From Pseudomonadota bacterium (GTDB lineage: Bacteria; Pseudomonadota; Gammaproteobacteria; UBA1113): 64,000 nt of DNA. Shown here in pieces: positions 1 through 64,000 of the stretch; the stretch's first letter is position 1; each line of letters opens with the position of its first letter. Below the pieces are notes generated by a model. That model saw only the letters and a list, made by a program, of their open reading frames with translations, searched no databases and was not told the origin of the DNA. The position numbers were made by a program, and so were the translations under genes. The stretch lies in NCBI GenBank assembly GCA_021778015.1, contig JAJYCX010000005.1, positions 1 to 64,000 of the forward strand. The letters are read 5' to 3'.

Positions 1-730
1 CGCCACGACCACCACGAGCTAGATTAGCACGGGTTTCACCTTCTTTAGCAATACGCGCTAAAACATAGTCTATGGGTTCGCCATCGATCACAATAATTCG
101 TTTATCGCCATCACGAATAGCGCTTAAATAGCGTTGTGCCATCACTTTACGCTGACCAAACTCAGTCATCGTTTCAATCACCACATTTACATTGGGATCT
201 TTGGGTGTTAATCTAAAAACAGAAGCGCCCCCCATACCATCCAAGGGTTTAATAACGATGTCCTGATGTTGTTGCAAGAAATTCTTTAATTTAGCAGCAT
301 TGGCGCTGACTAAAGTAGGTGGCGCGTATTGTGGAAATTCGTTAATAAAAAACTTCTCATTGGCATCACGTAAAGCTTGTGGTTTATTCACTACCAAAGT
401 ACCCTGTTTTTCGGCCAATTCAAGGATATAGGTATTAACAAGATAATTCATATTAAAGGGGGGATCTTGGCGCATTAATATCACGTCGATCTTCGATAGT
501 TCTATATCTTGTGATTCTGCCACACTATACCATTTCTTTTCATCTGCAAATACTTTTAAAGCTTGTCCATTAGCGTAAGCTTTGCCTTCTAGGCTATATA
601 AGTTGTCCGGAATAATGTAAAACAACTCATAATTGCGCTTTTGCGCCTCCCATAACAATGCTAAGGTACCATCTTTTTCATAATGAATCTGTTCTATAGG
701 ATCCATCACTACGGCTAGCATTTTTTTCAT
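1..730 (-). CDS. gshB: Glutathione synthetase, 3' end beyond the window
   Basis: ATP-grasp ligase that joins gamma-glutamylcysteine and glycine to make glutathione in the cytosol. My translation of the minus strand from 730 gives 243 open codons running off the left edge; the E. coli enzyme has about 316, so roughly the last quarter is missing. Visible family motifs are RQDPPF (87-92), the ATP-binding KPLDGMGG (161-168) and GETRANLARGG (231-241). The start ATG overlaps the gshA stop as ATGA, which implies translational coupling. It is the last visible gene of the metK-ahcY-gshA-gshB run. Identification is firm; only the C-terminus is unseen. Confidence 0.95.
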   Translation of the reverse strand, partial: MKKMLAVVMDPIEQIHYEKDGTLALLWEAQKRNYELFYIIPDNLYSLEGKAYANGQALKVFADEKKWYSVAESQDIELSKIDVILMRQDPPFNMNYLVNTYILELAEKQGTLVVNKPQALRDANEKFFINEFPQYAPPTLVSANAAKLKNFLQQHQDIVIKPLDGMGGASVFRLTPKDPNVNVVIETMTEFGQRKVMAQRYLSAIRDGDKRIIVIDGEPIDYVLARIAKEGETRANLARGGRG

Positions 731-1998
731 AATACTTTCCTTAATTCATAGGCACTGGCCAATAAAGCAATGCGTGCCAATACACTGTAAGCATATAAAC
801 GGCGGCTGTGCATATCGTTGAAGACTGGATTATTGCAGGGACCATCAAAAGGAATGGGTTCAAAATACATCCCCGGGCTATTTAGATTTTCATTATTAGC
901 CCGCCCTTCGTGTAGTCTATAAAAACCACCGACTACGCATTGTCCCAACATATAGACTACAGGCTCAGCAATGGCTTGATTGAACGGCACGATTTCATGA
1001 CTATACACCCCTTCTTGCACCAACACCGAAGTAATAGGCTTACGGCCCTTACCTACGGACATACGCGTGCGCGCCTTACGATTCATGGCATACACTTCTT
1101 CTACACTCTGAATAGTCATAATGCCCATGCCATAGGTGCCCGCATCTGCTTTGACAATAACAAAAGGAGTATCTTTTATAGCGTATTCGTCATATTTTTT
1201 TTGTATGGCTTTCAACAAAAAATCAACATGATTGACCAAGCAATCTTCACCCTCGCGTTCCATAAAATTGATATTGCCGCAATTGCGAAACAAAGGATTC
1301 AACAGCCAAGGGTCTAAGGACAATAATTCAGCAAAAGCATGGCATACATTTTGATAATGTAAAAAATGTTCCGACTTTAAACGCGATGCCCAACCCAAGG
1401 CTAAGGGCGGATAAATCGCTTGTTTTAACCCTATTAAGATCTCAGGGACACCTTCGGATAAATCATTATTTAACACCACCGTACAAGGTTTAAAATCCCC
1501 AATATGCACACTATCACCACTACGCTCTAAAGGATATAAAGTAAATTCTCCTTTTCCTTCTACAGCAATAGTTTTTGCGCTAGTCACGGTAGGATCGATA
1601 GACGCTATTCTGACGTCAAAGCCCGCTTTCGTTAAAATGGAAGATAATACCAGCAAGCTATGAAAATAATACACATTGCGTGAATGATTTTCTGGAATTA
1701 AAACGATTTTCTCGCACTGAGGCATATAGCGTTGCCAATACTGCTGTACCGCCAAATGCGCCAAGGGAATTTGTGTTTCATGAATGTTATTGAATCCTGC
1801 CGGAAAAAGATTGGTGTCGATCACCGCCATTTTATAACCGGCATTGCGTATATCCACCGAAGTGGTAAAAGGGACCTGATAATCCCCCCACTGTTTTCTA
1901 AACCAAGTCTCTATCTTAACCGTTTCATCGCTTAGCTTCATTTCTAACGCGCTTAAGGGTTGTGAACTCTCTTGCTTTAAAACAGGGGGATTTTGCAT
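727..1998 (-). CDS. gshA: Glutamate-cysteine ligase, TIGR02049-like family
   Basis: First and rate-limiting step of glutathione synthesis, forming gamma-glutamylcysteine with ATP. The 423-residue protein does not resemble E. coli GshA. It matches the family first described in Acidithiobacillus and found in other proteobacteria: YKMAVIDTNLFPAGFNN near residues 55-71, a glycine-rich VKADAGTYGMG loop at 282-292, and NENLNSPG at 369-376. GAGG-type ribosome-binding sequence lies just upstream, and the start is 8 bases after the ahcY stop. Its own stop overlaps the gshB start by 4 bases. The family assignment is from remembered motifs; a profile search against TIGR02049 would settle it. Confidence 0.9.
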   Translation of the reverse strand: MQNPPVLKQESSQPLSALEMKLSDETVKIETWFRKQWGDYQVPFTTSVDIRNAGYKMAVIDTNLFPAGFNNIHETQIPLAHLAVQQYWQRYMPQCEKIVLIPENHSRNVYYFHSLLVLSSILTKAGFDVRIASIDPTVTSAKTIAVEGKGEFTLYPLERSGDSVHIGDFKPCTVVLNNDLSEGVPEILIGLKQAIYPPLALGWASRLKSEHFLHYQNVCHAFAELLSLDPWLLNPLFRNCGNINFMEREGEDCLVNHVDFLLKAIQKKYDEYAIKDTPFVIVKADAGTYGMGIMTIQSVEEVYAMNRKARTRMSVGKGRKPITSVLVQEGVYSHEIVPFNQAIAEPVVYMLGQCVVGGFYRLHEGRANNENLNSPGMYFEPIPFDGPCNNPVFNDMHSRRLYAYSVLARIALLASAYELRKVL

Positions 1999-2005
1999 AG
2001 CATCC

Positions 2006-3298
2006 TCAATAGCGATAAAGATCAGGTTTGTACGGACCTGCTTTGTTTACACTTAAGTATTCGGCTTGTTCCGTGGTTAATTCCGTTAGCTGTACGCCTA
2101 GTTTAGGCAAATGTAGTCGCGCTACTTGTTCGTCTAATAGTTTAGGCAATACATACACCTTATTTTCATAGTTTTTATGATGTTTAAACAATTCTATTTG
2201 TGCCAAAACTTGATTGGTAAACGAAGTTGACATCACAAAACTAGGGTGCCCCGTAGCGCAGCCTAGATTCACTAAACGACCTTCGGCTAAAACAGTAATG
2301 CGTTTGCCATCGGGAAATATGACATGATCGACTTGCGGCTTAATGTTGTCCCATTCATATTGACGTAATGAGGCAATATCGATTTCCGAATCGAAGTGAC
2401 CTATATTACAGACGATTGCTTCGTTTTTCATACGCAATAAATGTTCATGACGTATAACATGATAGTTGCCTGTGCACGTTACAAAAATATCTCCTTTATC
2501 GGCGGCTTGTTCCATGGTCACCACTTCTAAACCGGCCATAGCAGCTTGCAATGCACAAATAGGGTCGATTTCGGTGACCCATACACGCGCACCATAACTT
2601 TTTAAGGCTTGCGCACAGCCCTTACCCACATCGCCATAACCCAAAACCACAGCGATTTTACCGGCTATCATCACATCGGTGGCGCGCTTAACCGCATCGA
2701 CAAAAGATTCTCTACAACCATATAAATTATCAAACTTAGATTTAGTCACTGAATCATTCACATTTAAAGCAGGAACCTTGAGTGTGCCCTTCTTTTCCAT
2801 TTCATATAATCTATGTACACCCGTGGTGGTTTCTTCCGTTAAACCAAAAATGCCTTTTAATATTTCTGGATGCTTTTCGTGTAAGTAGATGGTTAAATCG
2901 CCGCCATCGTCTAAAATCATGTTCGGTATCCATGATGGATCGCCCACAACCGTTTGCTCTATACACCAATTGTATTCTTCTTCCGTTTCACCCTTCCAAG
3001 CAAACACAGGAATACCGCGCGCCGCAATAGCAGCAGCCGCTTGATCTTGAGTTGAAAAAATATTACAGGAAGACCAGCGTACCGTAGCGCCTAATTCAAT
3101 AAGCGTTTCAATTAAAACAGCGGTTTGAATAGTCATATGTAAACAACCCACTATACGCGCACCCTGTAAAGGTTTTTGATCGCGATATTGTTCACGTAAC
3201 GCCATTAGCCCAGGCATTTCAGTTTCGGCGATTCGAATTTCTTTGCGGCCCCAATCAGCCAAACCCATGTCCGCTATTTTATAATCTAGTCGTGTCAT
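2006..3298 (-). CDS. ahcY: Adenosylhomocysteinase
   Basis: NAD-dependent hydrolase that splits S-adenosylhomocysteine into homocysteine and adenosine, removing the inhibitory product of methyltransferases. With the start chosen here the protein has 430 residues. The NAD-binding GYGDVGKG is at 220-227, the substrate/catalytic [11 protein letters not shown] at 181-191, and the C-terminus ends in the typical KPDLYRY. A longer frame begins 24 bases upstream inside metK, but the ATG at 3298 has a good AGAGGAT ribosome-binding site and starts the conserved N-terminus, so I prefer it. It follows metK by 17 bases and precedes gshA by 7, so it is almost certainly in one transcript with them. Confidence 0.96.
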
Positions 3299-3315
3299 AT
3301 TATCCTCTTCTATCG

Positions 3316-4467
3316 TTAACATTGTTTCAACGCCTCTACTTTATCCAGTTTTTCCCAAGTAAACTCTGCTTCATTGCGGCCAAAATGACCATAAGCCGCA
3401 GTTTTAGCATAGATCGGTCTATTTAAATCGAGCATGCGTATAATACCGGCTGGAGTTAAATCAAAATGTTTGTCAATCAAGCGAATGATGGCATCGTCAT
3501 CCATTTTGGCAGTACCAAAAGTATTCACTGAAATGGAAGTAGGCTTAGCCACACCGATCGCATAAGACACTTGTATTTCAATACGCGAAGCTATACCCGC
3601 TGCAACTAAATTTTTAGCCACATAACGACAAGCATATGCCGCGGAACGATCGACCTTGCTGGGGTCTTTACCAGAGAAACAACCGCCACCATGACGCGCA
3701 AAACCGCCATAAGTATCTACAATAATTTTTCTGCCCGTTAAACCGCAATCGCCTAGTGGACCGCCTATAACAAATCGCCCTGTAGGATTCACTAAAAAGC
3801 GTGTATCGTTAGTCAACCATTTCTCAGGAAAAACCGGTTTGATGATTTCTTCTATGACAGCTTCGCGTAGATCGGCTTGACTAATATCTGGATCGTGTTG
3901 TGTAGACAATACGACTGTATCTACACTAGTGGGCATATCATTTTCATAACGAAACGTTACTTGGCTTTTGGCATCGGGTCTAAGCCAAGCCAATACTTTT
4001 TCTTTACGGAGCATGGCTTGACGTTGCATTAAACGATGTGCATACGTAATCGGGGCAGGCATTAACACGTCGGTTTCATTGCAAGCATAACCAAACATCA
4101 AGCCTTGATCACCAGCACCTTGTTCATGTTCATTGCTTTCATTGACGCCCATGGCGATATCAGCAGATTGTTTGCCTATGGCTGTTAACACAGAACACGA
4201 ATGGCCATCGAAGCCTAAATCAGAATGATCATAACCAATTTCTATGATCTTCTCACGCACTAAACTTTCAATATCTACCCATGCAGTAGTGGTGATTTCA
4301 CCAGCAACCAATACCATGCCGGTTTTAACTAAAGACTCGCACGCAACACGCGCACGTGGATCTTGTTTTAGAATATGGTCCAAAACCATATCTGAAATTT
4401 GGTCGGCAATTTTATCTGGATGTCCTTCAGACACAGATTCCGATGTAAATACAAATTGTTTTGTCAT
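3316..4467 (-). CDS. metK: S-adenosylmethionine synthetase
   Basis: Makes S-adenosylmethionine from methionine and ATP. The length of 383 residues equals the usual bacterial size. Family signatures are [17 protein letters not shown] near the N-terminus, [12 protein letters not shown] in the middle (about 117-128) and the glycine-rich [19 protein letters not shown] further on. It is the first gene of the metK-ahcY-gshA-gshB run, so one transcript would make SAM, recycle SAH and feed thiol metabolism. The upstream gap to the divergent pabA is only 64 bases, too short for a SAM riboswitch, and none was seen. Confidence 0.97.
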
Positions 4468-4531
4468 AATATATTACCTATATTTTTTAGAAGTGTTACT
4501 ATACTCGTTTTAAAAAGGTTTTACTATAAAA
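4468..4531. promoter_or_regulatory. Divergent promoter region between metK and pabA
   Basis: A 64-base AT-rich gap separates two outward-pointing genes, so both promoters must sit here or inside the neighbouring coding sequence. Several TATA-like hexamers are present on both strands (for example TATACT and TATAAA on the plus strand, and TATAGT on the minus strand), but no convincing paired -35 boxes could be chosen. No riboswitch-sized leader exists. Confidence 0.45.
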
Positions 4532-5122
4532 ATGTCTTGGATAATGATCGATAATTATGACTCGTTCACCTATAACATAGTGCAATATTTTAGCACATTG
4601 GGTTACCCATTAACAGTGCTTTCTCCCGATCAAACCGATCTAGAAGGTATACGCGCTCTAGAACCCACGGCCATTATACTCTCTCCAGGCCCAGGACATC
4701 CCAAAGAAGCCACTTTAGCGATGGAAATTGTACAGAATATGTCCTGTCCAATTTTAGGCATTTGCTTGGGTATGCAAGTCATTGGGCTGGTGCATGGTGC
4801 TACCATCATTCGCGCACCGGAACCCATACATGGCAAAACGTCCGCCATTCACCACACACAAAAAAGCATCTTCGCACAGATGCCCACACCTTTTGCCGCT
4901 ACGCGCTATCATTCCCTGGCCATTGCCCGTGAATCATTGCCCGCGGACCTAGAACTATTAGCGTGGACAGAAACTACCGCGGGCGATAGTGATGTTATTA
5001 TGGGAATACAGCATCGTCACAAACCCATCATGGGCGTGCAGTTTCATCCTGAGTCTATTTTAAGTGAACAGGGTTATAAGCTTTTCGATAACTTTTGTAT
5101 ACTGGCACGATTGTGGGCTTAA
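4532..5122 (+). CDS. pabA: Glutamine amidotransferase subunit of anthranilate/aminodeoxychorismate synthase
   Basis: Class I glutamine amidotransferase that supplies ammonia to a chorismate-using partner (PabB for folate, or TrpE for tryptophan). The 196-residue protein carries the full triad: Cys78 in GICLGMQ, with His172 and Glu174 in FHPES. The N-terminal MIDNYDSFTYN and the SPGPGHP loop (51-57) are typical of TrpG/PabA. No trpE, pabB, trpD or trpC is nearby, which slightly favours the PabA or dual-purpose reading; the sequence alone cannot separate PabA from TrpG. It lies 17 bases upstream of hemC, so the two are probably co-transcribed. Confidence 0.88.
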   Translation: MSWIMIDNYDSFTYNIVQYFSTLGYPLTVLSPDQTDLEGIRALEPTAIILSPGPGHPKEATLAMEIVQNMSCPILGICLGMQVIGLVHGATIIRAPEPIHGKTSAIHHTQKSIFAQMPTPFAATRYHSLAIARESLPADLELLAWTETTAGDSDVIMGIQHRHKPIMGVQFHPESILSEQGYKLFDNFCILARLWA

Positions 5123-5139
5123 AGTTTTAGGAAATCAAC

Positions 5140-6051
5140 ATGAACATAAAAATTGCGACACGCGGCAGCAAATTAGCTCTGATACAAACTGATCTCATCA
5201 TTGCTACTTTACAACATCAATACGCCGATCTAACAATAGAAAAAGTTGAAGTACTCACTACAGGCGATCAAATTCAGGATAGATCGCTGGCTGAATTAGG
5301 CGGCAAAGGTCTATTTGTAAAAGGGTTAGAAGAATATTTGTTAAGCGGCAAAGCAGATATCGCAATGCATTCATTAAAAGATGTACCCCCTAAACTAGAC
5401 GATGAATTTTGCATAGCAGCTGTTTTAGAACGACAATCACCGCATGATGTTTTGGTCAGTGAGAAATACGCGAGCATCGCGGCTCTTCCTCCTGGCGCTA
5501 TTGTAGGCACTAGCAGTGTACGCAGAAAAGCGGCGTTATTGCAGTTGCGTTCTGATCTAGATATCAAAATGATCCGCGGTAATGTAGACACTAGGCTTAA
5601 AAAACTAAGTGACGGGCAATTCGATGCGATAATCCTCGCCGAAGCGGGCCTTAAAAGATTGGGCCTAGAACAACACATCAAAGAAGTGTTAGCGCTAGAT
5701 AATTTTACGCCTTCTGTAGGTCAAGGTATCATCGCCATTGAGTGCTTACAAAAACGTCTTGATTTAATCGAGTTACTACAAAAAGTAAATCATGCCCCAA
5801 CCTATGCCATCATGAGCGCCGAACGAGCAATGAACCGTGCACTGAATGCATCCTGTAATTCCCCCGTAGGCAGTTTCGCAACAATATCATCGGATAAACT
5901 GCATCTATTGGGCATAGTATGGAGCTTGGATGGGTTGAAAAAAATAGAAACGAGCCAATCCGGTTCCATTAAAGATGCAGAAAAGATAGGCGTGCTAGCA
6001 GCAGAAGAGTTAAAGCGAAAAGGGGCGATGCAGTTGATGGGGTTAGAATAG
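5140..6051 (+). CDS. hemC: Hydroxymethylbilane synthase (porphobilinogen deaminase)
   Basis: Polymerises four porphobilinogen units to hydroxymethylbilane in haem synthesis. The protein has 303 residues, close to the usual 305-315. Landmarks: ATRGSKLAL at 6-14, catalytic Asp81 in HSLKDVP, GTSSVRR at 123-129, RGNVDTRL at 146-153, and Cys239, which should carry the dipyrromethane cofactor. The sequence around that Cys (NASCNSPVG) departs from the common GGCQVPIG. A GGAAAT ribosome-binding site precedes the ATG. The next gene is not hemD, unlike many gammaproteobacteria, so uroporphyrinogen III synthase must lie elsewhere. Confidence 0.94.
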   Translation: MNIKIATRGSKLALIQTDLIIATLQHQYADLTIEKVEVLTTGDQIQDRSLAELGGKGLFVKGLEEYLLSGKADIAMHSLKDVPPKLDDEFCIAAVLERQSPHDVLVSEKYASIAALPPGAIVGTSSVRRKAALLQLRSDLDIKMIRGNVDTRLKKLSDGQFDAIILAEAGLKRLGLEQHIKEVLALDNFTPSVGQGIIAIECLQKRLDLIELLQKVNHAPTYAIMSAERAMNRALNASCNSPVGSFATISSDKLHLLGIVWSLDGLKKIETSQSGSIKDAEKIGVLAAEELKRKGAMQLMGLE

Positions 6052-6085
6052 ACTTCCTGTATTATAAATTATGGAGATAAAAAGA

Positions 6086-6331
6086 ATGAAATCAACAGAA
6101 AAAACGTTCAGGGAAATGAGTAAGAAAGAATTGGTTCACGAGTTAGAAGGTTGTTCTGGGAGAAATGGCTGGGGATATAGCGACCCTAGAGTTGCCTCAT
6201 CCACTATGCAAATAATTATATCAGAGTTAGATCGTAGATCTAATCGGTTAACTCAAGTTTTCTCTTCAATCATTAGTGCAATAATCGGGGGGGTCGTTGG
6301 TTCAATTATAACTTTTCTACAGACACATTAA
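6086..6331 (+). CDS. Small tail-anchored hypothetical membrane protein
   Basis: An 81-residue protein of no family I recognise. The N-terminal two thirds are charged and hydrophilic (many Lys, Glu and Ser). The last 25 or so residues form one hydrophobic segment containing IIGGVVGSII, a glycine-zipper-like pattern that suits helix packing. An upstream ATG in frame exists at 6071, but the GGAG within that codon's region is spaced 9 bases from the ATG at 6086, which decides the start. It lies 34 bases after hemC and converges on the DUF4143 ATPase. Function unknown; possibly a small inner-membrane protein. Confidence 0.6.
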   Translation: MKSTEKTFREMSKKELVHELEGCSGRNGWGYSDPRVASSTMQIIISELDRRSNRLTQVFSSIISAIIGGVVGSIITFLQTH

Positions 6332-6346
6332 CTTTTTGTTTCGTTA

Positions 6347-7522
6347 TTAAAATAATGTCAGCATCTCCTGCCATGGCAATGCATAGATATTGGAAGTAAT
6401 TTTTGCTCTGCGTGGAGTCTGACATATTATATATCCTACCTTTGCTTCTGAATACTCATTTAAAAAGATATTAAGATGTTTTGCGTCTTGTACACTCGGC
6501 GTATCCGTTAATTTTACTTCTATTGGAATCAGCTCACCGTTAGCTAATTGCAATAACCAATCAATTTCAAAACCATTCGTGTCGCGCCAATAGAATAGCC
6601 GATTTTCTGCATTTAAAAAACGACAATGTCGTAATAATTCTAGACCAACAAATTGCTCAAATAACCTACCTAAGATGGTTCTAGCTGGCTCAGTACCCTC
6701 TCTTGCCGCTATACGCCTCACACCCAAATCAAAAAACAGATATTTTTGCGCACGCTGCAATTTACGCCGTGTTTTTCCTTGTAGAAAAGGGGGTACTCGT
6801 TCCATCAACAAACAATCTTCACAAATCTGATAATAAGCCGCTATAGTTGAATGCGCAACTCCAATTTCTTGTGATAACTTGAGATAGTTCACCGTATTAC
6901 CCGCTTCACTGGCGGCCAATTCCATAAATTGTGCGAAATTGGCAAGATTACGGACTATAGATTCAGCACGAATTTCTTCTTCTAAATACAATGAAACATA
7001 CGCATTCAACAATTCATTTTTATCTACTAATGCTTCTGTTAAATAGATCTGCGGTAACGTGCCATATAAAAGCAATGCCTCAAGATCCATTTTTTGATGA
7101 GCAAGTTCCGGCAGAGTCAATGGATCCATATGCAAAGGAATAACGCGTCCTGGTAATAAGTTCATGCTGCCACTGCGCTTCAATTTACGAGCAGAAGAAC
7201 CCGTGATAATAAATTGGGCAATTTTTCGATCGATTAAATCCTGGATCACATCCATAATCAGCGGGACTTTTTGGACTTCGTCCACGATAACCAGTGGCAT
7301 AGCAGCCATAGTTTCAGCTAATGCCTCAACTTCATCGGCTAACAAGGATGGATCTCTCTCATACCGTAATCGTAACCGCGGCTGAATAAAAGAAATAAAC
7401 AGTGCAGCCGGAATCTGCTGTATAAGCGTTGTTTTCCCCGTTTGCCTGGGCCCAAGTAACAGAATGTTGCGCCCTTTAGACAAATATGCATTAATAACTT
7501 TAGCGATAGCCCTAAGAAACAT
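6347..7522 (-). CDS. AAA ATPase with DUF4143 C-terminal domain
   Basis: A 391-residue ATP-binding protein of the AAA_14/DUF4143 type, widespread in bacteria but without a settled function. The N-terminal ATPase has Walker A GPRQTGKTT (24-32), Walker B LVIVDEVQ (77-84) and the sensor-like ITGSSARKL (106-114). A helix-turn-helix-like stretch lies around 215-235. The C-terminal part has Asp321 and EVK at 335-337 in a PD-(D/E)xK-like arrangement often noted in DUF4143 proteins. It stands alone on the minus strand between plus-strand genes, a pattern typical of accessory genes. Its upstream gap contains direct repeats that could bind this or another regulator. Confidence 0.88.
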   Translation of the reverse strand: MFLRAIAKVINAYLSKGRNILLLGPRQTGKTTLIQQIPAALFISFIQPRLRLRYERDPSLLADEVEALAETMAAMPLVIVDEVQKVPLIMDVIQDLIDRKIAQFIITGSSARKLKRSGSMNLLPGRVIPLHMDPLTLPELAHQKMDLEALLLYGTLPQIYLTEALVDKNELLNAYVSLYLEEEIRAESIVRNLANFAQFMELAASEAGNTVNYLKLSQEIGVAHSTIAAYYQICEDCLLMERVPPFLQGKTRRKLQRAQKYLFFDLGVRRIAAREGTEPARTILGRLFEQFVGLELLRHCRFLNAENRLFYWRDTNGFEIDWLLQLANGELIPIEVKLTDTPSVQDAKHLNIFLNEYSEAKVGYIICQTPRRAKITSNIYALPWQEMLTLF

Positions 7523-7532
7523 TATAATTCCA

Positions 7533-7590
7533 GATTATTGAGTGTGTAGACTCAATTATAGTTGATTATTGAGTGTTTAGCAATAATAAT
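7533..7590. promoter_or_regulatory. Direct and inverted repeats upstream of the DUF4143 ATPase
   Basis: Two near-identical 17-base direct repeats, gattattgagtgtgtag at 7533-7549 and gattattgagtgtttag at 7564-7580, are 31 bases apart start to start, about three helical turns. The first also forms an inverted repeat (TTGAGT then ACTCAA) and the second another (TTATTG then CAATAA). They begin 10 bases upstream of the ATPase start, where an operator would sit. The binding protein is unknown. Confidence 0.5.
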
Positions 7591-7718
7591 CGGCTTTCTT
7601 TGCCAGCAGCACAAATAAAACTATATTAATCAATAAAGAATACAACAAACTAAAGCAATTTTACTTACACCGCATTTTAGTATAAAATACGACCACATTG
7701 ATACCTGCGAGGTCTTTC

Positions 7719-8336
7719 ATGCCCTATATTACTGGCTTTACTCTAGGCTTTAGCCTCATTATGGTCATAGGCACACAAAATATTTATATTATAAAACAAG
7801 GTGTTTTGCGACAAAATAGCTATTATTGTGCCCTGATCTGTGGTTTTTGCGATGCTGTCTTAATTGCTTTGGGCGTTGCTGGAGCACAGCAATTAACTAC
7901 TCGGTTGCCGTTATTTAACACCAGCTTATTGATACTGGGTATTGCTTTTTTGTTAGTGTATGGCGGCCTATCCATCAAGCGCGCCTTTGTAGGCAGAACC
8001 AGTATGGATAATAATACGACTATTCAAGTTGCGCCAGAAACTCGCTTGAAAACCTTTTTAATTGCTTTAGGTTTTAGCCTATTAAATCCTCACGCGTTTA
8101 TAGACGCTTTTATCATTCTGGGTGGTATAGCCAATCACTTAGAACCAGGCTCGCGTTGGCAATTTGCTTTAGGTGCAATCAGCGCTAGCTTTACTTGGTT
8201 TTTTGTGCTGGTTTCCGTCGCAATGTATTTTTCGCCTTTATTGCAAAAGAAGAAAACTTGGCGATGGATGGAGTTTATCAGTGGTGCCGTGATGCTGTAT
8301 ATTGCCGCTAGGCTTATAATGTCCGTTTTGAAATAA
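7719..8336 (+). CDS. LysE/ArgO-family amino acid exporter
   Basis: A 205-residue inner-membrane protein with about six hydrophobic segments, as in LysE, ArgO and relatives that export basic amino acids. The N-terminal GFSLIMVIGTQNIYIIKQG is the typical start of the family (the NxxxxxxG pattern in helix 1), and FSLLNPHAFIDA in the middle matches the second conserved half. A TTG codon 21 bases upstream is possible, but GAGG at 7709-7712 is spaced 6 bases from the ATG at 7719. A TATAAA -10-like box lies at 7681-7686. Substrate cannot be assigned; arginine or lysine is a guess from the family. Confidence 0.85.
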   Translation: MPYITGFTLGFSLIMVIGTQNIYIIKQGVLRQNSYYCALICGFCDAVLIALGVAGAQQLTTRLPLFNTSLLILGIAFLLVYGGLSIKRAFVGRTSMDNNTTIQVAPETRLKTFLIALGFSLLNPHAFIDAFIILGGIANHLEPGSRWQFALGAISASFTWFFVLVSVAMYFSPLLQKKKTWRWMEFISGAVMLYIAARLIMSVLK

Positions 8337-8399
8337 AGATTGTAAAAAGTACCGTTTTAAGGAATAATATCCTTGATACAAGAGTAGCACAAAAAGAGA

Positions 8400-9158
8400 G
8401 TGATTAAATTTATGAAAGAAATATTTGCTAAAGTTCCTGAAGTTACATTAATCTTCTGGTTAATCAAAATATTAGCGACCACTTTAGGTGAAACGGGTGG
8501 CGATGCAGTCTCTATGTCTATGAATTTAGGCTACCTTGTTAGCACAATGATCTTTGCAGCGATTTTTATCATTTTTGTAGTAGCCCAAATTTATGCAAAA
8601 AAGTTTCACCCCTCACTTTACTGGCTGACGATTATTGCAACCACAACCGTTGGAACAACCCTAGCTGATTTTTGCGATCGCTCGCTGGGTATTGGTTATA
8701 CGGGAGGAGCAACGCTATTGTTCGCTTTATTAATAGCATCTTTGTTCGTGTGGTATAAAACCTTAGGATCTATTGCCGTAAGTACCATTAGCTCCCCCAA
8801 AGCAGAATTATTCTATTGGATAACCATTATGTTTTCGCAAACCTTAGGCACTGCGTTAGGGGATTGGACTGCTGATACAGCTGGTCTGGGCTATGCTGGA
8901 GGAGCTATTATATTTGGTGCAGCTTTATTGATTATTGCTGCATGCTATTATAAAACAAAAATTTCACACACAATATTATTTTGGATGGCCTTTATTTTAA
9001 CTAGACCTTTAGGCGCTGTTGTAGGTGATTTTCTGGACAAACCCCTTAGTAAAGGTGGCTTGGAGTTAAGTCGATATTCTGCTTCAATCACCATACTCCT
9101 TATGATGGCTTTGTCTATATACTTCTTTAAACAACGACCTGCAAAAAGTGGACATTAA
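8400..9158 (+). CDS. DUF347 four-repeat membrane protein (COG4705-like)
   Basis: A 252-residue integral membrane protein built from four copies of the DUF347 repeat. Each has an aromatic-rich helix followed by a T/GxxxGD-type end: around 16-38 (FWLIKILATTLGETGGD), 74-92, 137-157 and 193-212. COG4705 proteins of this kind are found in many bacteria and have no proven role. The GTG at 8400 and an ATG at 8412 are both possible starts; AGAGAG lies just upstream of the GTG. It follows the LysE-family gene by 63 bases on the same strand but may have its own promoter. Confidence 0.85.
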   Translation: MIKFMKEIFAKVPEVTLIFWLIKILATTLGETGGDAVSMSMNLGYLVSTMIFAAIFIIFVVAQIYAKKFHPSLYWLTIIATTTVGTTLADFCDRSLGIGYTGGATLLFALLIASLFVWYKTLGSIAVSTISSPKAELFYWITIMFSQTLGTALGDWTADTAGLGYAGGAIIFGAALLIIAACYYKTKISHTILFWMAFILTRPLGAVVGDFLDKPLSKGGLELSRYSASITILLMMALSIYFFKQRPAKSGH

Positions 9159-9249
9159 GGCTGAGTAATGAGAGCGCTTCTCGTGTAACGATTCGCGCCT
9201 TGTAGTAAGAAAAACGTATATTGGCTAGATTAGAGTATATCCTCGCCTT

Positions 9250-9314
9250 CCGCTCCCTAACGGTCTCGGCTCGATTGCAAACAGATGAACTGAGCCGTAA
9301 TCGTTAGAGAGCGG
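9250..9314. repeat. Palindromic repeat, degenerate copy of the CTCCCTGACGGTCGCGG family
   Basis: Two arms of about 23 bases, 9250-9272 and 9292-9314, are inverted with roughly four mismatches and start with CCGCTCCCTAACGG. They resemble the perfect 27-base arms at 27200-27226 and 27303-27329. The element sits between convergent genes (the DUF347 protein and uvrD) and could act as a two-way terminator by its hairpin. Confidence 0.7.
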
Positions 9315-9337
9315 ATGAAAAGAATAATTACCTTAAA

Positions 9338-11473
9338 TCAAACCTTCTGCAGCTTCGCAAAACTACACACCAGCCATTTAGTGCCATGCTCAAAATTAAC
9401 AAATTGCACTTGTACGCGCGCGTGATCGCCACTGCCCTCGAAGGCTAAAATGGTCCCCTCGCCAAATAAAGGATGGCGTACACGTTCTCCCAGATTAAAA
9501 CCGTAACCGCTGGTTGCACGTAAGGGTGTAAAGGAACTGCTTAACCGCTCCTTCTTAATATATTCTTTTGGAATTTCACTTAAAAAGCGTGAGTGTTTTT
9601 TGCACTCACTTCTGCCGTGCAATTGACGACTTTGCGCATAAGTCAAATATAATTTTTTCATTGCACGCGTCATGCCTACATAACACAAACGTCGTTCTTC
9701 GGCCAAACCATCGCCGTCATTCACCGACAAATAATGCGGAAATAGCCCTTCTTCCAACCCACACATGAACACGATGGGAAACTCTAGCCCTTTGGCCGAA
9801 TGCAAAGTCATCATTTGCACCGCATCTTCACCCATGGCCGCTTCCTTCTCGCCACTGTCTAATACCGCTTGCGCTAAAAAGGCCGCTAAAGGTGGTAGAT
9901 CGGTGTTAGCTTCTGGACTAAATTCTTTGGCAACGGTGATCAATTCATCTAAGTTTTCACTCTTCGCCAAGCCTTTTTCGGAACGATCTTTTTTGTAATA
10001 GGCGGATAATTCACTGCGTTGCAGAATCTGCTCTAGCATACTATCTATTTGAGTTTGTTGTACTATAGGCTGCAAAGCAAGAATTAATTCTATAAAACCA
10101 TTGATGGCCGTAGCAGCACGGTTGGCTAATGCCCCTTCCGTTATTAATTTGCGCGCCGCTTGCCATAAGGACAGTGCATTGCCCCGCGCTGCATCGCGTA
10201 ACTGCTCCATTGTTTTATCGCCTATGCCGCGCGGTGGTTGATTGACTATACGTTCAAAAGCCGTGTCATCATCAACATTATAAACCAAACGCAAATAGGC
10301 CAGCGCATCCTTAACTTCCGCTCTATCAAAAAAGCGTAATCCCCCGTAAATCCGATAAGAAATATGGCCTTCTAATAACGTTTCCTCTAAAACACGTGAT
10401 TGGGCATTAGAACGATATAAGATCGCCATCGCGCTATAAGCTACACCTTGCGAATATGCTTTTTGAATACAGCTTCGTATAAAGCGCGCTTCGTCGTGCT
10501 CATCAAAAGCTTCATAGAGACTGATGGGCTCGCCCTCTTCCCCTTCAGTCCACAATTCTTTTCCTAAGCGATCGTCGTTTTTGGCGATCACGGCATTTGC
10601 CGCATGCAAAATAGTTTTAGTAGAACGATAATTTTGCTCTAAACAAATGGTAGTTACATTAGCGTAATCCTTGAGAAACTGAGCTAAGTTTTCGGCCAAT
10701 GCACCGCGCCAACCATAAATAGCTTGATCGTCATCTCCCACCACCATCACATCGGTATTGGCACCGGCCAATTGTCGGATCCATGCATATTGCATGGCAT
10801 TCGTATCTTGAAACTCATCTACCAATAGATGACTAAAACGCGCTTGATAATGCGCCAATATATCCGGCGAATTGCGCCATAATTCATGCACGCGTAATAA
10901 TAATTCGGCAAAATCAACTGAGTTAGTAGCAGCACACAGCTCTTCATATGCACTATAGATGCGAATTTGTGTACGCCTAAACGCGTCGTGTTCATCATCC
11001 ACTTGCGCTGCACGCAAACCCAATTCCTTTTGGGAATTGATAAACCATTGCGCCTGCCTCGGCGGCCAATTTTTTTCATCTAAATTTAATTGTGCTAATA
11101 CACGGCGCACTAAACGGTATTGATCATCACTGTCTATAATTTGGAAATTTTCGGATAGTCCCGCCGCTTGCCAATGCAAACGTAATAATCTATGGGCAAT
11201 GCTATGAAAAGTGCCAATCCACAAATGACGCACATCGTAAGGAGCCACTTGTTGTAAGCGATGACGCATTTCATGCGCCGCTTTATTGGTAAAGGTAACC
11301 GCTAAAATACCATTAGCGTGCGCATGTCCCGTCGTCAATAACCAGGCAATGCGGTGTGTCAATACACGCGTCTTACCACTACCAGCGCCAGCTAATATTA
11401 ATAAATGTCCTGGAGCGGCGGTAACGGCAGCAACTTGCTCACTATTTAATAATTCAAGTAATGTATTAGACAT
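9338..11473 (-). CDS. uvrD: DNA helicase II (UvrD/PcrA type, superfamily 1)
   Basis: 3'-5' helicase that removes UvrC-incised strands and nascent strands in mismatch repair. The 711-residue length fits UvrD (720 in E. coli). Visible motifs: the Q-motif region LNSEQVAAV (9-17), Walker A AGAGSGKT (28-35), DEFQDTN (219-225), QAIYGWRG (250-257), and later MTLHSAKGLEF and YVGMTRAM. The C-terminal tail has the VRHPLFGEGTI Tudor-like domain used by UvrD to contact RNA polymerase. It ends in a repeat-filled gap and starts 3 bases after the stop of the GIN-domain lipoprotein gene, so it may be expressed with it. Confidence 0.95.
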   Translation of the reverse strand: MSNTLLELLNSEQVAAVTAAPGHLLILAGAGSGKTRVLTHRIAWLLTTGHAHANGILAVTFTNKAAHEMRHRLQQVAPYDVRHLWIGTFHSIAHRLLRLHWQAAGLSENFQIIDSDDQYRLVRRVLAQLNLDEKNWPPRQAQWFINSQKELGLRAAQVDDEHDAFRRTQIRIYSAYEELCAATNSVDFAELLLRVHELWRNSPDILAHYQARFSHLLVDEFQDTNAMQYAWIRQLAGANTDVMVVGDDDQAIYGWRGALAENLAQFLKDYANVTTICLEQNYRSTKTILHAANAVIAKNDDRLGKELWTEGEEGEPISLYEAFDEHDEARFIRSCIQKAYSQGVAYSAMAILYRSNAQSRVLEETLLEGHISYRIYGGLRFFDRAEVKDALAYLRLVYNVDDDTAFERIVNQPPRGIGDKTMEQLRDAARGNALSLWQAARKLITEGALANRAATAINGFIELILALQPIVQQTQIDSMLEQILQRSELSAYYKKDRSEKGLAKSENLDELITVAKEFSPEANTDLPPLAAFLAQAVLDSGEKEAAMGEDAVQMMTLHSAKGLEFPIVFMCGLEEGLFPHYLSVNDGDGLAEERRLCYVGMTRAMKKLYLTYAQSRQLHGRSECKKHSRFLSEIPKEYIKKERLSSSFTPLRATSGYGFNLGERVRHPLFGEGTILAFEGSGDHARVQVQFVNFEHGTKWLVCSFAKLQKV

Positions 11474-11476
11474 AAA

Positions 11477-12220
11477 CTATTTGATATTCCGATCGTCGTC
11501 TGGATTAACGATGGGCGGAACAATTCCCTTCATACGCAGCGTGGAACCGTTTTGTCGCTCATAATCCGCTATTGCTGCCGGATCGGTATAAAAATACACA
11601 TCGCTTTTGCCCGTGCTCAACACGCTTAAACCATCTACGTTTTGCACATCTGCTTGCGACTGTCCTGCCGTGTTGATAAATAAAGTACGTACGTGTAAAT
11701 GACGCGCATCTAAACGCGATTTATCCAACAAGGTGACATCCAAGCGTGTGGCACGACCATTTAGTTCTATAAAACCCTGTCCATCCGCTTTGACAATAAA
11801 GTGTGGCGTATTGAGATTATCTATAAATATCTTGCCGCCATTGTGTGCCGCGATCGCATTGAGTTGCGGTACGGCAATGTTCAAACAATTCACTGTAGTA
11901 TACGGCGTAAATTGCTGCGGCGGGTTAATAGCATGTATATAGAGTACACGATTCTCCACATAAAAAGTGGCTATGCTAGACAAGGGACTGTATTGCGCGC
12001 TTTGCACTCTACGCATTGCAACACTAGAATCGTTCGTTATAATAGCTTGTAATGGCCCATAAACTACGATGCGATCAAAATCACCAGGATAAAAACTGCT
12101 GGCTTCTGTCGTAACCGCTACATCGTGTTGTGCTGCGGGCACTACTTTAGATTGCGTCGTGCAAGCCGCTAAACAGCATAATAAGGATAAACAAACAACG
12201 CGTATTGTTCCTCTTATCAT
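11477..12220 (-). CDS. Putative lipoprotein with a GIN/DUF2807-like domain
   Basis: A 247-residue predicted lipoprotein: Arg-containing N-terminus, hydrophobic core and the lipobox LAAC with Cys20. The mature part is rich in short beta-strand repeats with hydrophobic-polar alternation, typical of the right-handed beta-helix GIN domain (DUF2807), in which NGGKIFIDNL and ADGQGFIELNG recur as rungs. Longer in-frame starts overlap the SDR gene; I chose the ATG at 12220 because it begins the signal peptide and lies 8 bases past the SDR stop with AAGGA upstream. Likely an envelope protein of unknown role, co-transcribed between the SDR gene and uvrD. Confidence 0.72.
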   Translation of the reverse strand: MIRGTIRVVCLSLLCCLAACTTQSKVVPAAQHDVAVTTEASSFYPGDFDRIVVYGPLQAIITNDSSVAMRRVQSAQYSPLSSIATFYVENRVLYIHAINPPQQFTPYTTVNCLNIAVPQLNAIAAHNGGKIFIDNLNTPHFIVKADGQGFIELNGRATRLDVTLLDKSRLDARHLHVRTLFINTAGQSQADVQNVDGLSVLSTGKSDVYFYTDPAAIADYERQNGSTLRMKGIVPPIVNPDDDRNIK

Positions 12221-12227
12221 GTCTTGT

Positions 12228-13010
12228 TTATTCCTTCGGTTGCCTGTGTACCAACGAAGCCGATGCTTGCGCGGTAGGAGTAATGAGTATGTCTTGAATG
12301 TTAACATGGGCTGGCCTGGATGCACAATAAAAAATGGCATCGGCAATATCTTGTGGTGTTAATGCTTCTATACCAACATATTCTTGTTGACTACGTGTAG
12401 TATCACCCTTAAAACGTACCTGACTAAATTCTGTTTCCACCATGCCGGGCTCTATACAAGAAACACGTACAGCATGGCCACTCAGATCCAAACGCAGCGC
12501 ATCGCTGAAGGCTTTAACCGCATGCTTAGTAGCACAGTAAACAGCACCGCCTATATAAACCTGTCGGCCGGATATAGATCCTAAATTAATAATATGTCCC
12601 TGATTCCGTTTCAACATATTGGGTAATAAAGCATGCGTGAGGTAAAGCAGTCCTTTTATATTAGTGTTGATCATTTTTTCCCAATCGTCTAACAACGCTG
12701 TTTGCACTTTATCCTTACCCAAGGCTAAACCAGCATTATTAATCAGTACATCGATCTCAGACCAAGGTGATGTTAAACCGGCACAAATTTTTTCTACTGC
12801 GCTGTGATCACAAATGTCCACAACAAAAATTAAACTTTGGGCATTGTGTTCAGTTTTGAGTTCTGCTGCTAAATTGCGCAATTTATCTTCGCGTCTAGCT
12901 AATAAAATAAGCCTAGCCCCGGCTTTAGCAAATAAATGCGCGCAAGCCAAACCTATACCACTGGATGCGCCGCTGATAAAAACGGTTTTGTTATTAAAGT
13001 CGATCGACAT
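12228..13010 (-). CDS. Short-chain dehydrogenase/reductase (YdfG-like)
   Basis: A 260-residue classical SDR oxidoreductase. The cofactor motif GASSGIG is at 14-20, NNAG at 91-94, and the catalytic Ser145 or Ser147, Tyr158 and Lys162 (YCATK) are all present. The arrangement and the following PGMVETEF segment resemble YdfG, an NADP-dependent 3-hydroxy-acid or serine/allo-threonine dehydrogenase, but SDR substrates cannot be read from sequence. A strong AAGGAG lies 6 bases before the ATG. Upstream are two tandem copies of a GC-rich repeat, so its promoter must lie in or near them. Confidence 0.88.
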   Translation of the reverse strand: MSIDFNNKTVFISGASSGIGLACAHLFAKAGARLILLARREDKLRNLAAELKTEHNAQSLIFVVDICDHSAVEKICAGLTSPWSEIDVLINNAGLALGKDKVQTALLDDWEKMINTNIKGLLYLTHALLPNMLKRNQGHIINLGSISGRQVYIGGAVYCATKHAVKAFSDALRLDLSGHAVRVSCIEPGMVETEFSQVRFKGDTTRSQQEYVGIEALTPQDIADAIFYCASRPAHVNIQDILITPTAQASASLVHRQPKE

Positions 13011-13040
13011 GGGAGCTCCTTAATTTTATGGTTTATTACT

Positions 13041-13174
13041 ATATCCAGGGTTCAGCATCATAGCTCATTGCTGGCCGGGCCCGGTCACGTGACATCCTCG
13101 TCGTGCTCGTGCCTGCGCGCGCCGAGGGCTCCTGTCTCGTGACACCCGTCCATCACTATTGCGCTTTATTTCCT
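13041..13174. repeat. GC-rich interspersed repeat, copy 1
   Basis: About 133 bases that recur at 13212-13344 and 14581-14716 and stand out as GC-rich against AT-rich surroundings. Shared landmarks are AATCCAG/ATATCCAG at one end, CTGGCCGGGCCCGGTCACG, GTCGTGCTCGTGCCTGCGCG, and CACTATTGCGCTTT at the other end. This copy contains the palindrome GTCACGTGAC. It is in the same orientation as the other two copies. Confidence 0.85.
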
Positions 13175-13211
13175 GTTCATTCGCATCAATATATACTTTA
13201 TCTGTTCGAAT

Positions 13212-13344
13212 AAATCCAGAGTTGTGCCGTTTGAGTTCATCGCTGGCGGGCCCGGTCACGCGACCTCTCCGTCGTGCTCGTGCCTGCGCGCGCCGAGGGC
13301 TCCTCTCACGTGACACACGTCCACCACTATTGCGCTTTTTTTCT
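13212..13344. repeat. GC-rich interspersed repeat, copy 2
   Basis: Second copy of the repeat, 38 bases after copy 1 and in the same orientation. It keeps the GGGCCCGGTCACGCGACC, GTCGTGCTCGTGCCTGCGCG and CACTATTGCGCTTT blocks. Open frames crossing it have Arg-rich translations produced by the repeat and are not taken as genes. Confidence 0.85.
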
Positions 13345-13391
13345 TGTGTGTCATATCTGCGTTTTTAGTACAACAGCTAGATCTATAACAT

Positions 13392-13440
13392 AGATCATTC
13401 TCGACGAAGTCGGGAATCCAGTTTCAATTCAAGTTTTCTG
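13392..13440. repeat. Partial GTCATCC-type repeat overlapping the recF 3' end
   Basis: The stretch TCGACGAAGTCGGGAATCCA followed by GTTTCAATTCAAGTTTT matches the left half of the larger elements at 31723 and 51993. It runs into recF, whose stop codon (13424-13426) and last few codons lie inside it. Confidence 0.7.
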
Positions 13441-14527
13441 CATTAGCAGCATATGCCTCCATCACCACCCCATGTTCCACGTGGAACATCTTCGTAGGCA
13501 AATTTGCTGTCAATTCATGTAAATAGGATAAATCTATCCCTGTAATTAATACTTGTGAAGCCATATCCTGTAATACCGCAATAAGCGTCTTTTGCCGCTG
13601 GTCATCCCACTCAGCGGGAACATCATCTAATAGATAGACACAGCTTTTGCCCGTTTGTTGTTTTAATAAAAGACCCTGGGCTAATTTTAGACTATAAATC
13701 AACCACTTCTGCTGACCGCGCGACAAAATGGTCTGCACGGGTTTATCCTCTATCGTTAGCCGCAACTCAGCACGATGCGGTCCGGCGCTGGTGTAACCTA
13801 AGTGCTGATCCCGAGCTAAGCCGCCCTGTAAGGCGTCTAATAAAAGTTTATCAGCATCCCAACCCCTTTCATATTGAAAATAAAAGGAAAAATCACAAAA
13901 ACGGCCAAAAATATCATTACAAAGCGGCATAATTTGCTCTATATAATAGGCGCGGTGTAACGCCATCTTTTCGCCTATCTGCGCCAGTTCTTCATCCCAG
14001 CAACGCACTACGGCCGCTCCTTCTCTTTTAAGCGCTGCATTGCGTTGTTTTAACACCCGATTATATTGACGCCATAGATCGCCATAAGAAGGTTCCACGT
14101 GGAACAACCCCCAATCCATCCATTGGCGCCTAAATGCTGGGCCGCCATTTAACAAATCAAAGCTATCGGCATTGAGTAACTGCACGGGTAATAGCACAGC
14201 CAATTCTGCAGCACTGCGGCATAGCTCACCACCAATTTTAATCTGCCCTTCTTCTACTAGGGATTTCATCACCCCCAAAGACACTTCATTTTGGGAAGTA
14301 GTTTCAATCAGCGCTTGCAGTATGGTTTTTTGTTGATTAAATTGTATTAAAGGTTCTAAAACATGGCCCCTGAAAGAACGGCCATGGGACAGAAAATAAA
14401 CAGCTTCTAAAATAGAAGATTTTCCTGCCCCATTTTCACCCGAAATTAGATTAAAAAAAGGCGATAAAGTCAGATGAACCTCAGTTAGGTTACGAAATGT
14501 ATAAATAGACAGTGTTTTTATAGACAT
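13424..14527 (-). CDS. recF: DNA replication and repair protein RecF
   Basis: SMC-like ATPase that loads RecA at gaps through RecFOR. The 367-residue protein has Walker A GENGAGKSS (30-38), the ABC-like signature region around SRGQQKW, and the Walker B region LLDDVPAEWD. RecF proteins are normally about 357-365 residues; here the last codons and stop come from an inserted repeat. The conserved C-terminal MFHVEHG segment and an internal LFHVEP are encoded by parS sites. gyrB, the usual next gene, is absent. It is separated from dnaN by 440 bases of repeats, so it probably has its own promoter. Confidence 0.95.
   Translation of the reverse strand: MSIKTLSIYTFRNLTEVHLTLSPFFNLISGENGAGKSSILEAVYFLSHGRSFRGHVLEPLIQFNQQKTILQALIETTSQNEVSLGVMKSLVEEGQIKIGGELCRSAAELAVLLPVQLLNADSFDLLNGGPAFRRQWMDWGLFHVEPSYGDLWRQYNRVLKQRNAALKREGAAVVRCWDEELAQIGEKMALHRAYYIEQIMPLCNDIFGRFCDFSFYFQYERGWDADKLLLDALQGGLARDQHLGYTSAGPHRAELRLTIEDKPVQTILSRGQQKWLIYSLKLAQGLLLKQQTGKSCVYLLDDVPAEWDDQRQKTLIAVLQDMASQVLITGIDLSYLHELTANLPTKMFHVEHGVVMEAYAANAENLN
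13473..13488. promoter_or_regulatory. parS site 1 (inside recF)
   Basis: Perfect 16-base palindrome TGTTCCACGTGGAACA, the ParB-binding centromere sequence; the gammaproteobacterial core is GTTCCACGTGGAAC. It lies in the recF coding sequence near the C-terminus and encodes MFHVEH. About 4 kb from oriC. Confidence 0.92.
14092..14105. promoter_or_regulatory. parS site 2 (inside recF)
   Basis: 14-base perfect core GTTCCACGTGGAAC, flanked by G and A so the outer pair of the 16-mer is not symmetric. It encodes FHVEP in the recF frame. Confidence 0.88.
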
Positions 14528-14543
14528 CGCTCCAACCTTTTAT

Positions 14544-14559
14544 TGTTCCACGTGGAACA
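14544..14559. promoter_or_regulatory. parS site 3 (just upstream of recF)
   Basis: Perfect TGTTCCACGTGGAACA located 16 bases upstream of the recF start, in the intergenic region. ParB binding here could also affect recF transcription; that effect is inferred. Confidence 0.92.
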
Positions 14560-14580
14560 TTTTACTTTCTCGACCCGGCT

Positions 14581-14716
14581 ATATCCAGGATTCAACGCTA
14601 TAACTCATCACTGGCCGGGCCCGGTCACGCGACCTCTACGTCGTGCTCGTGCCTGCGCGCGCCGGAGACCTCTGTCGCATGCCACCCGTCCACCAACTAT
14701 TGCGCTTTGTTTCCTG
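14581..14716. repeat. GC-rich interspersed repeat, copy 3
   Basis: Third copy, between recF and dnaN, same orientation as copies 1 and 2. It keeps ATATCCAGGATTCA, CTGGCCGGGCCCGGTCACG, GTCGTGCTCGTGCCTGCGCG and CTATTGCGCTTT. The gap of 440 bases between recF and dnaN (14528-14967) holds only this repeat, the palindrome at 14781-14890 and two parS sites; no gene was seen in it. Confidence 0.85.
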
Positions 14717-14780
14717 CGGTCAATCCATTTATATTTACAGGGTTTTCTACATTTTTACATTCAGAGCGAGAAATTAGGTC

Positions 14781-14890
14781 CAAAGCTATTGTTGCAGAGT
14801 TCTGGCAAACCGTGAGCGGCATGGATGCCGCGACCGAGCCTACATGGACGTATTTACGGCGTGTTTGCCACAACGGCAACGATAGCTTTG
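14781..14890. repeat. 110-base imperfect palindrome (GGCATGGATGCC type)
   Basis: Outer arms CAAAGCTATTGTTG...TGGCAAAC (14781-14810) and GTTTGCCA...CAACGATAGCTTTG (14863-14890) are inverted. Inside are two small palindromes, GGCATGGATGCC at 14818-14829 and TACATGGACGTA at 14841-14852. It would fold into a long cruciform or RNA hairpin and looks like a small non-autonomous repeat. Confidence 0.8.
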
Positions 14891-14948
14891 AACAAACAAC
14901 CCATAGAATTTAAAATAGAGAGATTACTGTCTCCCCGCTCCAAAAAAA

Positions 14949-14964
14949 TGTTCCACGTGGAACA
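14949..14964. promoter_or_regulatory. parS site 4 (next to the dnaN stop)
   Basis: Perfect TGTTCCACGTGGAACA ending 3 bases before the dnaN stop codon on the minus strand. With sites 1-3 it makes four parS sites in 1.5 kb. Confidence 0.92.
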
Positions 14965-14967
14965 TTC

Positions 14968-16074
14968 TCAAATCAGTAATGGCATCACCACAAAAAGACA
15001 ATCGCTAACACCTTCTGGCTGCACCAAAACCACGCCATTTGCATCCGATAATGAAAAAGATAGGCTTTTTTGATCGGTAACCGCAATAATATCCAATAAA
15101 TAAGCCACATTAAATGATACTGAAAAAGGATCAAACGGGAAATTAACTTCTATCTCGGTTTCAGCTGCCTCGTATTCAGGGTTATTCGCCGTTACTTTCA
15201 ATTGGTTATGCGAAAGGTCCAAACGTACGCCACGCGATTTTTCATTAGTCAGTATCGCCGCTAAAGTTAAAGCTTGCTTTAATTCCTGACAAGACACGGT
15301 TAAAGTCTTATCTCCCCCTCTTGGAATCAATTTTTTAAAATCAATAAATTGCTCATTAATGAGCTTAGAAACTAAAGTGAGTTCCTGACTAGCAAAGGTA
15401 ATTTGTTGCTCATTAAAGCTAATCAGCCAATCCCCGGCATAATGGCTAATAACACGTAAAATTTCACTGATACAATTTTTAGGAACCAATGCGCGCGCAT
15501 TTTGCCCTGCACCTGCCAATAATTTTCTTTCGGCCAATGCCAAACGATGGCTATCGGTGGTCACCACTTCTAGCCTATCTTGCTCTATATTAAACAGCAC
15601 GCCATTTAAATAATGGCGCACATCCTGCGCCGCCATAGCAAAAATAGTTTTAGACAAAAGATAATAAAGATCATCCTTGGTTATTTTACATTCTACTGTA
15701 GGCGCCGTATCGTTAAACAAAGGATAGTCTTTGGCGGGCAAAGACAATAAGGTAAAACGATTTTTACCTGCCAGCACAACTGCTTTTTCAGATTCTACAG
15801 AAATAGATAATACGGTCCCTTCTGATAAGCCCTTACAGATCTCTAATAATTTGTAGCCTGGTAGCGTAATCTTACACGTTGGGTTTTTGTGTTGTAACGT
15901 GGTTACTATGGTCAGTTGAATTTCCGTGTCGGTGGCTGCAATAGATAATGTATTATCGCAAAAATCCAGCAAAACGTAGGATAAAATGGGTAAAGTGCTC
16001 TTTTTTTCAGCAATATTTAAGCATTGTTGTAATGGCTTTAGCAATTCTTCCCTAACTATTTGTAGCTTATTCAT
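14968..16074 (-). CDS. dnaN: DNA polymerase III beta subunit (sliding clamp)
   Basis: Ring-shaped dimer that tethers DNA polymerase III to DNA. The 368-residue length matches the family (366 in E. coli). The N-terminal MNKLQIVREELLKPLQ, the internal DVRHYLNGVLF and TTDSHRLAL segments, and the C-terminal PLLI ending are typical. GGGGAG precedes the ATG by 7 bases. It is 12 bases downstream of dnaA, so the two form the usual dnaA-dnaN operon. The recF gene that normally follows directly is pushed away by 440 bases of repeats. Confidence 0.97.
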   Translation of the reverse strand: MNKLQIVREELLKPLQQCLNIAEKKSTLPILSYVLLDFCDNTLSIAATDTEIQLTIVTTLQHKNPTCKITLPGYKLLEICKGLSEGTVLSISVESEKAVVLAGKNRFTLLSLPAKDYPLFNDTAPTVECKITKDDLYYLLSKTIFAMAAQDVRHYLNGVLFNIEQDRLEVVTTDSHRLALAERKLLAGAGQNARALVPKNCISEILRVISHYAGDWLISFNEQQITFASQELTLVSKLINEQFIDFKKLIPRGGDKTLTVSCQELKQALTLAAILTNEKSRGVRLDLSHNQLKVTANNPEYEAAETEIEVNFPFDPFSVSFNVAYLLDIIAVTDQKSLSFSLSDANGVVLVQPEGVSDCLFVVMPLLI

Positions 16075-16086
16075 GCTCTGCTCCCC

Positions 16087-17496
16087 TTAGGTTGATAACA
16101 CACGAATTAAATTTTTATAATCTTCAGCGATATTCATATCACTTTCCAACATCCCCTTAATGGTTTTATGTGCATGCAAGACCGTAGTATGATCGCGACC
16201 GCCAAAAGCATCGCCAATTTCTGGCAAGCTGTGATTGGTTAATTCTTTTGCTATACACATGGCCAATTGTCTAGGCCTCGCGATTGATCGTGTACGCCGT
16301 TTAGACAATAGATCGGCCACCTTAATTTTATAATATTCAGAAACCGTCTTAATGATATTTTCTATGGTCACCAGTTTATCTTGCAATGACAACAAGTCGC
16401 GCAAAGATTCTTTCACCATGTCTATAGAAATCGGTTTGCCAGTAAAATTAGCGCTAGCAATGACGCGTTTCAAAGCACCCTCAAGTTCACGAACGTTAGA
16501 ACGAATTTTCTTGGCAATGAAAAACGCAACATCATATTCCAGAGGAATATTAGATACTTCGGCCTTATTCATCAAAATGGCAACGCGCGTTTCTAACTCT
16601 GGAGGCTCCACAGCCACAGTTAACCCCCAACCAAATCTGGATTTTAATCTTTCTTCCAAACCTTCAATTTCTTTAGGGTAACGATCACAGGTTAAAATAA
16701 TTTGTTGCTGGCTTTCCAGAAGCGCATTAAATGTGTGGAAAAACTCTTCTTGTGAACGACCTTTACCGGCAAAAAACTGAATGTCATCGATTAAAAGGGC
16801 ATTGAGTTGTCTATAACGGTGTTTAAAATCTTCCATCTTATTACTTTGTATGGCCTTAACCATTTCTGCCACAAAACGTTCCGAATGCAAGTACAATACT
16901 TTAGCTTCTGGATTTTGGCACAGTATGGCATTGCCCACAGCATGCATCAAGTGTGTTTTACCCAAACCTACACCGCCATAAATCAACAAAGGGTTATTCG
17001 AACCACCTGGTTCTAAGCTAACTTGCTTCGATGCGGCTAGGGCTATTTGGTTGGATTTACCTTCAACAAATGTTTCAAAAGTAAAACGTGGATTAAGATT
17101 GCTCTGAAAAGGCTCTTTTTCTTTTACCGCTGTTGCTACAGTGTCATTGATTGTATTTTGAATAGGGTAGCGCGCTGAAACTCCTGTCATCTGTGGCGTT
17201 TTTTCTTTTTGACCCACGGTTATGGTGACTGAAAATTCGTTATTATCGCAAAAACGCGCATCTTTATTCATTTCGACAAAAATAGTTTCTATTCTTGCTT
17301 TAAAATGTTTCTCTACCCATGAAGCCACAAACGGATTCGGTGCAAATAAGAACAGTTCGCTACTATTATTGCTAGCCGCTTGTAAGGGGGAGATCCAGGT
17401 ATTGTATTGGTGATTCGATAAATCATTGCGCAATACGGTAAGGCATTCTTGCCAAAAAATAAGTATAGCTGAATCTTGATTAAATTGTTCTGACAT
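16087..17496 (-). CDS. dnaA: Chromosomal replication initiator DnaA
   Basis: AAA+ initiator that binds DnaA boxes at oriC and opens the duplex. The 469 residues include domain I (1-90), a linker, the AAA+ domain with Walker A GGVGLGKT (174-181) and Walker B LLIDDIQF (234-241), and the C-terminal helix-turn-helix with the signature [11 protein letters not shown] near 436. AGAGAGAACC precedes the ATG. Upstream lies the presumed oriC with a perfect DnaA box 73 bases before the start, so autoregulation is likely. Confidence 0.98.
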
Positions 17497-17568
17497 GGTT
17501 CTCTCTAAAACACTGACTGCAAATATTTTTATTCTAGGGGATGCTGAGTCTATACAGCTTTTCTAAAG

Positions 17569-17577
17569 TTATCCACA
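17569..17577 (+). promoter_or_regulatory. DnaA box 1 (perfect)
   Basis: TTATCCACA, the exact strong consensus DnaA-binding nonamer, upstream of dnaA. Confidence 0.88.
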
Positions 17578-17660
17578 GTGTTTGTTTAGATACAAAACAA
17601 AAAAGAAAATATTTACGTGGAACAAGTTGCGAATAAGGGGAAGATAACCCAAGAAGAGAC

Positions 17661-17669
17661 TGTGCATAA
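17661..17669 (-). promoter_or_regulatory. DnaA box 2
   Basis: TGTGCATAA, which reads TTATGCACA on the minus strand and fits the TTWTNCACA consensus. Confidence 0.75.
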
Positions 17670-17728
17670 GACAATGGATGTTCTATAAATAAACAATGGT
17701 AAAAAAGAAGTCTATTCTTAGAATTAGC

Positions 17729-17737
17729 TTATCCACA
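17729..17737 (+). promoter_or_regulatory. DnaA box 3 (perfect)
   Basis: TTATCCACA, exact consensus, next to the AT-rich unwinding tract, so it is the box closest to the presumed melting site. Confidence 0.88.
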
Positions 17738-17770
17738 AGAAAACAGGTGTGCTTTAAAATGGTTAACCAG

Positions 17771-17863
17771 TTGTAAAATAATTAAAAAAAAGTGTTACCA
17801 CCCAAAAAGTAAAGACTAATAATAACAATAAACTTTAATATAAAATAATATATTATTATATAT
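17771..17863. other. AT-rich putative DNA unwinding element
   Basis: About 93 bases that are almost entirely A and T, ending in a run of TATA-type steps (taaaataatatattattata). Its place beside DnaA box 3 is what a duplex-unwinding element needs. Confidence 0.7.
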
Positions 17864-17915
17864 CGGAGAAAAAGAAGGGGAGCGGCTGAACAGAAATAAA
17901 GTTTTTTATAAACCA

Positions 17916-17943
17916 TTGACAAGCTTACACATTTGCTGATAAC
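17916..17943 (+). promoter_or_regulatory. Sigma-70-like promoter of the FadL-family gene
   Basis: TTGACA at 17916-17921, then 16 bases, then GATAAC at 17938-17943, a 6/6 and 4/6 match. About 60 bases of leader precede the ribosome-binding site AAGGAG at 17991-17996. Confidence 0.65.
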
Positions 17944-18002
17944 TTTCTTCTCATTCTGGTTTTATTACCCGTTACAATTTTTCGCCAAACAAGGAGTGTC
18001 AT

Positions 18003-19439
18003 ATGGTCCGTTTTAAACACGTAGTTTCTTTACCCAATCTAAGTAAAGTATCCTTATTGCTGGTTGCATTATACGGCCATGCTTTTGCTAGTTCATTTGC
18101 CTTGGGCCACGAATACAGTACTACGGAAGTGGGGTTAGCAGGCGCGGGTGGGGCTGCTTATGCGCAAGATGCGACCACTAACTATAGTAACCCTGCGGGT
18201 TTAGTTAACCTTAAGAATCCTGAGTTTGTTGCGGGTGGTACTATCATCGACAGTAGTGCACAGTTTAGTGGGCAAGCCTGTGGCGGAGCCAGCACATTGG
18301 GAGCAGGGGCCTGTAATCTAACCCCAGCAAGTGCCAATGGCGGCACAACGTCTTTTGTGCCCGAATTTAGCTATGGTATGCCTATTACAGATCGTCTTTT
18401 TGCTGGTATCAGCGTAACGGCTCCTTTTGGTTTGGCTACTAATTACGGCGATGATACAGCTCTGCGTTATCAAGCCACTAAGTCAACGATAGAAACGATA
18501 AACATCAACCCCAATATTGCCTTTAAATTTACAGACCAATTTTCTGTAGGTGCGGGTATAAATGCACAATATATGAATGCTGATTTAGACAGTTATTCAA
18601 ATCTGTCACCGAATCCAACGGCTACCCCCATTCTAACTCCACTTGGTGTTTTCCCTGGCACAATACAGTATCCTACCGATAGCCAACTTAAAAATAGTGC
18701 CGCCGATTGGGGTTGGGGTTGGGATGTAGGTGGTTTGTATCAATTTAGCCCCGGTTCGCGTATAGGTCTAATGTATCGTTCCGCGGTTCAACATACCTTG
18801 GATGGCAGCAGCAAATATTCCGGTGGCGGGGGCCAAGCAACCATTGATGGGTTTGGCGTAGTGGCTGCCCAGCCGTATCCCACCTTTAAAACCGATACCT
18901 CAATTGACATTAAGTTGCCTGCGGTGACTACGGCCAGTTTCTATCAAGATCTAACTCCGCAATGGGCGCTGTTAGGTACTGTGAATTATACCCAATGGAA
19001 TAGCATACAAAATATAACCCTAAATGATATAGCGTTTCTAAATACTAGTTCTACATCACTGATTGCACCTCCCTTGGCTAGGCCTTCGGTTAATCCACAG
19101 AACTTCGACAATACGTGGACTTATGCTTTAGGTACAGAGTATAAGCTGACAGAGGCCTGGACACTGCGTGCAGGTGGCGCATACGATCAGTCCCCGATAA
19201 ACAATACAGATAGAACGGTACGATTACCGGATAGCAATCGTTGGACTGGAGCAGTGGGTGCAGGCTATAGAATCAATCAATATGTAAAAGTAGATGCTGC
19301 TTACTCACACATTTGGTTTGACGATGCCCCTATCAACCAACCAGGCGCAGGTGTTTCGCAGTATACAAGTTCCTCTATAGGTAATGTTGATGTTTCTGCT
19401 AACATATATTCCTTGCAAGCAACTGTAGACCTCGTTTAG
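18003..19439 (+). CDS. FadL/OmpP1/TodX-family outer membrane porin
   Basis: A 478-residue outer-membrane beta-barrel of the long-chain fatty acid and hydrocarbon transporter family. It has a signal peptide ending near AFA-S (about residue 29), the conserved hatch-domain start with SSFALGHEYSTTEVGLAGAGG and the NPAGL motif. Alternating hydrophobic strands continue to the C-terminal LQATVDLV, which is less classic than a final aromatic residue. Length is near FadL (446). AAGGAG is 6 bases upstream. The substrate is unknown. Its place between oriC and rpmH is unusual, since rpmH normally adjoins dnaA in gammaproteobacteria. Confidence 0.9.
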   Translation: MVRFKHVVSLPNLSKVSLLLVALYGHAFASSFALGHEYSTTEVGLAGAGGAAYAQDATTNYSNPAGLVNLKNPEFVAGGTIIDSSAQFSGQACGGASTLGAGACNLTPASANGGTTSFVPEFSYGMPITDRLFAGISVTAPFGLATNYGDDTALRYQATKSTIETININPNIAFKFTDQFSVGAGINAQYMNADLDSYSNLSPNPTATPILTPLGVFPGTIQYPTDSQLKNSAADWGWGWDVGGLYQFSPGSRIGLMYRSAVQHTLDGSSKYSGGGGQATIDGFGVVAAQPYPTFKTDTSIDIKLPAVTTASFYQDLTPQWALLGTVNYTQWNSIQNITLNDIAFLNTSSTSLIAPPLARPSVNPQNFDNTWTYALGTEYKLTEAWTLRAGGAYDQSPINNTDRTVRLPDSNRWTGAVGAGYRINQYVKVDAAYSHIWFDDAPINQPGAGVSQYTSSSIGNVDVSANIYSLQATVDLV

Positions 19440-19451
19440 ACAAATGAATGT

Positions 19452-19484
19452 GGCTGATTTGAGATTAATAAACTCAAGTCAGCC
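19452..19484 (+). terminator. Hairpin downstream of the FadL-family gene
   Basis: GGCTGATTTGAG (19452-19463) pairs with CTCAAGTCAGCC (19473-19484) over 12 bases with one G-U pair. It lies 12 bases after the stop codon. There is no strong U run after it, so Rho-independent action is only likely. Confidence 0.55.
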
Positions 19485-19613
19485 TATTCGCAATTCTAAT
19501 TCCTTTCAACGTTTTGTATAGCAATCTATAATCCAGTAATATAAAATAATACCATCACAATAAATTATGTGGCGCGCATTGTTACGTCTCAAAAATTTGG
19601 TTAGGGATTTTTT

Positions 19614-19838
19614 ATGATACATTCTTTTTTTAAAGCTTTTGGAAATTCTAGATTCGGTAGACAGATAGTAGTTGGTTACCAGCCTGAAACAAAAAATCTC
19701 TTAGCACAGTTCGGCGCATTAGGGTTGTTAACCTTCTCGGCAAAGAAAGGTATTGAGCTTTGTAACGGGGAATCAACTTTTACCGGTACTGATGATAAAA
19801 AAGCTAAAACAGGATTATCTCCGGGGAATGGGAGCTAG
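19614..19838 (+). CDS. Short hypothetical protein, doubtful
   Basis: A 74-residue frame with a basic N-terminus, one moderately hydrophobic stretch (LLAQFGALGLLTFSA) and a polar C-terminus. No family is recognised. The only ribosome-binding candidate is TTAGGGA 6 bases upstream of the ATG. It sits between the FadL-family gene and the rpmH promoter, in a gap with no other feature. It could be a real small protein or chance; I cannot tell. Confidence 0.35.
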   Translation: MIHSFFKAFGNSRFGRQIVVGYQPETKNLLAQFGALGLLTFSAKKGIELCNGESTFTGTDDKKAKTGLSPGNGS

Positions 19839-19861
19839 AAATAAGGTAAAAAAATACCCCA

Positions 19862-19890
19862 TTGACAAATGCTGCAAATAAAAATATCAT
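19862..19890 (+). promoter_or_regulatory. Strong sigma-70 promoter of rpmH operon
   Basis: TTGACA (19862-19867), 17 bases, TATCAT (19885-19890): full -35 and a 5/6 -10 at the ideal spacing. The leader contains a small hairpin, TAGCC then GGCTA at 19903-19918, followed by TTTT, which could attenuate the downstream genes. Confidence 0.8.
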
Positions 19891-19958
19891 AGGCAGCTAT
19901 TTTAGCCATTTCCGGCTATTTTGATTAAAAAAAGAACATTTTAAGGTGGATTTGAGAC

Positions 19959-20093
19959 ATGAAGCGCACTTTTCAGCCCAGTATACGCAAACGTAAGAAT
20001 GATCACGGTTTTAGAGCTCGTATGAGCACTAAAAATGGTCGTAAAGTTTTGAGCCGCCGCCGTGCCAAGGGCCGTAAGGTGTTAAGCGCCTAA
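19959..20093 (+). CDS. rpmH: 50S ribosomal protein L34
   Basis: The 44-residue, highly basic L34 of the large ribosomal subunit. The translation starts [13 protein letters not shown] and ends [12 protein letters not shown], matching the near-universal family pattern. AAGGTGGA lies upstream of the ATG. It is the first gene of the rpmH-rnpA-yidD-yidC-mnmE operon, conserved in order across bacteria, and has a strong promoter. Confidence 0.98.
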
Positions 20094-20097
20094 GCCA

Positions 20098-20511
20098 TTG
20101 ATTGCTATAGAGGAGGGGCCAAAGAAGCCCAATGGGGAAACTCATCGTGCTCCTTTCACGCTACAGCACCGCTTATCAGGACGAGTTGCTTTTGAAAACG
20201 TGATGAAGACACCGCTTCATCGTTTAGGTGCAGATGTTTTTTTGCTATTAGCGCAGGCCAATACTTTAACCCATGCGCGTTTAGGTATCATAGTTGCTAA
20301 GAAAAACATAAAAAAAGCGACGCGGCGCAATTGGGTAAAACGTCAATGCCGTGAATACTTTCGTTGCAATCAGCACAAAGTCGGCCATTTTGATATTGTT
20401 CTTTTGGCCAGAAAGGGTATTGCGGATCTAAGCCATGATGAATTGACACAAAGGTTAGATGTGGTATGGAAAAAATTGGCAAAGTATGGGCGTTTATCCT
20501 CATCGGTGTAA
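20098..20511 (+). CDS. rnpA: Ribonuclease P protein component
   Basis: Small basic protein that helps the RNase P RNA trim tRNA 5' ends. The recognised core contains ARLGIIVAKKNIKKATRRNW followed by VKRQCREYFR, the family's RNR-type motif. The only in-frame start before the conserved region is the TTG at 20098, four bases after the rpmH stop. That gives 137 residues and an N-terminal extension of about 18 compared with relatives; no clear ribosome-binding site precedes it, so the exact start is uncertain. It overlaps yidD by 46 bases. Confidence 0.9.
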   Translation: MIAIEEGPKKPNGETHRAPFTLQHRLSGRVAFENVMKTPLHRLGADVFLLLAQANTLTHARLGIIVAKKNIKKATRRNWVKRQCREYFRCNQHKVGHFDIVLLARKGIADLSHDELTQRLDVVWKKLAKYGRLSSSV

Positions 20512-20696
20512 TAAGACTGTATCGCCTGTTGTTAAGCCCTGTATTAGGCCCCAGTTGCAGATTTTATCCTTCTTGTTCGGTTTATGCGATAGAAGCCTTA
20601 CAGCAAAAAGGTTTTTTTTACGGTAGTGCTTTGATCCTAAAAAGATTAATGAAATGCCATCCGTGGCATGATGGTGGTTACGATCCTATTCCCTAA
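20466..20696 (+). CDS. yidD: Membrane protein insertion efficiency factor YidD
   Basis: A 76-residue protein with an N-terminal amphipathic or membrane-associated helix and the family motif GPSCRFYPSCSVYAIEAL, ending in CHPWHDGGYDPIP. It helps YidC-dependent insertion of inner-membrane proteins. It overlaps rnpA at its start and lies 17 bases before yidC, the normal order. Confidence 0.95.
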   Translation: MEKIGKVWAFILIGVIRLYRLLLSPVLGPSCRFYPSCSVYAIEALQQKGFFYGSALILKRLMKCHPWHDGGYDPIP

Positions 20697-20713
20697 GATA
20701 TTTAAGGTATGAA

Positions 20714-22411
20714 ATGGAACAGTTACGATTTATTTTATTGGTTATTTTAGTTTTAACCGGATATTTATTGTGGAAAACTTGGGGTGATGAACATCCTCCC
20801 GCTTCAGCGCCTACGGCACAAGAAATGTATATTCCTTCTGCTACGAGTGCCAGTAATTTACCCGCATTAGCTGCAACACAAAGTAGCACCGAATCTAATC
20901 AGAAACAGACTATTGCTAAAAACACAGTTGCACCGGTATCGAATAATACAGAAGGGCAGCAAATCCGTGTTAAAACGGATGTATTGGATTTGGTGATCAA
21001 TAGCAAGGGCGGCGATATAGTACAGGCACAATTGCCACAGTACCCTAAAGTATGGGACACCCCACAAGACCCGGTTATTTTATTTAATAACCAAGATAAT
21101 ACACGTTATTTGGCCAATAGCATTTTAGTGGGCGACAATGGCTTTCCTTCATCTTTAAGTCAGCAGGCGGTGTTTACTGCAGACAGTAATAGTTTTCAAA
21201 TGGAGCCCGGGCAAAATAGTTTGACAGTCGTTTTGCGTTGGCAAGGCCAAGGTTTAGCAGTAGATAAAGAATATGTTTTTCATCGCGGTAATTATGCAGT
21301 AGATGTCAATTACCGTATACGCAACACGGCCACAACGCAGTGGCAGGGTAATCTTTATTCGCAGCTGATGCGCGTTAACAATCCTACTGTAGAAAAAAAT
21401 GGTTTTACGCACGCTTATTTTGGTGCTTCCTTGTCTACAGCCGATACGTCTTATAAGAAAATCAGTTTTAAAGATATGGATAAATTACAGCAAAATGGTG
21501 AACCACTTTTATCTAATCCTATAGTTACCAAGGGTTGGGTAGCGATGCAACAACATTATTTCTTATCCGCCTGGGTACCTCCTGCAGACAGCAATCAGCA
21601 TTTCTATTCACAGGTTTATCCCAATAACTTGTATGCTATAGGCATGATGGGGCCGCAAATTGTTGTCGCACCCGGACAAGATTACACGACGCAAATGAAA
21701 TTGTACGTAGGTCCTGAAGTCAACGAACAACTGCAAGCGGTTTCACCTAAATTGAATTTAACCATAGACTATGGCTTCTTATGGCCTATATCCACAGTAT
21801 TTTTGTGGGTAATGACGCGCATTTATAATATTTTGGGCAACTGGGGTTGGTCTATCGTTATTCTCACCATACTCATTAAACTCGCTTTCTATAAATTATC
21901 ATCGATGAGTTATAAATCGATGGCTAAAATGCGTGAGTTGCAACCGAAGATGCTGGCTTTAAAAGAGCGCTTTGGTGACGATAAGCAGAAGATGAGCCAG
22001 GCGACCATGGAATTGTATAAATCCGAAAAGGTTAATCCTTTAGGTGGTTGTTTGCCTATTGCAGTACAAGTTCCATTTTTCATCGCGTTATATTGGGTTT
22101 TGGCAGAAAGTGTGGCTTTACGACAAGCGCCGTTTATTTTATGGATCCACGATTTATCTTTACGCGATCCTTACTATATTCTGCCTATATTGATGATCAT
22201 CACTATGTTTATACAACAAAAGCTAAGTCCTACACCGCCCGATCCCATGCAGGCGAAAATGATGATGGTATTGCCTTTAGTCTTTGGTGTGCTGTTTATG
22301 ATGTTCCCTGCGGGCTTGGTGCTGTATTGGGTAGTGAATAATACCGTTTCCATATTGCAACAATGGTATATTACGCGTAACTATGAAAAATCCATACATA
22401 AAAGAAGATGA
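20714..22411 (+). CDS. yidC: Membrane protein insertase YidC
   Basis: Inserts and folds inner-membrane proteins with or without Sec. The 565 residues comprise an N-terminal membrane anchor (about 4-22), a long periplasmic domain of the gram-negative type up to about 350, and the conserved C-terminal insertase core with five membrane segments (WPISTVFLWVM..., NPLGGCLPIAVQVPFFIALY, PAGLVLYWVVNN). AAGG is 6 bases before the ATG. The stop overlaps the mnmE start by 4 bases as ATGA. Confidence 0.97.
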   Translation: MEQLRFILLVILVLTGYLLWKTWGDEHPPASAPTAQEMYIPSATSASNLPALAATQSSTESNQKQTIAKNTVAPVSNNTEGQQIRVKTDVLDLVINSKGGDIVQAQLPQYPKVWDTPQDPVILFNNQDNTRYLANSILVGDNGFPSSLSQQAVFTADSNSFQMEPGQNSLTVVLRWQGQGLAVDKEYVFHRGNYAVDVNYRIRNTATTQWQGNLYSQLMRVNNPTVEKNGFTHAYFGASLSTADTSYKKISFKDMDKLQQNGEPLLSNPIVTKGWVAMQQHYFLSAWVPPADSNQHFYSQVYPNNLYAIGMMGPQIVVAPGQDYTTQMKLYVGPEVNEQLQAVSPKLNLTIDYGFLWPISTVFLWVMTRIYNILGNWGWSIVILTILIKLAFYKLSSMSYKSMAKMRELQPKMLALKERFGDDKQKMSQATMELYKSEKVNPLGGCLPIAVQVPFFIALYWVLAESVALRQAPFILWIHDLSLRDPYYILPILMIITMFIQQKLSPTPPDPMQAKMMMVLPLVFGVLFMMFPAGLVLYWVVNNTVSILQQWYITRNYEKSIHKRR

Positions 22412-23775
22412 GCCGGATCTATGTAGATGATACTATCGTTGCGCCTGCGACGGCCCAAGGTAGGGGCGGTATAGGGATTGTACGCGTATCAGGGCCTCTG
22501 TGTGCGGCTATAGCGAAGGCTATAGCCGGACTTCTACCTCCAGAGCGTTTAGCCACAGTCCGCCCATTCTACGATAGCAATCAAAACCTAATAGACAAAG
22601 GCTTAGTGGTCTATTTTAAAGCCCCTTATTCTTTTACCGGCGAAGATGTCTTGGAATTCCATCTACATGGCAGCCCCGTATTATTAGACCTAATGATTCA
22701 ATCTATTCTGCAGCTAGGCGCACGGTTAGCGCGTCCAGGGGAATTCAGCGAGCGCGCATTCTATAATGAGAAAATAGACTTAGCCCAAGCAGAAGCCATT
22801 GCCGATCTAATCGCTGCAGGTTCTGCTACGGCCGCACGTAGCGCTTTAAAATCCTTAGAAGGCGAGTTTTCCCGCTTAATTAATGCCTTGGTCGATAAGG
22901 TGATTCATTTGCGTATGTATGTAGAAGCGGCCATAGACTTTCCCGATGAAGAAATTGATTTCATTGCCGATAAAAAAGTAGCCGCGATGTTAGAAGATAT
23001 TGCCGTGGAACTAGAGGCTATTTCGCAGCAAGCCGAAAAAGGCGTCTTGTTGCAAGAGGGCATAACGATTGCCTTGGCGGGCAAACCCAATGCAGGTAAA
23101 TCGAGCTTATTAAATTATTTAAGTGGCAAAGACAGCGCCATTGTTACCAATATTCCCGGAACGACGCGCGATATATTACAAGAATACATACAAATTGAAG
23201 GAGTACCTTTACACATCATCGATACAGCCGGTATTAGAGACAGTGACGATATAGTAGAGCAGGAGGGGATACGTCGTGCTTTATTGGCTTTAGACAAGGC
23301 ACAACAGATCTTATGGCTTATTGATGGGGAACAAGAAACCGTAGACGATGTAGACGCTTACTTAAAAACGATTCCACTAGCTAAAAAATATCACGACAGA
23401 ATCACGCTCATTTACAATAAAATCGATCTATCCACACAAACAGCACGTAGCAGTCAGCAAGATGGCCATACAATATTATATCTGTCAATCAAAACGGGGC
23501 AGGGTTTAGAGTTGTTGCAGCAACACTTAAAATCTATTTTAAATCTCAATGATAATGAAGCGAATTTTATCGCCCGTAGACGTCATCTAGCTTCATTGGC
23601 TGCTGCTAAAGACGCTTTAGCTAAAGCAAGTAAAGCGCTACACGAAAAATTGGCAGGTGAATTGTTGGCAGAAGATTTAAAGGAAATGCAAAATAACCTA
23701 AGCGAGATCACCGGCCAATTTACGGCGGATGATCTATTGGGAAAAATATTTTCGGAGTTTTGTATAGGGAAGTAG
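22408..23775 (+). CDS. mnmE: tRNA modification GTPase MnmE (TrmE)
   Basis: With MnmG it makes the cmnm5/mnm5 modification on wobble U34. The 455-residue protein has the N-terminal formyl-THF domain ([19 protein letters not shown]), the G domain with G1 GKPNAGKS (225-232) and G3 DTAGIR (272-277), and the catalytic C-terminal FCIGK (451-455). MnmG (gidA) is often nearby in other genomes but here the next gene is a phosphodiesterase, so its partner lies elsewhere. Confidence 0.97.
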
Positions 23776-23798
23776 AGTGTAAGCTGATAGGAGATCTC

Positions 23799-24536
23799 AT
23801 GATAAAAATAATACAATTAAGCGACACGCATTTACACGCAGATAAAAGCATTCTTTTACATGGGATTTCCACACAAGAGCGCTTAGAAAAATTACTAGCA
23901 AAGATTAAGTCAAAAATTAAAAATGTGGATGCCATTATTTTAAGTGGCGATGTGTCGCAAGACAGAAGCGCTGAGTCCTATATTAACCTAGCCAAAGCCC
24001 TACAACCTTTTAAAAAACCGGTGTATTGGTTTGCAGGTAATCATGATGACCCACGCGTTATGCGTGATACTCTGCAGCAATTCGACACCTTTCACCCCTT
24101 AGATTCTTTAACCTTAGGTCCTTGGCAATTTTTAGTGTTAGATACCATTCTAGAGGGCAGCAATGCCGGGTATTTAGTAGAAAATAACGAATCATTGATT
24201 CTAGAAAACACTTTCTGCGCCTTGTTGATGCATCATCATCCTACGCCAGTAGGAGCGGAGTCTATAGACAAATATAAATTACAAAATCCAGAAATTTTAG
24301 AGGAATTTCTTTCACAGCAAAAGAAATTACCTGCTGTTATTATCACCGGACATGTGCATGGCGCGTATCAAACGAGTTTTGCTACTATTCCTGTCATCTC
24401 ATCACCCGCCACGTGTTTTCAGTTTCCTAAAGTGGCACCCAATCTAGAAATCGACCCCATTGGTGGCTGCACCTTCTGGGTGTTTCATGATAACGGAACA
24501 TTTGAATATGAGTATGTATATAATGAAAAACGTTAA
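23799..24536 (+). CDS. cpdA: Calcineurin-like phosphoesterase, CpdA-type
   Basis: A 245-residue class III cyclic nucleotide phosphodiesterase. Metal-binding motifs are complete: DTH (9-11), GD (50-51), GNHD (80-83), HHH (145-147) and GHVHG (184-188). This matches CpdA, which hydrolyses 3',5'-cAMP in E. coli. A longer frame starts at 23760 inside mnmE; TAGGAG upstream of the ATG at 23799 decides the start. It is on the same strand as mnmE, 23 bases after it. Activity on cAMP is inferred from family resemblance. Confidence 0.85.
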   Translation: MIKIIQLSDTHLHADKSILLHGISTQERLEKLLAKIKSKIKNVDAIILSGDVSQDRSAESYINLAKALQPFKKPVYWFAGNHDDPRVMRDTLQQFDTFHPLDSLTLGPWQFLVLDTILEGSNAGYLVENNESLILENTFCALLMHHHPTPVGAESIDKYKLQNPEILEEFLSQQKKLPAVIITGHVHGAYQTSFATIPVISSPATCFQFPKVAPNLEIDPIGGCTFWVFHDNGTFEYEYVYNEKR

Positions 24537-25284
24537 CTATAAAGGTCTATCTCTACGAATCGATGACTCCAACCACAAAAAGCACATATGGTTTATACAC
24601 GGATTTGGAGAAACTGCGGATAGTTTTAGTGGCGCAGAAAATAACTCTGATATTTTGGAAAACTATTCCATCAGGATTCCCAATTTACCGGGCTGTGGTA
24701 AAAGTAATGCCTTGTCGTTCGAATCTATAGACGATACTGCACAACTCCTCGTTGAAAGTATAAACGAACTCTCTCCCAATAAAGATATTATTCTTGTTGC
24801 CCATTCAATGGGAACCATCATAGGGGAGAAGATTGCGGAAAAATTGAGTAGCCGAGTTAAACTATTTATTAATATAGAAGGCTTTCTTATACAGTACAAA
24901 GAACGATTTAGCAGTACAATTCTGCAATATGATGAACCATTACAGTTTTATGACGCTTTTGTTAAAAAAATTTCTAGATTGGCTAGTACTGGTTCAGTAC
25001 CTAAGACCTATTTAGCACATGTACATTCTTGTACGCCCCAAGCACTTTATACCTGGGCAAAGTCCTGTTATGCAATGACTTCAAATTACATCAACCTGAA
25101 ATGTAAGTTAGTTTATATGTGCGGTACTAAAAGCGCATATAGACCCGAACTGGAACTATTACAGAGTGCTTCAATTGATATCATACAATTTTATAACTGT
25201 GGTCACTGGGTTATGCATGATGCAAGCAATTTTTATGATGAGGTTTTTCTGTTGTGTTCTACGGCGACAATGTACAGGGAATAA
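24523..25284 (+). CDS. Alpha/beta-hydrolase
   Basis: A 253-residue alpha/beta-hydrolase fold protein. The oxyanion-loop HGFGET (26-31), the nucleophile elbow VAHSMG with Ser95, and a C-terminal GHWVMHD (catalytic His around 231) are visible; the acidic residue is probably in the CGTKSAYRPE segment. It overlaps the end of the CpdA-like gene by 14 bases, so the two are likely coupled. An in-frame ATG 9 bases earlier is also possible. Substrate unknown. Confidence 0.78.
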   Translation: MKNVNYKGLSLRIDDSNHKKHIWFIHGFGETADSFSGAENNSDILENYSIRIPNLPGCGKSNALSFESIDDTAQLLVESINELSPNKDIILVAHSMGTIIGEKIAEKLSSRVKLFINIEGFLIQYKERFSSTILQYDEPLQFYDAFVKKISRLASTGSVPKTYLAHVHSCTPQALYTWAKSCYAMTSNYINLKCKLVYMCGTKSAYRPELELLQSASIDIIQFYNCGHWVMHDASNFYDEVFLLCSTATMYRE

Positions 25285-25459
25285 GTTTTGAGTGTTTTTG
25301 TGGAGTTGTCTGAGCGCAAGGATTAATATCCTTGTGTGTATTTGTTTTGGGCGGCTCTCTAGCCGTCCCTACACTGTTCCGAGCCCCTCTTGTATTTTGC
25401 CTTATTTACGTGCATTATTCATCTTGAGAATTGTACTTTTAAACTCATTGGAGAAATTA

Positions 25460-26110
25460 ATGAACAAAATGATAAAAACGACAGCAGCTGCTTTAGCAGT
25501 GGTTGTAGGCGTCGCAGGTTGCGCAACGAACCCTTATACAGGTGAAAGAAAGGTCAGCGATACTGCTACAGGTGCAGGTATAGGTGCTTTAGTAGGCGCT
25601 GGTACCGGTGCTTTGATCGGTGGCGGTGAAGGTGCGGCTATTGGTGCTGGCGCGGGCGCTTTAGTAGGTGGCGGTATTGGTTATTATATGGACCAAGAAA
25701 ACAATAAATTACGCCAAGAATTGGTTGGTACCGGTGTGCAAGTTCAAAAGACACCAGATGGTATTAAACTAATCATGTCTTCTGATGTGACCTTTGCTAC
25801 CAACAGCTCTGATATTAATTCAGGATTCTATCCTACATTAAATTCAGTGGCTAAGGTGTTGAAGGAATATAACAAGACTAATGTAGTTGTCAGTGGTTTT
25901 ACCGATAACACCGGTGGTGCTTCCTACAACCAAAGCCTGTCTGAAAAGCGTGCTCAAAGCGTGTCTAACTACTTAGCTGGACAAGGCGTTTCCAATAATC
26001 GCTTGTTTAGCCAAGGTTTCGGTGCGCGTAATCCTATCGCCAGCAATGCTACCGTCGAAGGCCGTAGTGCCAATCGCCGCGTAGAAATTATGCTGCGTCC
26101 TAATAAATAA
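25460..26110 (+). CDS. OmpA-family lipoprotein with glycine zipper (YiaD-like)
   Basis: A 216-residue lipoprotein: the signal sequence ends VVGVAGC with Cys21. A glycine-zipper region rich in GxxxG (about 37-75) resembles a membrane-inserting hairpin, and the C-terminal OmpA domain (about 95-212) with GFTDNTGG, NQSLSEKRAQSV and GRSANRRVEI binds peptidoglycan. This domain order is that of YiaD. GGAGAA precedes the ATG. It likely anchors the outer membrane to the cell wall. A perfect hairpin follows the gene. Confidence 0.9.
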   Translation: MNKMIKTTAAALAVVVGVAGCATNPYTGERKVSDTATGAGIGALVGAGTGALIGGGEGAAIGAGAGALVGGGIGYYMDQENNKLRQELVGTGVQVQKTPDGIKLIMSSDVTFATNSSDINSGFYPTLNSVAKVLKEYNKTNVVVSGFTDNTGGASYNQSLSEKRAQSVSNYLAGQGVSNNRLFSQGFGARNPIASNATVEGRSANRRVEIMLRPNK

Positions 26111-26128
26111 TTAGGAAATAAATCTGAA

Positions 26129-26152
26129 AGAGGCCTTAGCAATAAGGCCTCT
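26129..26152 (+). terminator. Hairpin after the OmpA-like gene
   Basis: AGAGGCCTTA (26129-26138) and TAAGGCCTCT (26143-26152) pair perfectly over 10 bases around a GCAA tetraloop. A stable, symmetric stem downstream of a stop codon; the following bases (ATTGGA) are not U-rich, so termination is likely but not certain. Confidence 0.7.
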
Positions 26153-26167
26153 ATTGGATTAAATACA

Positions 26168-27187
26168 ATGAACAACGAACGTCTTCTACACAGCGTTAAA
26201 ACAGCCATAGCCGTTGCCATCGGATTCTCTTTAACCCATATTGTCACTTTTGCCTATGCACAATGGATCATTATCAGTATTTTGGTGGTCATGTGTGCAC
26301 AAATTTATGTAGGCGGCGCATTGCAAAAAGGGTATTTGCGCTTCTTGGGAACGCTTTGTGGCTGCTGTATTGCGATTGTTGTAATAGAACTTTTCCATTC
26401 TTCTGTGCTCAGCGTATTTTTGGCCTTGATCATTGCCAGTTCTATTTTTAGTTATATCGCAGTTTCCGGTAAAGAAACTTTAAGTTATTTGGGTACCATG
26501 GGCGCTGTGACCTTAGCGCTCATTTTGCTGGGTAAAAGCGATTCTTCTTTAAATTATGCCTCATCGCGATTTTTAGAAATCAGCATTGGTATTTTTATTG
26601 CCACAATGGTATCGCAATTTGTATTCCCTATTCATGCCAAAACGCAGCTACGTAAAAGCCAAACAGAAACCTTAACGCAATTAAGAGAGTTTTATAATAA
26701 AACCCTCGTTATGGGTTTAGCCGAAGTGCAAACAGTGGAACATCACGATCTAGATGAAGAAATCGTTAAATTATTGCTAAAACAACGGCAATTGGCTAAA
26801 GATTCAGGGCGTGAACCCTTTGGAACTGCTTTTAACGTAGATCATTTTGAACACTCTTTATTTTGTGAACGACAAATATTGCGTGCCATTAATTTTATGC
26901 ATTTGGCACAGGATAAACTGCGTAGTGCGAAATTGTCTGATAAAATGAATTTGTTGTTAAAAACATTTCATGAAGAAGTGTTGACGGCTTTGGATGCAAT
27001 GGCTAAAAGTACTCCGGAAAAGACTAAATCATTTAAATTACCTTCTTTAGACGCCATACAGCATTTACGCGCGGATAGCAAAGAGATGTTAGTATTACAG
27101 CCTATTCTCTATTTAGATGCGCTTATTTTTAACGCGGAGATTATTGTAGAAAATATAGCGCTGCTGGCGAAATTGTATATTGAGTGA
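26168..27187 (+). CDS. FUSC-family membrane protein
   Basis: A 339-residue protein with an N-terminal half of about six hydrophobic helices (residues 10-160) and a mostly helical cytoplasmic C-terminal half, the layout of FUSC/aromatic-acid exporter (YccS/AaeB-like) proteins. The family exports aromatic acids or related toxic compounds in some bacteria. No accessory membrane-fusion gene is near, so this is a single-component version. Function inferred from family only. Confidence 0.8.
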   Translation: MNNERLLHSVKTAIAVAIGFSLTHIVTFAYAQWIIISILVVMCAQIYVGGALQKGYLRFLGTLCGCCIAIVVIELFHSSVLSVFLALIIASSIFSYIAVSGKETLSYLGTMGAVTLALILLGKSDSSLNYASSRFLEISIGIFIATMVSQFVFPIHAKTQLRKSQTETLTQLREFYNKTLVMGLAEVQTVEHHDLDEEIVKLLLKQRQLAKDSGREPFGTAFNVDHFEHSLFCERQILRAINFMHLAQDKLRSAKLSDKMNLLLKTFHEEVLTALDAMAKSTPEKTKSFKLPSLDAIQHLRADSKEMLVLQPILYLDALIFNAEIIVENIALLAKLYIE

Positions 27188-27199
27188 TTATAAATGATA

Positions 27200-27329
27200 T
27201 TCCGAGCCGCGACCGTCAGGGAGCGGAAAAGGAACGAATAACGAGAGTAAGCTCGACCCGCGATTGTCGGCGGCCGTTTTAGATCCGTGATACCTCACAA
27301 AACCGCTCCCTGACGGTCGCGGCTCGGAA
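27200..27329. repeat. 130-base element with perfect 27-base inverted ends
   Basis: The arms at 27200-27226 and 27303-27329 are exact reverse complements over 27 bases; the right arm begins CCGCTCCCTGACGGTCGCGG. The 76-base interior is also GC-rich relative to the surroundings. The same core is present, degenerate, at 9250-9314. The six-frame translation of this motif gives EPRPSGSG and PLPDGRGSE, which I remember from many mis-annotated hypothetical proteins in unrelated phyla, so this is a widely dispersed repeat, not a gene. Confidence 0.9.
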
Positions 27330-27395
27330 TTTTGCATCTTAAGCATTCGCGTTATAGTAGCGACTGCGTCAGGCGGAGAGAACAACTGAATATTT

Positions 27396-27431
27396 TACCC
27401 TAAAAAGGTACGATAATACCCTTTTAGGGTA
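27396..27431 (-). terminator. Inverted repeat downstream of parC
   Basis: TACCCTTTTAGGGTA (27417-27431) is itself a palindrome and can alternatively pair with TACCCTAAAAAGG at 27396. It lies 44 bases after the parC stop on the minus strand, where the parE-parC operon would end. It could instead be a regulator site; the lack of a clear U run keeps this open. Confidence 0.45.
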
Positions 27432-27474
27432 TATTGACAATACTCATAATTGGAAATAGTTCTCATTCCTAGCT

Positions 27475-29742
27475 TTATTCTGCCGTCAGCACTTCTATTC
27501 TATCCACCTTTTGAAAACCACGTGGCAATTTGCTGCCGCGTTTAGCACGTTCACTTAGATAATGTTTTAAATCGTCCTTCTTGAGTACGATATTGCGTTT
27601 GCCTGAATAAATCTTCAAACTGTCTTTGCTGCTCAATATGGCAATGTCTATGACTTTTTCTTCGCCTTTGACAAAACGGCTCTTAGGAATGTTGATCATC
27701 TTATTGCCCTTACCCTTAGGCAATTGCGGTAAAGTATTCACAGGGAACATCAATAAATAACCTTCTAGGGTGACGACGATGATTTGATCTTTATTAAAAT
27801 CTTCAATTAACCGTGGTGCTAAGGCCTCGCCATGTTCTGGCACTTTCAATAAAGCCTTACCCGCGCGATTTTTAGTGTGCAATTCGGATAGGGTAGTAAC
27901 AAAACCATAACCGGCGCTAGAAGCCACCAGGCAATGCGCATCGCTGTTGCCCATTAACAAACCTACAAACTGAGCGCCACTAGGCGGATTCAATTTGCCG
28001 CTTAAAGGTTCACCCTGACCGCGTGCGGAGGGCAGCGTATGTGCTGCTAAGGCATAAGAACGCCCTGTAGAATCTAAAAATAAAACATTTTCCGTGCTGC
28101 GGCCTAAAACACTGGCTTTAAAGGCGTCGCCTGCTTTATAACTTAAACCAGCCACATCGAATTCATGCCCTTTGGCTTGTCTACACCAACCTTTTTCAGA
28201 CAAGATAACGGTAACGGGTTCACTAGCAATGAGTTCTTCTTGCTTTAAGGCCACAGCTTCTTGACGGAACACCAAAGGTGAGCGGCGTTTATCGCCATAC
28301 TTTTCTTTATCGGCTAACAATTCTTCTTTAATTAGGGCATCTAACTTTTTAGGCGACCCTAAAATGGCTTCAATGCGTTTTTTCTCGGCGGCCAATTCTT
28401 CTTGCTCGCCCTTAATTTTAAATTCTTCTAATTTAGCCAAATGACGTAATTTTAAATCTAAAATGGCATTGGCTTGTATTTCGCTCAAGCCAAAACGGCG
28501 TATTAATTCCGCTTTTGGATCGTCTTCGTGACGTATAATGGCGATGACTTCATCTATATTTAAATAGGCAACCAACAAACCATCTAAAATATGTAAGCGC
28601 GCGATGATGGTATCTAAGGCATCTTGCAAGCGACGCGTGACTGTGCTCCTGCGGAAACTAAGCCATTCGCTTAAGATCTTTAATAAGTTTTTAACCTGCG
28701 GTTTGCCATCTATGCCGATCATATTAAAATTAATACGGTAGCTTCTTTGTAGCTCGGTAGTGCTAAACAAATGATCCATCAAGGGTTCTATATCGATGCG
28801 ATTAGAACGCGGCTCTATGACCAAACGTATTGGGTTTTCGTGATCGGATTCATCACGCAGATCGGCTATCATGGGTAATTTTTTCTGCCGCATTTGATCG
28901 GCAATTTGCTCTAGCACCTTAGCGCCAGAAACTTGATGCGGTAACGCCGTAATGACGATATCGCCGTTTTCTATGGTATAGACTGCGCGCATTTTTACCG
29001 AGCCATTACCACTTTTATACATGTCCAAAATATCTTGTTGTGGCGTGATGATTTCGGCTTCAGTAGGATAATCGGGCGCTTTCACGAATTTACATAAATC
29101 GTTGAGGCTGGCCTTAGGATTGTCGAGCAGATGCACACAAGCATCGACTACTTCATTTAAATTATGCGAAGGGATATCGGTCGCCATACCTACGGCAATA
29201 CCCATGCCGCCGTTTAACAATATATTGGGTAAACGTGCCGGTAAAAACCGCGGTTCGTCTAAGGTACCATCGAAGTTGGGGATCCAATCTACCGTCGCTA
29301 GACTCAATTCTTCCAGCAGTGCATTAGCATAAGGCGATAATCTGGATTCAGTGTAACGCATAGCGGCGAATGATTTGGGATCATCTGGGGAGCCCCAATT
29401 GCCTTGACCATCGACCAAAGGATAACGATAAGAGAAAGGTTGAGCCATCAATACCATGGCTTCGTAGCAAGCACTATCACCATGCGGGTGAAACTTACCT
29501 AAGACATCACCGACAGTACGCGCCGATTTTTTATATTTTGCCGTCGCTTTTAAGCCCAGTTCCGACATAGCATAGACTATACGCCGTTGCACCGGCTTTA
29601 AACCATCGCTTACATGTGGCAATGCGCGGTCCATGATCACATACATGGAATAATCTAAATAAGCTTGTTCAGTAAATACTTTTAAAGGTTTGGTTTCTAC
29701 GCCTTCGTAATCTATAGTAATATCTGGCATGTTATGCTGCAT
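27475..29742 (-). CDS. parC: DNA topoisomerase IV subunit A
   Basis: Catalytic subunit that unlinks daughter chromosomes. The 755-residue length matches ParC (752 in E. coli) and is shorter than GyrA. The active-site tyrosine is Tyr130 in [10 protein letters not shown]. The quinolone region [10 protein letters not shown] (85-94) keeps the wild-type Ser90 and Glu94, so no resistance substitution is seen there. The frame begins 11 bases inside parE; an ATG 12 bases further in is an alternative start. It is transcribed with parE. Confidence 0.96.
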
Positions 29743-31630
29743 CTCCCGCTAAATCACCTTTGTCTTCTAACCACTTTTTACGATCGGAGGCACGTTTTTT
29801 ACCCAATAACATATCCATGATTTGATGTGTGTCATCGCTGTCTGCTATGGTTAATTGTACTAAGCGTCGTGTTTCCGTCGCCATAGTGGTTTCGCGCAGT
29901 TGTATAGGATTCATTTCACCCAAGCCTTTAAAGCGTTGCACATTGACTTTGCCTTTGATATTTTCGGCATTAATGCGATCTAAAACGCCTTGCTTTTCGG
30001 CATCATCTAAAGCGTAATACACCGTTTTGCCTATGTCTATACGATATAAAGGCGGCATGGCCACATAAATATGACCTGCTTTTACTAGGGCTGGAAAATG
30101 TTTTAAGAATAAGGCGCACAATAAAGTGGCGATATGCAAACCATCGGAGTCAGCATCGGCGAGTATACAAATCTTGCCATAACGTAAGCCAGATAGATCC
30201 GGATTGCCAGGATCTATACCCACAGCAACGGCGATATCGTGTACTTCTTGCGATGCTAACACTTGTCCTGAATCTACTTCCCATGTATTTAAGATCTTAC
30301 CACGCAAAGGCATAATCGCTTGGAAGTTTTTGTCGCGCGCTTGTTTGGCGGAACCGCCTGCAGAATCGCCTTCTACTAAAAATAATTCAGTGCGTTTAAT
30401 GTCTTGAGAAGTACAATCCGCTAATTTGCCAGGCAAAGCAGGGCCGCTGGTGATTTTTTTACGTTCAACTTTCTGTGCTTTGCGCAACCGTTTTTGCGCC
30501 GCATCTAGTGCCAATTCGGCAATCAGCGTTGCTTCTTCGGTGTGTTGATTCATCCACAAACCTAAAGCATCCTTAACGACACCGCTGACAAAAGAAGCCG
30601 ATTGTCGTGACGACAAGCGTTCTTTGGTTTGGCCTGCAAATTGGGGATCTTGCATTTTCACCGATAAAATATAATGACAGTTTTCCCACACATCATCTGC
30701 GGTCAATTTAACGCCGCGCGCCAATAAATTACGAAACTCACAAAACTCGCGCACTGCTTCTAATAAACCGGTACGCAAACCATTGACGTGTGTGCCGCCT
30801 TGTATAGTAGGAATTAAATTGACGTAACTTTCTTGTAGGCTTTCCTTATCGGTTTCTGGAACCCAGGCCAAGGCCCATTCGCACATCTCGACTTTAGCGC
30901 TGAATTGGCCTATAAATCCGCCCGCTGGCAATAATGCATCATCTAGAAAATAATCTTGTAGATAAGAGCGTAAACCATCTTCATAGTACCATTCTAGATA
31001 TTCGCCCGTGCTTTCATCTTTAAAGCTTAAGTGTAAACCAGAACACAATACGGCTTTGGCTTTTAAGACGTGTTTTAGTTTAGAAACCACAAATTTAGGC
31101 GAATCGAAATAGGACTTTTCTGGCCAGAAACGCAGCATTGTTCCGCTTTCTTTCTTAGGCGCTGTGCCTATGCGTTTTAGGGCTTTGGTACGTTCCCCTT
31201 TGGCAAACTGAATGAAATAAACTTCGCCATCGCGCGTTATAGTGACATCGACGCGTTCGGACAGAGCATTGACCACGGAAACACCCACACCGTGTAAGCC
31301 GCCTGCAAATTGATAATTTTTGTCGGAAAATTTGCCGCCTGCGTGTAAACGCGTCATGATGAGTTCCACACCGGTAATTTTTTCTTCAGGGTGTATGTCG
31401 ACTGGCATGCCGCGACCATCGTCGCTGACTTGTAAGGAACCATCGGCAAATAAAATCACATCGATGCGTGTAGCATGATGCGCCATTGCTTCATCGACAG
31501 CATTGTCTATGACTTCATGTGCCAAGTGATTGGGATTGCGCGTATCGGTGTACATCCCGGGGCGCAAGCGCACCGGCTCTAAACCCGTTAAGACGTCGAT
31601 GGACGCAGCATTGTAAGTTGAATCAGCCAT
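29732..31630 (-). CDS. parE: DNA topoisomerase IV subunit B
   Basis: ATPase subunit of topoisomerase IV. The 632-residue protein has the GHKL ATPase motifs [19 protein letters not shown] and [13 protein letters not shown], then the TOPRIM motifs [13 protein letters not shown] and [11 protein letters not shown]. About 630 residues is typical of ParE and well below GyrB (804). A GTG 9 bases upstream is an alternative start. gyrB is not in the window, so this is the only type II B subunit seen. It overlaps parC by 11 bases. Confidence 0.96.
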
Positions 31631-31722
31631 TGTTGTCACTGCTCTCGTTTTGTTGTACCCATCTCTGCAAACATGGAACTGGAACGTTCTTGTTCTGGAT
31701 GCAGTCGGGGATCTAGCACATT

Positions 31723-31858
31723 GTCATCCTCGACGCAGTCGGGGATCCAGTTTCAAATCAAGTTTTTCCTGGATCCCCGACTGCGGCCTCGCGGCCTGGT
31801 CGAGGATGACAAAGCTTCGATTTAAATCTATAGTATTCATTAAAATCTCGCATCTTCA
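31723..31858. repeat. GTCATCC-type palindromic repeat with 50-base arm
   Basis: GTCATCCTCGAC (from 31723) and GTCGAGGATGAC-type sequence (ending 31810) are inverted ends enclosing internal GGGGATCCAG/CTGGATCCCC inverted repeats. An adjoining arm of about 48 bases (AAAGCTTCGATTTAAATC to GCATCTTCATT, 31811-31858) is shared with the copies at 48883 and 63223. It fills the parE-nudix gap and touches the NUDIX stop codon. No gene is seen in the gap. Confidence 0.8.
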
Positions 31859-32500
31859 TTAGCGCTGAGCTAATTCCTGATGGTGCATTTGTAACCATTG
31901 CAAAGCGATTAAAGTCATTGCATTGTTAACGCTGCCTGCAGCCACCGCTTGCATGCATTCCTCTAGGCTAAAGACGCAGACGCGTATGTCTTCGTGTTCA
32001 TCTTTTAAGCCATGAATGCCGCCCGCAAGACTGGCGTCAATTATAGCATAAAACAAATGAAATTTTTCAGCATTGCCACCTGGACTTGCATAATAAGAAA
32101 CCATAGGCTGTACCTTGCTGACTTCTAAGCCGGTTTCTTCGAATACTTCTTTTATAGCAACGGCTGCTGGTGCTTCGCCCGCAGGAATGCCTCCCGCGAC
32201 AATTTCGACTAGCCATGGGGTACTTGTATCTCTGAGGGCACCTGGGCGGAATTGTTCCACTAAAACCACTGCCTGTTGTTTAGGATCGTACAATAATACA
32301 CCAACAGCATCACCACGCACAAAGATTTCGCGTGTGATGGTTTCGCTCCAACCTCCGGCAAAGAGCCGATGACGTAAGCGATATTCTTTGAGACGAAAAA
32401 AGCCATGATAAACAACTTTTTCTTGTTCGATGATCACATCGTTGTGATTGAATTCAGGTTCAGATGATTTGTTACGCAAGAAGGGAGTCCTCATTAACAT
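31859..32500 (-). CDS. nudF: NUDIX hydrolase, ADP-ribose pyrophosphatase type
   Basis: A 213-residue NUDIX hydrolase resembling NudF, which cleaves ADP-ribose to AMP and ribose-5-phosphate. The box reads GGIPAGE...KEVFEETGLE (about 110-132); the expected Arg of the REUxEExGU core is Lys here, while the metal-binding glutamates are kept. QFRPGAL upstream is typical of ADP-ribose hydrolases. The ATG at 32500 overlaps the upstream transglutaminase stop in TGATG, so it is probably translated by reinitiation. Its stop codon lies at the edge of a repeat element. Confidence 0.85.
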   Translation of the reverse strand: MLMRTPFLRNKSSEPEFNHNDVIIEQEKVVYHGFFRLKEYRLRHRLFAGGWSETITREIFVRGDAVGVLLYDPKQQAVVLVEQFRPGALRDTSTPWLVEIVAGGIPAGEAPAAVAIKEVFEETGLEVSKVQPMVSYYASPGGNAEKFHLFYAIIDASLAGGIHGLKDEHEDIRVCVFSLEECMQAVAAGSVNNAMTLIALQWLQMHHQELAQR

Positions 32501-35500
32501 CAAAAGGGTCGTCGCAAATCCAAAGTATAAGGATATTCTTCATCTACAAAGCGTTGTGGACTGCCAACGTGCTCATGAGTAACTATATCACGGCTAAATA
32601 TTTTTTGAAAACGGGTCGCCGCATCCCGTTCGTTGATTGGCGGTTGTTCGTAAACTTTACCGCTGGGATCAGAGACATGATAACAGCATCCGCCCAAAAC
32701 ACGTTGTTGTAGACAATCGACTATTTCAAAGGTTAGCGTTTTTTGTGTGGGCAGATTTGGGTGTAAAGTGTTGATCAGTTCCCAAGCTTTAAAACGCACA
32801 CCCGCGATATAATGTTGAGCTTGTGTCGTTGCATGCAAGGGTAGAGGATAGCCATTGCATAAGACTTTATACCTATCTTCTAATTGACCAATGACTTCTA
32901 TTTGTAATCGCTCCGTAGCTGAATCTACAGGACGACTGGTTGCACCAGCCACGGCTTGATCCCCTAAAACTAACCAGGGTTCAGCCGCAAAACGTAGGTT
33001 TAATTGTAAGTCTTCAACCGTTATCTCGCCAATTAAAGGGAAACGACTTTCTAAAAAAGGTCTATACCATTGTGGCTCTAAAGCGATTTGATGCTGTTGT
33101 AAGTCGTAGAGAACGGTTTCAAAATCATGCCAAATATAATAGGGTAGCATAAACTTATCGTGCAAGGCTGTGCCCCAACGAATCAAACGCGCAGCATACG
33201 GTTGTTGCCAACAACGCAATATTATAGCGCGTAATAATAAATGTTGTAATAGATTCAACTTCGCTGTGGCGGGCATTTCAAAAGAACGTAATTCAACTAA
33301 GCCTAGGCGGCCATACATGTGATCAGGTGAATATAATTTATCTAAACAAATTTCTGCGCGATGGGTGTTACCTGTCACATCGACCATTACATTACGCAAT
33401 AGTCTGTCTACTAACCAATAATGACTCTCTAAGGCTTCTTTAGGTATGGCTTCAAAAGCAATTTCCAGTTCATGCAACATATCATGACGGCTTTCATCTA
33501 AGCGGGGCGCTTGACAAGTTGGCCCTATGAATAAACCTGAGAATAAATACGATAAGCTAGGATGATGTTGGAAATAAGTGATTATACTGCGGAGTAGGTC
33601 GGGTCTACGTAAAAACGGACTGTCTTTAGGTGTTCTTCCGCCTAATACGATATGATTACCACCACCAGCAGCAATTTTTCGCCCGTTCATCATATATTTT
33701 TCAGGTGTTAGCTCTAAAGAGGCTGCGTGTTCATAAACGCTGCTCATAACATTTGATAAGTCGTGCCAATTGCTCGTAGGATGCATATTGATTTCTATCA
33801 CGCCGGGATCGGGTGTAATAGAAAATTTTTCTAGACGTGGGTCGGTTGGGGGTTCGTATCCTTCTATAAACACGGGTAACCCTACACTTGCCGCTGCCTC
33901 TTCAATATGTGCTATCAACGCCAAATAATGTTCTATATAAGCCAGCGGTGGCATGAATACAGCTAAACGATTCTCTTTAATAGAAACGCCTAGAGCAGTA
34001 CATTCCCATGGTGCGGGCAAATGACTTTCAATAGACAAAGTATTTTTACTATTGTCTTTTAACGCTAGTCTAGAGGGTAATGGTTCTAATGGGCTTAATG
34101 GTGAACGTTGTGGCCATTCTACCGTATTAGGTTTCTGTTTAGTGAGTGTATCTAATGGCAAGCGATAGCCTATAGCGGTATCTCCATACGTTAGAAACAG
34201 TTTATGGCGATGAAACTTCCAGATGGGGGAATGCCATTGCTTTTGCGCAAAATCCCAATGCAGCGGTAATATCAAACCAGTAGGAGTGGATGCTTTATCG
34301 TTTACAGCGTGTATAAATTTTTGCGTCCATTCTGTATCGTCGTAATCAAGCTCATTATAAGGATTTATATGTTGTTCCCGGCGAATGATTTCTATAGGAT
34401 CTTCAAATGCCTCTATCTCACGGACGCTTAAATTTAATTCTTTGATCAATGCAGCCATAAACTGTTTAGCATGGTCCATTGTTAATGGATAAGATACGGT
34501 ATGTGCCAGCAAAGCGCTATTTTGCCAGACAGGGATATTATCTTTGCGCCAGAAACAATTTAAAGCCCAACGAGGATATTCTTCGCCTGGGTAATGTTTT
34601 CCTTGACCAAAATGCAGTAAACCACCTTCTGCAAATACATCTTTGAGTGCATATAGCAACTTTTCTGCGGTTTCTCTTTTCTCGATACCCATAGCACCTG
34701 TATGCCATTCTGTTGCCGTAGAACCTATTTTGGTAAAAGTAGGTTCACCTCCCGAAGTTAAACGTATATCTAAAGCCGCTATCTGTTCGTCTACGTTCGC
34801 CGCAACAGCACTTACTTTTTCCCAGTCAGCGTTATGATTTTCTACCGTCGCGGTGGTATTTGTCTCCAATGGCGTGACGGTCATTTCTACTGTAAATTCT
34901 GTTTCACAGGGGGTGCAGGTTCCTTCAATCGCCGCTGCAAGTGCAGGCTCTGGCGTACAGCATAAGGGTATATGATCTTCACTGGTCAATAAACCAGAAG
35001 TGGAATCCAATCCTATCCACCCCGCACCGGGTAAATAAGCTTCCACCCAAGCATGCAATGCGAGCGTATTTTTAGGGTGTTTTTCGGTAGCCAATTGTAT
35101 TAAGTAACCCGAAACAAAACGCGCCGCAATGTGATAATGACGTAGTGTTTCCATGAGCAAGACCGCCATATCACGACAAGAACCTTGTTTGTTAATTAAG
35201 GTCTCATCACTGGTTTGTATACCGGGTTCATGTCTTAACGTATAAACAATAGTGTCATGTACTTTTTGGTTCAAGCTTATAATAAAATCTAGTGTGCGTT
35301 GCGGGCTGGTGTTTATTTCACTTAACCAAGCAGAAAACAGAGGCGTTTGTATAGGAGGAGATAAATAGGGGATTAATTGCGACTGTAGTGCAGCGCTATA
35401 TTGAAATGGATAGTACAGGGCATAGTCATCTAAAAAGAAGTTAAACGGGTTAATAGGTTTAAAGTCTAATTGCAGCAACACGGATATCTCTAAACGCTGC

Positions 35501-35709
35501 ACTGGTTTAGGAAAAACTATATGGGCAATGTGGTTACCACCGGGGTCTTGTTGCCAATTGAGGAAATGAGGCGAAGGGTTAATCGTTAATGCATAGTTTA
35601 ATATCTCGCAGGGTGCATGAGCTGCTGGATGTAATCGTATCAAATGTGGCGACAAAATGACGGCTTGATTGTATTGGTAAAGGGTTTTATGAAATAGCGC
35701 TAGTTTCAT
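32500..35709 (-). CDS. Transglutaminase-like protein fused to DUF2126
   Basis: A 1069-residue protein. The N-terminal part has the bacterial transglutaminase N-domain (HKTLYQYNQAVILSPHLIRL) and a transglutaminase/protease core with the full triad: Cys178 in KQGSCRD, His219 in LHAWVEAY, Asp235 in GLDSTSG. After a linker rich in Thr and Glu, the C-terminal 750 residues are DUF2126, starting LTSGGEPTF at 317-325. No signal peptide is seen, so it is cytosolic. It is divergent from the ATP-grasp operon and coupled to the NUDIX gene. The family is predicted to hydrolyse or transfer peptide amide bonds; the substrate is unknown. Confidence 0.9.
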   Translation of the reverse strand: MKLALFHKTLYQYNQAVILSPHLIRLHPAAHAPCEILNYALTINPSPHFLNWQQDPGGNHIAHIVFPKPVQRLEISVLLQLDFKPINPFNFFLDDYALYYPFQYSAALQSQLIPYLSPPIQTPLFSAWLSEINTSPQRTLDFIISLNQKVHDTIVYTLRHEPGIQTSDETLINKQGSCRDMAVLLMETLRHYHIAARFVSGYLIQLATEKHPKNTLALHAWVEAYLPGAGWIGLDSTSGLLTSEDHIPLCCTPEPALAAAIEGTCTPCETEFTVEMTVTPLETNTTATVENHNADWEKVSAVAANVDEQIAALDIRLTSGGEPTFTKIGSTATEWHTGAMGIEKRETAEKLLYALKDVFAEGGLLHFGQGKHYPGEEYPRWALNCFWRKDNIPVWQNSALLAHTVSYPLTMDHAKQFMAALIKELNLSVREIEAFEDPIEIIRREQHINPYNELDYDDTEWTQKFIHAVNDKASTPTGLILPLHWDFAQKQWHSPIWKFHRHKLFLTYGDTAIGYRLPLDTLTKQKPNTVEWPQRSPLSPLEPLPSRLALKDNSKNTLSIESHLPAPWECTALGVSIKENRLAVFMPPLAYIEHYLALIAHIEEAAASVGLPVFIEGYEPPTDPRLEKFSITPDPGVIEINMHPTSNWHDLSNVMSSVYEHAASLELTPEKYMMNGRKIAAGGGNHIVLGGRTPKDSPFLRRPDLLRSIITYFQHHPSLSYLFSGLFIGPTCQAPRLDESRHDMLHELEIAFEAIPKEALESHYWLVDRLLRNVMVDVTGNTHRAEICLDKLYSPDHMYGRLGLVELRSFEMPATAKLNLLQHLLLRAIILRCWQQPYAARLIRWGTALHDKFMLPYYIWHDFETVLYDLQQHQIALEPQWYRPFLESRFPLIGEITVEDLQLNLRFAAEPWLVLGDQAVAGATSRPVDSATERLQIEVIGQLEDRYKVLCNGYPLPLHATTQAQHYIAGVRFKAWELINTLHPNLPTQKTLTFEIVDCLQQRVLGGCCYHVSDPSGKVYEQPPINERDAATRFQKIFSRDIVTHEHVGSPQRFVDEEYPYTLDLRRPF

Positions 35710-35950
35710 TTGTATAGAAAGAATCCTTGTTCAGCTAAGAGAGGGCCACCCCTCTAAACTTAGACTATTTTTAAAGAAAAACAAGGTAATTCAATGGAAT
35801 TGGACTTTACTGATTGTTTGTACTAGGCTGTTTCTAGGCATTTACAAAGTCGGGAATGGCAAGGATAGCTTTAGCCATACATTAGTGTATGTTCAAACGC
35901 ACATCTTCATTGATGATGGCTATAGACTCTGGTGAAATAAGGAATAGTAC
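35710..35950. promoter_or_regulatory. Divergent intergenic region of the transglutaminase/ATP-grasp cluster
   Basis: 241 bases between divergently transcribed genes, so it must hold both promoters. Nested inverted repeats are seen at 35872-35922: TAGCCAT pairs with ATGGCTA, and inside it CATACA pairs with TGTATG (35876-35891) around TTAG. This could be an RNA leader hairpin or an operator for the plus-strand operon. No convincing -35/-10 pair could be chosen. Confidence 0.5.
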
Positions 35951-37426
35951 GTGAATAATCCCTTAACTGGTTTATTTAAAGATTATCGACCCTTACCGGG
36001 ACGATATGATGAAATGTTTCTTGAAAACGGTTATCCGCAACTCGCATTTCGTCAGTTATTAGAACTATTAGATAAAAACACCTTAGAAGATTTTCAACAT
36101 TATCGCCATTTAGCCGACAATATTTTTCGCAATAATGGTACGACCTTCTTAGTCTATAAGCACGAAAAGGGTACCGAGGAGATTTTTCCTTTTGATTTAA
36201 TTCCACGCATCATTTGTGCGCAAGATTGGCAAAAACTAGAAAAAGGGTTGTTACAGCGCGTACATGCATTAGAGTTATTTTTACACGACATTTATGGTGA
36301 GCAAAGAATATTAAAAGATAATATTATTCCACGTGAATTAATAGAATCTTCAGCTGGTTATAATCCTAGAATGCGTCATATCACGCCACCGGGTGGCATT
36401 TACATCAATATTTCTGGGATCGATTTGCTTAAAACCAATGAAGGAGAATATTGTGTATTAGAAGATAATTTACGTACTCCGTCTGGCGTATCGTATGTGC
36501 TAGAAAATCGCTTAACCATGAAACGAGTCTTCCCCGCTATTTTTAAGAAAAGCCATATACGCACGATTAAAGAATATCCCTTACGATTTAAAGATGCACT
36601 GGCTTCGTTGTCTACGGTGGACAATCCCATAGTGGTTATATTAACGCCTGGTGTGAACAATTCAGCTTTCTTTGAACACAGTTATCTTGCTCGCAAAATG
36701 GGTTGTTATTTAGTACAAGGCAGCGATTTGTTTGTGCACCAAGAGAAGGTCTATGTAAAAACCACTGAAGGGGCAAAACGAGTCGATGTGATTTATAGAC
36801 GAGTAGACGATGAGTATATTGATCCTAGTTTTTCCAACAATAATAGCGTATTAGGCGTGCCGGATTTGGTAAAAGCCTATGTTGCAGGCAATGTTATTTT
36901 GGCCAATGGCTTAGGCAATGGTGTTGCCGATGATAAAGCCATTTATTCTTTTGTTCCCGAGATGATACGGTATTACCTTACCGAAGAGCCTCTCTTAGCA
37001 CAAGTGCCTACGTACTTAGGCTATAGAGAAAAAGATAAAAATATTATTTTACAGAATTTAGATAAATTTGTGGTAAAAATGGTAGATGGTTCGGGCGGTT
37101 ATGGTATGTTGTTTGGCCCACAAGCTACACAAAAGGAAAGAACAGAATTTGCTGAGAAAATTAAAGCCAATCCACGCCATTATATTGCGCAAGAAGTCGT
37201 TGAGTTATCGACATGCCCTACTTGGGATTTGCAAAAGTTAGCGCCCAAACGCGTTGATTTTAGACCCTATATTGTGAGTGGGCAATATCGTTGGGTACTA
37301 CCCGGAGGCTTAACGCGAGTAGCTTTAGAGGAAAATTCATATATTGTAAACTCTAGCCAAGGAGGGGGTTCTAAAGATACGTGGGTGTTGAATGAAGAGG
37401 ATGAGTACGCAAAGGAGGGCATATGA
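35951..37426 (+). CDS. Circularly permuted ATP-grasp protein (DUF404/DUF407)
   Basis: A 491-residue ligase-type protein. Conserved landmarks are EDNLRTPSGVSYV (171-183), RRVDDEYIDP (283-292) and the glycine-rich ATP loop GSGGYGM (380-386). The family is predicted from genomics to join amino acids or peptides through carboxyl-phosphate intermediates. GTG is the start, with AAGGA 7 bases upstream. The stop overlaps the alpha-E gene as ATGA, so the three-gene operon is tightly coupled. No experiment in this organism is known to me. Confidence 0.9.
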   Translation: MNNPLTGLFKDYRPLPGRYDEMFLENGYPQLAFRQLLELLDKNTLEDFQHYRHLADNIFRNNGTTFLVYKHEKGTEEIFPFDLIPRIICAQDWQKLEKGLLQRVHALELFLHDIYGEQRILKDNIIPRELIESSAGYNPRMRHITPPGGIYINISGIDLLKTNEGEYCVLEDNLRTPSGVSYVLENRLTMKRVFPAIFKKSHIRTIKEYPLRFKDALASLSTVDNPIVVILTPGVNNSAFFEHSYLARKMGCYLVQGSDLFVHQEKVYVKTTEGAKRVDVIYRRVDDEYIDPSFSNNNSVLGVPDLVKAYVAGNVILANGLGNGVADDKAIYSFVPEMIRYYLTEEPLLAQVPTYLGYREKDKNIILQNLDKFVVKMVDGSGGYGMLFGPQATQKERTEFAEKIKANPRHYIAQEVVELSTCPTWDLQKLAPKRVDFRPYIVSGQYRWVLPGGLTRVALEENSYIVNSSQGGGSKDTWVLNEEDEYAKEGI

Positions 37427-38427
37427 TTTCAAGAGTAGCAGGCATTTGTTTTTGGATGAGCCGTTATTTAGAACGAGTTGAAAATACCATTCGGGTATTA
37501 ACGGCAAACTATACCTATATGCTAGATGGCGAACCGGTGATGAAAGATGCTTGGTGGTCTGTGGTTTGCGTCATGGGTGTTGAAAAAGAATTTGAAGCCC
37601 TTTATTCACAGCAAGATAAAAATCAAGAAGAATTGATTCAGAAATTTTTAGTGTGGGATGATAATAATCCAGTATCCATTAAAAATTCTTTGCACATAGC
37701 CCGAGAAAATGCAAAGATCATTCGAGATTCCATCAACAATGAATTGTGGGATACTATCAATCGTTTATGGCTGTGGTTTATTTCGAGTGAAGCCGAGGTT
37801 TTATACAGCCGCAATAAGTATTTGTTTTGTGTCACCATTCAAGAAAAGTGTCAGTCTTATCAAGGTGTATTGCATAACAGCATTCCTAGAACCAGCCCGT
37901 ATGAATTTATGCGCTTAGGCTTTTTGTTAGAACGGGCGAGTCAAACCACAAGAATATTAGACATCAATTATCATTGTGTCAGCGATAAATCAGCCGTTGT
38001 GGATGAGACAGCACAAGAAATTGCGCATTGGTTGAATCTACTAGAATCTTGCGGTGCGCATGAAATTTTCATGATGTATGATCACGCCGAACTAATAGGC
38101 AGCGTTATTGCCAAGTTTTTGACCTTAAATCAAACTTTCCCTAGGTCTATATTATTTTGCCTTGAAAGAGCGCATGAAAGCTTGTTGCATATACAGGCAA
38201 GCGCGCATTCACAGATCGGCAATAATACACGTTATAAACTAGAGGAAGTGATCGCTGCGCTAAAGCTAAAACCTATAGATAAAATTTTAAAAAATGAATT
38301 ACACAGCTTATTAAATGAGATTTTGGAAAATACCGATGAGATTTGCGAAACGCTGGCAGCAGACTTTTTTGAACCACAAAGAACTATAGACGCTATCGAA
38401 GAAACGATGGGTGGAGGACAGCAATGA
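37423..38427 (+). CDS. Alpha-E domain protein (DUF403)
   Basis: A 334-residue, almost entirely alpha-helical protein. It has MISRVAGICFWMSRYLERVENT at the N-terminus, which is the classic alpha-E start (WMSRYLERAENT), and RASQTTRILDINY near 178. The family always travels with the ATP-grasp gene and may be a scaffold or substrate-binding partner. Strong GGAGG lies upstream inside the previous gene. It overlaps its neighbours by 4 bases at both ends. Confidence 0.92.
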   Translation: MISRVAGICFWMSRYLERVENTIRVLTANYTYMLDGEPVMKDAWWSVVCVMGVEKEFEALYSQQDKNQEELIQKFLVWDDNNPVSIKNSLHIARENAKIIRDSINNELWDTINRLWLWFISSEAEVLYSRNKYLFCVTIQEKCQSYQGVLHNSIPRTSPYEFMRLGFLLERASQTTRILDINYHCVSDKSAVVDETAQEIAHWLNLLESCGAHEIFMMYDHAELIGSVIAKFLTLNQTFPRSILFCLERAHESLLHIQASAHSQIGNNTRYKLEEVIAALKLKPIDKILKNELHSLLNEILENTDEICETLAADFFEPQRTIDAIEETMGGGQQ

Positions 38428-40163
38428 CACACATCTTAGGGTTTTCATTTGATTGTGCGGTATCTCCGTCGATTAGAATTAAGCCCTACAAACTGGATAG
38501 GTCGCAAAAAGAATATCTCTATGGTTGGGGTTATGGCTGGTATCCGGGCAATGAAGATGCTGCTACTATCATCAAAGATGCCACCGCTGCACGTGAAGCG
38601 GGAATCATTAAAGCGATGGCCGAATGGCAACGTTTTAATTCTACGCTTTTTATTTGCCACATACGAGGTGCGGCCAAGAACATAGTACAAAAAAACATTC
38701 AACCTTTTAGCCGCAGTTATGCGGGTTCCGACTGGATTATGTTGCATAATGGAAATTTGGAAAATTATAGAGATGCTTTTTATCTGGGCAATGATCCGTT
38801 ATTTGAGCCCGTAGGGACTACTGATTCGGAACACGTATTTTGTTGGTTGATGCAGAAGATTTACCACGAAAAAATAAGAAATTTAGGCGATCTAGATAAG
38901 CAAAAATTACATGATTGGTTTTTAGAATTCAATCAATATGGCACGGCTAATTTTATGTTAAGTGATGGTAAATATTTAGTTGTTTATCAAGACAAAGATG
39001 GTTTTAATCCCATCTATTGGTGCAGGCGTGTGCCACCGTATCAACAAAATGTATTGGAATCGTCCGATGTGGTCATCGACTTAAATGGCGATTCGGAGCA
39101 AGAAGTGACTATGGTAGTTTTTGCCAATGAGGCTTTAACAGACGATAAATGGACTCAAATGGCGCCTGGGGAAATGTTGATAGTACGTCGCGGTTGGGTA
39201 ACGTGGGACAGTGAAGCGCAAGGTCTAGCACAAGAAACTATTTTAACGGGTAAAACGTATGCAAGAAAAATCATTGCACAGCCTAAGAAGAAACCAAAGC
39301 CACAGACTTACCGCATCCTGCATGAAACCATCTATCGTTATGATAATCCAGTGACAGAAAGCAGACATGTATTTCGTATGAAACCTAGAGATTATCTTTA
39401 TCAAAGACTGGTTTCGCATAAAATATCCGTTAAACCGCCAGTGGTTTTATCCGAAAATGAAGATGTATTTGGTAATATCGTTTATCATACTAATATTAAG
39501 AAGCCATATACTGTTTTGGAGATACGCACTGAATCGGTAGTGAAAGTGTACCCCCATCTTTATACGTCTATACCCGATGAGCTGAATCAAAATATTCCTT
39601 TAATTTGGATGCCGTGGCAGCGGCAAATGATGACGCCATATCTATTACCTATGGAATTGCCTGAAAGCAATCTGCGGTCGTTGTCGGATTATGCCATGAG
39701 CTTTGTTAAACGATCAGATTATAATTTATTATCGGTGTTACACGACATCAATCAAGCCATTTATCATGATTATACGTATATTCCCGGTGTGACCAATCTT
39801 GAAACTACACCTTATGATGTATTTCAAAAACGTCGTGGGGTTTGTCAAGATTTCGCTAATCTTTTTATTTGTTTGGCACAATTACTCAATATTCCAGCAC
39901 GATATCGAACGGGGTATATTTATACCGGCGCAAATTATGAAAATACCGTACAATCCGATGCCTCACATGCTTGGGCAGAAGTGTTTTTACCTTATATGGG
40001 CTGGTTAGGGTACGATCCCACCAATGGTATTTTAGCCACCACCGATCACATACAAGTGGCTTGTGGTCGTAACTACCGCGATGCAACACCTACAGCGGGT
40101 ACGATTTACGAAGGCGGCGGTAAAGAAGAGATGTCTTTAATAGTGAAAGTAGAGCGGATCTGA
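38424..40163 (+). CDS. Class II amidotransferase fused to transglutaminase-like protease
   Basis: A 579-residue fusion. Residues 1-270 resemble YafJ-like class II (Ntn) glutamine amidotransferases: HIRGAA (79-84), LHNGNL (107-112) and GTTDSEHVF (131-139). The N-terminal residue after Met is Thr2, not the catalytic Cys2. Residues 295-579 are a transglutaminase-like domain with the triad Cys474 (GVCQDF), His515 (SHAWAEV) and Asp531 (GYDPTNG). In related clusters these two are, as I recall, usually separate genes. It closes the ATP-grasp/alpha-E operon. Predicted role is cutting or transferring the peptide made by the ATP-grasp enzyme; this is inference. Confidence 0.9.
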   Translation: MTHILGFSFDCAVSPSIRIKPYKLDRSQKEYLYGWGYGWYPGNEDAATIIKDATAAREAGIIKAMAEWQRFNSTLFICHIRGAAKNIVQKNIQPFSRSYAGSDWIMLHNGNLENYRDAFYLGNDPLFEPVGTTDSEHVFCWLMQKIYHEKIRNLGDLDKQKLHDWFLEFNQYGTANFMLSDGKYLVVYQDKDGFNPIYWCRRVPPYQQNVLESSDVVIDLNGDSEQEVTMVVFANEALTDDKWTQMAPGEMLIVRRGWVTWDSEAQGLAQETILTGKTYARKIIAQPKKKPKPQTYRILHETIYRYDNPVTESRHVFRMKPRDYLYQRLVSHKISVKPPVVLSENEDVFGNIVYHTNIKKPYTVLEIRTESVVKVYPHLYTSIPDELNQNIPLIWMPWQRQMMTPYLLPMELPESNLRSLSDYAMSFVKRSDYNLLSVLHDINQAIYHDYTYIPGVTNLETTPYDVFQKRRGVCQDFANLFICLAQLLNIPARYRTGYIYTGANYENTVQSDASHAWAEVFLPYMGWLGYDPTNGILATTDHIQVACGRNYRDATPTAGTIYEGGGKEEMSLIVKVERI

Positions 40164-40286
40164 GGATCGGCTTCATCCCTAATATTGAAACCCATATAAC
40201 CTTTTGTTATTATTAAGACCAGTTCGCCTTTTTAACAGGCGATAGGGAAGTATAATTATTTTTAGCAATTGAGGAGGTAAAGTATT

Positions 40287-42029
40287 ATGAAACAGAATTC
40301 TAATGACAGGCCTTTAGTCGATAGAGAAGAGGAACAAAATCTCCCGTCAAATAGCCCCCCCGTACCTCTTCCTAGAGATACTTCAGACTGTGAGCTCGAC
40401 ATTTCTAGCGACAATAGCCCGGTATTGATTGCAAGAAAAAAATTGGAACCAGAAGATAACTCCCACGAAAAACTTTTTACTTTAGAGCCCCAACCTTCAG
40501 AAATAGAACAAGAGAGCGATGCGCAACGCAGCATAAAGGGGATGAATCGCTATATAGATAAGCAATATGAAAACCACATTGCGGGAAAGGAAAAAATAAT
40601 ACCTTGGTTAATGACTATTATTAACTCTAAAATTACCGATAAACGTGCAGGCTTGAAGCCTCTTTCGTCGGAATTACTTTATTCCGCTTACCGTGGCGAG
40701 AAACTTCTGGATGCCACAGTAGACAGCTGCGACGCAGTGGACCCAAAATATCCGCCCTTACTGATAAAGACACTAGATGTGGTAATGTGGATTGAGAAAA
40801 GGGATGGAGTTGTTTTTGGGAAGGATAATGACATTGATCTTAGAAAGAAAAAGCCGGTATGTATTTTGTTCCTTGCCGATGAAGGGGAGGACTCAAATCT
40901 CCGAAGCAATGCTCAAACTCTAAAAGAAAATAGAATCCCCTTCATTTTAGTGGGGAGTATTGAACAAGAGGGAATGGCTTTTGCCAAAGAACTGGGCGCT
41001 GTGTTATTTATAGAAGGGGATCATCAATATGATGATTCTGATAATTTAGGGCGGCTCCTAAGACAAGTGGCTATGGTTGCTAGCCTGAACGAAAAGGAGC
41101 AAGAACTTTATCAGCGAACTTATTGGGCAGAGCTAGAATACCAGAATTTTATTAAACTAGAGAACGATGCAGCAAAGAATCTATTAAGCAAATTAAACAA
41201 CTATATTCAAGACTATGACAATAATCCTGCCGAAAAGTTTAGAGACGTAGTAGTATCCTCAACTTTATTTCAGCGTATCGTGCCCCCCGCTAAAAATACA
41301 GAGCATAAGACAGAGGATAATAAGAAAAAAGCTGCCCAGAAATTAATAGATAAGTTGAAATTTGATATACAGCACAGCGCATATTTAGGCGACCTTCAGG
41401 ACGAATCAAATTTTACCCTTGCAGAGATTGACGCGCTTTGGGAAGGGACTCTGGGTCGAATTGTCAGAGAGAATGCTTCTGTGTATGACAGGCTAGCGGT
41501 AATACGGGATAAGCTAAAATATGAGCAAAACTACCCAAATGCCGCCGAAAGAAATTATCAGTTTTTTCTTTGGAAGACAGGTTCTAGGACTAAATCTGAC
41601 TTATTATATGACTTAGAGAAGTGTATTAATTCTTGTAAGGGCAATTCTACTCAACAAAATAAAAATCTACTTGTATCCTCATTTCTATTTCGGCCTGTCA
41701 CTACGCCTGTAGCGGATCAAACAGAAGAAGATATAAACAAAAGTGCTGCCGAGAAGTTAGTCAGGATGTTAAAATTAGATTGGGAGAATGCTGCACAATT
41801 AGAAGCACCAAGGAAGTTCTTAGGCGCTGAGAAACAGCAGTTTACTATCCAGGAAATGGAGGCACTTTGTAATAGCAATACGAGGTTGGGGGAAATTGTT
41901 GCGCGCCATGAGGAGCTGCACGAACTGTTCGTGGATATGAGGCATAAAAAATCTAATCAGTTGCAGCAAACCCAATCGGCACAGCCACCAAAAGACAGTG
42001 GATTGTTTGGTAGTTTTTCTCGGAAGTAG
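40287..42029 (+). CDS. Orphan 580-residue protein with internal duplication, effector-like
   Basis: No family recognised. The N-terminus (1-85) is acidic, disordered and Pro-rich, with PVPLPR at 25-30, a PxxxPR pattern like some SH3 ligands. Around 185-265, RIPFILVGSIEQEGMAFAKE (216-235) and what follows resemble the second half of a Ras-like GTPase, with NKxD and SAK replaced. Residues 284-411 and 423-554 are a diverged tandem repeat (VVSSTLFQR / LVSSFLFRP, KKAAQKLIDKLKFD / KSAAEKLVRMLKLD, IVRENASVYDRL / IVARHEELHELF). No signal peptide or membrane segment. GAGGAGG precedes the ATG, and TATAAT is at 40251. A Dot/Icm-type effector is a reasonable guess, not shown. Confidence 0.6.
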   Translation: MKQNSNDRPLVDREEEQNLPSNSPPVPLPRDTSDCELDISSDNSPVLIARKKLEPEDNSHEKLFTLEPQPSEIEQESDAQRSIKGMNRYIDKQYENHIAGKEKIIPWLMTIINSKITDKRAGLKPLSSELLYSAYRGEKLLDATVDSCDAVDPKYPPLLIKTLDVVMWIEKRDGVVFGKDNDIDLRKKKPVCILFLADEGEDSNLRSNAQTLKENRIPFILVGSIEQEGMAFAKELGAVLFIEGDHQYDDSDNLGRLLRQVAMVASLNEKEQELYQRTYWAELEYQNFIKLENDAAKNLLSKLNNYIQDYDNNPAEKFRDVVVSSTLFQRIVPPAKNTEHKTEDNKKKAAQKLIDKLKFDIQHSAYLGDLQDESNFTLAEIDALWEGTLGRIVRENASVYDRLAVIRDKLKYEQNYPNAAERNYQFFLWKTGSRTKSDLLYDLEKCINSCKGNSTQQNKNLLVSSFLFRPVTTPVADQTEEDINKSAAEKLVRMLKLDWENAAQLEAPRKFLGAEKQQFTIQEMEALCNSNTRLGEIVARHEELHELFVDMRHKKSNQLQQTQSAQPPKDSGLFGSFSRK

Positions 42030-42231
42030 TCGTGGTATTTGCTGGAATATGTCCGCCAAGACCACGGCTTTAAAAAAAGGTGGCCTTGCCTCTTTTGTTT
42101 TTTTTCATCGGATAATGTCCCTTTGCTATAGATCTAGCGTAGGGAGCAATTTCCTATGTTTACTCCTTCCCCTCTTGCACTTACAGTCCAAACCCCTTAC
42201 TCTTAGGCCTATACCATATAAAGGGCCTTAA

Positions 42232-42906
42232 ATGAGTGTATTAGTTCAAAAAACAAACGAATCTCAGGCAAAAGCCAATATGATCAGCCAACAAATTCGC
42301 CCCAATGGGGTAGAATCGGAAGCTATATTGACGTTATTTGCAGATATTCCTAGGGCGGCTTTCGTGCCGCTACAATATCAAGCCGTGGCGTACAGCGATA
42401 CTGAGCTGCCTATAGGGCATCACCAAACGATGTTGTCGCCGTTGTTGGAAGGGCAAATACTACAAAACCTAAAGCTGTCTCCAAAAGATACTGTTTTAGA
42501 GGTGGGTACTGGCAGTGGTTATTTAACTGCCTTATTGGCCAAGTTGTGTCATTATGTTTATAGTGTCGATAAATACAGCGAATTTAGTCAAAATACGGCG
42601 AAGAAACTGGCTCAATTTAACATAGACAATGTGAGCTTAGAAACGGGTAATGCCGCGGGTGGTTGGCCTTCGCACGAACCCTATGATGTAATTGTGTTGA
42701 CCGGGTCTATGCAGGTTTTAGAATGGCATTTTTTAACGCAATTGAAATTAGGCGGGCGTATGTTTGCGGTGGTGGGATCTGCACCCTGCCAAACGGCCTT
42801 TTTGGTCACTCGTGTGGGTGATAGCGAATGGCAGCAGCAAAAATTATTTGAGACGGTGTTACCGCTCTTAGAAGATGTTGCTCCAGTAAATGAATTTGTG
42901 TTTTGA
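42232..42906 (+). CDS. pcm: Protein-L-isoaspartate O-methyltransferase
   Basis: SAM-dependent repair enzyme that methylates isoaspartyl residues in aged proteins. The 224-residue protein has SAM motif I LEVGTGSGYLTALLA (89-103) and the substrate-region pattern RAAFVP (41-46) with TMLSPLLEGQIL. The ATG follows GGGCC at the right distance. It overlaps the next gene's longest frame but not the preferred TolC start. A gap of 202 bases before it holds an inverted CGTGGT/ACCACG pair and no gene. Its placement before a TolC-like gene is seen also in other gammaproteobacteria. Confidence 0.92.
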   Translation: MSVLVQKTNESQAKANMISQQIRPNGVESEAILTLFADIPRAAFVPLQYQAVAYSDTELPIGHHQTMLSPLLEGQILQNLKLSPKDTVLEVGTGSGYLTALLAKLCHYVYSVDKYSEFSQNTAKKLAQFNIDNVSLETGNAAGGWPSHEPYDVIVLTGSMQVLEWHFLTQLKLGGRMFAVVGSAPCQTAFLVTRVGDSEWQQQKLFETVLPLLEDVAPVNEFVF

Positions 42907-42928
42907 AAAAGCGGTGAGTGGAGTTGAC

Positions 42929-44401
42929 ATGAAAAAAAGAATGCGCATAGGTATAACTTTAAGCCTATTGAGTATAAGTTCATTGGCTTTAGCAAAAGCG
43001 GCCGATCTGATGCAGGTCTACCAAGATGCATTTAATTACAACCCTGTTTTTTTAGCGGCTAAAGCAAACGCAGAAGCAACCATGCAAGGTGTGCCTATCG
43101 CACGCGCGGGTTTATTGCCTGCAGCCACCGCCACTGCAAACGATGGTTTTAATGATTTTAACAATCACAGTGTAAGTAATCTTGCGGGTACGGGCATTCC
43201 TTTGCCTAGTGGCAGCACTTTTACTTTAGAAGGAAACACAGGAACATTTAGATATAACCAACAATATTATCAACTCGCCGCTGATCAACCTATTTTTAAT
43301 GTTGCTAATATATTAAATTATAGCAGCGCTAAATACAGTGCCAGTGCCGCGATGTCTACTTTTAACTACGCGCTACAAACCTTGATTAGCACTACTGCTA
43401 CAGCTTATTTCACCGAGTTAAATGCCGAAGATAATTTGGTTTATGTGCAAGCTCAAAAACAAGCGAACTATGAAGCCTACACTGAGGCACAACAAAAATT
43501 TGAAGTGGGTCTGATTGCTATTACCGACGTGGAACAAGCCCGTGCTCAATACGATACTCAGGTAGCCGCGGAGATTGCAGCACAAACGGCTGTTACCAAT
43601 GCCAAGGAAAGTTTGCGTGCTATCACCGGAGTGTATTATGAAAAACTGGCGAGTTTGCGCGATAACAAGGCGCCGCTGATACCACCAAAGCCCATTGATG
43701 TGAACAAATGGGTGCAAACGGCCGACAAACAAAATTGGAGCTTAATTGCTGCTAGACAAACCGCAGAAGCGGCGCGCAAAACAGTGCAACAAGATCAAGC
43801 TGGACATTTGCCTACATTGTACGGTCAGGCAACCTATACGGGCAACAATACAGGCACGTCAGCATCCGGGGTGGTGGATACCAAAGATGCTTATGTAGGG
43901 GTGCAATTGGTTGTCCCTATTTTTCAAAATGGTATGGGCTTCGTGTCAGCAACGGCCAAACAAGCCAGTTATTTGTATGAAGCTGCCTTGCAAAACAGAA
44001 ATAATACCTATCTGTCTACAGTGACCGCTGCCAGACAAAGTTTTAACAATACCTTATCTTTCATCAGTCAAGTACAAGCCGATAAAGAAACGATCAAGGC
44101 CAGTCAGCTTGCTTTAGACAGTATCGTAGATGCTTATCAAGTCGGTACCAAAACCATGTTGGATGTGTTAAATGCACAACAAGTTTTATATACGGCTTGG
44201 AGTGCGTATTCTACCGATCAATACAGCTATATCAATGCGTCTATAGCCTTAAAGCAAGCGGCAGGAACCTTGTCGCCACTGGATTTACAACAGATCAATA
44301 CTTGGTTAACGGAAAATCGCCAACCCTTTACTACGATTCAGTATGCTGCGGGCGGTACTAACATTCAACGCAGCCCCTTAGCGGGTGCGGGTGGGACTTA
44401 A
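42929..44401 (+). CDS. tolC: TolC-family outer membrane efflux protein
   Basis: A 490-residue outer-membrane channel with a signal peptide ending ALA-KA (about 23) and the mature start ADLMQVYQDAFNYNPVF, the typical TolC beginning. It has two repeats of the coiled-coil/beta-barrel pattern: FEVGLIAITDVEQARAQYD in the first and YQVGTKTMLDVLNAQQ in the second. It would serve type I secretion and multidrug efflux. The ATG at 42929 was chosen over a longer frame because it starts the signal peptide and follows GAGTGGAG. Confidence 0.92.
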   Translation: MKKRMRIGITLSLLSISSLALAKAADLMQVYQDAFNYNPVFLAAKANAEATMQGVPIARAGLLPAATATANDGFNDFNNHSVSNLAGTGIPLPSGSTFTLEGNTGTFRYNQQYYQLAADQPIFNVANILNYSSAKYSASAAMSTFNYALQTLISTTATAYFTELNAEDNLVYVQAQKQANYEAYTEAQQKFEVGLIAITDVEQARAQYDTQVAAEIAAQTAVTNAKESLRAITGVYYEKLASLRDNKAPLIPPKPIDVNKWVQTADKQNWSLIAARQTAEAARKTVQQDQAGHLPTLYGQATYTGNNTGTSASGVVDTKDAYVGVQLVVPIFQNGMGFVSATAKQASYLYEAALQNRNNTYLSTVTAARQSFNNTLSFISQVQADKETIKASQLALDSIVDAYQVGTKTMLDVLNAQQVLYTAWSAYSTDQYSYINASIALKQAAGTLSPLDLQQINTWLTENRQPFTTIQYAAGGTNIQRSPLAGAGGT

Positions 44402-44403
44402 TT

Positions 44404-45549
44404 TTGGGGTATTCTTCTAAAAGAATAAAACAATATGCACACAACCATGCGCGGGTTGTGCAAGTAAAAACCGCGCATGGCGAATTCATGACACCCGCTT
44501 TTATGCCTGTAGGAACGTATGCGGTGGTGAACAGCATGACGCCGCAAGATTTACATGCTACAGGCAGTCAAATTATTTTAGGCGGTAATACCTACCATAT
44601 GCTATCGCAGCCGGGCATGAAAGTGGTTGAGGCTTTAGGCGGTATGCATCAGATGATGCAATGGTTTGATCCTATGCTCACAGACAGTGGCGGTTATCAA
44701 GTTTTTAGTTTATCGCAAAATAAAAAGCTGTGTAAAATCGATGAAGAAGGAGCGCATTTTTCTCATCCGCATACCGGTCAGCGTTTGCATTTAACGCCTA
44801 AAACTTCTATAGAGGCACAAAAAATCATAGGTGCCGACATCATTATGGCATTTGATCAATGCACTCCAGATGTGGAAGACGAAGTATTGGTGCGGCAAAT
44901 CATGGAGCGCACGCATCGCTGGCTAAGATTGTCTAAAGAAATACACGATCACCAACCTTTATCCGCTTATGGTCATCATCAAGCCTTATTTGGCATTATT
45001 CAAGGCAGCTGTTTTAAGCATTTACGCGAAGAAAGCGCGCGTTTTGTTGCGTCATTAGATTTAGATGGCATCGCCATCGGCGGTGAATCCATAGGTTATA
45101 ATATGCCACAAACCATAGAAACCATAGATTGGATCCGTGATAGTTTGCCCGATGACAAAGTACGTTATACCATGGGGGTGGGTTTGTCCCCGCAAGACCT
45201 CTTAGATGTCATTGCCGCAGGTATAGATATTTTTGATTGTGTAGCGCCTACGCGCAATGCTCGTCATGGCAGTCTTTATCATGGTCATGTAGTCAAAGAA
45301 GGACAGTGGTTGAAATTCGCCAGCGAATTTAGCAATCATCGCTTGTCTATAGGAAAAAGTATTTACGCTTGTGATAATAACCCCATTTTAGAAGGTTGTA
45401 CTTGTAGCACCTGCCAACAATATTCACGCGGCTATTTACATCATTTATTTAAACAAAAAGCTATTGCGTATAATGCCTTAGCCTGCATACATAATGTTCA
45501 TGTGATGCATGAAACATGCAGGGCGGCGCGAGAGTTGGTTCTGACATAA
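44404..45549 (+). CDS. tgt: tRNA-guanine transglycosylase
   Basis: Exchanges guanine-34 for preQ1 in GUN-anticodon tRNAs on the way to queuosine. The 381-residue protein has TAHGEFMTPAFMPVGTY near the N-terminus, the substrate-binding DSGGYQVFS, the catalytic-Asp region DIFDCVAPTRNARHG and the zinc site CTCSTCQQYSRGYLHHLF. The frame opens with TTG two bases after the tolC stop and no ATG lies before the conserved part, so TTG is the start. queA, yajC and secDF, its usual neighbours, are absent. Confidence 0.95.
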   Translation: MGYSSKRIKQYAHNHARVVQVKTAHGEFMTPAFMPVGTYAVVNSMTPQDLHATGSQIILGGNTYHMLSQPGMKVVEALGGMHQMMQWFDPMLTDSGGYQVFSLSQNKKLCKIDEEGAHFSHPHTGQRLHLTPKTSIEAQKIIGADIIMAFDQCTPDVEDEVLVRQIMERTHRWLRLSKEIHDHQPLSAYGHHQALFGIIQGSCFKHLREESARFVASLDLDGIAIGGESIGYNMPQTIETIDWIRDSLPDDKVRYTMGVGLSPQDLLDVIAAGIDIFDCVAPTRNARHGSLYHGHVVKEGQWLKFASEFSNHRLSIGKSIYACDNNPILEGCTCSTCQQYSRGYLHHLFKQKAIAYNALACIHNVHVMHETCRAARELVLT

Positions 45550-45599
45550 ATTCATGTTAGAGTAACGAATATGTTTTTAATAATATAAAAGAGATGGAA

Positions 45600-45671
45600 A
45601 TGTATAAATCAAGCAAAGCTAAACCCCAGCACGCTGCGCAGGTTCTACCCAGCCTAACGACAACTTGTTAA
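45600..45671 (+). CDS. Possible 23-residue peptide upstream of the sensor kinase
   Basis: ATG at 45600 opens MYKSSKAKPQHAAQVLPSLT plus three residues and stops at 45671, 7 bases before the kinase start. GAGATGGA lies just before the ATG. The peptide is basic at the N-terminus and ends Thr-Thr-Cys. It could be a leader peptide, a signal or chance; no relative is recognised. Confidence 0.3.
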   Translation: MYKSSKAKPQHAAQVLPSLTTTC

Positions 45672-45678
45672 AAGAACG

Positions 45679-47883
45679 ATGCCCATGTTAGCGAAAGCTG
45701 TTTTACCTAGAAAAAAGTTAAACTTATTATCCGTCAGTGTTTTTATGATTTTAGCACTTTGGGGGGCACTGTTTATCTGCAGTCTTTTAACAAATCCGGG
45801 TATAGCGACCATCAGTGTATTTGCAAACAAAGTAGCTTTTGGCGTGCATTTGCTTACTTTGTGGTTATTGCTGGATATTTATAAAAAACGGGAAAAGGCA
45901 ATAGAAAAACACACACTGTTATGGCTGTTAATCTTAAATGCATGGCTTCTTTTGGTGGATATTTTTTACTGCATTGCAGCTAACACTTTTTTGCAAAATC
46001 TGTCTTTTCTTAGATTTTTATTATATTATGCCCCGGGCATTGTTTACTGCGGCTTTATGATCTTCTTTATCTCCAAAGTGCTATTAAAGAATGTTTTAAA
46101 ACGGACTGTTTTTATTAGAATGGTTTCAACGTTGTTGATGATGAATGTCATTACCATGGCTCTATTTTTAAGCTCTATACATTATGCTTTTGATGTGGTT
46201 TCTTGGGAAACTGTGTCGCAAATCATTTTGCTCTCGACGGAACTGGTCTTATTTGATTTTGCTATCTTGGGTTTAATGCATGCGGATAGCACCCCTGCAA
46301 AATTGTTTTTATCTGGTGCTTTGATATTAATAGGGGGCGATTTTTTCTTAACTTATTCGTATTTGTCGCAAACCACAGAATTATATTCTTATGGTCAGTT
46401 ACTGTGGCTGCTAGGTTTAATCTTTATTTATATTTCTATAATGAATATGAAGAAAAATGAAAGCTATAATGTCAACGCTTGGTTTAGAAAGAATAGTGCC
46501 ATTAAGAGTCAGTTGACGTTTTCTACTTTTATTATTGCCATCGGCTGTTTTCTATTGCTTTTTGTTTTAGCGGATGTTTTCTCCATTATCGATAAGGATG
46601 TTTTCTTAGGCCTACCACTTTTTATCATCATTTATTCCGCTATGGTGGTGATCTTATCTTTATACATAGGTGCTGCAGTTGAGGCACCCTTTAAAAAGTT
46701 AAAAAAGAATATTGCTTTACTCATGAGTAAGGGAGCGGATACTCAGTTAGACGCAGATTTTTCTATAGATGAATTTATTGTGTTACAAGAATTTTTTGTC
46801 AAGATGTTTAAGCTAAACGATGAAAAAAATATCATGACACAAAGATTGAATCAAATTGCCACAGATGCTGCACACGATATACGTTCACCTATCGCTGTGC
46901 TCAATACCTGTTTGGAATATGTACCCGCTATACCGGAGAAAGATCGCTCTTTAATGCGTACTGCAACTTGCCGTATCAATGCTATTGCCAATAGCCTCTT
47001 AAATGAATTTAGAGAACAGAGCAGACAAGAATGTATTGCCAGTGATGTCCGTCTAGTCTCTTTGGTTTCTCTTTTGCATAGCATTCTACGTGAAAAGAAA
47101 GCACAATTTTCAGCTGAGGCAGTGAATATTAATTTAGATCTAAGGCAGACCGATTTGTCCTATTTTGCCATGATTAATTCTGAAGAAATGAAAAGGGTAT
47201 TATCCAATTTGATCAACAATTCAGTCGAGTCATTTATAGATAATCGCGGTACCATTTATCTTAGCTTAAACGGCGATGAAAACAATATAACGATTACAGT
47301 CGAAGATAATGGCTGTGGTATTGCTGCGCAAGATCAAGAGCGTGTATTGCAACGTGGAGTCAGCCTAAAAGAAAATGGTACGGGAATAGGTTTATATCAC
47401 GCGAAAAAGACTATAGAAAGCTGGAATGGAATTCTTTCTTTAAGCTCAGTTGAAAATGAAGGCACTCGCATTACTCTGCAATTACCACGGCAAACTACAC
47501 CTTCGTGGTTTATTCATCAGATTCAATTATCGTTAGCCTCGCCTATTGCCATTCTAGACGATGAAGTGGCTGTACACCGTGCTTGGCAGTTAAAATTGGC
47601 GGCTGTTTCTAAAGATTTTGTGTTGAACTTTTTTACGGAACCACAAGCTTTCCTTGATTGGGCCAAGCAACAGCCAGACTTCTTCTTGCTAACCGATTAC
47701 AGGCTGGGTAATGAAATGTTAAATGGTTTGGATATCATTGAGCGACTACAGTTAAAAAAGAAAGCCATTTTGAGCACGGGTCACTACGACCAAGCTGAAA
47801 TAATCAACCGCTGTCAACAGTTGGGTTGTTATTTATTGCCTAAAAATCTGATGTATTATATTTCTGTGTCTACTTATAGGTAA
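45679..47883 (+). CDS. Multi-TM hybrid sensor histidine kinase
   Basis: A 734-residue membrane sensor. Residues 15-335 contain about nine to ten hydrophobic helices and no large periplasmic domain. The kinase core has the H-box AAHDIRSP with His399, N-box NLINNSVE (510-517), DNGCGI (543-548) and GTGIGLYHAKK (567-577). A C-terminal receiver-like domain begins ILDDE (625-629) with Asp673 (LTDYRL) and a Lys722 equivalent. The signal is unknown; membrane-embedded sensors of this kind often detect lipids or hydrophobic signals. It is followed 9 bases later by the response-regulator gene. Confidence 0.85.
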   Translation: MPMLAKAVLPRKKLNLLSVSVFMILALWGALFICSLLTNPGIATISVFANKVAFGVHLLTLWLLLDIYKKREKAIEKHTLLWLLILNAWLLLVDIFYCIAANTFLQNLSFLRFLLYYAPGIVYCGFMIFFISKVLLKNVLKRTVFIRMVSTLLMMNVITMALFLSSIHYAFDVVSWETVSQIILLSTELVLFDFAILGLMHADSTPAKLFLSGALILIGGDFFLTYSYLSQTTELYSYGQLLWLLGLIFIYISIMNMKKNESYNVNAWFRKNSAIKSQLTFSTFIIAIGCFLLLFVLADVFSIIDKDVFLGLPLFIIIYSAMVVILSLYIGAAVEAPFKKLKKNIALLMSKGADTQLDADFSIDEFIVLQEFFVKMFKLNDEKNIMTQRLNQIATDAAHDIRSPIAVLNTCLEYVPAIPEKDRSLMRTATCRINAIANSLLNEFREQSRQECIASDVRLVSLVSLLHSILREKKAQFSAEAVNINLDLRQTDLSYFAMINSEEMKRVLSNLINNSVESFIDNRGTIYLSLNGDENNITITVEDNGCGIAAQDQERVLQRGVSLKENGTGIGLYHAKKTIESWNGILSLSSVENEGTRITLQLPRQTTPSWFIHQIQLSLASPIAILDDEVAVHRAWQLKLAAVSKDFVLNFFTEPQAFLDWAKQQPDFFLLTDYRLGNEMLNGLDIIERLQLKKKAILSTGHYDQAEIINRCQQLGCYLLPKNLMYYISVSTYR

Positions 47884-47892
47884 TATAAAACC

Positions 47893-48825
47893 ATGTTGAT
47901 TATGCCACTATTTTTTTACAGTACCACATTGGTTTGGGTCGATGACGATGGTTTTTTTGTCAAAATCGTCGCGGATCCTTTTAGAAAAGACTATCGCGTT
48001 AAAATATTTCTATCGCCAAATTCTTTTTTAAAATTTTTTGAAGAGTATCATGCAACAACCGATAATCTTTCTTTTTTGCAAAAAAATAATGGCGATGATG
48101 ATTATGATGTTAACCATCGCTTGCCTGTAGATATAGATTTTCAAACCATTATTGACTTATATCACAATAAAGGGCGTGTTAATGATATCAGTGCTATTAT
48201 AGTCGATTTTAAAATGCCAAAGTTAACCGGCCTAGAGTTGATGAAACAAATTCTGCCTTCTGCAATAAAACGTATCTTGCTCACTGGGGAAGCAGAGAAT
48301 GAATTGGCAATAGCGGCTTTTAATGATAATATTATTGACCGCTTTGTTCATAAGGGAGATTCTAGCTTCGCTGCTGACCTAAGATTATATGTTAAACAAA
48401 TGACTACGCAATATTTTTGTGATCTCAGTAAACCGTTGCTAGCACATATGGAAGTAGGACATCGTTTGCCACAATCTGATCCAGTATTCATAGATTTTTT
48501 TGATAAATGGGCATGCCTCAATAACATAGTAGAGTATTTTGTTTTTGATAAAAGTGGCAGTATGTTGGTAGCTGATCAACAGGGGCAAGTCTTTTATTTT
48601 ATTATACACACAGAGCGAACGTTAGACGAGTTTTCTGAACTGCATGCCAGCGATAAAGCAGTGAAATTTTTTGTGAATGCTGTGATGCAGCGCTACAAAA
48701 TTCCATTTTTTGGTTTATTTAAAGAAGCTTGGGAATTTGACTCTACGCAATGGACCAACCATTTTTATTCACCAGAAGTGCTGCAAGGACGGGAACGATA
48801 CTATTGGAAAGCCATTGCTGAGTGA
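47893..48825 (+). CDS. Atypical response regulator with enlarged receiver
   Basis: A 310-residue protein partnered with the preceding kinase. Receiver landmarks are the acidic WVDDDG (15-20), Asp105 in IVDFKMPKLTG, Thr131 in ILLTGEAE and Lys154 in FVHKGD. The spacing from the acidic pair to the phosphoacceptor is about 86 residues, double the usual 40, so an insertion of about 45 residues splits the receiver. The C-terminal 155 residues have no DNA-binding motif I can see. No ribosome-binding site is visible; coupling to the kinase gene is likely. Confidence 0.78.
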   Translation: MLIMPLFFYSTTLVWVDDDGFFVKIVADPFRKDYRVKIFLSPNSFLKFFEEYHATTDNLSFLQKNNGDDDYDVNHRLPVDIDFQTIIDLYHNKGRVNDISAIIVDFKMPKLTGLELMKQILPSAIKRILLTGEAENELAIAAFNDNIIDRFVHKGDSSFAADLRLYVKQMTTQYFCDLSKPLLAHMEVGHRLPQSDPVFIDFFDKWACLNNIVEYFVFDKSGSMLVADQQGQVFYFIIHTERTLDEFSELHASDKAVKFFVNAVMQRYKIPFFGLFKEAWEFDSTQWTNHFYSPEVLQGRERYYWKAIAE

Positions 48826-48882
48826 TGGTTATAAAGAGGCAAAATGTTGTCATTATCAAATAAGGTCGGGGGCCAGCACATT

Positions 48883-48959
48883 GTCATCCCCGACTGCGTC
48901 GAGGATGACAAAGCTTTGATTAAAGTTCAATGCGTTTATTCAAATCTCGCATCTTCATT
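48883..48959. repeat. Short GTCATCC repeat with the conserved arm
   Basis: GTCATCCCCGACTGCGTCGA and GGATGAC (48883-48909) form a compact hairpin; the following 50 bases (AAAGCTTTGATTAAAG to GCATCTTCATT) match the arm of the copy at 31811-31858. The ubiE -10-like TATAAT (48971-48976) lies just past it, so the insertion may have set the promoter's upstream context. Confidence 0.75.
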
Positions 48960-49002
48960 AGTAATGGGTATATAATATGTCTTCATATTAAGAGGAAACC
49001 TA

Positions 49003-49752
49003 ATGGCAGTAGATAAAGATGCTGATTTTGGCTATAAAAAAGTCAGTCCGGAAGAAAAAACACGCTTAGTCCGTGAAGTATTTCATTCCGTAGCCCCTAA
49101 TTATGACCTTATGAATGACCTCATGTCTTTGGGTATACACCGTGCGTGGAAGTTTTTAACCGTCTTATTAGCGCAAGCTAGACCGGGCCAGCGGGTTTTA
49201 GATTTGGCAGGTGGTACCGGGGATCTAGCTCAGCGGTTTGCTGAAAAAGTGGGGCGAGAAGGATGTGTGGTATTAGGTGATATTAATCTAGCCATGCTAG
49301 AAGTAGGTCGTGATAAAATTATCGATGCGGGTTTAAGCCAAACGATTAAAGTAACGGCTTTAAATGCAGAAGAACTTCCTTTTGCTACCAATAGCTTTGA
49401 TTTGTTGACGATTGGGTTTGGTTTGCGAAATGTGACGGATAAACAGCGTGCATTAAAAGAGATGTGGCGTGTGCTGCGTCCAGGAGGGCAAGCCATGATT
49501 TTAGAATTTTCCACGCCCACAACAGCAGGTGTTAGGAAACTCTACGATGCATACTCTTTTAAAATTCTACCCAAATTGGGTCAATACATTGCCAAAGACA
49601 AAGACAGTTATCAATACTTAGCTGAATCCATACGCAAACACCCTACGCAAGCAGTCCTTAAACAAATGGTGTTAGATGCTGGATTTGATGAATGTGAGTA
49701 TCATAATTTGAGCATGGGCATAGTGGCTTTACACCGTTGTTTTAAATATTAA
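49003..49752 (+). CDS. ubiE: Ubiquinone/menaquinone C-methyltransferase UbiE
   Basis: SAM-dependent C-methyltransferase of quinone synthesis. The 249-residue protein has the SAM motif VLDLAGGTGDLAQRF (66-80), the family pattern VFHSVAPNYDLMND near the N-terminus and IGFGLRNVTD in the middle. AGAGGA precedes the ATG by 6 bases. It leads the ubiE-ubiJ-ubiB cluster, the standard gammaproteobacterial order. Confidence 0.96.
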   Translation: MAVDKDADFGYKKVSPEEKTRLVREVFHSVAPNYDLMNDLMSLGIHRAWKFLTVLLAQARPGQRVLDLAGGTGDLAQRFAEKVGREGCVVLGDINLAMLEVGRDKIIDAGLSQTIKVTALNAEELPFATNSFDLLTIGFGLRNVTDKQRALKEMWRVLRPGGQAMILEFSTPTTAGVRKLYDAYSFKILPKLGQYIAKDKDSYQYLAESIRKHPTQAVLKQMVLDAGFDECEYHNLSMGIVALHRCFKY

Positions 49753-49764
49753 AAGGAAAGAACG

Positions 49765-50364
49765 ATGTTTTATTTCTTTCAGGCAACACTACAAACTATA
49801 ATTAGTCGCACACTATCTCTAGATAAAGAAATAGAACAAAAGTTAAAACCATTGCGCGGAAAAATTTTAGAAATTAACATTAAGAAAACACCGTTTCATT
49901 ATGGCTTTCTATTTACAAAAAATAATATTGAAATAATTTCTGCCGATAAAATAGCCGCAGATGCGGTGATCAGCGGTGATCTATTTACTTTTTTAAAGCT
50001 ATTCAAATCTTCTTCTTTGTCGAATATGTCTAAGCTTAGCATCACAGGGGATCAGGCCTTTTCTGAATCTGCATACCATCTTTTACATGACCTCGATATA
50101 GATTGGGAAGAAATCTTATCGCATTATACGGGCGATGTGGTGGCGCACAAAGTAGGGCAATGTGTGGATGGATTGCAAAAATGGTTTAATCGTGGCGCGC
50201 ATAGTTTTAAGGTTAGTTTAACAGAATATGTACAAGAAGAATTACGTTACTTTCCATCGGCAATAGAAATGAACGATTTTATGGAGGAAGTAGACGAGCT
50301 TAAGCACGATTTAGATCGTCTAAATCTACGTTTATCGCGGTACTTACAGGATAATCATGAATAA
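49765..50364 (+). CDS. ubiJ: Ubiquinone biosynthesis accessory factor UbiJ
   Basis: SCP2-domain lipid-binding protein that presents hydrophobic ubiquinone intermediates to the Ubi complex. The 199-residue length matches. It has an N-terminal SCP2-like fold (about 10-110, with GDLFTFLKLF and ITGDQAFSE) and a C-terminal coiled-coil with EMNDFMEEVDELKHDLDRL. AAAGGAAAG precedes the ATG. It overlaps ubiB by 8 bases. Confidence 0.92.
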   Translation: MFYFFQATLQTIISRTLSLDKEIEQKLKPLRGKILEINIKKTPFHYGFLFTKNNIEIISADKIAADAVISGDLFTFLKLFKSSSLSNMSKLSITGDQAFSESAYHLLHDLDIDWEEILSHYTGDVVAHKVGQCVDGLQKWFNRGAHSFKVSLTEYVQEELRYFPSAIEMNDFMEEVDELKHDLDRLNLRLSRYLQDNHE

Positions 50365-51982
50365 TTCAATTACGCAATTGATACGCTTCATACACATTCA
50401 GTATGTGTTAGCTAAACACGGTTTAGATGCGATCGTTTTAGACTTACAGGTCTTGTCCCCTATACGATTTTTAGCCTATTTAAATCCATGGTATTGGATC
50501 CGCAATAGAAATATTCCTAGAGGCGAGCGTTTACGTTTAGCCTTAATTGAATTAGGACCTATCTTTGTCAAGTTTGGTCAAACGCTATCAACGCGGCGCG
50601 ATTTGTTGCCAGAAGATATTGCCGATGAGTTGGCATTGCTGCAAGATAAAGTGCCGCCATTCGCCAATGCCAAAGCTGCTGTTGCCAAAGCATATAAAGT
50701 GCCTTTTAACACTATCTTTGAATCCTTTGATGAAACAGCGCTAGCCTCGGCTTCTATTGCACAAGTGCATGTGGCGCGCTTATGTACAGGTGAGGACGTT
50801 GTTGTAAAAGTATTGCGCCCAAATGTGGAGAAAATTATAAAACGCGATATCGGATTGTTATACCGCTTTGCGGGCATTGCCGAGCGTTATTCAATTATGG
50901 CCCGACATTTACATGTGGTCGATCTAGTCAGAGAGTTTGAAAATACCACTCTAGCAGAATTAGATCTAAACATGGAAGCGTCCAATGCTTCGGCATTAAA
51001 ACGTAACTTTAAAGGATCTACTTTATTACATGTTCCGGAAATTTATTGGCCCTATGTGACCTCTAGCGTTATTGTCATGGAACATATACACGGTGTTCCT
51101 ATAGGGAATGTAGATGAACTAAGAGCTCTTGGTGTAGACATGAAAGTTTTGGCTGAAAGAGGAGTTGAAATATTCTTCACCCAAGTTTTTCGGGACTGTT
51201 TTTTTCATGCTGATATGCACCCGGGGAATATTTTTGTAGACGTACATAATCTTAAACAACCCATCTATATGGCCGTTGATTTTGGTATCATGGGTGCATT
51301 GAGCCCCAATGATCAACATTATTTAGCCAGTAATCTTTTGGCCTTTTTTAAGCGAGACTATCGCAAAGTGGCTTTGTTACATTTAGAGTCTGGTTGGGTG
51401 CCTGCAGACACTAGGGTAGAAGACTTCGAAGCCGCAGTGCGTAGCGTGTGCGAACCTATTTTTGAACGGCCTTTAAAAGATATTTCTTTTGGTAAACTAT
51501 TGTTGCGCTTATTTCAGGTTGGACGTAAATTTCATATGGAAATTCAACCGCAATTATTGTTGCTAGAAAAAACATTATTTCATATAGAAGGCCTGGGGCG
51601 ACAATTGTATCCAGAGTTAGATCTATGGGCCACTGCGCATCCTTTCTTGGAGAAGTGGATGCGTAAACAAGTGGGTATCAGAGCTAACCTACGGCGTTTA
51701 AAAGAAAGTTTACCACTATGGAGTAAAATTTTACCCGAGTTACCAGCTACTTTACAACAAACACTAAAATTAATTCAGGATGAAAAGAAAGGTCATAAAG
51801 AAGATGAAAAAGATGTTTCGCGTCAAAAAACATCGGGGTTACGCCGTGGTTTGGGTGCTGGCTTTTTAATTGCAGGTGGTGTAGGTCTAGGTTTATTGAA
51901 TGGCATAAATTTATTCGATGCTACAGAGGCCGCTTGGGGCATGATTGGTTTAGCGGTGTTGTTGTTGGTGACAAGTTGGTAG
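50357..51982 (+). CDS. ubiB: Ubiquinone biosynthesis regulatory protein kinase-like UbiB
   Basis: Atypical kinase-like ATPase needed for ubiquinone synthesis. The 541 residues include the KxGQ motif region FVKFGQTLSTRRDLLP (near 71-86), the Ala-rich loop ASASIAQVH (131-139), the catalytic FFHADMHPGNIFVD and DFG of the family, and two C-terminal membrane helices. It closes the ubiE-ubiJ-ubiB cluster; the gap after it is filled by a repeat. Confidence 0.96.
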   Translation: MNNSITQLIRFIHIQYVLAKHGLDAIVLDLQVLSPIRFLAYLNPWYWIRNRNIPRGERLRLALIELGPIFVKFGQTLSTRRDLLPEDIADELALLQDKVPPFANAKAAVAKAYKVPFNTIFESFDETALASASIAQVHVARLCTGEDVVVKVLRPNVEKIIKRDIGLLYRFAGIAERYSIMARHLHVVDLVREFENTTLAELDLNMEASNASALKRNFKGSTLLHVPEIYWPYVTSSVIVMEHIHGVPIGNVDELRALGVDMKVLAERGVEIFFTQVFRDCFFHADMHPGNIFVDVHNLKQPIYMAVDFGIMGALSPNDQHYLASNLLAFFKRDYRKVALLHLESGWVPADTRVEDFEAAVRSVCEPIFERPLKDISFGKLLLRLFQVGRKFHMEIQPQLLLLEKTLFHIEGLGRQLYPELDLWATAHPFLEKWMRKQVGIRANLRRLKESLPLWSKILPELPATLQQTLKLIQDEKKGHKEDEKDVSRQKTSGLRRGLGAGFLIAGGVGLGLLNGINLFDATEAAWGMIGLAVLLLVTSW

Positions 51983-51992
51983 GCGTTGAGTT

Positions 51993-52081
51993 TGTCATCC
52001 TCGACGAAGTCTGGGTTCCAGTTTCAAATAAAGTTTTTTACTGGATCCCCCACTGCGGCCTCGCGGCCTGGTTGAGGATGA
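51993..52081. repeat. GTCATCC...GGATGAC palindromic repeat
   Basis: Full-length relative of the element at 31723: GTCATCCTCGACGAAGTC at one end and GAGGATGAC at the other, with GTTCCAG/CTGGATCC inside. It sits between convergent genes (ubiB and the YgjP-type gene) and may terminate transcription both ways. Confidence 0.8.
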
Positions 52082-52110
52082 CAACTGCGCGTATCCTGAA
52101 ATCTTACATC

Positions 52111-52830
52111 TCAATACAACCACGCAGGCAATTCCGACTCTATAGTCTTTAACGCCTTATTATGTTCATGACAATGCGGATCTAATGTAGACAGCAAACG
52201 CCAAAAAGCACGGCTGTGATTTAAATGTTGAATATGGCTTAATTCATGCAGCAGAATATGTTCCGCCAAGGCTTTAGGTAAAAAAAGTATTTTATAATTC
52301 AGCTGGATATTTTTACTCGTAGAACAGCTTCCCCATTGCGTTTTTTGATTGCGCACAGCGGCATTATTAAAAGGCAGTTGGTGACGCAGACTTAGTTCTG
52401 TTAACCAGGGAATAAGTTGTTGCACAGCTTTTTTTTTCAACCACAAATGCAATAAACGAATGGCGCGCTCGATATTCAAATCTTTATCCATAATCACCAA
52501 TCTGGAACCCGCAGCGGCAAATAAAGTAGGTTTAGCGCAGTTTTGCATATGGTCTACTTGCCATGTTTCATCGATAGCAGATAGCAGCAGGGACGTGGGT
52601 AAACTCATCGGGTCTTTTTTAGAGGCCTGTTCTAATAGGGCACTGTGTTTTAAAATCCAAGCTTTTTTCTCTATTAATAAGGCGTCTATGTCTACAGGTC
52701 GCCGCGTATGTTGCGGCAAATGGATGGTTAAGCCTTTTTGCGGGTGTATGCTGAGGCGCACCTGCTTCGCACGGGTACTTTTTTTCACCGTATACAGGGG
52801 AGGCCAGATTGTGACTTGAGATGATTCCAT
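52111..52830 (-). CDS. YgjP/DUF45-type metal-dependent hydrolase
   Basis: A 239-residue protein of the YgjP/WLM-like family. The zinc motif HELSHIQHLNHS (HExxH plus a third His) lies near the C-terminus, and NQKTQWGSCS in the middle is a family signature. The frame extends 75 bases further, over the rsmE start, but the ATG at 52830 begins the conserved part. YgjP-type proteins are predicted peptidases; the target is unknown. It is divergent from rsmE, with only about 50 bases between. Confidence 0.82.
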   Translation of the reverse strand: MESSQVTIWPPLYTVKKSTRAKQVRLSIHPQKGLTIHLPQHTRRPVDIDALLIEKKAWILKHSALLEQASKKDPMSLPTSLLLSAIDETWQVDHMQNCAKPTLFAAAGSRLVIMDKDLNIERAIRLLHLWLKKKAVQQLIPWLTELSLRHQLPFNNAAVRNQKTQWGSCSTSKNIQLNYKILFLPKALAEHILLHELSHIQHLNHSRAFWRLLSTLDPHCHEHNKALKTIESELPAWLY

Positions 52831-52881
52831 AATAGTTGTTATCATAGCGCATTGTAGCATTAGGGTCAAAGGTTGTTGTCT

Positions 52882-53610
52882 ATGTCGAGTCCACGTTTTT
52901 ATCAAAATAAACCATTAGCACTGGGAAATTATACTTTAGATGAGGCAGCGGCGCATCATATAATGCATGTATTACGGTTAAAAATAGGCAGCGAAATCAT
53001 AGTCTTTAACGGTAATGGCGATGAATTTAAAGGAATTCTTTGCGAGATCAATAAAAAATCGGTTGTGGTGACTTTAGAGCAAAGCTATAGTGTATGCAAT
53101 GAGTCATTTTTAGCTTTGCATCTGGTGCAAGCGGTTTCCAGAAAAGATCATATGGATTTAACTTTGCAAAAAGCAGTTGAATTAGGCGTTACACAAATAA
53201 CACCTGTAATAAGTGATTTTTCTAATATAAAACAGAGTCAAACGGAATTTAATCATAAAGAAAATCACTGGCAAAAAATCATCGTTAGCGCCAGCCAGCA
53301 GTCTGGCCGTAGCATTATAACTCGTTTAAACCCTATTATCTCTTTCAAAGAAGCACTAAAAAATATTCAGGCGGAACAACGCCTCTTTCTATCGCCACGT
53401 GCCGAAGCATCATCTGAAAAGCTATGGGCTATATCATCAAAATCAGTAGCGCTATTTGTAGGTTGCGAAGGCGGCTTTAGTGACAATGAAGAGAAAGAGG
53501 CAGCAGCAAATGGTCTTACTGCTGTAGCTTTGGGTAAGCGTATTTTACGCACGGAAACAGCAGCCATCGCAGCATTAGCTATTCTGCAGTATTGCTTAGG
53601 AGATCTTTGA
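52882..53610 (+). CDS. rsmE: 16S rRNA (uracil1498-N3)-methyltransferase
   Basis: SPOUT-family methyltransferase acting on U1498 of 16S rRNA. The 242-residue protein has the N-terminal PUA-like part (HHIMHVLRLKIGSEI), the conserved KDHMDLTLQKAVELGV, and the knot motifs LFVGCEGGFSDNE and LGKRILRTETA. The ATG at 52882 follows AAAGG; a TTG nine bases earlier is less likely. Its last 32 bases overlap the end of hflX on the other strand. Confidence 0.95.
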   Translation: MSSPRFYQNKPLALGNYTLDEAAAHHIMHVLRLKIGSEIIVFNGNGDEFKGILCEINKKSVVVTLEQSYSVCNESFLALHLVQAVSRKDHMDLTLQKAVELGVTQITPVISDFSNIKQSQTEFNHKENHWQKIIVSASQQSGRSIITRLNPIISFKEALKNIQAEQRLFLSPRAEASSEKLWAISSKSVALFVGCEGGFSDNEEKEAAANGLTAVALGKRILRTETAAIAALAILQYCLGDL

Positions 53611-54679
53611 GAGCTGCATATAATAAAGGAATGCCTTCACCACTGCGACTGGACAGTTGTACTCTAACGGGTTTACCATTTTCATCATAATACGTTTCAG
53701 CTGCGACGCCGGGGAATAAATCTAATTTATTATAAACTTCTAGGATAGGTAAATCGCCTGCGCCCAATTCGTTGATAATGCCTGTAACCGCTTCTTTATG
53801 TTCATGACGTTTAGGATCGTGCTGGTCGATTACATGCAATAATAAATCAGCTTGTATCGTTTCCTCCAGAGTGGCTTTAAAAGCCTTGACTAAATCAGGG
53901 GGTAAATGACGGATAAAGCCTACAGTGTCAATCAGAATAATATTGCCCAGTTCCGGAATATAACAACGTCTAGAGGTAGGATCTAACGTTGCGAAAAGCT
54001 GATCGGCAACATAAACGTCGCTACGAGTTAAGCGATTAAACAAAGTAGATTTGCCTGCATTGGTATAGCCTATCAAGGCTACACAAGGAGTACGCTGGTT
54101 TTGGCGCGCACGTCTATTTTGATTACGTTGCTCAGCCACTTTGTCTAGACGGTCATTAATGGTAGAAATACGTTTTTTAATTAAACGACGATCCGTTTCT
54201 AGCTGTGCTTCACCAGGACCGCGCAAGCCTATGCCGCCTTTTTGTCGTTCTAAGTGTGTCCAACCGCGGACCAACCGAGTCGATAAATGTTTTAATTGTG
54301 CTAATTCAACTTGTAACATGCCTTCAAAAGTTCGTGCTCTTTGGGCAAATATGTCTAGGATTAATTCGGTTCTATCGATGACTCTACAGCCTAAGGCTTC
54401 TTCTAAGTTTCTACTTTGCGCTGGCGATAAATTATGATTGACTAAGATCACAGAGACGGGATCGTGATTGATCAATTCTTTTATTTCAGTTAATTTTCCT
54501 GTGCCAATGAAATATTTAGCAGTAGGGGTGTTACGCGTGGTTTGTACCACATGTTGTGGAATTAAACCGCTGGATTGCACCAATAGTTTAAATTCTTCTA
54601 AATCTTCAATTTTTTCTGCAGTGTTAAAATTAACGTGAATGAGTAGGGCGTGATTTTCTGGTTTAGATTCAGTTTTCAA
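53579..54679 (-). CDS. hflX: Ribosome-splitting GTPase HflX
   Basis: OBG-type GTPase that splits stalled ribosomes during stress. The 366-residue protein, shorter than the E. coli one (426), has the N-terminal HflX domain (NHNLSPAQSRNLEEALG, GGIGLRGPGEAQLETDRR), then the G domain: GYTNAGKSTLF, LFATLDPTSRR, DTVGFIRHLPP and YNKLDL. It lies downstream of hfq, with a strong hairpin in between, and converges on rsmE. Confidence 0.95.
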   Translation of the reverse strand: MKTESKPENHALLIHVNFNTAEKIEDLEEFKLLVQSSGLIPQHVVQTTRNTPTAKYFIGTGKLTEIKELINHDPVSVILVNHNLSPAQSRNLEEALGCRVIDRTELILDIFAQRARTFEGMLQVELAQLKHLSTRLVRGWTHLERQKGGIGLRGPGEAQLETDRRLIKKRISTINDRLDKVAEQRNQNRRARQNQRTPCVALIGYTNAGKSTLFNRLTRSDVYVADQLFATLDPTSRRCYIPELGNIILIDTVGFIRHLPPDLVKAFKATLEETIQADLLLHVIDQHDPKRHEHKEAVTGIINELGAGDLPILEVYNKLDLFPGVAAETYYDENGKPVRVQLSSRSGEGIPLLYAALKDLLSNTAE

Positions 54680-54712
54680 AAAAGATATTACCTCTGATTC
54701 GCTTTATAATTT

Positions 54713-54736
54713 AAAAGGGCGGTTCGCGAACCGCCC
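54713..54736 (-). terminator. Rho-independent terminator between hfq and hflX
   Basis: A perfect 20-base palindrome, GGGCGGTTCGCGAACCGCCC (54717-54736), followed on the minus strand by TTTT and then TTAAATTATAA. It is 21 bases after the hfq stop and 34 bases before the hflX start, so it should limit read-through into hflX. Confidence 0.88.
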
Positions 54737-54756
54737 CTGGTTAGTTGTAACTACAA

Positions 54757-55023
54757 CTATTCATCCTCTTCTGCCGCAGTAGCCACTTCAGCCGTTGCTG
54801 CGGACATCATGCTCAAATTCACCGGACGTGCAGGCACGATGGTTGAAATGGCGTGTTTATAAACCAATTGACTGATAGAATTTTTTAGCAATACAACAAA
54901 TTGATCAAAAGCCTCAACTTGTCCTTGTAATTTGATCCCATTCACTAAATAGATAGACACAGGCACTCTTTCTTTACGTAATGCATTTAAGAAAGGGTCT
55001 TGTAACGATTGCCCTTTTGACAT
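54757..55023 (-). CDS. hfq: RNA chaperone Hfq
   Basis: Hexameric Sm-like protein that pairs small RNAs with mRNAs. The 88-residue protein has [19 protein letters not shown] (N-terminal face), the Sm1 region and the Sm2 signature [10 protein letters not shown]; the C-terminal tail is short and acidic (AAEEDE). Starting 24 bases earlier is possible in frame, but AAGGAG before the ATG at 55023 is the better choice. miaA, the usual upstream gene, is absent. Confidence 0.97.
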
Positions 55024-55316
55024 GACATTCTCCTTGTAGTTTTTCAATAAAAGTTTAGTGTCGCGAAAAGGCAGGTATATTCGCCTAATCCGTGGCCACT
55101 ACAAATTTCCTATACGGTAAGGGAGGTCCGGACCAGATAGGCAGAATAGTCTAACACGCAAAGAAAATAAATACCATAGGATAGTAGGGGTAAAAACTGT
55201 TAAAAACATAAAAAAAACATATTTTTTTATGGCTCATTTTTTGTATTATCTAGCTAAATATGTCATAATGTGCCGCAGTGGTTAAACGCAAGGAAATTTT
55301 TCTGTGAGGCGCAAAA

Positions 55317-57053
55317 GTGTTTAATAAATTACCTATTTTCATCCTTTTTTTGGCTTTATTCGGCTGTAGCATTTTGGCTTTTAAACCTGAGCCAGGGGTA
55401 CCTACAACATATTATCCGCAATCTGTGGCAGATTATCTGCAAAAAGCGAATACGGCAGAAGATCCCAGCACAGTTGCACATTATCGCATCCAGGCCGCGG
55501 GCCGGGCTCTGGTGGATGGAAAGACAGAAGAAGCTAAGAGTTATTTAGCTTTGACCGACGGAGTCACGCTATCACCCAGACAAAAAGAAGAAAAAGCCAT
55601 TCTAGAAGCAAAAGTAGCGGCCAATGAAGGCAATGCTCCAGCAGTGCTCAGTAATTTGGCTATAATCAATCAGCCCATGAAGCTGCCGCCCGAACTAGCC
55701 CGTGCTTACTATGAATCAGCAAGCCAAGCGCATCAGAGCCAAGGGCAAAACGAGGCATATTGTACTGATTTAATGCATTTAAGTATCTTATTGCCCAGCA
55801 ATCAAGCGATGGGAGTGCGGCAGACAACGTTGCTGTGTTTAGAAGCTTTGCCTAATGATACGCTGCAGCGTATGGCTGCTCAAAGCAACGATAATGAAGT
55901 CCGCGGCTGGGTTGCTGTTGCAGAATTAAATAAAGATACCAGCCTTAGCGCTCAAAGTTTTCAAGACGGTTATCAACAGTGGTTACAACAATATCCAAAT
56001 CATCCGGCTAGCATTTTATTTCCCCTGTCTGCCAGTGGTGCTGCGGCCTCTGCCTCCGGTCCTGCCCGTGCAACTACAACAGCCAATGTAGATTCTTCGC
56101 ATATCGCTTTATTGCTGCCTACTACAGGCTCTGCAGCCAGTGCTGGGCAATCAGTACGTGACGGTTTTATGGCCGCTTATTATAGCCACCCTTCGGGCCA
56201 CAGCGTAAAATTATATGACACCAATGGTGCTGATATTGCTGCAGTGTACAATAAAGCCATTGATGAAGGCGCTACCATGGTGGTGGGTCCATTAACCAAA
56301 CCCGAAGTAAGTCGTTTGGCTGATTCAGGTATTCGCATCCCTACCTTAGTACTCAATAATATCCCTACCCAAGGTACTAAGCGCAACTTCTATCAATTTG
56401 CTTTATCGCCTAACGACGAAGCGGAGCAAGTAGCACAACGCGCTTATGCACAAGGTTTCACTAAAGCTTTAGTCATTGCACCAGCAGATAGCTGGGGACA
56501 AGGTGTAGTCAATAGTTTTGCTAAACAATACAATAGCTTGGGTGGACAAGTGCGCGAATCGGTGGCTTATACCAACAGTACGCCATTAGACAGCGCGATT
56601 AAAAATGCCTTGCAAGCGAAATCGCCGAGTGCGAAAAATAACGATAAAGCAGCGCCGGATCGTAGACAAGATATAGATGTTATTTTCTTAGTGGCAACGC
56701 CCGATAAAGCCCGCGCCATTAAACCGCTGTTAAATTTCTATTATGCCAATAATATTCCGGTTTATGCGACCTCCATTATCTATACGGGTGTGAGTGATCC
56801 CTTCAAAAACCAAGATCTGAATGGCATACAATTTTCCACTTTGCCCTGGTATCTCAACAATTCTGCAGCCAAAACGAATGTTACGAGCTTGTATGCCTTT
56901 GGCTATGATGCCTATAATATGGCTACCAATTTTAACCAACTGACAAATGGCTACTCCGGAGTTACCGGTGTATTGTATTTAAGACCTAATCAACAAATAT
57001 ATCGTCAGGGAGTATGGGCGCAATTTAGAGATGGTGAAGCGAGAGCCCTATGA
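55317..57053 (+). CDS. lpoA: Penicillin-binding protein activator LpoA
   Basis: Outer-membrane lipoprotein that activates PBP1a in peptidoglycan synthesis. The 578-residue protein starts with a signal peptide and lipobox LFGC (Cys17), then a helical TPR-like N-terminal domain (30-230), a Ala/Ser/Thr-rich linker, and a periplasmic-binding-protein-like domain (IALLLPTTGSAASAGQSVRD, TMVVGPLTKPEV). GTG is the start, with GAGG 7 bases upstream. It overlaps yraN by 4 bases and heads the lpoA-yraN-diaA-dolP cluster. Confidence 0.93.
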   Translation: MFNKLPIFILFLALFGCSILAFKPEPGVPTTYYPQSVADYLQKANTAEDPSTVAHYRIQAAGRALVDGKTEEAKSYLALTDGVTLSPRQKEEKAILEAKVAANEGNAPAVLSNLAIINQPMKLPPELARAYYESASQAHQSQGQNEAYCTDLMHLSILLPSNQAMGVRQTTLLCLEALPNDTLQRMAAQSNDNEVRGWVAVAELNKDTSLSAQSFQDGYQQWLQQYPNHPASILFPLSASGAAASASGPARATTTANVDSSHIALLLPTTGSAASAGQSVRDGFMAAYYSHPSGHSVKLYDTNGADIAAVYNKAIDEGATMVVGPLTKPEVSRLADSGIRIPTLVLNNIPTQGTKRNFYQFALSPNDEAEQVAQRAYAQGFTKALVIAPADSWGQGVVNSFAKQYNSLGGQVRESVAYTNSTPLDSAIKNALQAKSPSAKNNDKAAPDRRQDIDVIFLVATPDKARAIKPLLNFYYANNIPVYATSIIYTGVSDPFKNQDLNGIQFSTLPWYLNNSAAKTNVTSLYAFGYDAYNMATNFNQLTNGYSGVTGVLYLRPNQQIYRQGVWAQFRDGEARAL

Positions 57054-57430
57054 AGAGTAGTACAGCCCAAACCGTAGGGCAGCAAGCTGAAGACTGGGCT
57101 TTGCAGTATTTACAGCAACAAGGCTTAAAGTTAATCGAGCGTAATTTTTACTGTCAGAGCGGTGAGATCGATTTAATCTTTCGCGATAAGGAAAATTTAG
57201 TATTTACTGAGGTGCGTTATAGGCACAAAAGCAGCCATGGTACTGGCGTTGAAACAGTGGATGGCGCTAAACAACGAAAGATTCTGCGTAGCGCGGAATA
57301 TTACTTGTATAGCAAGAAGCTGTGGGATCATCCTTGTCGTTTTGATGTGATAGGGATCAGTCTGGATACTCAGCAGCAAGTGGAAATAGTCTGGGAAAAA
57401 AATGCGTTTGATGGCAATTATTATATATAA
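57050..57430 (+). CDS. yraN: UPF0102 family protein YraN
   Basis: A 126-residue protein of the Holliday-junction-resolvase-like UPF0102 family. It has the family pattern GQQAEDWALQYLQQQGLKLI followed by the GEIDLI...VFTEVRYR core, which is a PD-(D/E)xK nuclease-like site. The final ATGA overlaps the previous gene. Activity is not established in this family generally. Confidence 0.94.
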   Translation: MKSSTAQTVGQQAEDWALQYLQQQGLKLIERNFYCQSGEIDLIFRDKENLVFTEVRYRHKSSHGTGVETVDGAKQRKILRSAEYYLYSKKLWDHPCRFDVIGISLDTQQQVEIVWEKNAFDGNYYI

Positions 57431-58036
<606 letters not shown>

Positions 58037-58037
58037 A

Positions 58038-58607
58038 ATGAAAAAATATTTAGGTCTTTTATTATTAATGGTTGCTTTATTAGATGGTTGTGTGGTTGCT
58101 GTGGTCGCCGGTGTAACCATCGCGGGTGTAGTGGTGTATGAAGGTCGCGGCCCCAAAACTTTAAGTTCAGACAGTAAGATTTCTTATGATGCAGAACACA
58201 AAATTTTTGCGGACAAAGAATTAAATGAGAAAACTCGTATTATTGTATCCTCTTTCAATGGCGTGGTATTGTTGGCAGGTGAAGCACCTACTGAAGACAT
58301 GCGCATTAGGGCCGGTCAATTGGTGCAGAATGTGCCTGGCATAAAGCGGATGTACAATGAAATTACGATAGGTACGCCTATTTCCGCTTTAACGCAATCT
58401 AGCGATAGCTTCATCACGAGTAAGATTAAAACTCAGCTGCTAGCCAATAAGAGCTTAAATGGATCGCAGCTCAAAATCGTGACTGAAAATAGCACGGTAT
58501 TTATGCTAGGCGAAGTCACTCGCGGTCAAGGAAAAACAGCAGCGGAAATTGCGAGCAAATCCTCTGGAGTGCAAAAGGTAGTGACTTTGTTTGAATATGT
58601 AGAGTAG
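58038..58607 (+). CDS. dolP: Dual BON-domain lipoprotein DolP (YraP)
   Basis: Outer-membrane-associated lipoprotein that helps keep envelope integrity and supports BamA. The 189-residue protein has a lipobox near LLDGC (Cys18), an N-terminal glycine/valine-rich stretch, BON domain 1 (about 45-113) and BON domain 2 (about 123-189). It is 1 base after the diaA stop, as in the E. coli cluster. Confidence 0.9.
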   Translation: MKKYLGLLLLMVALLDGCVVAVVAGVTIAGVVVYEGRGPKTLSSDSKISYDAEHKIFADKELNEKTRIIVSSFNGVVLLAGEAPTEDMRIRAGQLVQNVPGIKRMYNEITIGTPISALTQSSDSFITSKIKTQLLANKSLNGSQLKIVTENSTVFMLGEVTRGQGKTAAEIASKSSGVQKVVTLFEYVE

Positions 58608-58611
58608 ATTT

Positions 58612-58676
58612 GTGTCACCCCTTAGGGTCCAAACTGCTCCGAAGACCGGGGATCCGGTTTATATTAGGTTTTAAAG
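58612..58676. repeat. Degenerate GTCACC/GGATCC repeat remnant
   Basis: GTCACCCCTTAGGG and GACCGGGGATCC keep the general theme of the GTCATCC/GGATCC family but not its inverted ends; probably a decayed copy. Confidence 0.4.
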
Positions 58677-58688
58677 GTGAATAAGCAT

Positions 58689-59411
58689 ATGAATAGAAAA
58701 TGGATTTTAGCTGCTATTTTGGCGGGAGGCTTATTGTTCTTAGTCACTATAGTCCGCGCCGGCGACAAAGCAACTACACCACAAGTAGTGCAATTAGCTT
58801 CACCTTACCCTAGCTTGAACCACATTCATTATGTGGTTCAAAAAGAACAATGGGTAGTTAGTGATTCGGCGCGCGTTATAATTTCAGTTAACGCCAATTT
58901 AACCGACGATGCCTTGGATCATTTTCAAGATAAAATGAATAAAAATCTAGATAGCTTGGCTAAAAATGTTTCTTGGCACGTAACGCAATTTAACCGTAAT
59001 CAAGACAGTTCTGGCCTAGAACAAGTTTCGGCGCAGGCTGAAGCGCGCATCGCTAATTCGGCATTAGCTGGCTTGCGTGTTAAAGCCGATAAGTTAAGCT
59101 CTCCCGGCATAAAATACAGCGTAGTCGATATTCAATACGGCCCTAGTGATGCAGATATTCAAAAAGCAAAAGATAGTTTAAGACAAAATGTTTATGCTTC
59201 CATTGCAGAAGAGATACGCAGCTTAAATAAAATGTACAAACAAGAATTTTTCGTCAATAGTATCGATTTTGATTTAAATTCTAGTATCCTGCCGCCGCCT
59301 CAGCCCATGTTGATGCGCGTAGCCAGTGCCGGTGTCAGCAATGATAATGTGCCTGTAAACCAAAAATTAGTATTACAAGCCGATGTGGTGTTGGCGGCTA
59401 AGGTGCAGTGA
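58689..59411 (+). CDS. Hypothetical periplasmic protein
   Basis: A 240-residue protein with a signal-type N-terminus (MNRKWILAAILAGGLLFLVT) ending near VRAGDK. It has about four helical segments and Ile/Val-rich beta stretches, and no family I recognise. No lipobox. AAAGG lies upstream of the ATG; a GTG 12 bases earlier is also in frame. It follows dolP on the same strand, so it may be an envelope protein. Confidence 0.6.
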   Translation: MNRKWILAAILAGGLLFLVTIVRAGDKATTPQVVQLASPYPSLNHIHYVVQKEQWVVSDSARVIISVNANLTDDALDHFQDKMNKNLDSLAKNVSWHVTQFNRNQDSSGLEQVSAQAEARIANSALAGLRVKADKLSSPGIKYSVVDIQYGPSDADIQKAKDSLRQNVYASIAEEIRSLNKMYKQEFFVNSIDFDLNSSILPPPQPMLMRVASAGVSNDNVPVNQKLVLQADVVLAAKVQ

Positions 59412-59471
59412 TACCACAATAGGCTTGCCCAAAAACCCACAGGGTGAAATATTAGGTATAAGGATATGCCC

Positions 59472-60218
59472 ATGATTGCGCAAAACATCTTAGAATCTAG
59501 ATTTTTTATATCGGTTCTGTTAGGCGGTTTTGTAACGCTGATCTGCAATATACTATTTTATATTTACCAATCTAAAAGACAGCAATTAAATTCTATACAT
59601 GCCGCAAGTACGGTGATAGGATTTTTTATGGCGTTGCAGATATCCGAGCTAAGCTTATTAGAAAAAGCCATTACGGAAAGGCTTAACAATATTAAAGCAC
59701 TTAGAGCCGGCGAGCGAGTGGATATAACACACATTACCAGTGATTTTGCTTGCTCTACTAAAATCAGCATCAATATGGAAGAAGTCGCTGCAAAAATATT
59801 AGCAGCTTATGGCAGAAAAGAACGAAAAAGATCTAACGGAGAAAAGGATATCACCAAAATATTGCAATGTATTTTCAACAGCGATAGAAACTATTTCAAA
59901 ATCCTAAGAGGCCTAGATAGGTTCAATAGTATAAAAAGACTGGCGCAGGAAGATTTGAAAAAAGGAATCATAGCAGACGAGCATGCATTGTTAGATATTC
60001 TAATCAATTTTTTAGAACAAGATGTCAGTGGGTATAGAGTGCAAATTACAGAAGCGCTATTACCTTATCAAAAAGCAACCTTTAAACACTTCAAAGAAGA
60101 AATACAAAAGCAGTTTAAGTTACAGGTGAATGTTTCTGTGTCTGAGCCACTAGCAACGAATAGTGATGCATTGAAGAAAATGGATATGGCTATGCCCGTT
60201 ATAGAATTACCGATTTAA
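59472..60218 (+). CDS. Hypothetical membrane-anchored helical protein
   Basis: A 248-residue protein with one N-terminal membrane helix (FISVLLGGFVTLICNILFYI) and possibly a second hydrophobic stretch (40-60), then a highly charged, helix-rich cytosolic part. No family is recognised. An ATG 6 bases earlier is too close to the AAGGAT ribosome-binding site, so I start at 59472. Its 3' end overlaps the convergent ATPase by 12 bases. Confidence 0.6.
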   Translation: MIAQNILESRFFISVLLGGFVTLICNILFYIYQSKRQQLNSIHAASTVIGFFMALQISELSLLEKAITERLNNIKALRAGERVDITHITSDFACSTKISINMEEVAAKILAAYGRKERKRSNGEKDITKILQCIFNSDRNYFKILRGLDRFNSIKRLAQEDLKKGIIADEHALLDILINFLEQDVSGYRVQITEALLPYQKATFKHFKEEIQKQFKLQVNVSVSEPLATNSDALKKMDMAMPVIELPI

Positions 60219-61265
60219 ATACAATGCCAATAACGGATCAGCAATAACATATTTCGCTTTTTCTATTTTTGTGATAAAACCGCCACTTTCCAAATTCTTT
60301 AATGCAGTATAAGCTGCTTGTCTACTGATGTTTAGACCACTATAAGGATCCAATCCCATAGAAAGATTAACCATGACATCCAATGCATGACTTTTTTCTT
60401 TAATTTTTTGTAGCTGCAATTCTAGATAGCCGTTTTCCTGATGAATGAGTACGTTATTTATATAGTCTAAGAAGGTGTCTATGGATTTTGCATGTCGAGG
60501 TTCTATGATAAGATCTTTAATAATTCTAGAGGTATAATACGGATGGCAATTAAACTTATGCAGAATTATCTCTATAATTTCATAAGGCAGATTCATCTCG
60601 GTCAAATAAAGCAAAACTTCCTCACGGTCTAAATCTTTTAAAAGGATTAGACTGCCGAAGCGATAAAAAGCCCCTGACTTCTCAACGAATACTTTCGTCA
60701 TCAATGTTTCTTGGCTGCCAGCGAATAGATAATTAACCTTTTTTTGTAATTGAATGACGGAGCGAAACACCTTGATGACGCGCTCTCCTAAATAAAACAA
60801 TTCGCCAAACTCGTCAAAAAATACTATAACCTTTTTATTGTATTTGAGCGCTATTTTTTCAGGAAGTGCTAACGCTTGCTCCAACAATAGCCATTCATCG
60901 TTCTTGTCACGAATAAGCTGCAAAAGCGGTTCAATTTCCAGATCGCCATATTTAACTTTGAGCTTGAAGGAAAACTCAATCTGCTTTAAAAGGAACTTTA
61001 GTCGCCCTATAAATCCTAGTGCGTTTAAACAATTTTCTACAATGCCTTCTGCAACGCTTTGTATGCTGCCGGAATAGCGCATAATGTCAATGTGGATGGT
61101 TAAACAATCTGGATCCTGGGCGATATCTTCCAGTATCTTTTGTGCTAAGGTGGTTTTGCCAAAGCGCCTGGGGGCAATAAGAACGTAGTCTTTGCCATTT
61201 CTCAAGCCGTGGGTCAGGCTACTTAAATATTCTTTTCTATCAATGAATAGCTCTTTAACCATCAT
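60207..61265 (-). CDS. Archaeal-type/STAND ATPase domain protein
   Basis: A 352-residue ATPase of the PF01637-like group. Walker A is APRRFGKTTL (31-40), Walker B VIVFFDEFGEL (about 147-157) and a sensor region FAGSQETL. The C-terminal 100 residues form a winged-helix-like module (GLNISRQAAYTALKNLESGG). Such ATPases are sporadic in bacteria and often orphan. The gene converges on the previous membrane protein and has its own AT-rich upstream region. Confidence 0.82.
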   Translation of the reverse strand: MMVKELFIDRKEYLSSLTHGLRNGKDYVLIAPRRFGKTTLAQKILEDIAQDPDCLTIHIDIMRYSGSIQSVAEGIVENCLNALGFIGRLKFLLKQIEFSFKLKVKYGDLEIEPLLQLIRDKNDEWLLLEQALALPEKIALKYNKKVIVFFDEFGELFYLGERVIKVFRSVIQLQKKVNYLFAGSQETLMTKVFVEKSGAFYRFGSLILLKDLDREEVLLYLTEMNLPYEIIEIILHKFNCHPYYTSRIIKDLIIEPRHAKSIDTFLDYINNVLIHQENGYLELQLQKIKEKSHALDVMVNLSMGLDPYSGLNISRQAAYTALKNLESGGFITKIEKAKYVIADPLLALYLNR

Positions 61266-61430
61266 TTCACCGCTGTATCATAAAATATATGATAAGTGTA
61301 TATCAAAATCATTTACCTGTCAATGAAATTTGATTACAACTGTATGTTAAGATTGGATACAGGCAAGAATAGTTAAACTGTCTTATAAATCTGTAACTAT
61401 ATGATTTTACTGATGTTTCTATTTTTTTGC

Positions 61431-61482
61431 TAGATATCTGGGTTATCCTACGGCCTGGCGGCCTTGCCGAGAATGACACCGT
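61431..61482. repeat. Degenerate repeat remnant
   Basis: GGTTATCCTACGGCCTGGCG and GCCGAGAATGAC resemble the GTCATCC/GGATGAC family, with several changes. It lies between the ATPase and the permease gene in an otherwise AT-rich gap (61266-61540) with no gene seen. Confidence 0.4.
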
Positions 61483-61540
61483 TCAGTGTGCCTTCTCTAC
61501 GATTACGAGGCTACAAACGCCAGTATTGGACACAGCAATT

Positions 61541-63133
61541 TTAGGTCTGTGTTACTTGCTTGTCTGCAATGACATTGGACTGCGTTGTGTTATCGAAATC
61601 TATTTCTTCACGGATCTTTATAATATTTTGCTCTAAATTTTCAGAAGATAAACTATTCTTCCTAAAGATATAGGCAAAGATCAAACCTATAGCTGCGATG
61701 ATGAGATTATCTGCGGGAAAAGGAATGAGTGCTTTAGAGCGTAGAAAAGAAACTAAAACAATACAGGCCAGATAGATTAACAAATACCAATTCTTAATCA
61801 ATGTGGCATAAAAAGTCTCTTTCTTCGTATTAAAGGCATAATAGCCGGCGACGATTAAAATGAGCGTGATAAACAGATAAACTAGATTGGTAAAGCCAGA
61901 CCAATAGATCAGCCAAGTGCAGCAGATAAAGCCTAAACAGCCGATTAAAGTAGGATAGAACAAATTAAACTTATACAACAGTTGTGGTTGCTTACGATGT
62001 AATACCATTACGCTCACAGGACCTGCTAAATAAGCGAATACGACAATGGATGATAAAAAGTTAACGAGTTCTTTCCATGTTGGAAACGGAAATAAGAATA
62101 TAATACCCACAAAACCGTTGATCCACAAAGCAATAGCAGGAGCGCCATATTTATTGAGTCTAGTCAAGAAGCTTTCTGGGAATATCTCTTTCCCTACACT
62201 GTACAAGATCCGCGAAGTGACAGCGATGTAAACATTGGTGGTTCCTAAGGGCGCAACCACAGCATCGATAAACAATATAGTGAATAACCAGTTCAAGCCG
62301 AATAAAGCAACGAGTGCCAACAACGGCGCTGCTGTGCCGGTTAATGACAGTTGATGTTGGTTGTCTAAACACAGTAAATAGCTCAAAGATAGTAAGCCAT
62401 ATAAAACCAAACCCACCAATATGGGGGCAAACAACGAGTAGGGTAGAGCCTTAATAGGATCTTTAACCTGATTAGCCAGTATCAGTCCGTTTTGAAAGCC
62501 AGAAAATGCAAATGCCAAACCGCTGCTGGTGACCGCCAGCAGGATATTTTCGAAAGAGAAGTTGACTTTATTAGCAACTGAAGTAAGCCCATGAAAATGG
62601 CCAAAACTGGAGATTAAGATCAGCGCTACCATAAGTGGGATTAAGATTTTCCAAAAGCTGACGATGCTATTGACTCTGGCAACACGAGTGATCACGAGTG
62701 TATTGAAGGCCGTGATGCTCAGGATGATAAACATAGCGAGTGCGATGCCCCGGGTCGATAATTCAACTTTATTGGCAACACTGACGAGTAATGATGGCTC
62801 CCAGAAGCCTATGTATTGTACTACGGCTTGAGCTTCTAAGGGTAAATACACCACATAGCTTAGCCAGCCTAAAATTAAAAAGATGCTGCCCATGCTTTTG
62901 GGATGCGTTAAACTCATGAAGCGATAAATGCCGCCGACTATGGGAAAAGCGGTGCAGATTTGCGCAAAAGATAGACCAATGATCAGCGTGATGACCGCGG
63001 TAATTATCCAAGAATACAACACGCCTATGCCAGCAGTTTGATACCCGTAAAACGGTGAAAACAACCAACCAGAACCTATCATGCCGCCAGTGGAGATGAG
63101 GATCAACTGCAGATTTGAAAGTTTTTTAATCAT
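61541..63133 (-). CDS. APC-superfamily amino acid permease
   Basis: A 530-residue inner-membrane transporter with about 12 hydrophobic helices. The start ISTGGMIGSGWLFSPFYG is the APC family signature of helix 1 (GxIGSGxxF), and FSGFQNG lies in helix 6. The last 40 residues form a hydrophilic cytosolic tail. APC members take up amino acids or exchange them with polyamines; the substrate is not readable. Several such genes are typical of intracellular bacteria that live on amino acids. Confidence 0.88.
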   Translation of the reverse strand: MIKKLSNLQLILISTGGMIGSGWLFSPFYGYQTAGIGVLYSWIITAVITLIIGLSFAQICTAFPIVGGIYRFMSLTHPKSMGSIFLILGWLSYVVYLPLEAQAVVQYIGFWEPSLLVSVANKVELSTRGIALAMFIILSITAFNTLVITRVARVNSIVSFWKILIPLMVALILISSFGHFHGLTSVANKVNFSFENILLAVTSSGLAFAFSGFQNGLILANQVKDPIKALPYSLFAPILVGLVLYGLLSLSYLLCLDNQHQLSLTGTAAPLLALVALFGLNWLFTILFIDAVVAPLGTTNVYIAVTSRILYSVGKEIFPESFLTRLNKYGAPAIALWINGFVGIIFLFPFPTWKELVNFLSSIVVFAYLAGPVSVMVLHRKQPQLLYKFNLFYPTLIGCLGFICCTWLIYWSGFTNLVYLFITLILIVAGYYAFNTKKETFYATLIKNWYLLIYLACIVLVSFLRSKALIPFPADNLIIAAIGLIFAYIFRKNSLSSENLEQNIIKIREEIDFDNTTQSNVIADKQVTQT

Positions 63134-63222
63134 GTGGAAGTCCTTGTCTTACTCGTTTTTCCGGCGGTTATTGTTATTAAAACATGTCTTTAAAAAAAAA
63201 GAAAGAGGACATAGCTAGCATC

Positions 63223-63354
63223 AATGAAGATGTGAGACTTTGATGAATACTATAGATTTGAACAGAAGCTTTGTCATCCCCGACCGAAGGTCGGGGATCC
63301 AGGATCGTATTTGGCTTTTTCTGGATCCCCGACTGCGGCCTGATCGAGGATGAC
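63223..63354. repeat. Full GTCATCC...GGATGAC repeat with conserved arm
   Basis: The arm AATGAAGATGTGAGAC... (63223-63272) leads into GTCATCCCCGACCG and ends GAGGATGAC at 63354, with GGGGATCCAG/CTGGATCCCC inside. It is in the opposite orientation to the copies at 31723 and 48883. Confidence 0.82.
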
Positions 63355-63405
63355 GCAGTTCTATGCCTACAGTGTAGATCTGGTTTTTACAAGAACACCA
63401 TAGTT

Positions 63406-64000
63406 TTATCTTTGCTCCGCTAATGCCATTTGTAACTTTTGTTGTAGCGCTTCACTGTCAACAGCACCAACTACCGGTGTTATCAGCATGTGGCCTTGTT
63501 CATTAAGCATGATCAACGTAGGTGGTGCTATCACGTTCCAACGTTTTAGAATGGCATTGATATCGGCGCTAGGATGCGTCATATCGACTCGCACCAAATG
63601 AAATTGTTGCAGCAATGACGTTACTTCAGGTTTGTAAAATTCGCGTTCCAATTCCTTACATGATACGCACCAATCAGCGTAAAAATCGATGAGCACCGGT
63701 TTGCCATTGGCATTTTGAATCGCGGCATCTAAAGCGTCAATTGTAGTGACCGTGGTAAAGTTTAATTTTTTTTCTACGGACGTTGCTTGTAAAGGTAACC
63801 AGATATTGCTATGCCCTAAACTAGCGCCTATGATTAACAATACGCCATAAACAAAACACACAGCACCTAAGGTTTGTCGTAATCTAAAGCTGAATTTTTT
63901 ATTTTGTGCGCGATTGGATAGGTCGCTGCTGTAAGCGATTAATAGCAGCAATACGCCCCACAAGAATAATACTATAAAAACAGGCACTAAACGTGAAGAT
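63406..64000 (-). CDS. dsbD: Thiol:disulfide interchange protein DsbD, C-terminal part
   Basis: The frame stays open to the right edge, so the N-terminal part of the gene is outside the window. Visible are the last membrane helices and the periplasmic thioredoxin domain with the active site CVSCK (WCVSCKELER). This domain carries electrons from the cytosol to DsbC or cytochrome-assembly proteins. About 198 residues are seen of a protein that is usually 550-600. Confidence 0.9.
   Translation of the reverse strand, partial: SSRLVPVFIVLFLWGVLLLLIAYSSDLSNRAQNKKFSFRLRQTLGAVCFVYGVLLIIGASLGHSNIWLPLQATSVEKKLNFTTVTTIDALDAAIQNANGKPVLIDFYADWCVSCKELEREFYKPEVTSLLQQFHLVRVDMTHPSADINAILKRWNVIAPPTLIMLNEQGHMLITPVVGAVDSEALQQKLQMALAEQR

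What the first reader, a model, noticed from the sequence alone, without database searches (positions are those of the whole stretch)
32500..40163. Complete divergent cluster of transglutaminase-DUF2126, ATP-grasp, alpha-E and amidotransferase: a predicted peptide-tagging system
Seen: a 1069-residue transglutaminase-DUF2126 protein, divergent from an operon of a circularly permuted ATP-grasp enzyme, an alpha-E protein and an amidotransferase-transglutaminase fusion, all with 4-base overlaps within the operon. Known: Iyer, Aravind and colleagues predicted that ATP-grasp plus alpha-E clusters make unknown peptides or peptide tags that the transglutaminase-like and Ntn enzymes cut or transfer. 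Inference: this is a self-contained synthesis and removal pathway in this genome. The NUDIX gene is translationally joined to it and may be part of it.
Basis: partly seen in the sequence, partly recalled or inferred. Interest (0 to 1): 0.78.

Follow-up and report, generated by a model that had tools for sequence, protein, structure and literature searches.

The report
Peptide-tagging cluster with a cysteine-less amidotransferase
An intact four-gene cluster, whose genes also sit close together in bacteria of several phyla, is predicted to build and cut an unknown small peptide; its so-called amidotransferase lacks the cysteine such enzymes need and is likely misnamed, and the neighbouring NUDIX gene is likely an unrelated housekeeping gene.

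The parts
32500..35709 (-). Transglutaminase-like domain fused to DUF2126 (predicted glutamine-synthetase-like amidoligase), 1069 aa; transglutaminase triad C178-H219-D235 invariant in 19 of 19 aligned proteins
   Evidence: AlphaFold model 59; folds 66, 67
35710..35950 (.). Divergent intergenic region, 241 bp, between the two transcription units; no promoter claimed (scan at background)
35951..37426 (+). Circularly permuted type 2 ATP-grasp ligase (predicted), 491 aa, GTG start; relative of solved chain 3n6x
37423..38427 (+). Alpha-E protein, 334 aa; 4-base overlap with the ATP-grasp gene
38424..40163 (+). GATase_4-like domain (Thr2 where the Cys nucleophile is expected) fused to a transglutaminase-like domain with C474-H515-D531; 579 aa; 4-base overlap with alpha-E
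   Evidence: AlphaFold model 51; folds 56
31859..32503 (-). NOT part of the system: nudF (ADP-ribose diphosphatase family), neighbour of parE-parC that overlaps the DUF2126 stop codon
40287..42029 (+). Flanking gene of unknown family, 580 aa; its relative is the gene next to nudF in genus mate G004, so it marks the right edge of the cluster

Best explanation
This is an intact four-gene cluster that is predicted to build a small peptide or peptide tag with two ATP-dependent ligases (a circularly permuted ATP-grasp enzyme and a predicted glutamine-synthetase-like DUF2126 enzyme) and likely to transfer or cut it with two transglutaminase-like domains, one of them fused to an amidotransferase-like domain that lacks the catalytic cysteine and so would not release ammonia from glutamine. 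Proposed steps: each ligase activates a carboxylate as an acyl phosphate and joins it to an amine (inferred from fold); a gamma-glutamyl-type bond is the most likely product because one ligase has the glutamine synthetase fold and the amidotransferase-like pocket keeps glutamine-binding residues (inferred). Alpha-E is a steady partner of unknown role (co-occurrence shown, role not). The transglutaminase-like Cys-His-Asp sites transfer or hydrolyse the new amide bond (triads shown, reaction inferred). The amidotransferase-like domain would serve as a recognition module that presents the glutamyl end to the fused transglutaminase site (inferred). NudF is not part of it.
Against: No substrate or product is known, here or in the passages read. 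The DUF2126 model is moderate (mean pLDDT 76.8, pTM 0.65), its glutamine synthetase match is modest, and Foldseek alone ranks the first relative of that fold 36th at E 0.046. In the window all glutamine-site residues except Cys remain (R81, N109, G110, D134; Thr at 2), so a Thr-based activity is not excluded. 3 of 31 fusion loci show none of the partners within the DNA held, and 16 of 31 lack at least one (many contigs end early). In G301 the operon ATP-grasp/alpha-E/fusion occurs and DUF2126 was not found in that genome, so DUF2126 is not indispensable. The Yersinia operon proteins showed no specific interaction with Anbu, and Anbu showed no peptidase activity.
Confidence: 0.55

Rival explanations
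1. The amidotransferase-like domain is an active N-terminal Thr/Ser hydrolase in the window's own clade, cutting glutamyl amide bonds in the manner of Ntn-hydrolases such as EgtC.
Against: Among 34 fusions the residue is Pro in 14, Gly in 4, Leu in 1 and Arg in 1; of the 13 with Ser only 1 has Met directly before it in the frame (a TTG or CTG start cannot be excluded in two more); Arg81 is replaced in 13 and Asn109 in 20; only 5 keep both. An N-terminal nucleophile is not a family trait.
Confidence: 0.25
2. The fusion is a true glutamine amidotransferase that feeds ammonia to the ligases.
For: Fold, Pfam name and database names.
Against: No Cys at position 2 in 34 of 34 fusions or in any of the 115 of 120 homologues that reach it; 15 of 15 stand-alone relatives compared have it.
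Confidence: 0.05
3. The NUDIX gene is a working part of the cluster.
For: It overlaps the DUF2126 stop codon, so the two genes may be translated together.
Against: nudF by NCBIfam (ADP-ribose diphosphatase model 231 bits, below its cut-off of 248; YffH/AdpP subfamily 173 bits, over its cut-off of 80); beside parE in 6 of 6 family genomes where found, none with alpha-E; no nudF relative at E 1e-6 in 31 fusion loci (other NUDIX families not tested).
Confidence: 0.04
4. The cluster is a recent private acquisition of this genome.
For: 10 of 10 other family genomes lack alpha-E; only 3 of 369 class genomes list a full-length fusion.
Against: Genus mate G004 keeps a decayed piece of the fusion gene's 3' end at the same place (alignment score 94; maximum 37 in 1000 letter shuffles and 36 in 1988 other window fragments), so the cluster likely predates that split.
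Confidence: 0.15

Closest known systems
Anbu operon (ATP-grasp, alpha-E, transglutaminase-like protein, Anbu)
   Same: Same ATP-grasp, alpha-E and transglutaminase families in one operon (PMC6376114 and PMC5666114, passages)
   Different: No Anbu found: the only PF00227 match in the own assembly (84% complete) is HslV beside HslU. A GATase-like domain fused to the transglutaminase stands in that place, and a DUF2126 protein is added
GATase_4 class II glutamine amidotransferases (1te5) and EgtC
   Different: No N-terminal Cys; fused to a transglutaminase domain
Beta-lactam synthetase (1mc1)
   Different: Other partner domain; loss of Cys there is from recall, not from a call
RimK/RimB and RloABC
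   Same: ATP-grasp ligase in one locus with an aspartic peptidase; in Rlo also a transglutaminase-like protein (PMC12239564, passages)
   Different: Aspartic peptidases, and an inactive membrane-bound transglutaminase in Rlo; alpha-E and DUF are not found in that text (0 occurrences), circular permutation is not mentioned in the passages seen

Membership tests
ATP-grasp/alpha-E/transglutaminase peptide systems (Iyer et al. 2009, recalled; cited) | Circularly permuted ATP-grasp gene next to alpha-E | tested here: met
ATP-grasp/alpha-E/transglutaminase peptide systems (Iyer et al. 2009, recalled; cited) | Transglutaminase-like protein with Cys-His-Asp in the same cluster | tested here: met
ATP-grasp/alpha-E/transglutaminase peptide systems (Iyer et al. 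2009, recalled; cited) | Makes or attaches a peptide | not testable with these tools
   no substrate known
Anbu operon type | Anbu (proteasome-like) gene in the operon | tested here: not met
   one PF00227 match in an assembly 84% complete, on another contig; it is HslV next to HslU
Class II glutamine amidotransferase | N-terminal catalytic cysteine | tested here: not met
   Thr2
Class II glutamine amidotransferase | Class II amidotransferase fold | tested here: met
Class II glutamine amidotransferase | Glutamine-site Arg, Asn-Gly and Asp (roles recalled) | tested here: met
   R81, N109-G110, D134 aligned with 15 stand-alone proteins; met in the window protein, but both Arg and Asn in only 5 of 34 fusions
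Glutamine-synthetase-like amidoligase | Glutamine synthetase fold of the DUF2126 part | tested here: met
Glutamine-synthetase-like amidoligase | ATP-dependent ligase activity | not testable with these tools
   needs purified protein
Known anti-phage defence system | Match to a PADLOC model | tested here: not met
   0 families for 4 of 4 proteins at E 0.001

The most novel reading that the evidence does not exclude
The fusion is a new kind of peptide-processing enzyme: an amidotransferase fold whose cysteine was traded for Thr/Ser or lost altogether, re-used as a glutamyl-recognition or Thr-hydrolase module wired to a transglutaminase site, replacing Anbu in a two-ligase peptide-tagging system spread over at least seven phyla.
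Probability: 0.3. Interest if true: 0.68.

Novelty: new member of a known kind. Interest (0 to 1): 0.42.

Why it matters
These ATP-grasp/alpha-E systems are widespread (106 of 369 sampled genomes of this class carry alpha-E), yet the passages seen here name no product. The result removes one misleading clue (a glutamine-fed amidotransferase), adds a second likely ligase to the model, takes NUDIX out of the list of parts, and names a small set of residues and genes (Thr2, C474, the ATP-grasp and DUF2126 genes) with which the peptide hypothesis can be tested directly.

Tried and rejected
NUDIX as a part: rejected. Active amidotransferase: rejected for lack of Cys. A conserved N-terminal Ser/Thr nucleophile for the whole family: looked strong on the 120 nearest homologues and failed on the more distant loci. 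Recent private acquisition: weakened by the G004 remnant; in the nudF-side gaps of the other five genomes (L105-L109) no match to the four proteins was better than E 0.08, and L106 ends at its contig border. Defence system: no PADLOC match. Promoters and terminators: at shuffle background, nothing claimed. Plasmids: 0 of 319 records with a match cover 80% of the fusion. GC content of the four genes (0.38-0.42) against 0.41 for the window says nothing. Literature: searches listed no paper that holds the word DUF2126 and none that I recognised, from titles and abstracts, as treating a Cys-less amidotransferase-transglutaminase fusion; the key paper, Iyer et al. 2009, is not held and is used from recall and from citing passages only, so whether it already noted this fusion is unknown. 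The papers were seen as passages only.

The partner genes were sought by tblastn at E 1e-6 with the window's proteins, so distant relatives can be missed. One search listed 120 of 2283 hits. The 15 stand-alone GATase_4 proteins were picked from the listing, not drawn at random. One search does not print all weaker matches. The Fisher test ignores kinship between genomes. The shuffles keep single letters only.

Full report
Observation. Pfam matches all four: transglutaminase-DUF2126 at 32500-35709 (-), and on the other strand circularly permuted ATP-grasp 35951-37426, alpha-E 37423-38427, GATase_4-transglutaminase 38424-40163. Both operon junctions overlap by four bases. NCBIfam gives no match at E 0.001 for the DUF2126, ATP-grasp and alpha-E proteins. 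Alpha-E and Bact_transglu_N have no match elsewhere in this assembly of 2.0 Mb, 84% complete.

Host. Among the 120 ParE relatives listed, the nearest with a name are a 'Gammaproteobacteria bacterium' MAG at 92% and 'Legionellales bacterium' MAGs at 71-73%. It is very likely a gammaproteobacterium; its genus was not determined.

NUDIX. The gene at 31859-32503 scores 231 bits with the NCBIfam ADP-ribose diphosphatase model (cut-off 248) and 173 bits with the YffH/AdpP subfamily (cut-off 80). In the family of the host it was found in 6 of 10 other genomes (5 of 5 genus mates and G009) and lies beside parE in 6 of 6; none of the 10 has alpha-E. In 31 loci elsewhere with a full-length fusion, no nudF relative is found at tblastn E 1e-6; other NUDIX families were not looked for. 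Its overlap with the DUF2126 stop codon is real but local. That nudF and parE are also neighbours in E. coli is recalled.

Site and history. In genus mate G004 the flanking DNA is collinear at 85-91%: nudF, then the 580-aa gene, pcm and tolC, without the cluster. The gap still holds about 115 bp that align with the last 114 bases of the fusion gene, with gaps that break the frame. The score is 94 against a maximum of 37 in 1000 letter shuffles and 36 in 1988 other fragments of the window. So the cluster, or at least this gene, likely stood there before G004 and this genome parted, and G004 lost it. In the class sample only G000, G059 and G301 list a full-length fusion (3 of 369; weaker matches are not all printed), the latter two in one genus with the order ATP-grasp, alpha-E, fusion.

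Co-occurrence. DUF2126 occurs in 65 and alpha-E in 106 of 369 class genomes; all 65 are among the 106 (Fisher p 2e-44, kinship not corrected). Of 31 loci with a full-length fusion, from Myxococcota, Pseudomonadota (alpha), Nitrospinota, Acidobacteriota, Chlamydiota, Verrucomicrobiota and Cyanobacteriota where a phylum was assigned, 15 have ATP-grasp, alpha-E and DUF2126, 7 DUF2126 only, 5 ATP-grasp and alpha-E, 1 alpha-E only, 3 none; many contigs end early. A DUF2126 gene divergent from the operon recurs (for example L027, L028, L029, L031, L032, L037, L052), though there the fusion is the first gene of the operon and in the window the last. In the tree the window protein groups with unnamed metagenome proteins P0002-P0008, not within any named phylum.

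Known work. Passages of PMC6376114 and PMC5666114 describe the Anbu operon with ATP-grasp, alpha-E and transglutaminase; the first reports that the ATP-grasp protein releases phosphate from ATP, that Anbu showed no peptidase activity, and that the tagging hypotheses were unconfirmed to its authors' knowledge. PMC3597751 (passages) cites the same families as a peptide synthesis/modification system. PMC12239564 (passages) gives a different operon with ATP-grasp and an inactive transglutaminase, with stress phenotypes. Iyer et al. 2009 could not be read. Here Anbu was not found: the only PF00227 match in the assembly is HslV next to HslU.

Verdict. A real, complete member of a known kind of system that is still uncharacterised as far as the passages seen tell.

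Noticed in passing
31785-31865 and 63223-63285: Dispersed repeat: the stretch between parE and nudF gives 70 matches in the own genome; its first 28 bases often reappear on the opposite strand some 50-110 bases from a longer match, as in a small mobile element. A similar stretch occurs in genus mate G004. RNA fold at shuffle level.
   Followed up: partly
L104:9600-9845 (G004): Decayed 3' end of the fusion gene left at the place of the missing cluster
   Followed up: yes
L042, L045, L046, L051, L055: A further DUF2126-like stretch lies beside the TG-DUF2126 gene in five Myxococcota or Acidobacteriota clusters
   Followed up: no
G059 and G301 (L140, L141, L142): Another small-genome genus of the class carries ATP-grasp/alpha-E/fusion; G059 has its DUF2126 gene on another contig, and G301 gave no DUF2126 match
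   Followed up: partly
L053, L058: ATP-grasp and alpha-E followed by a transglutaminase that aligns with the query only from about residue 296 or 304; Anbu not checked there
   Followed up: no
40287-42029: 580-aa protein with no Pfam or NCBIfam match, 64% identical in G004
   Followed up: no
P0012, P0019, P0033, P0040 and others (database proteins, not the window): Some fusions carry up to 61 residues before the Ser/Thr, often ending in an EHxL-like stretch (read by eye); a wrong start or a propeptide could both explain it
   Followed up: partly
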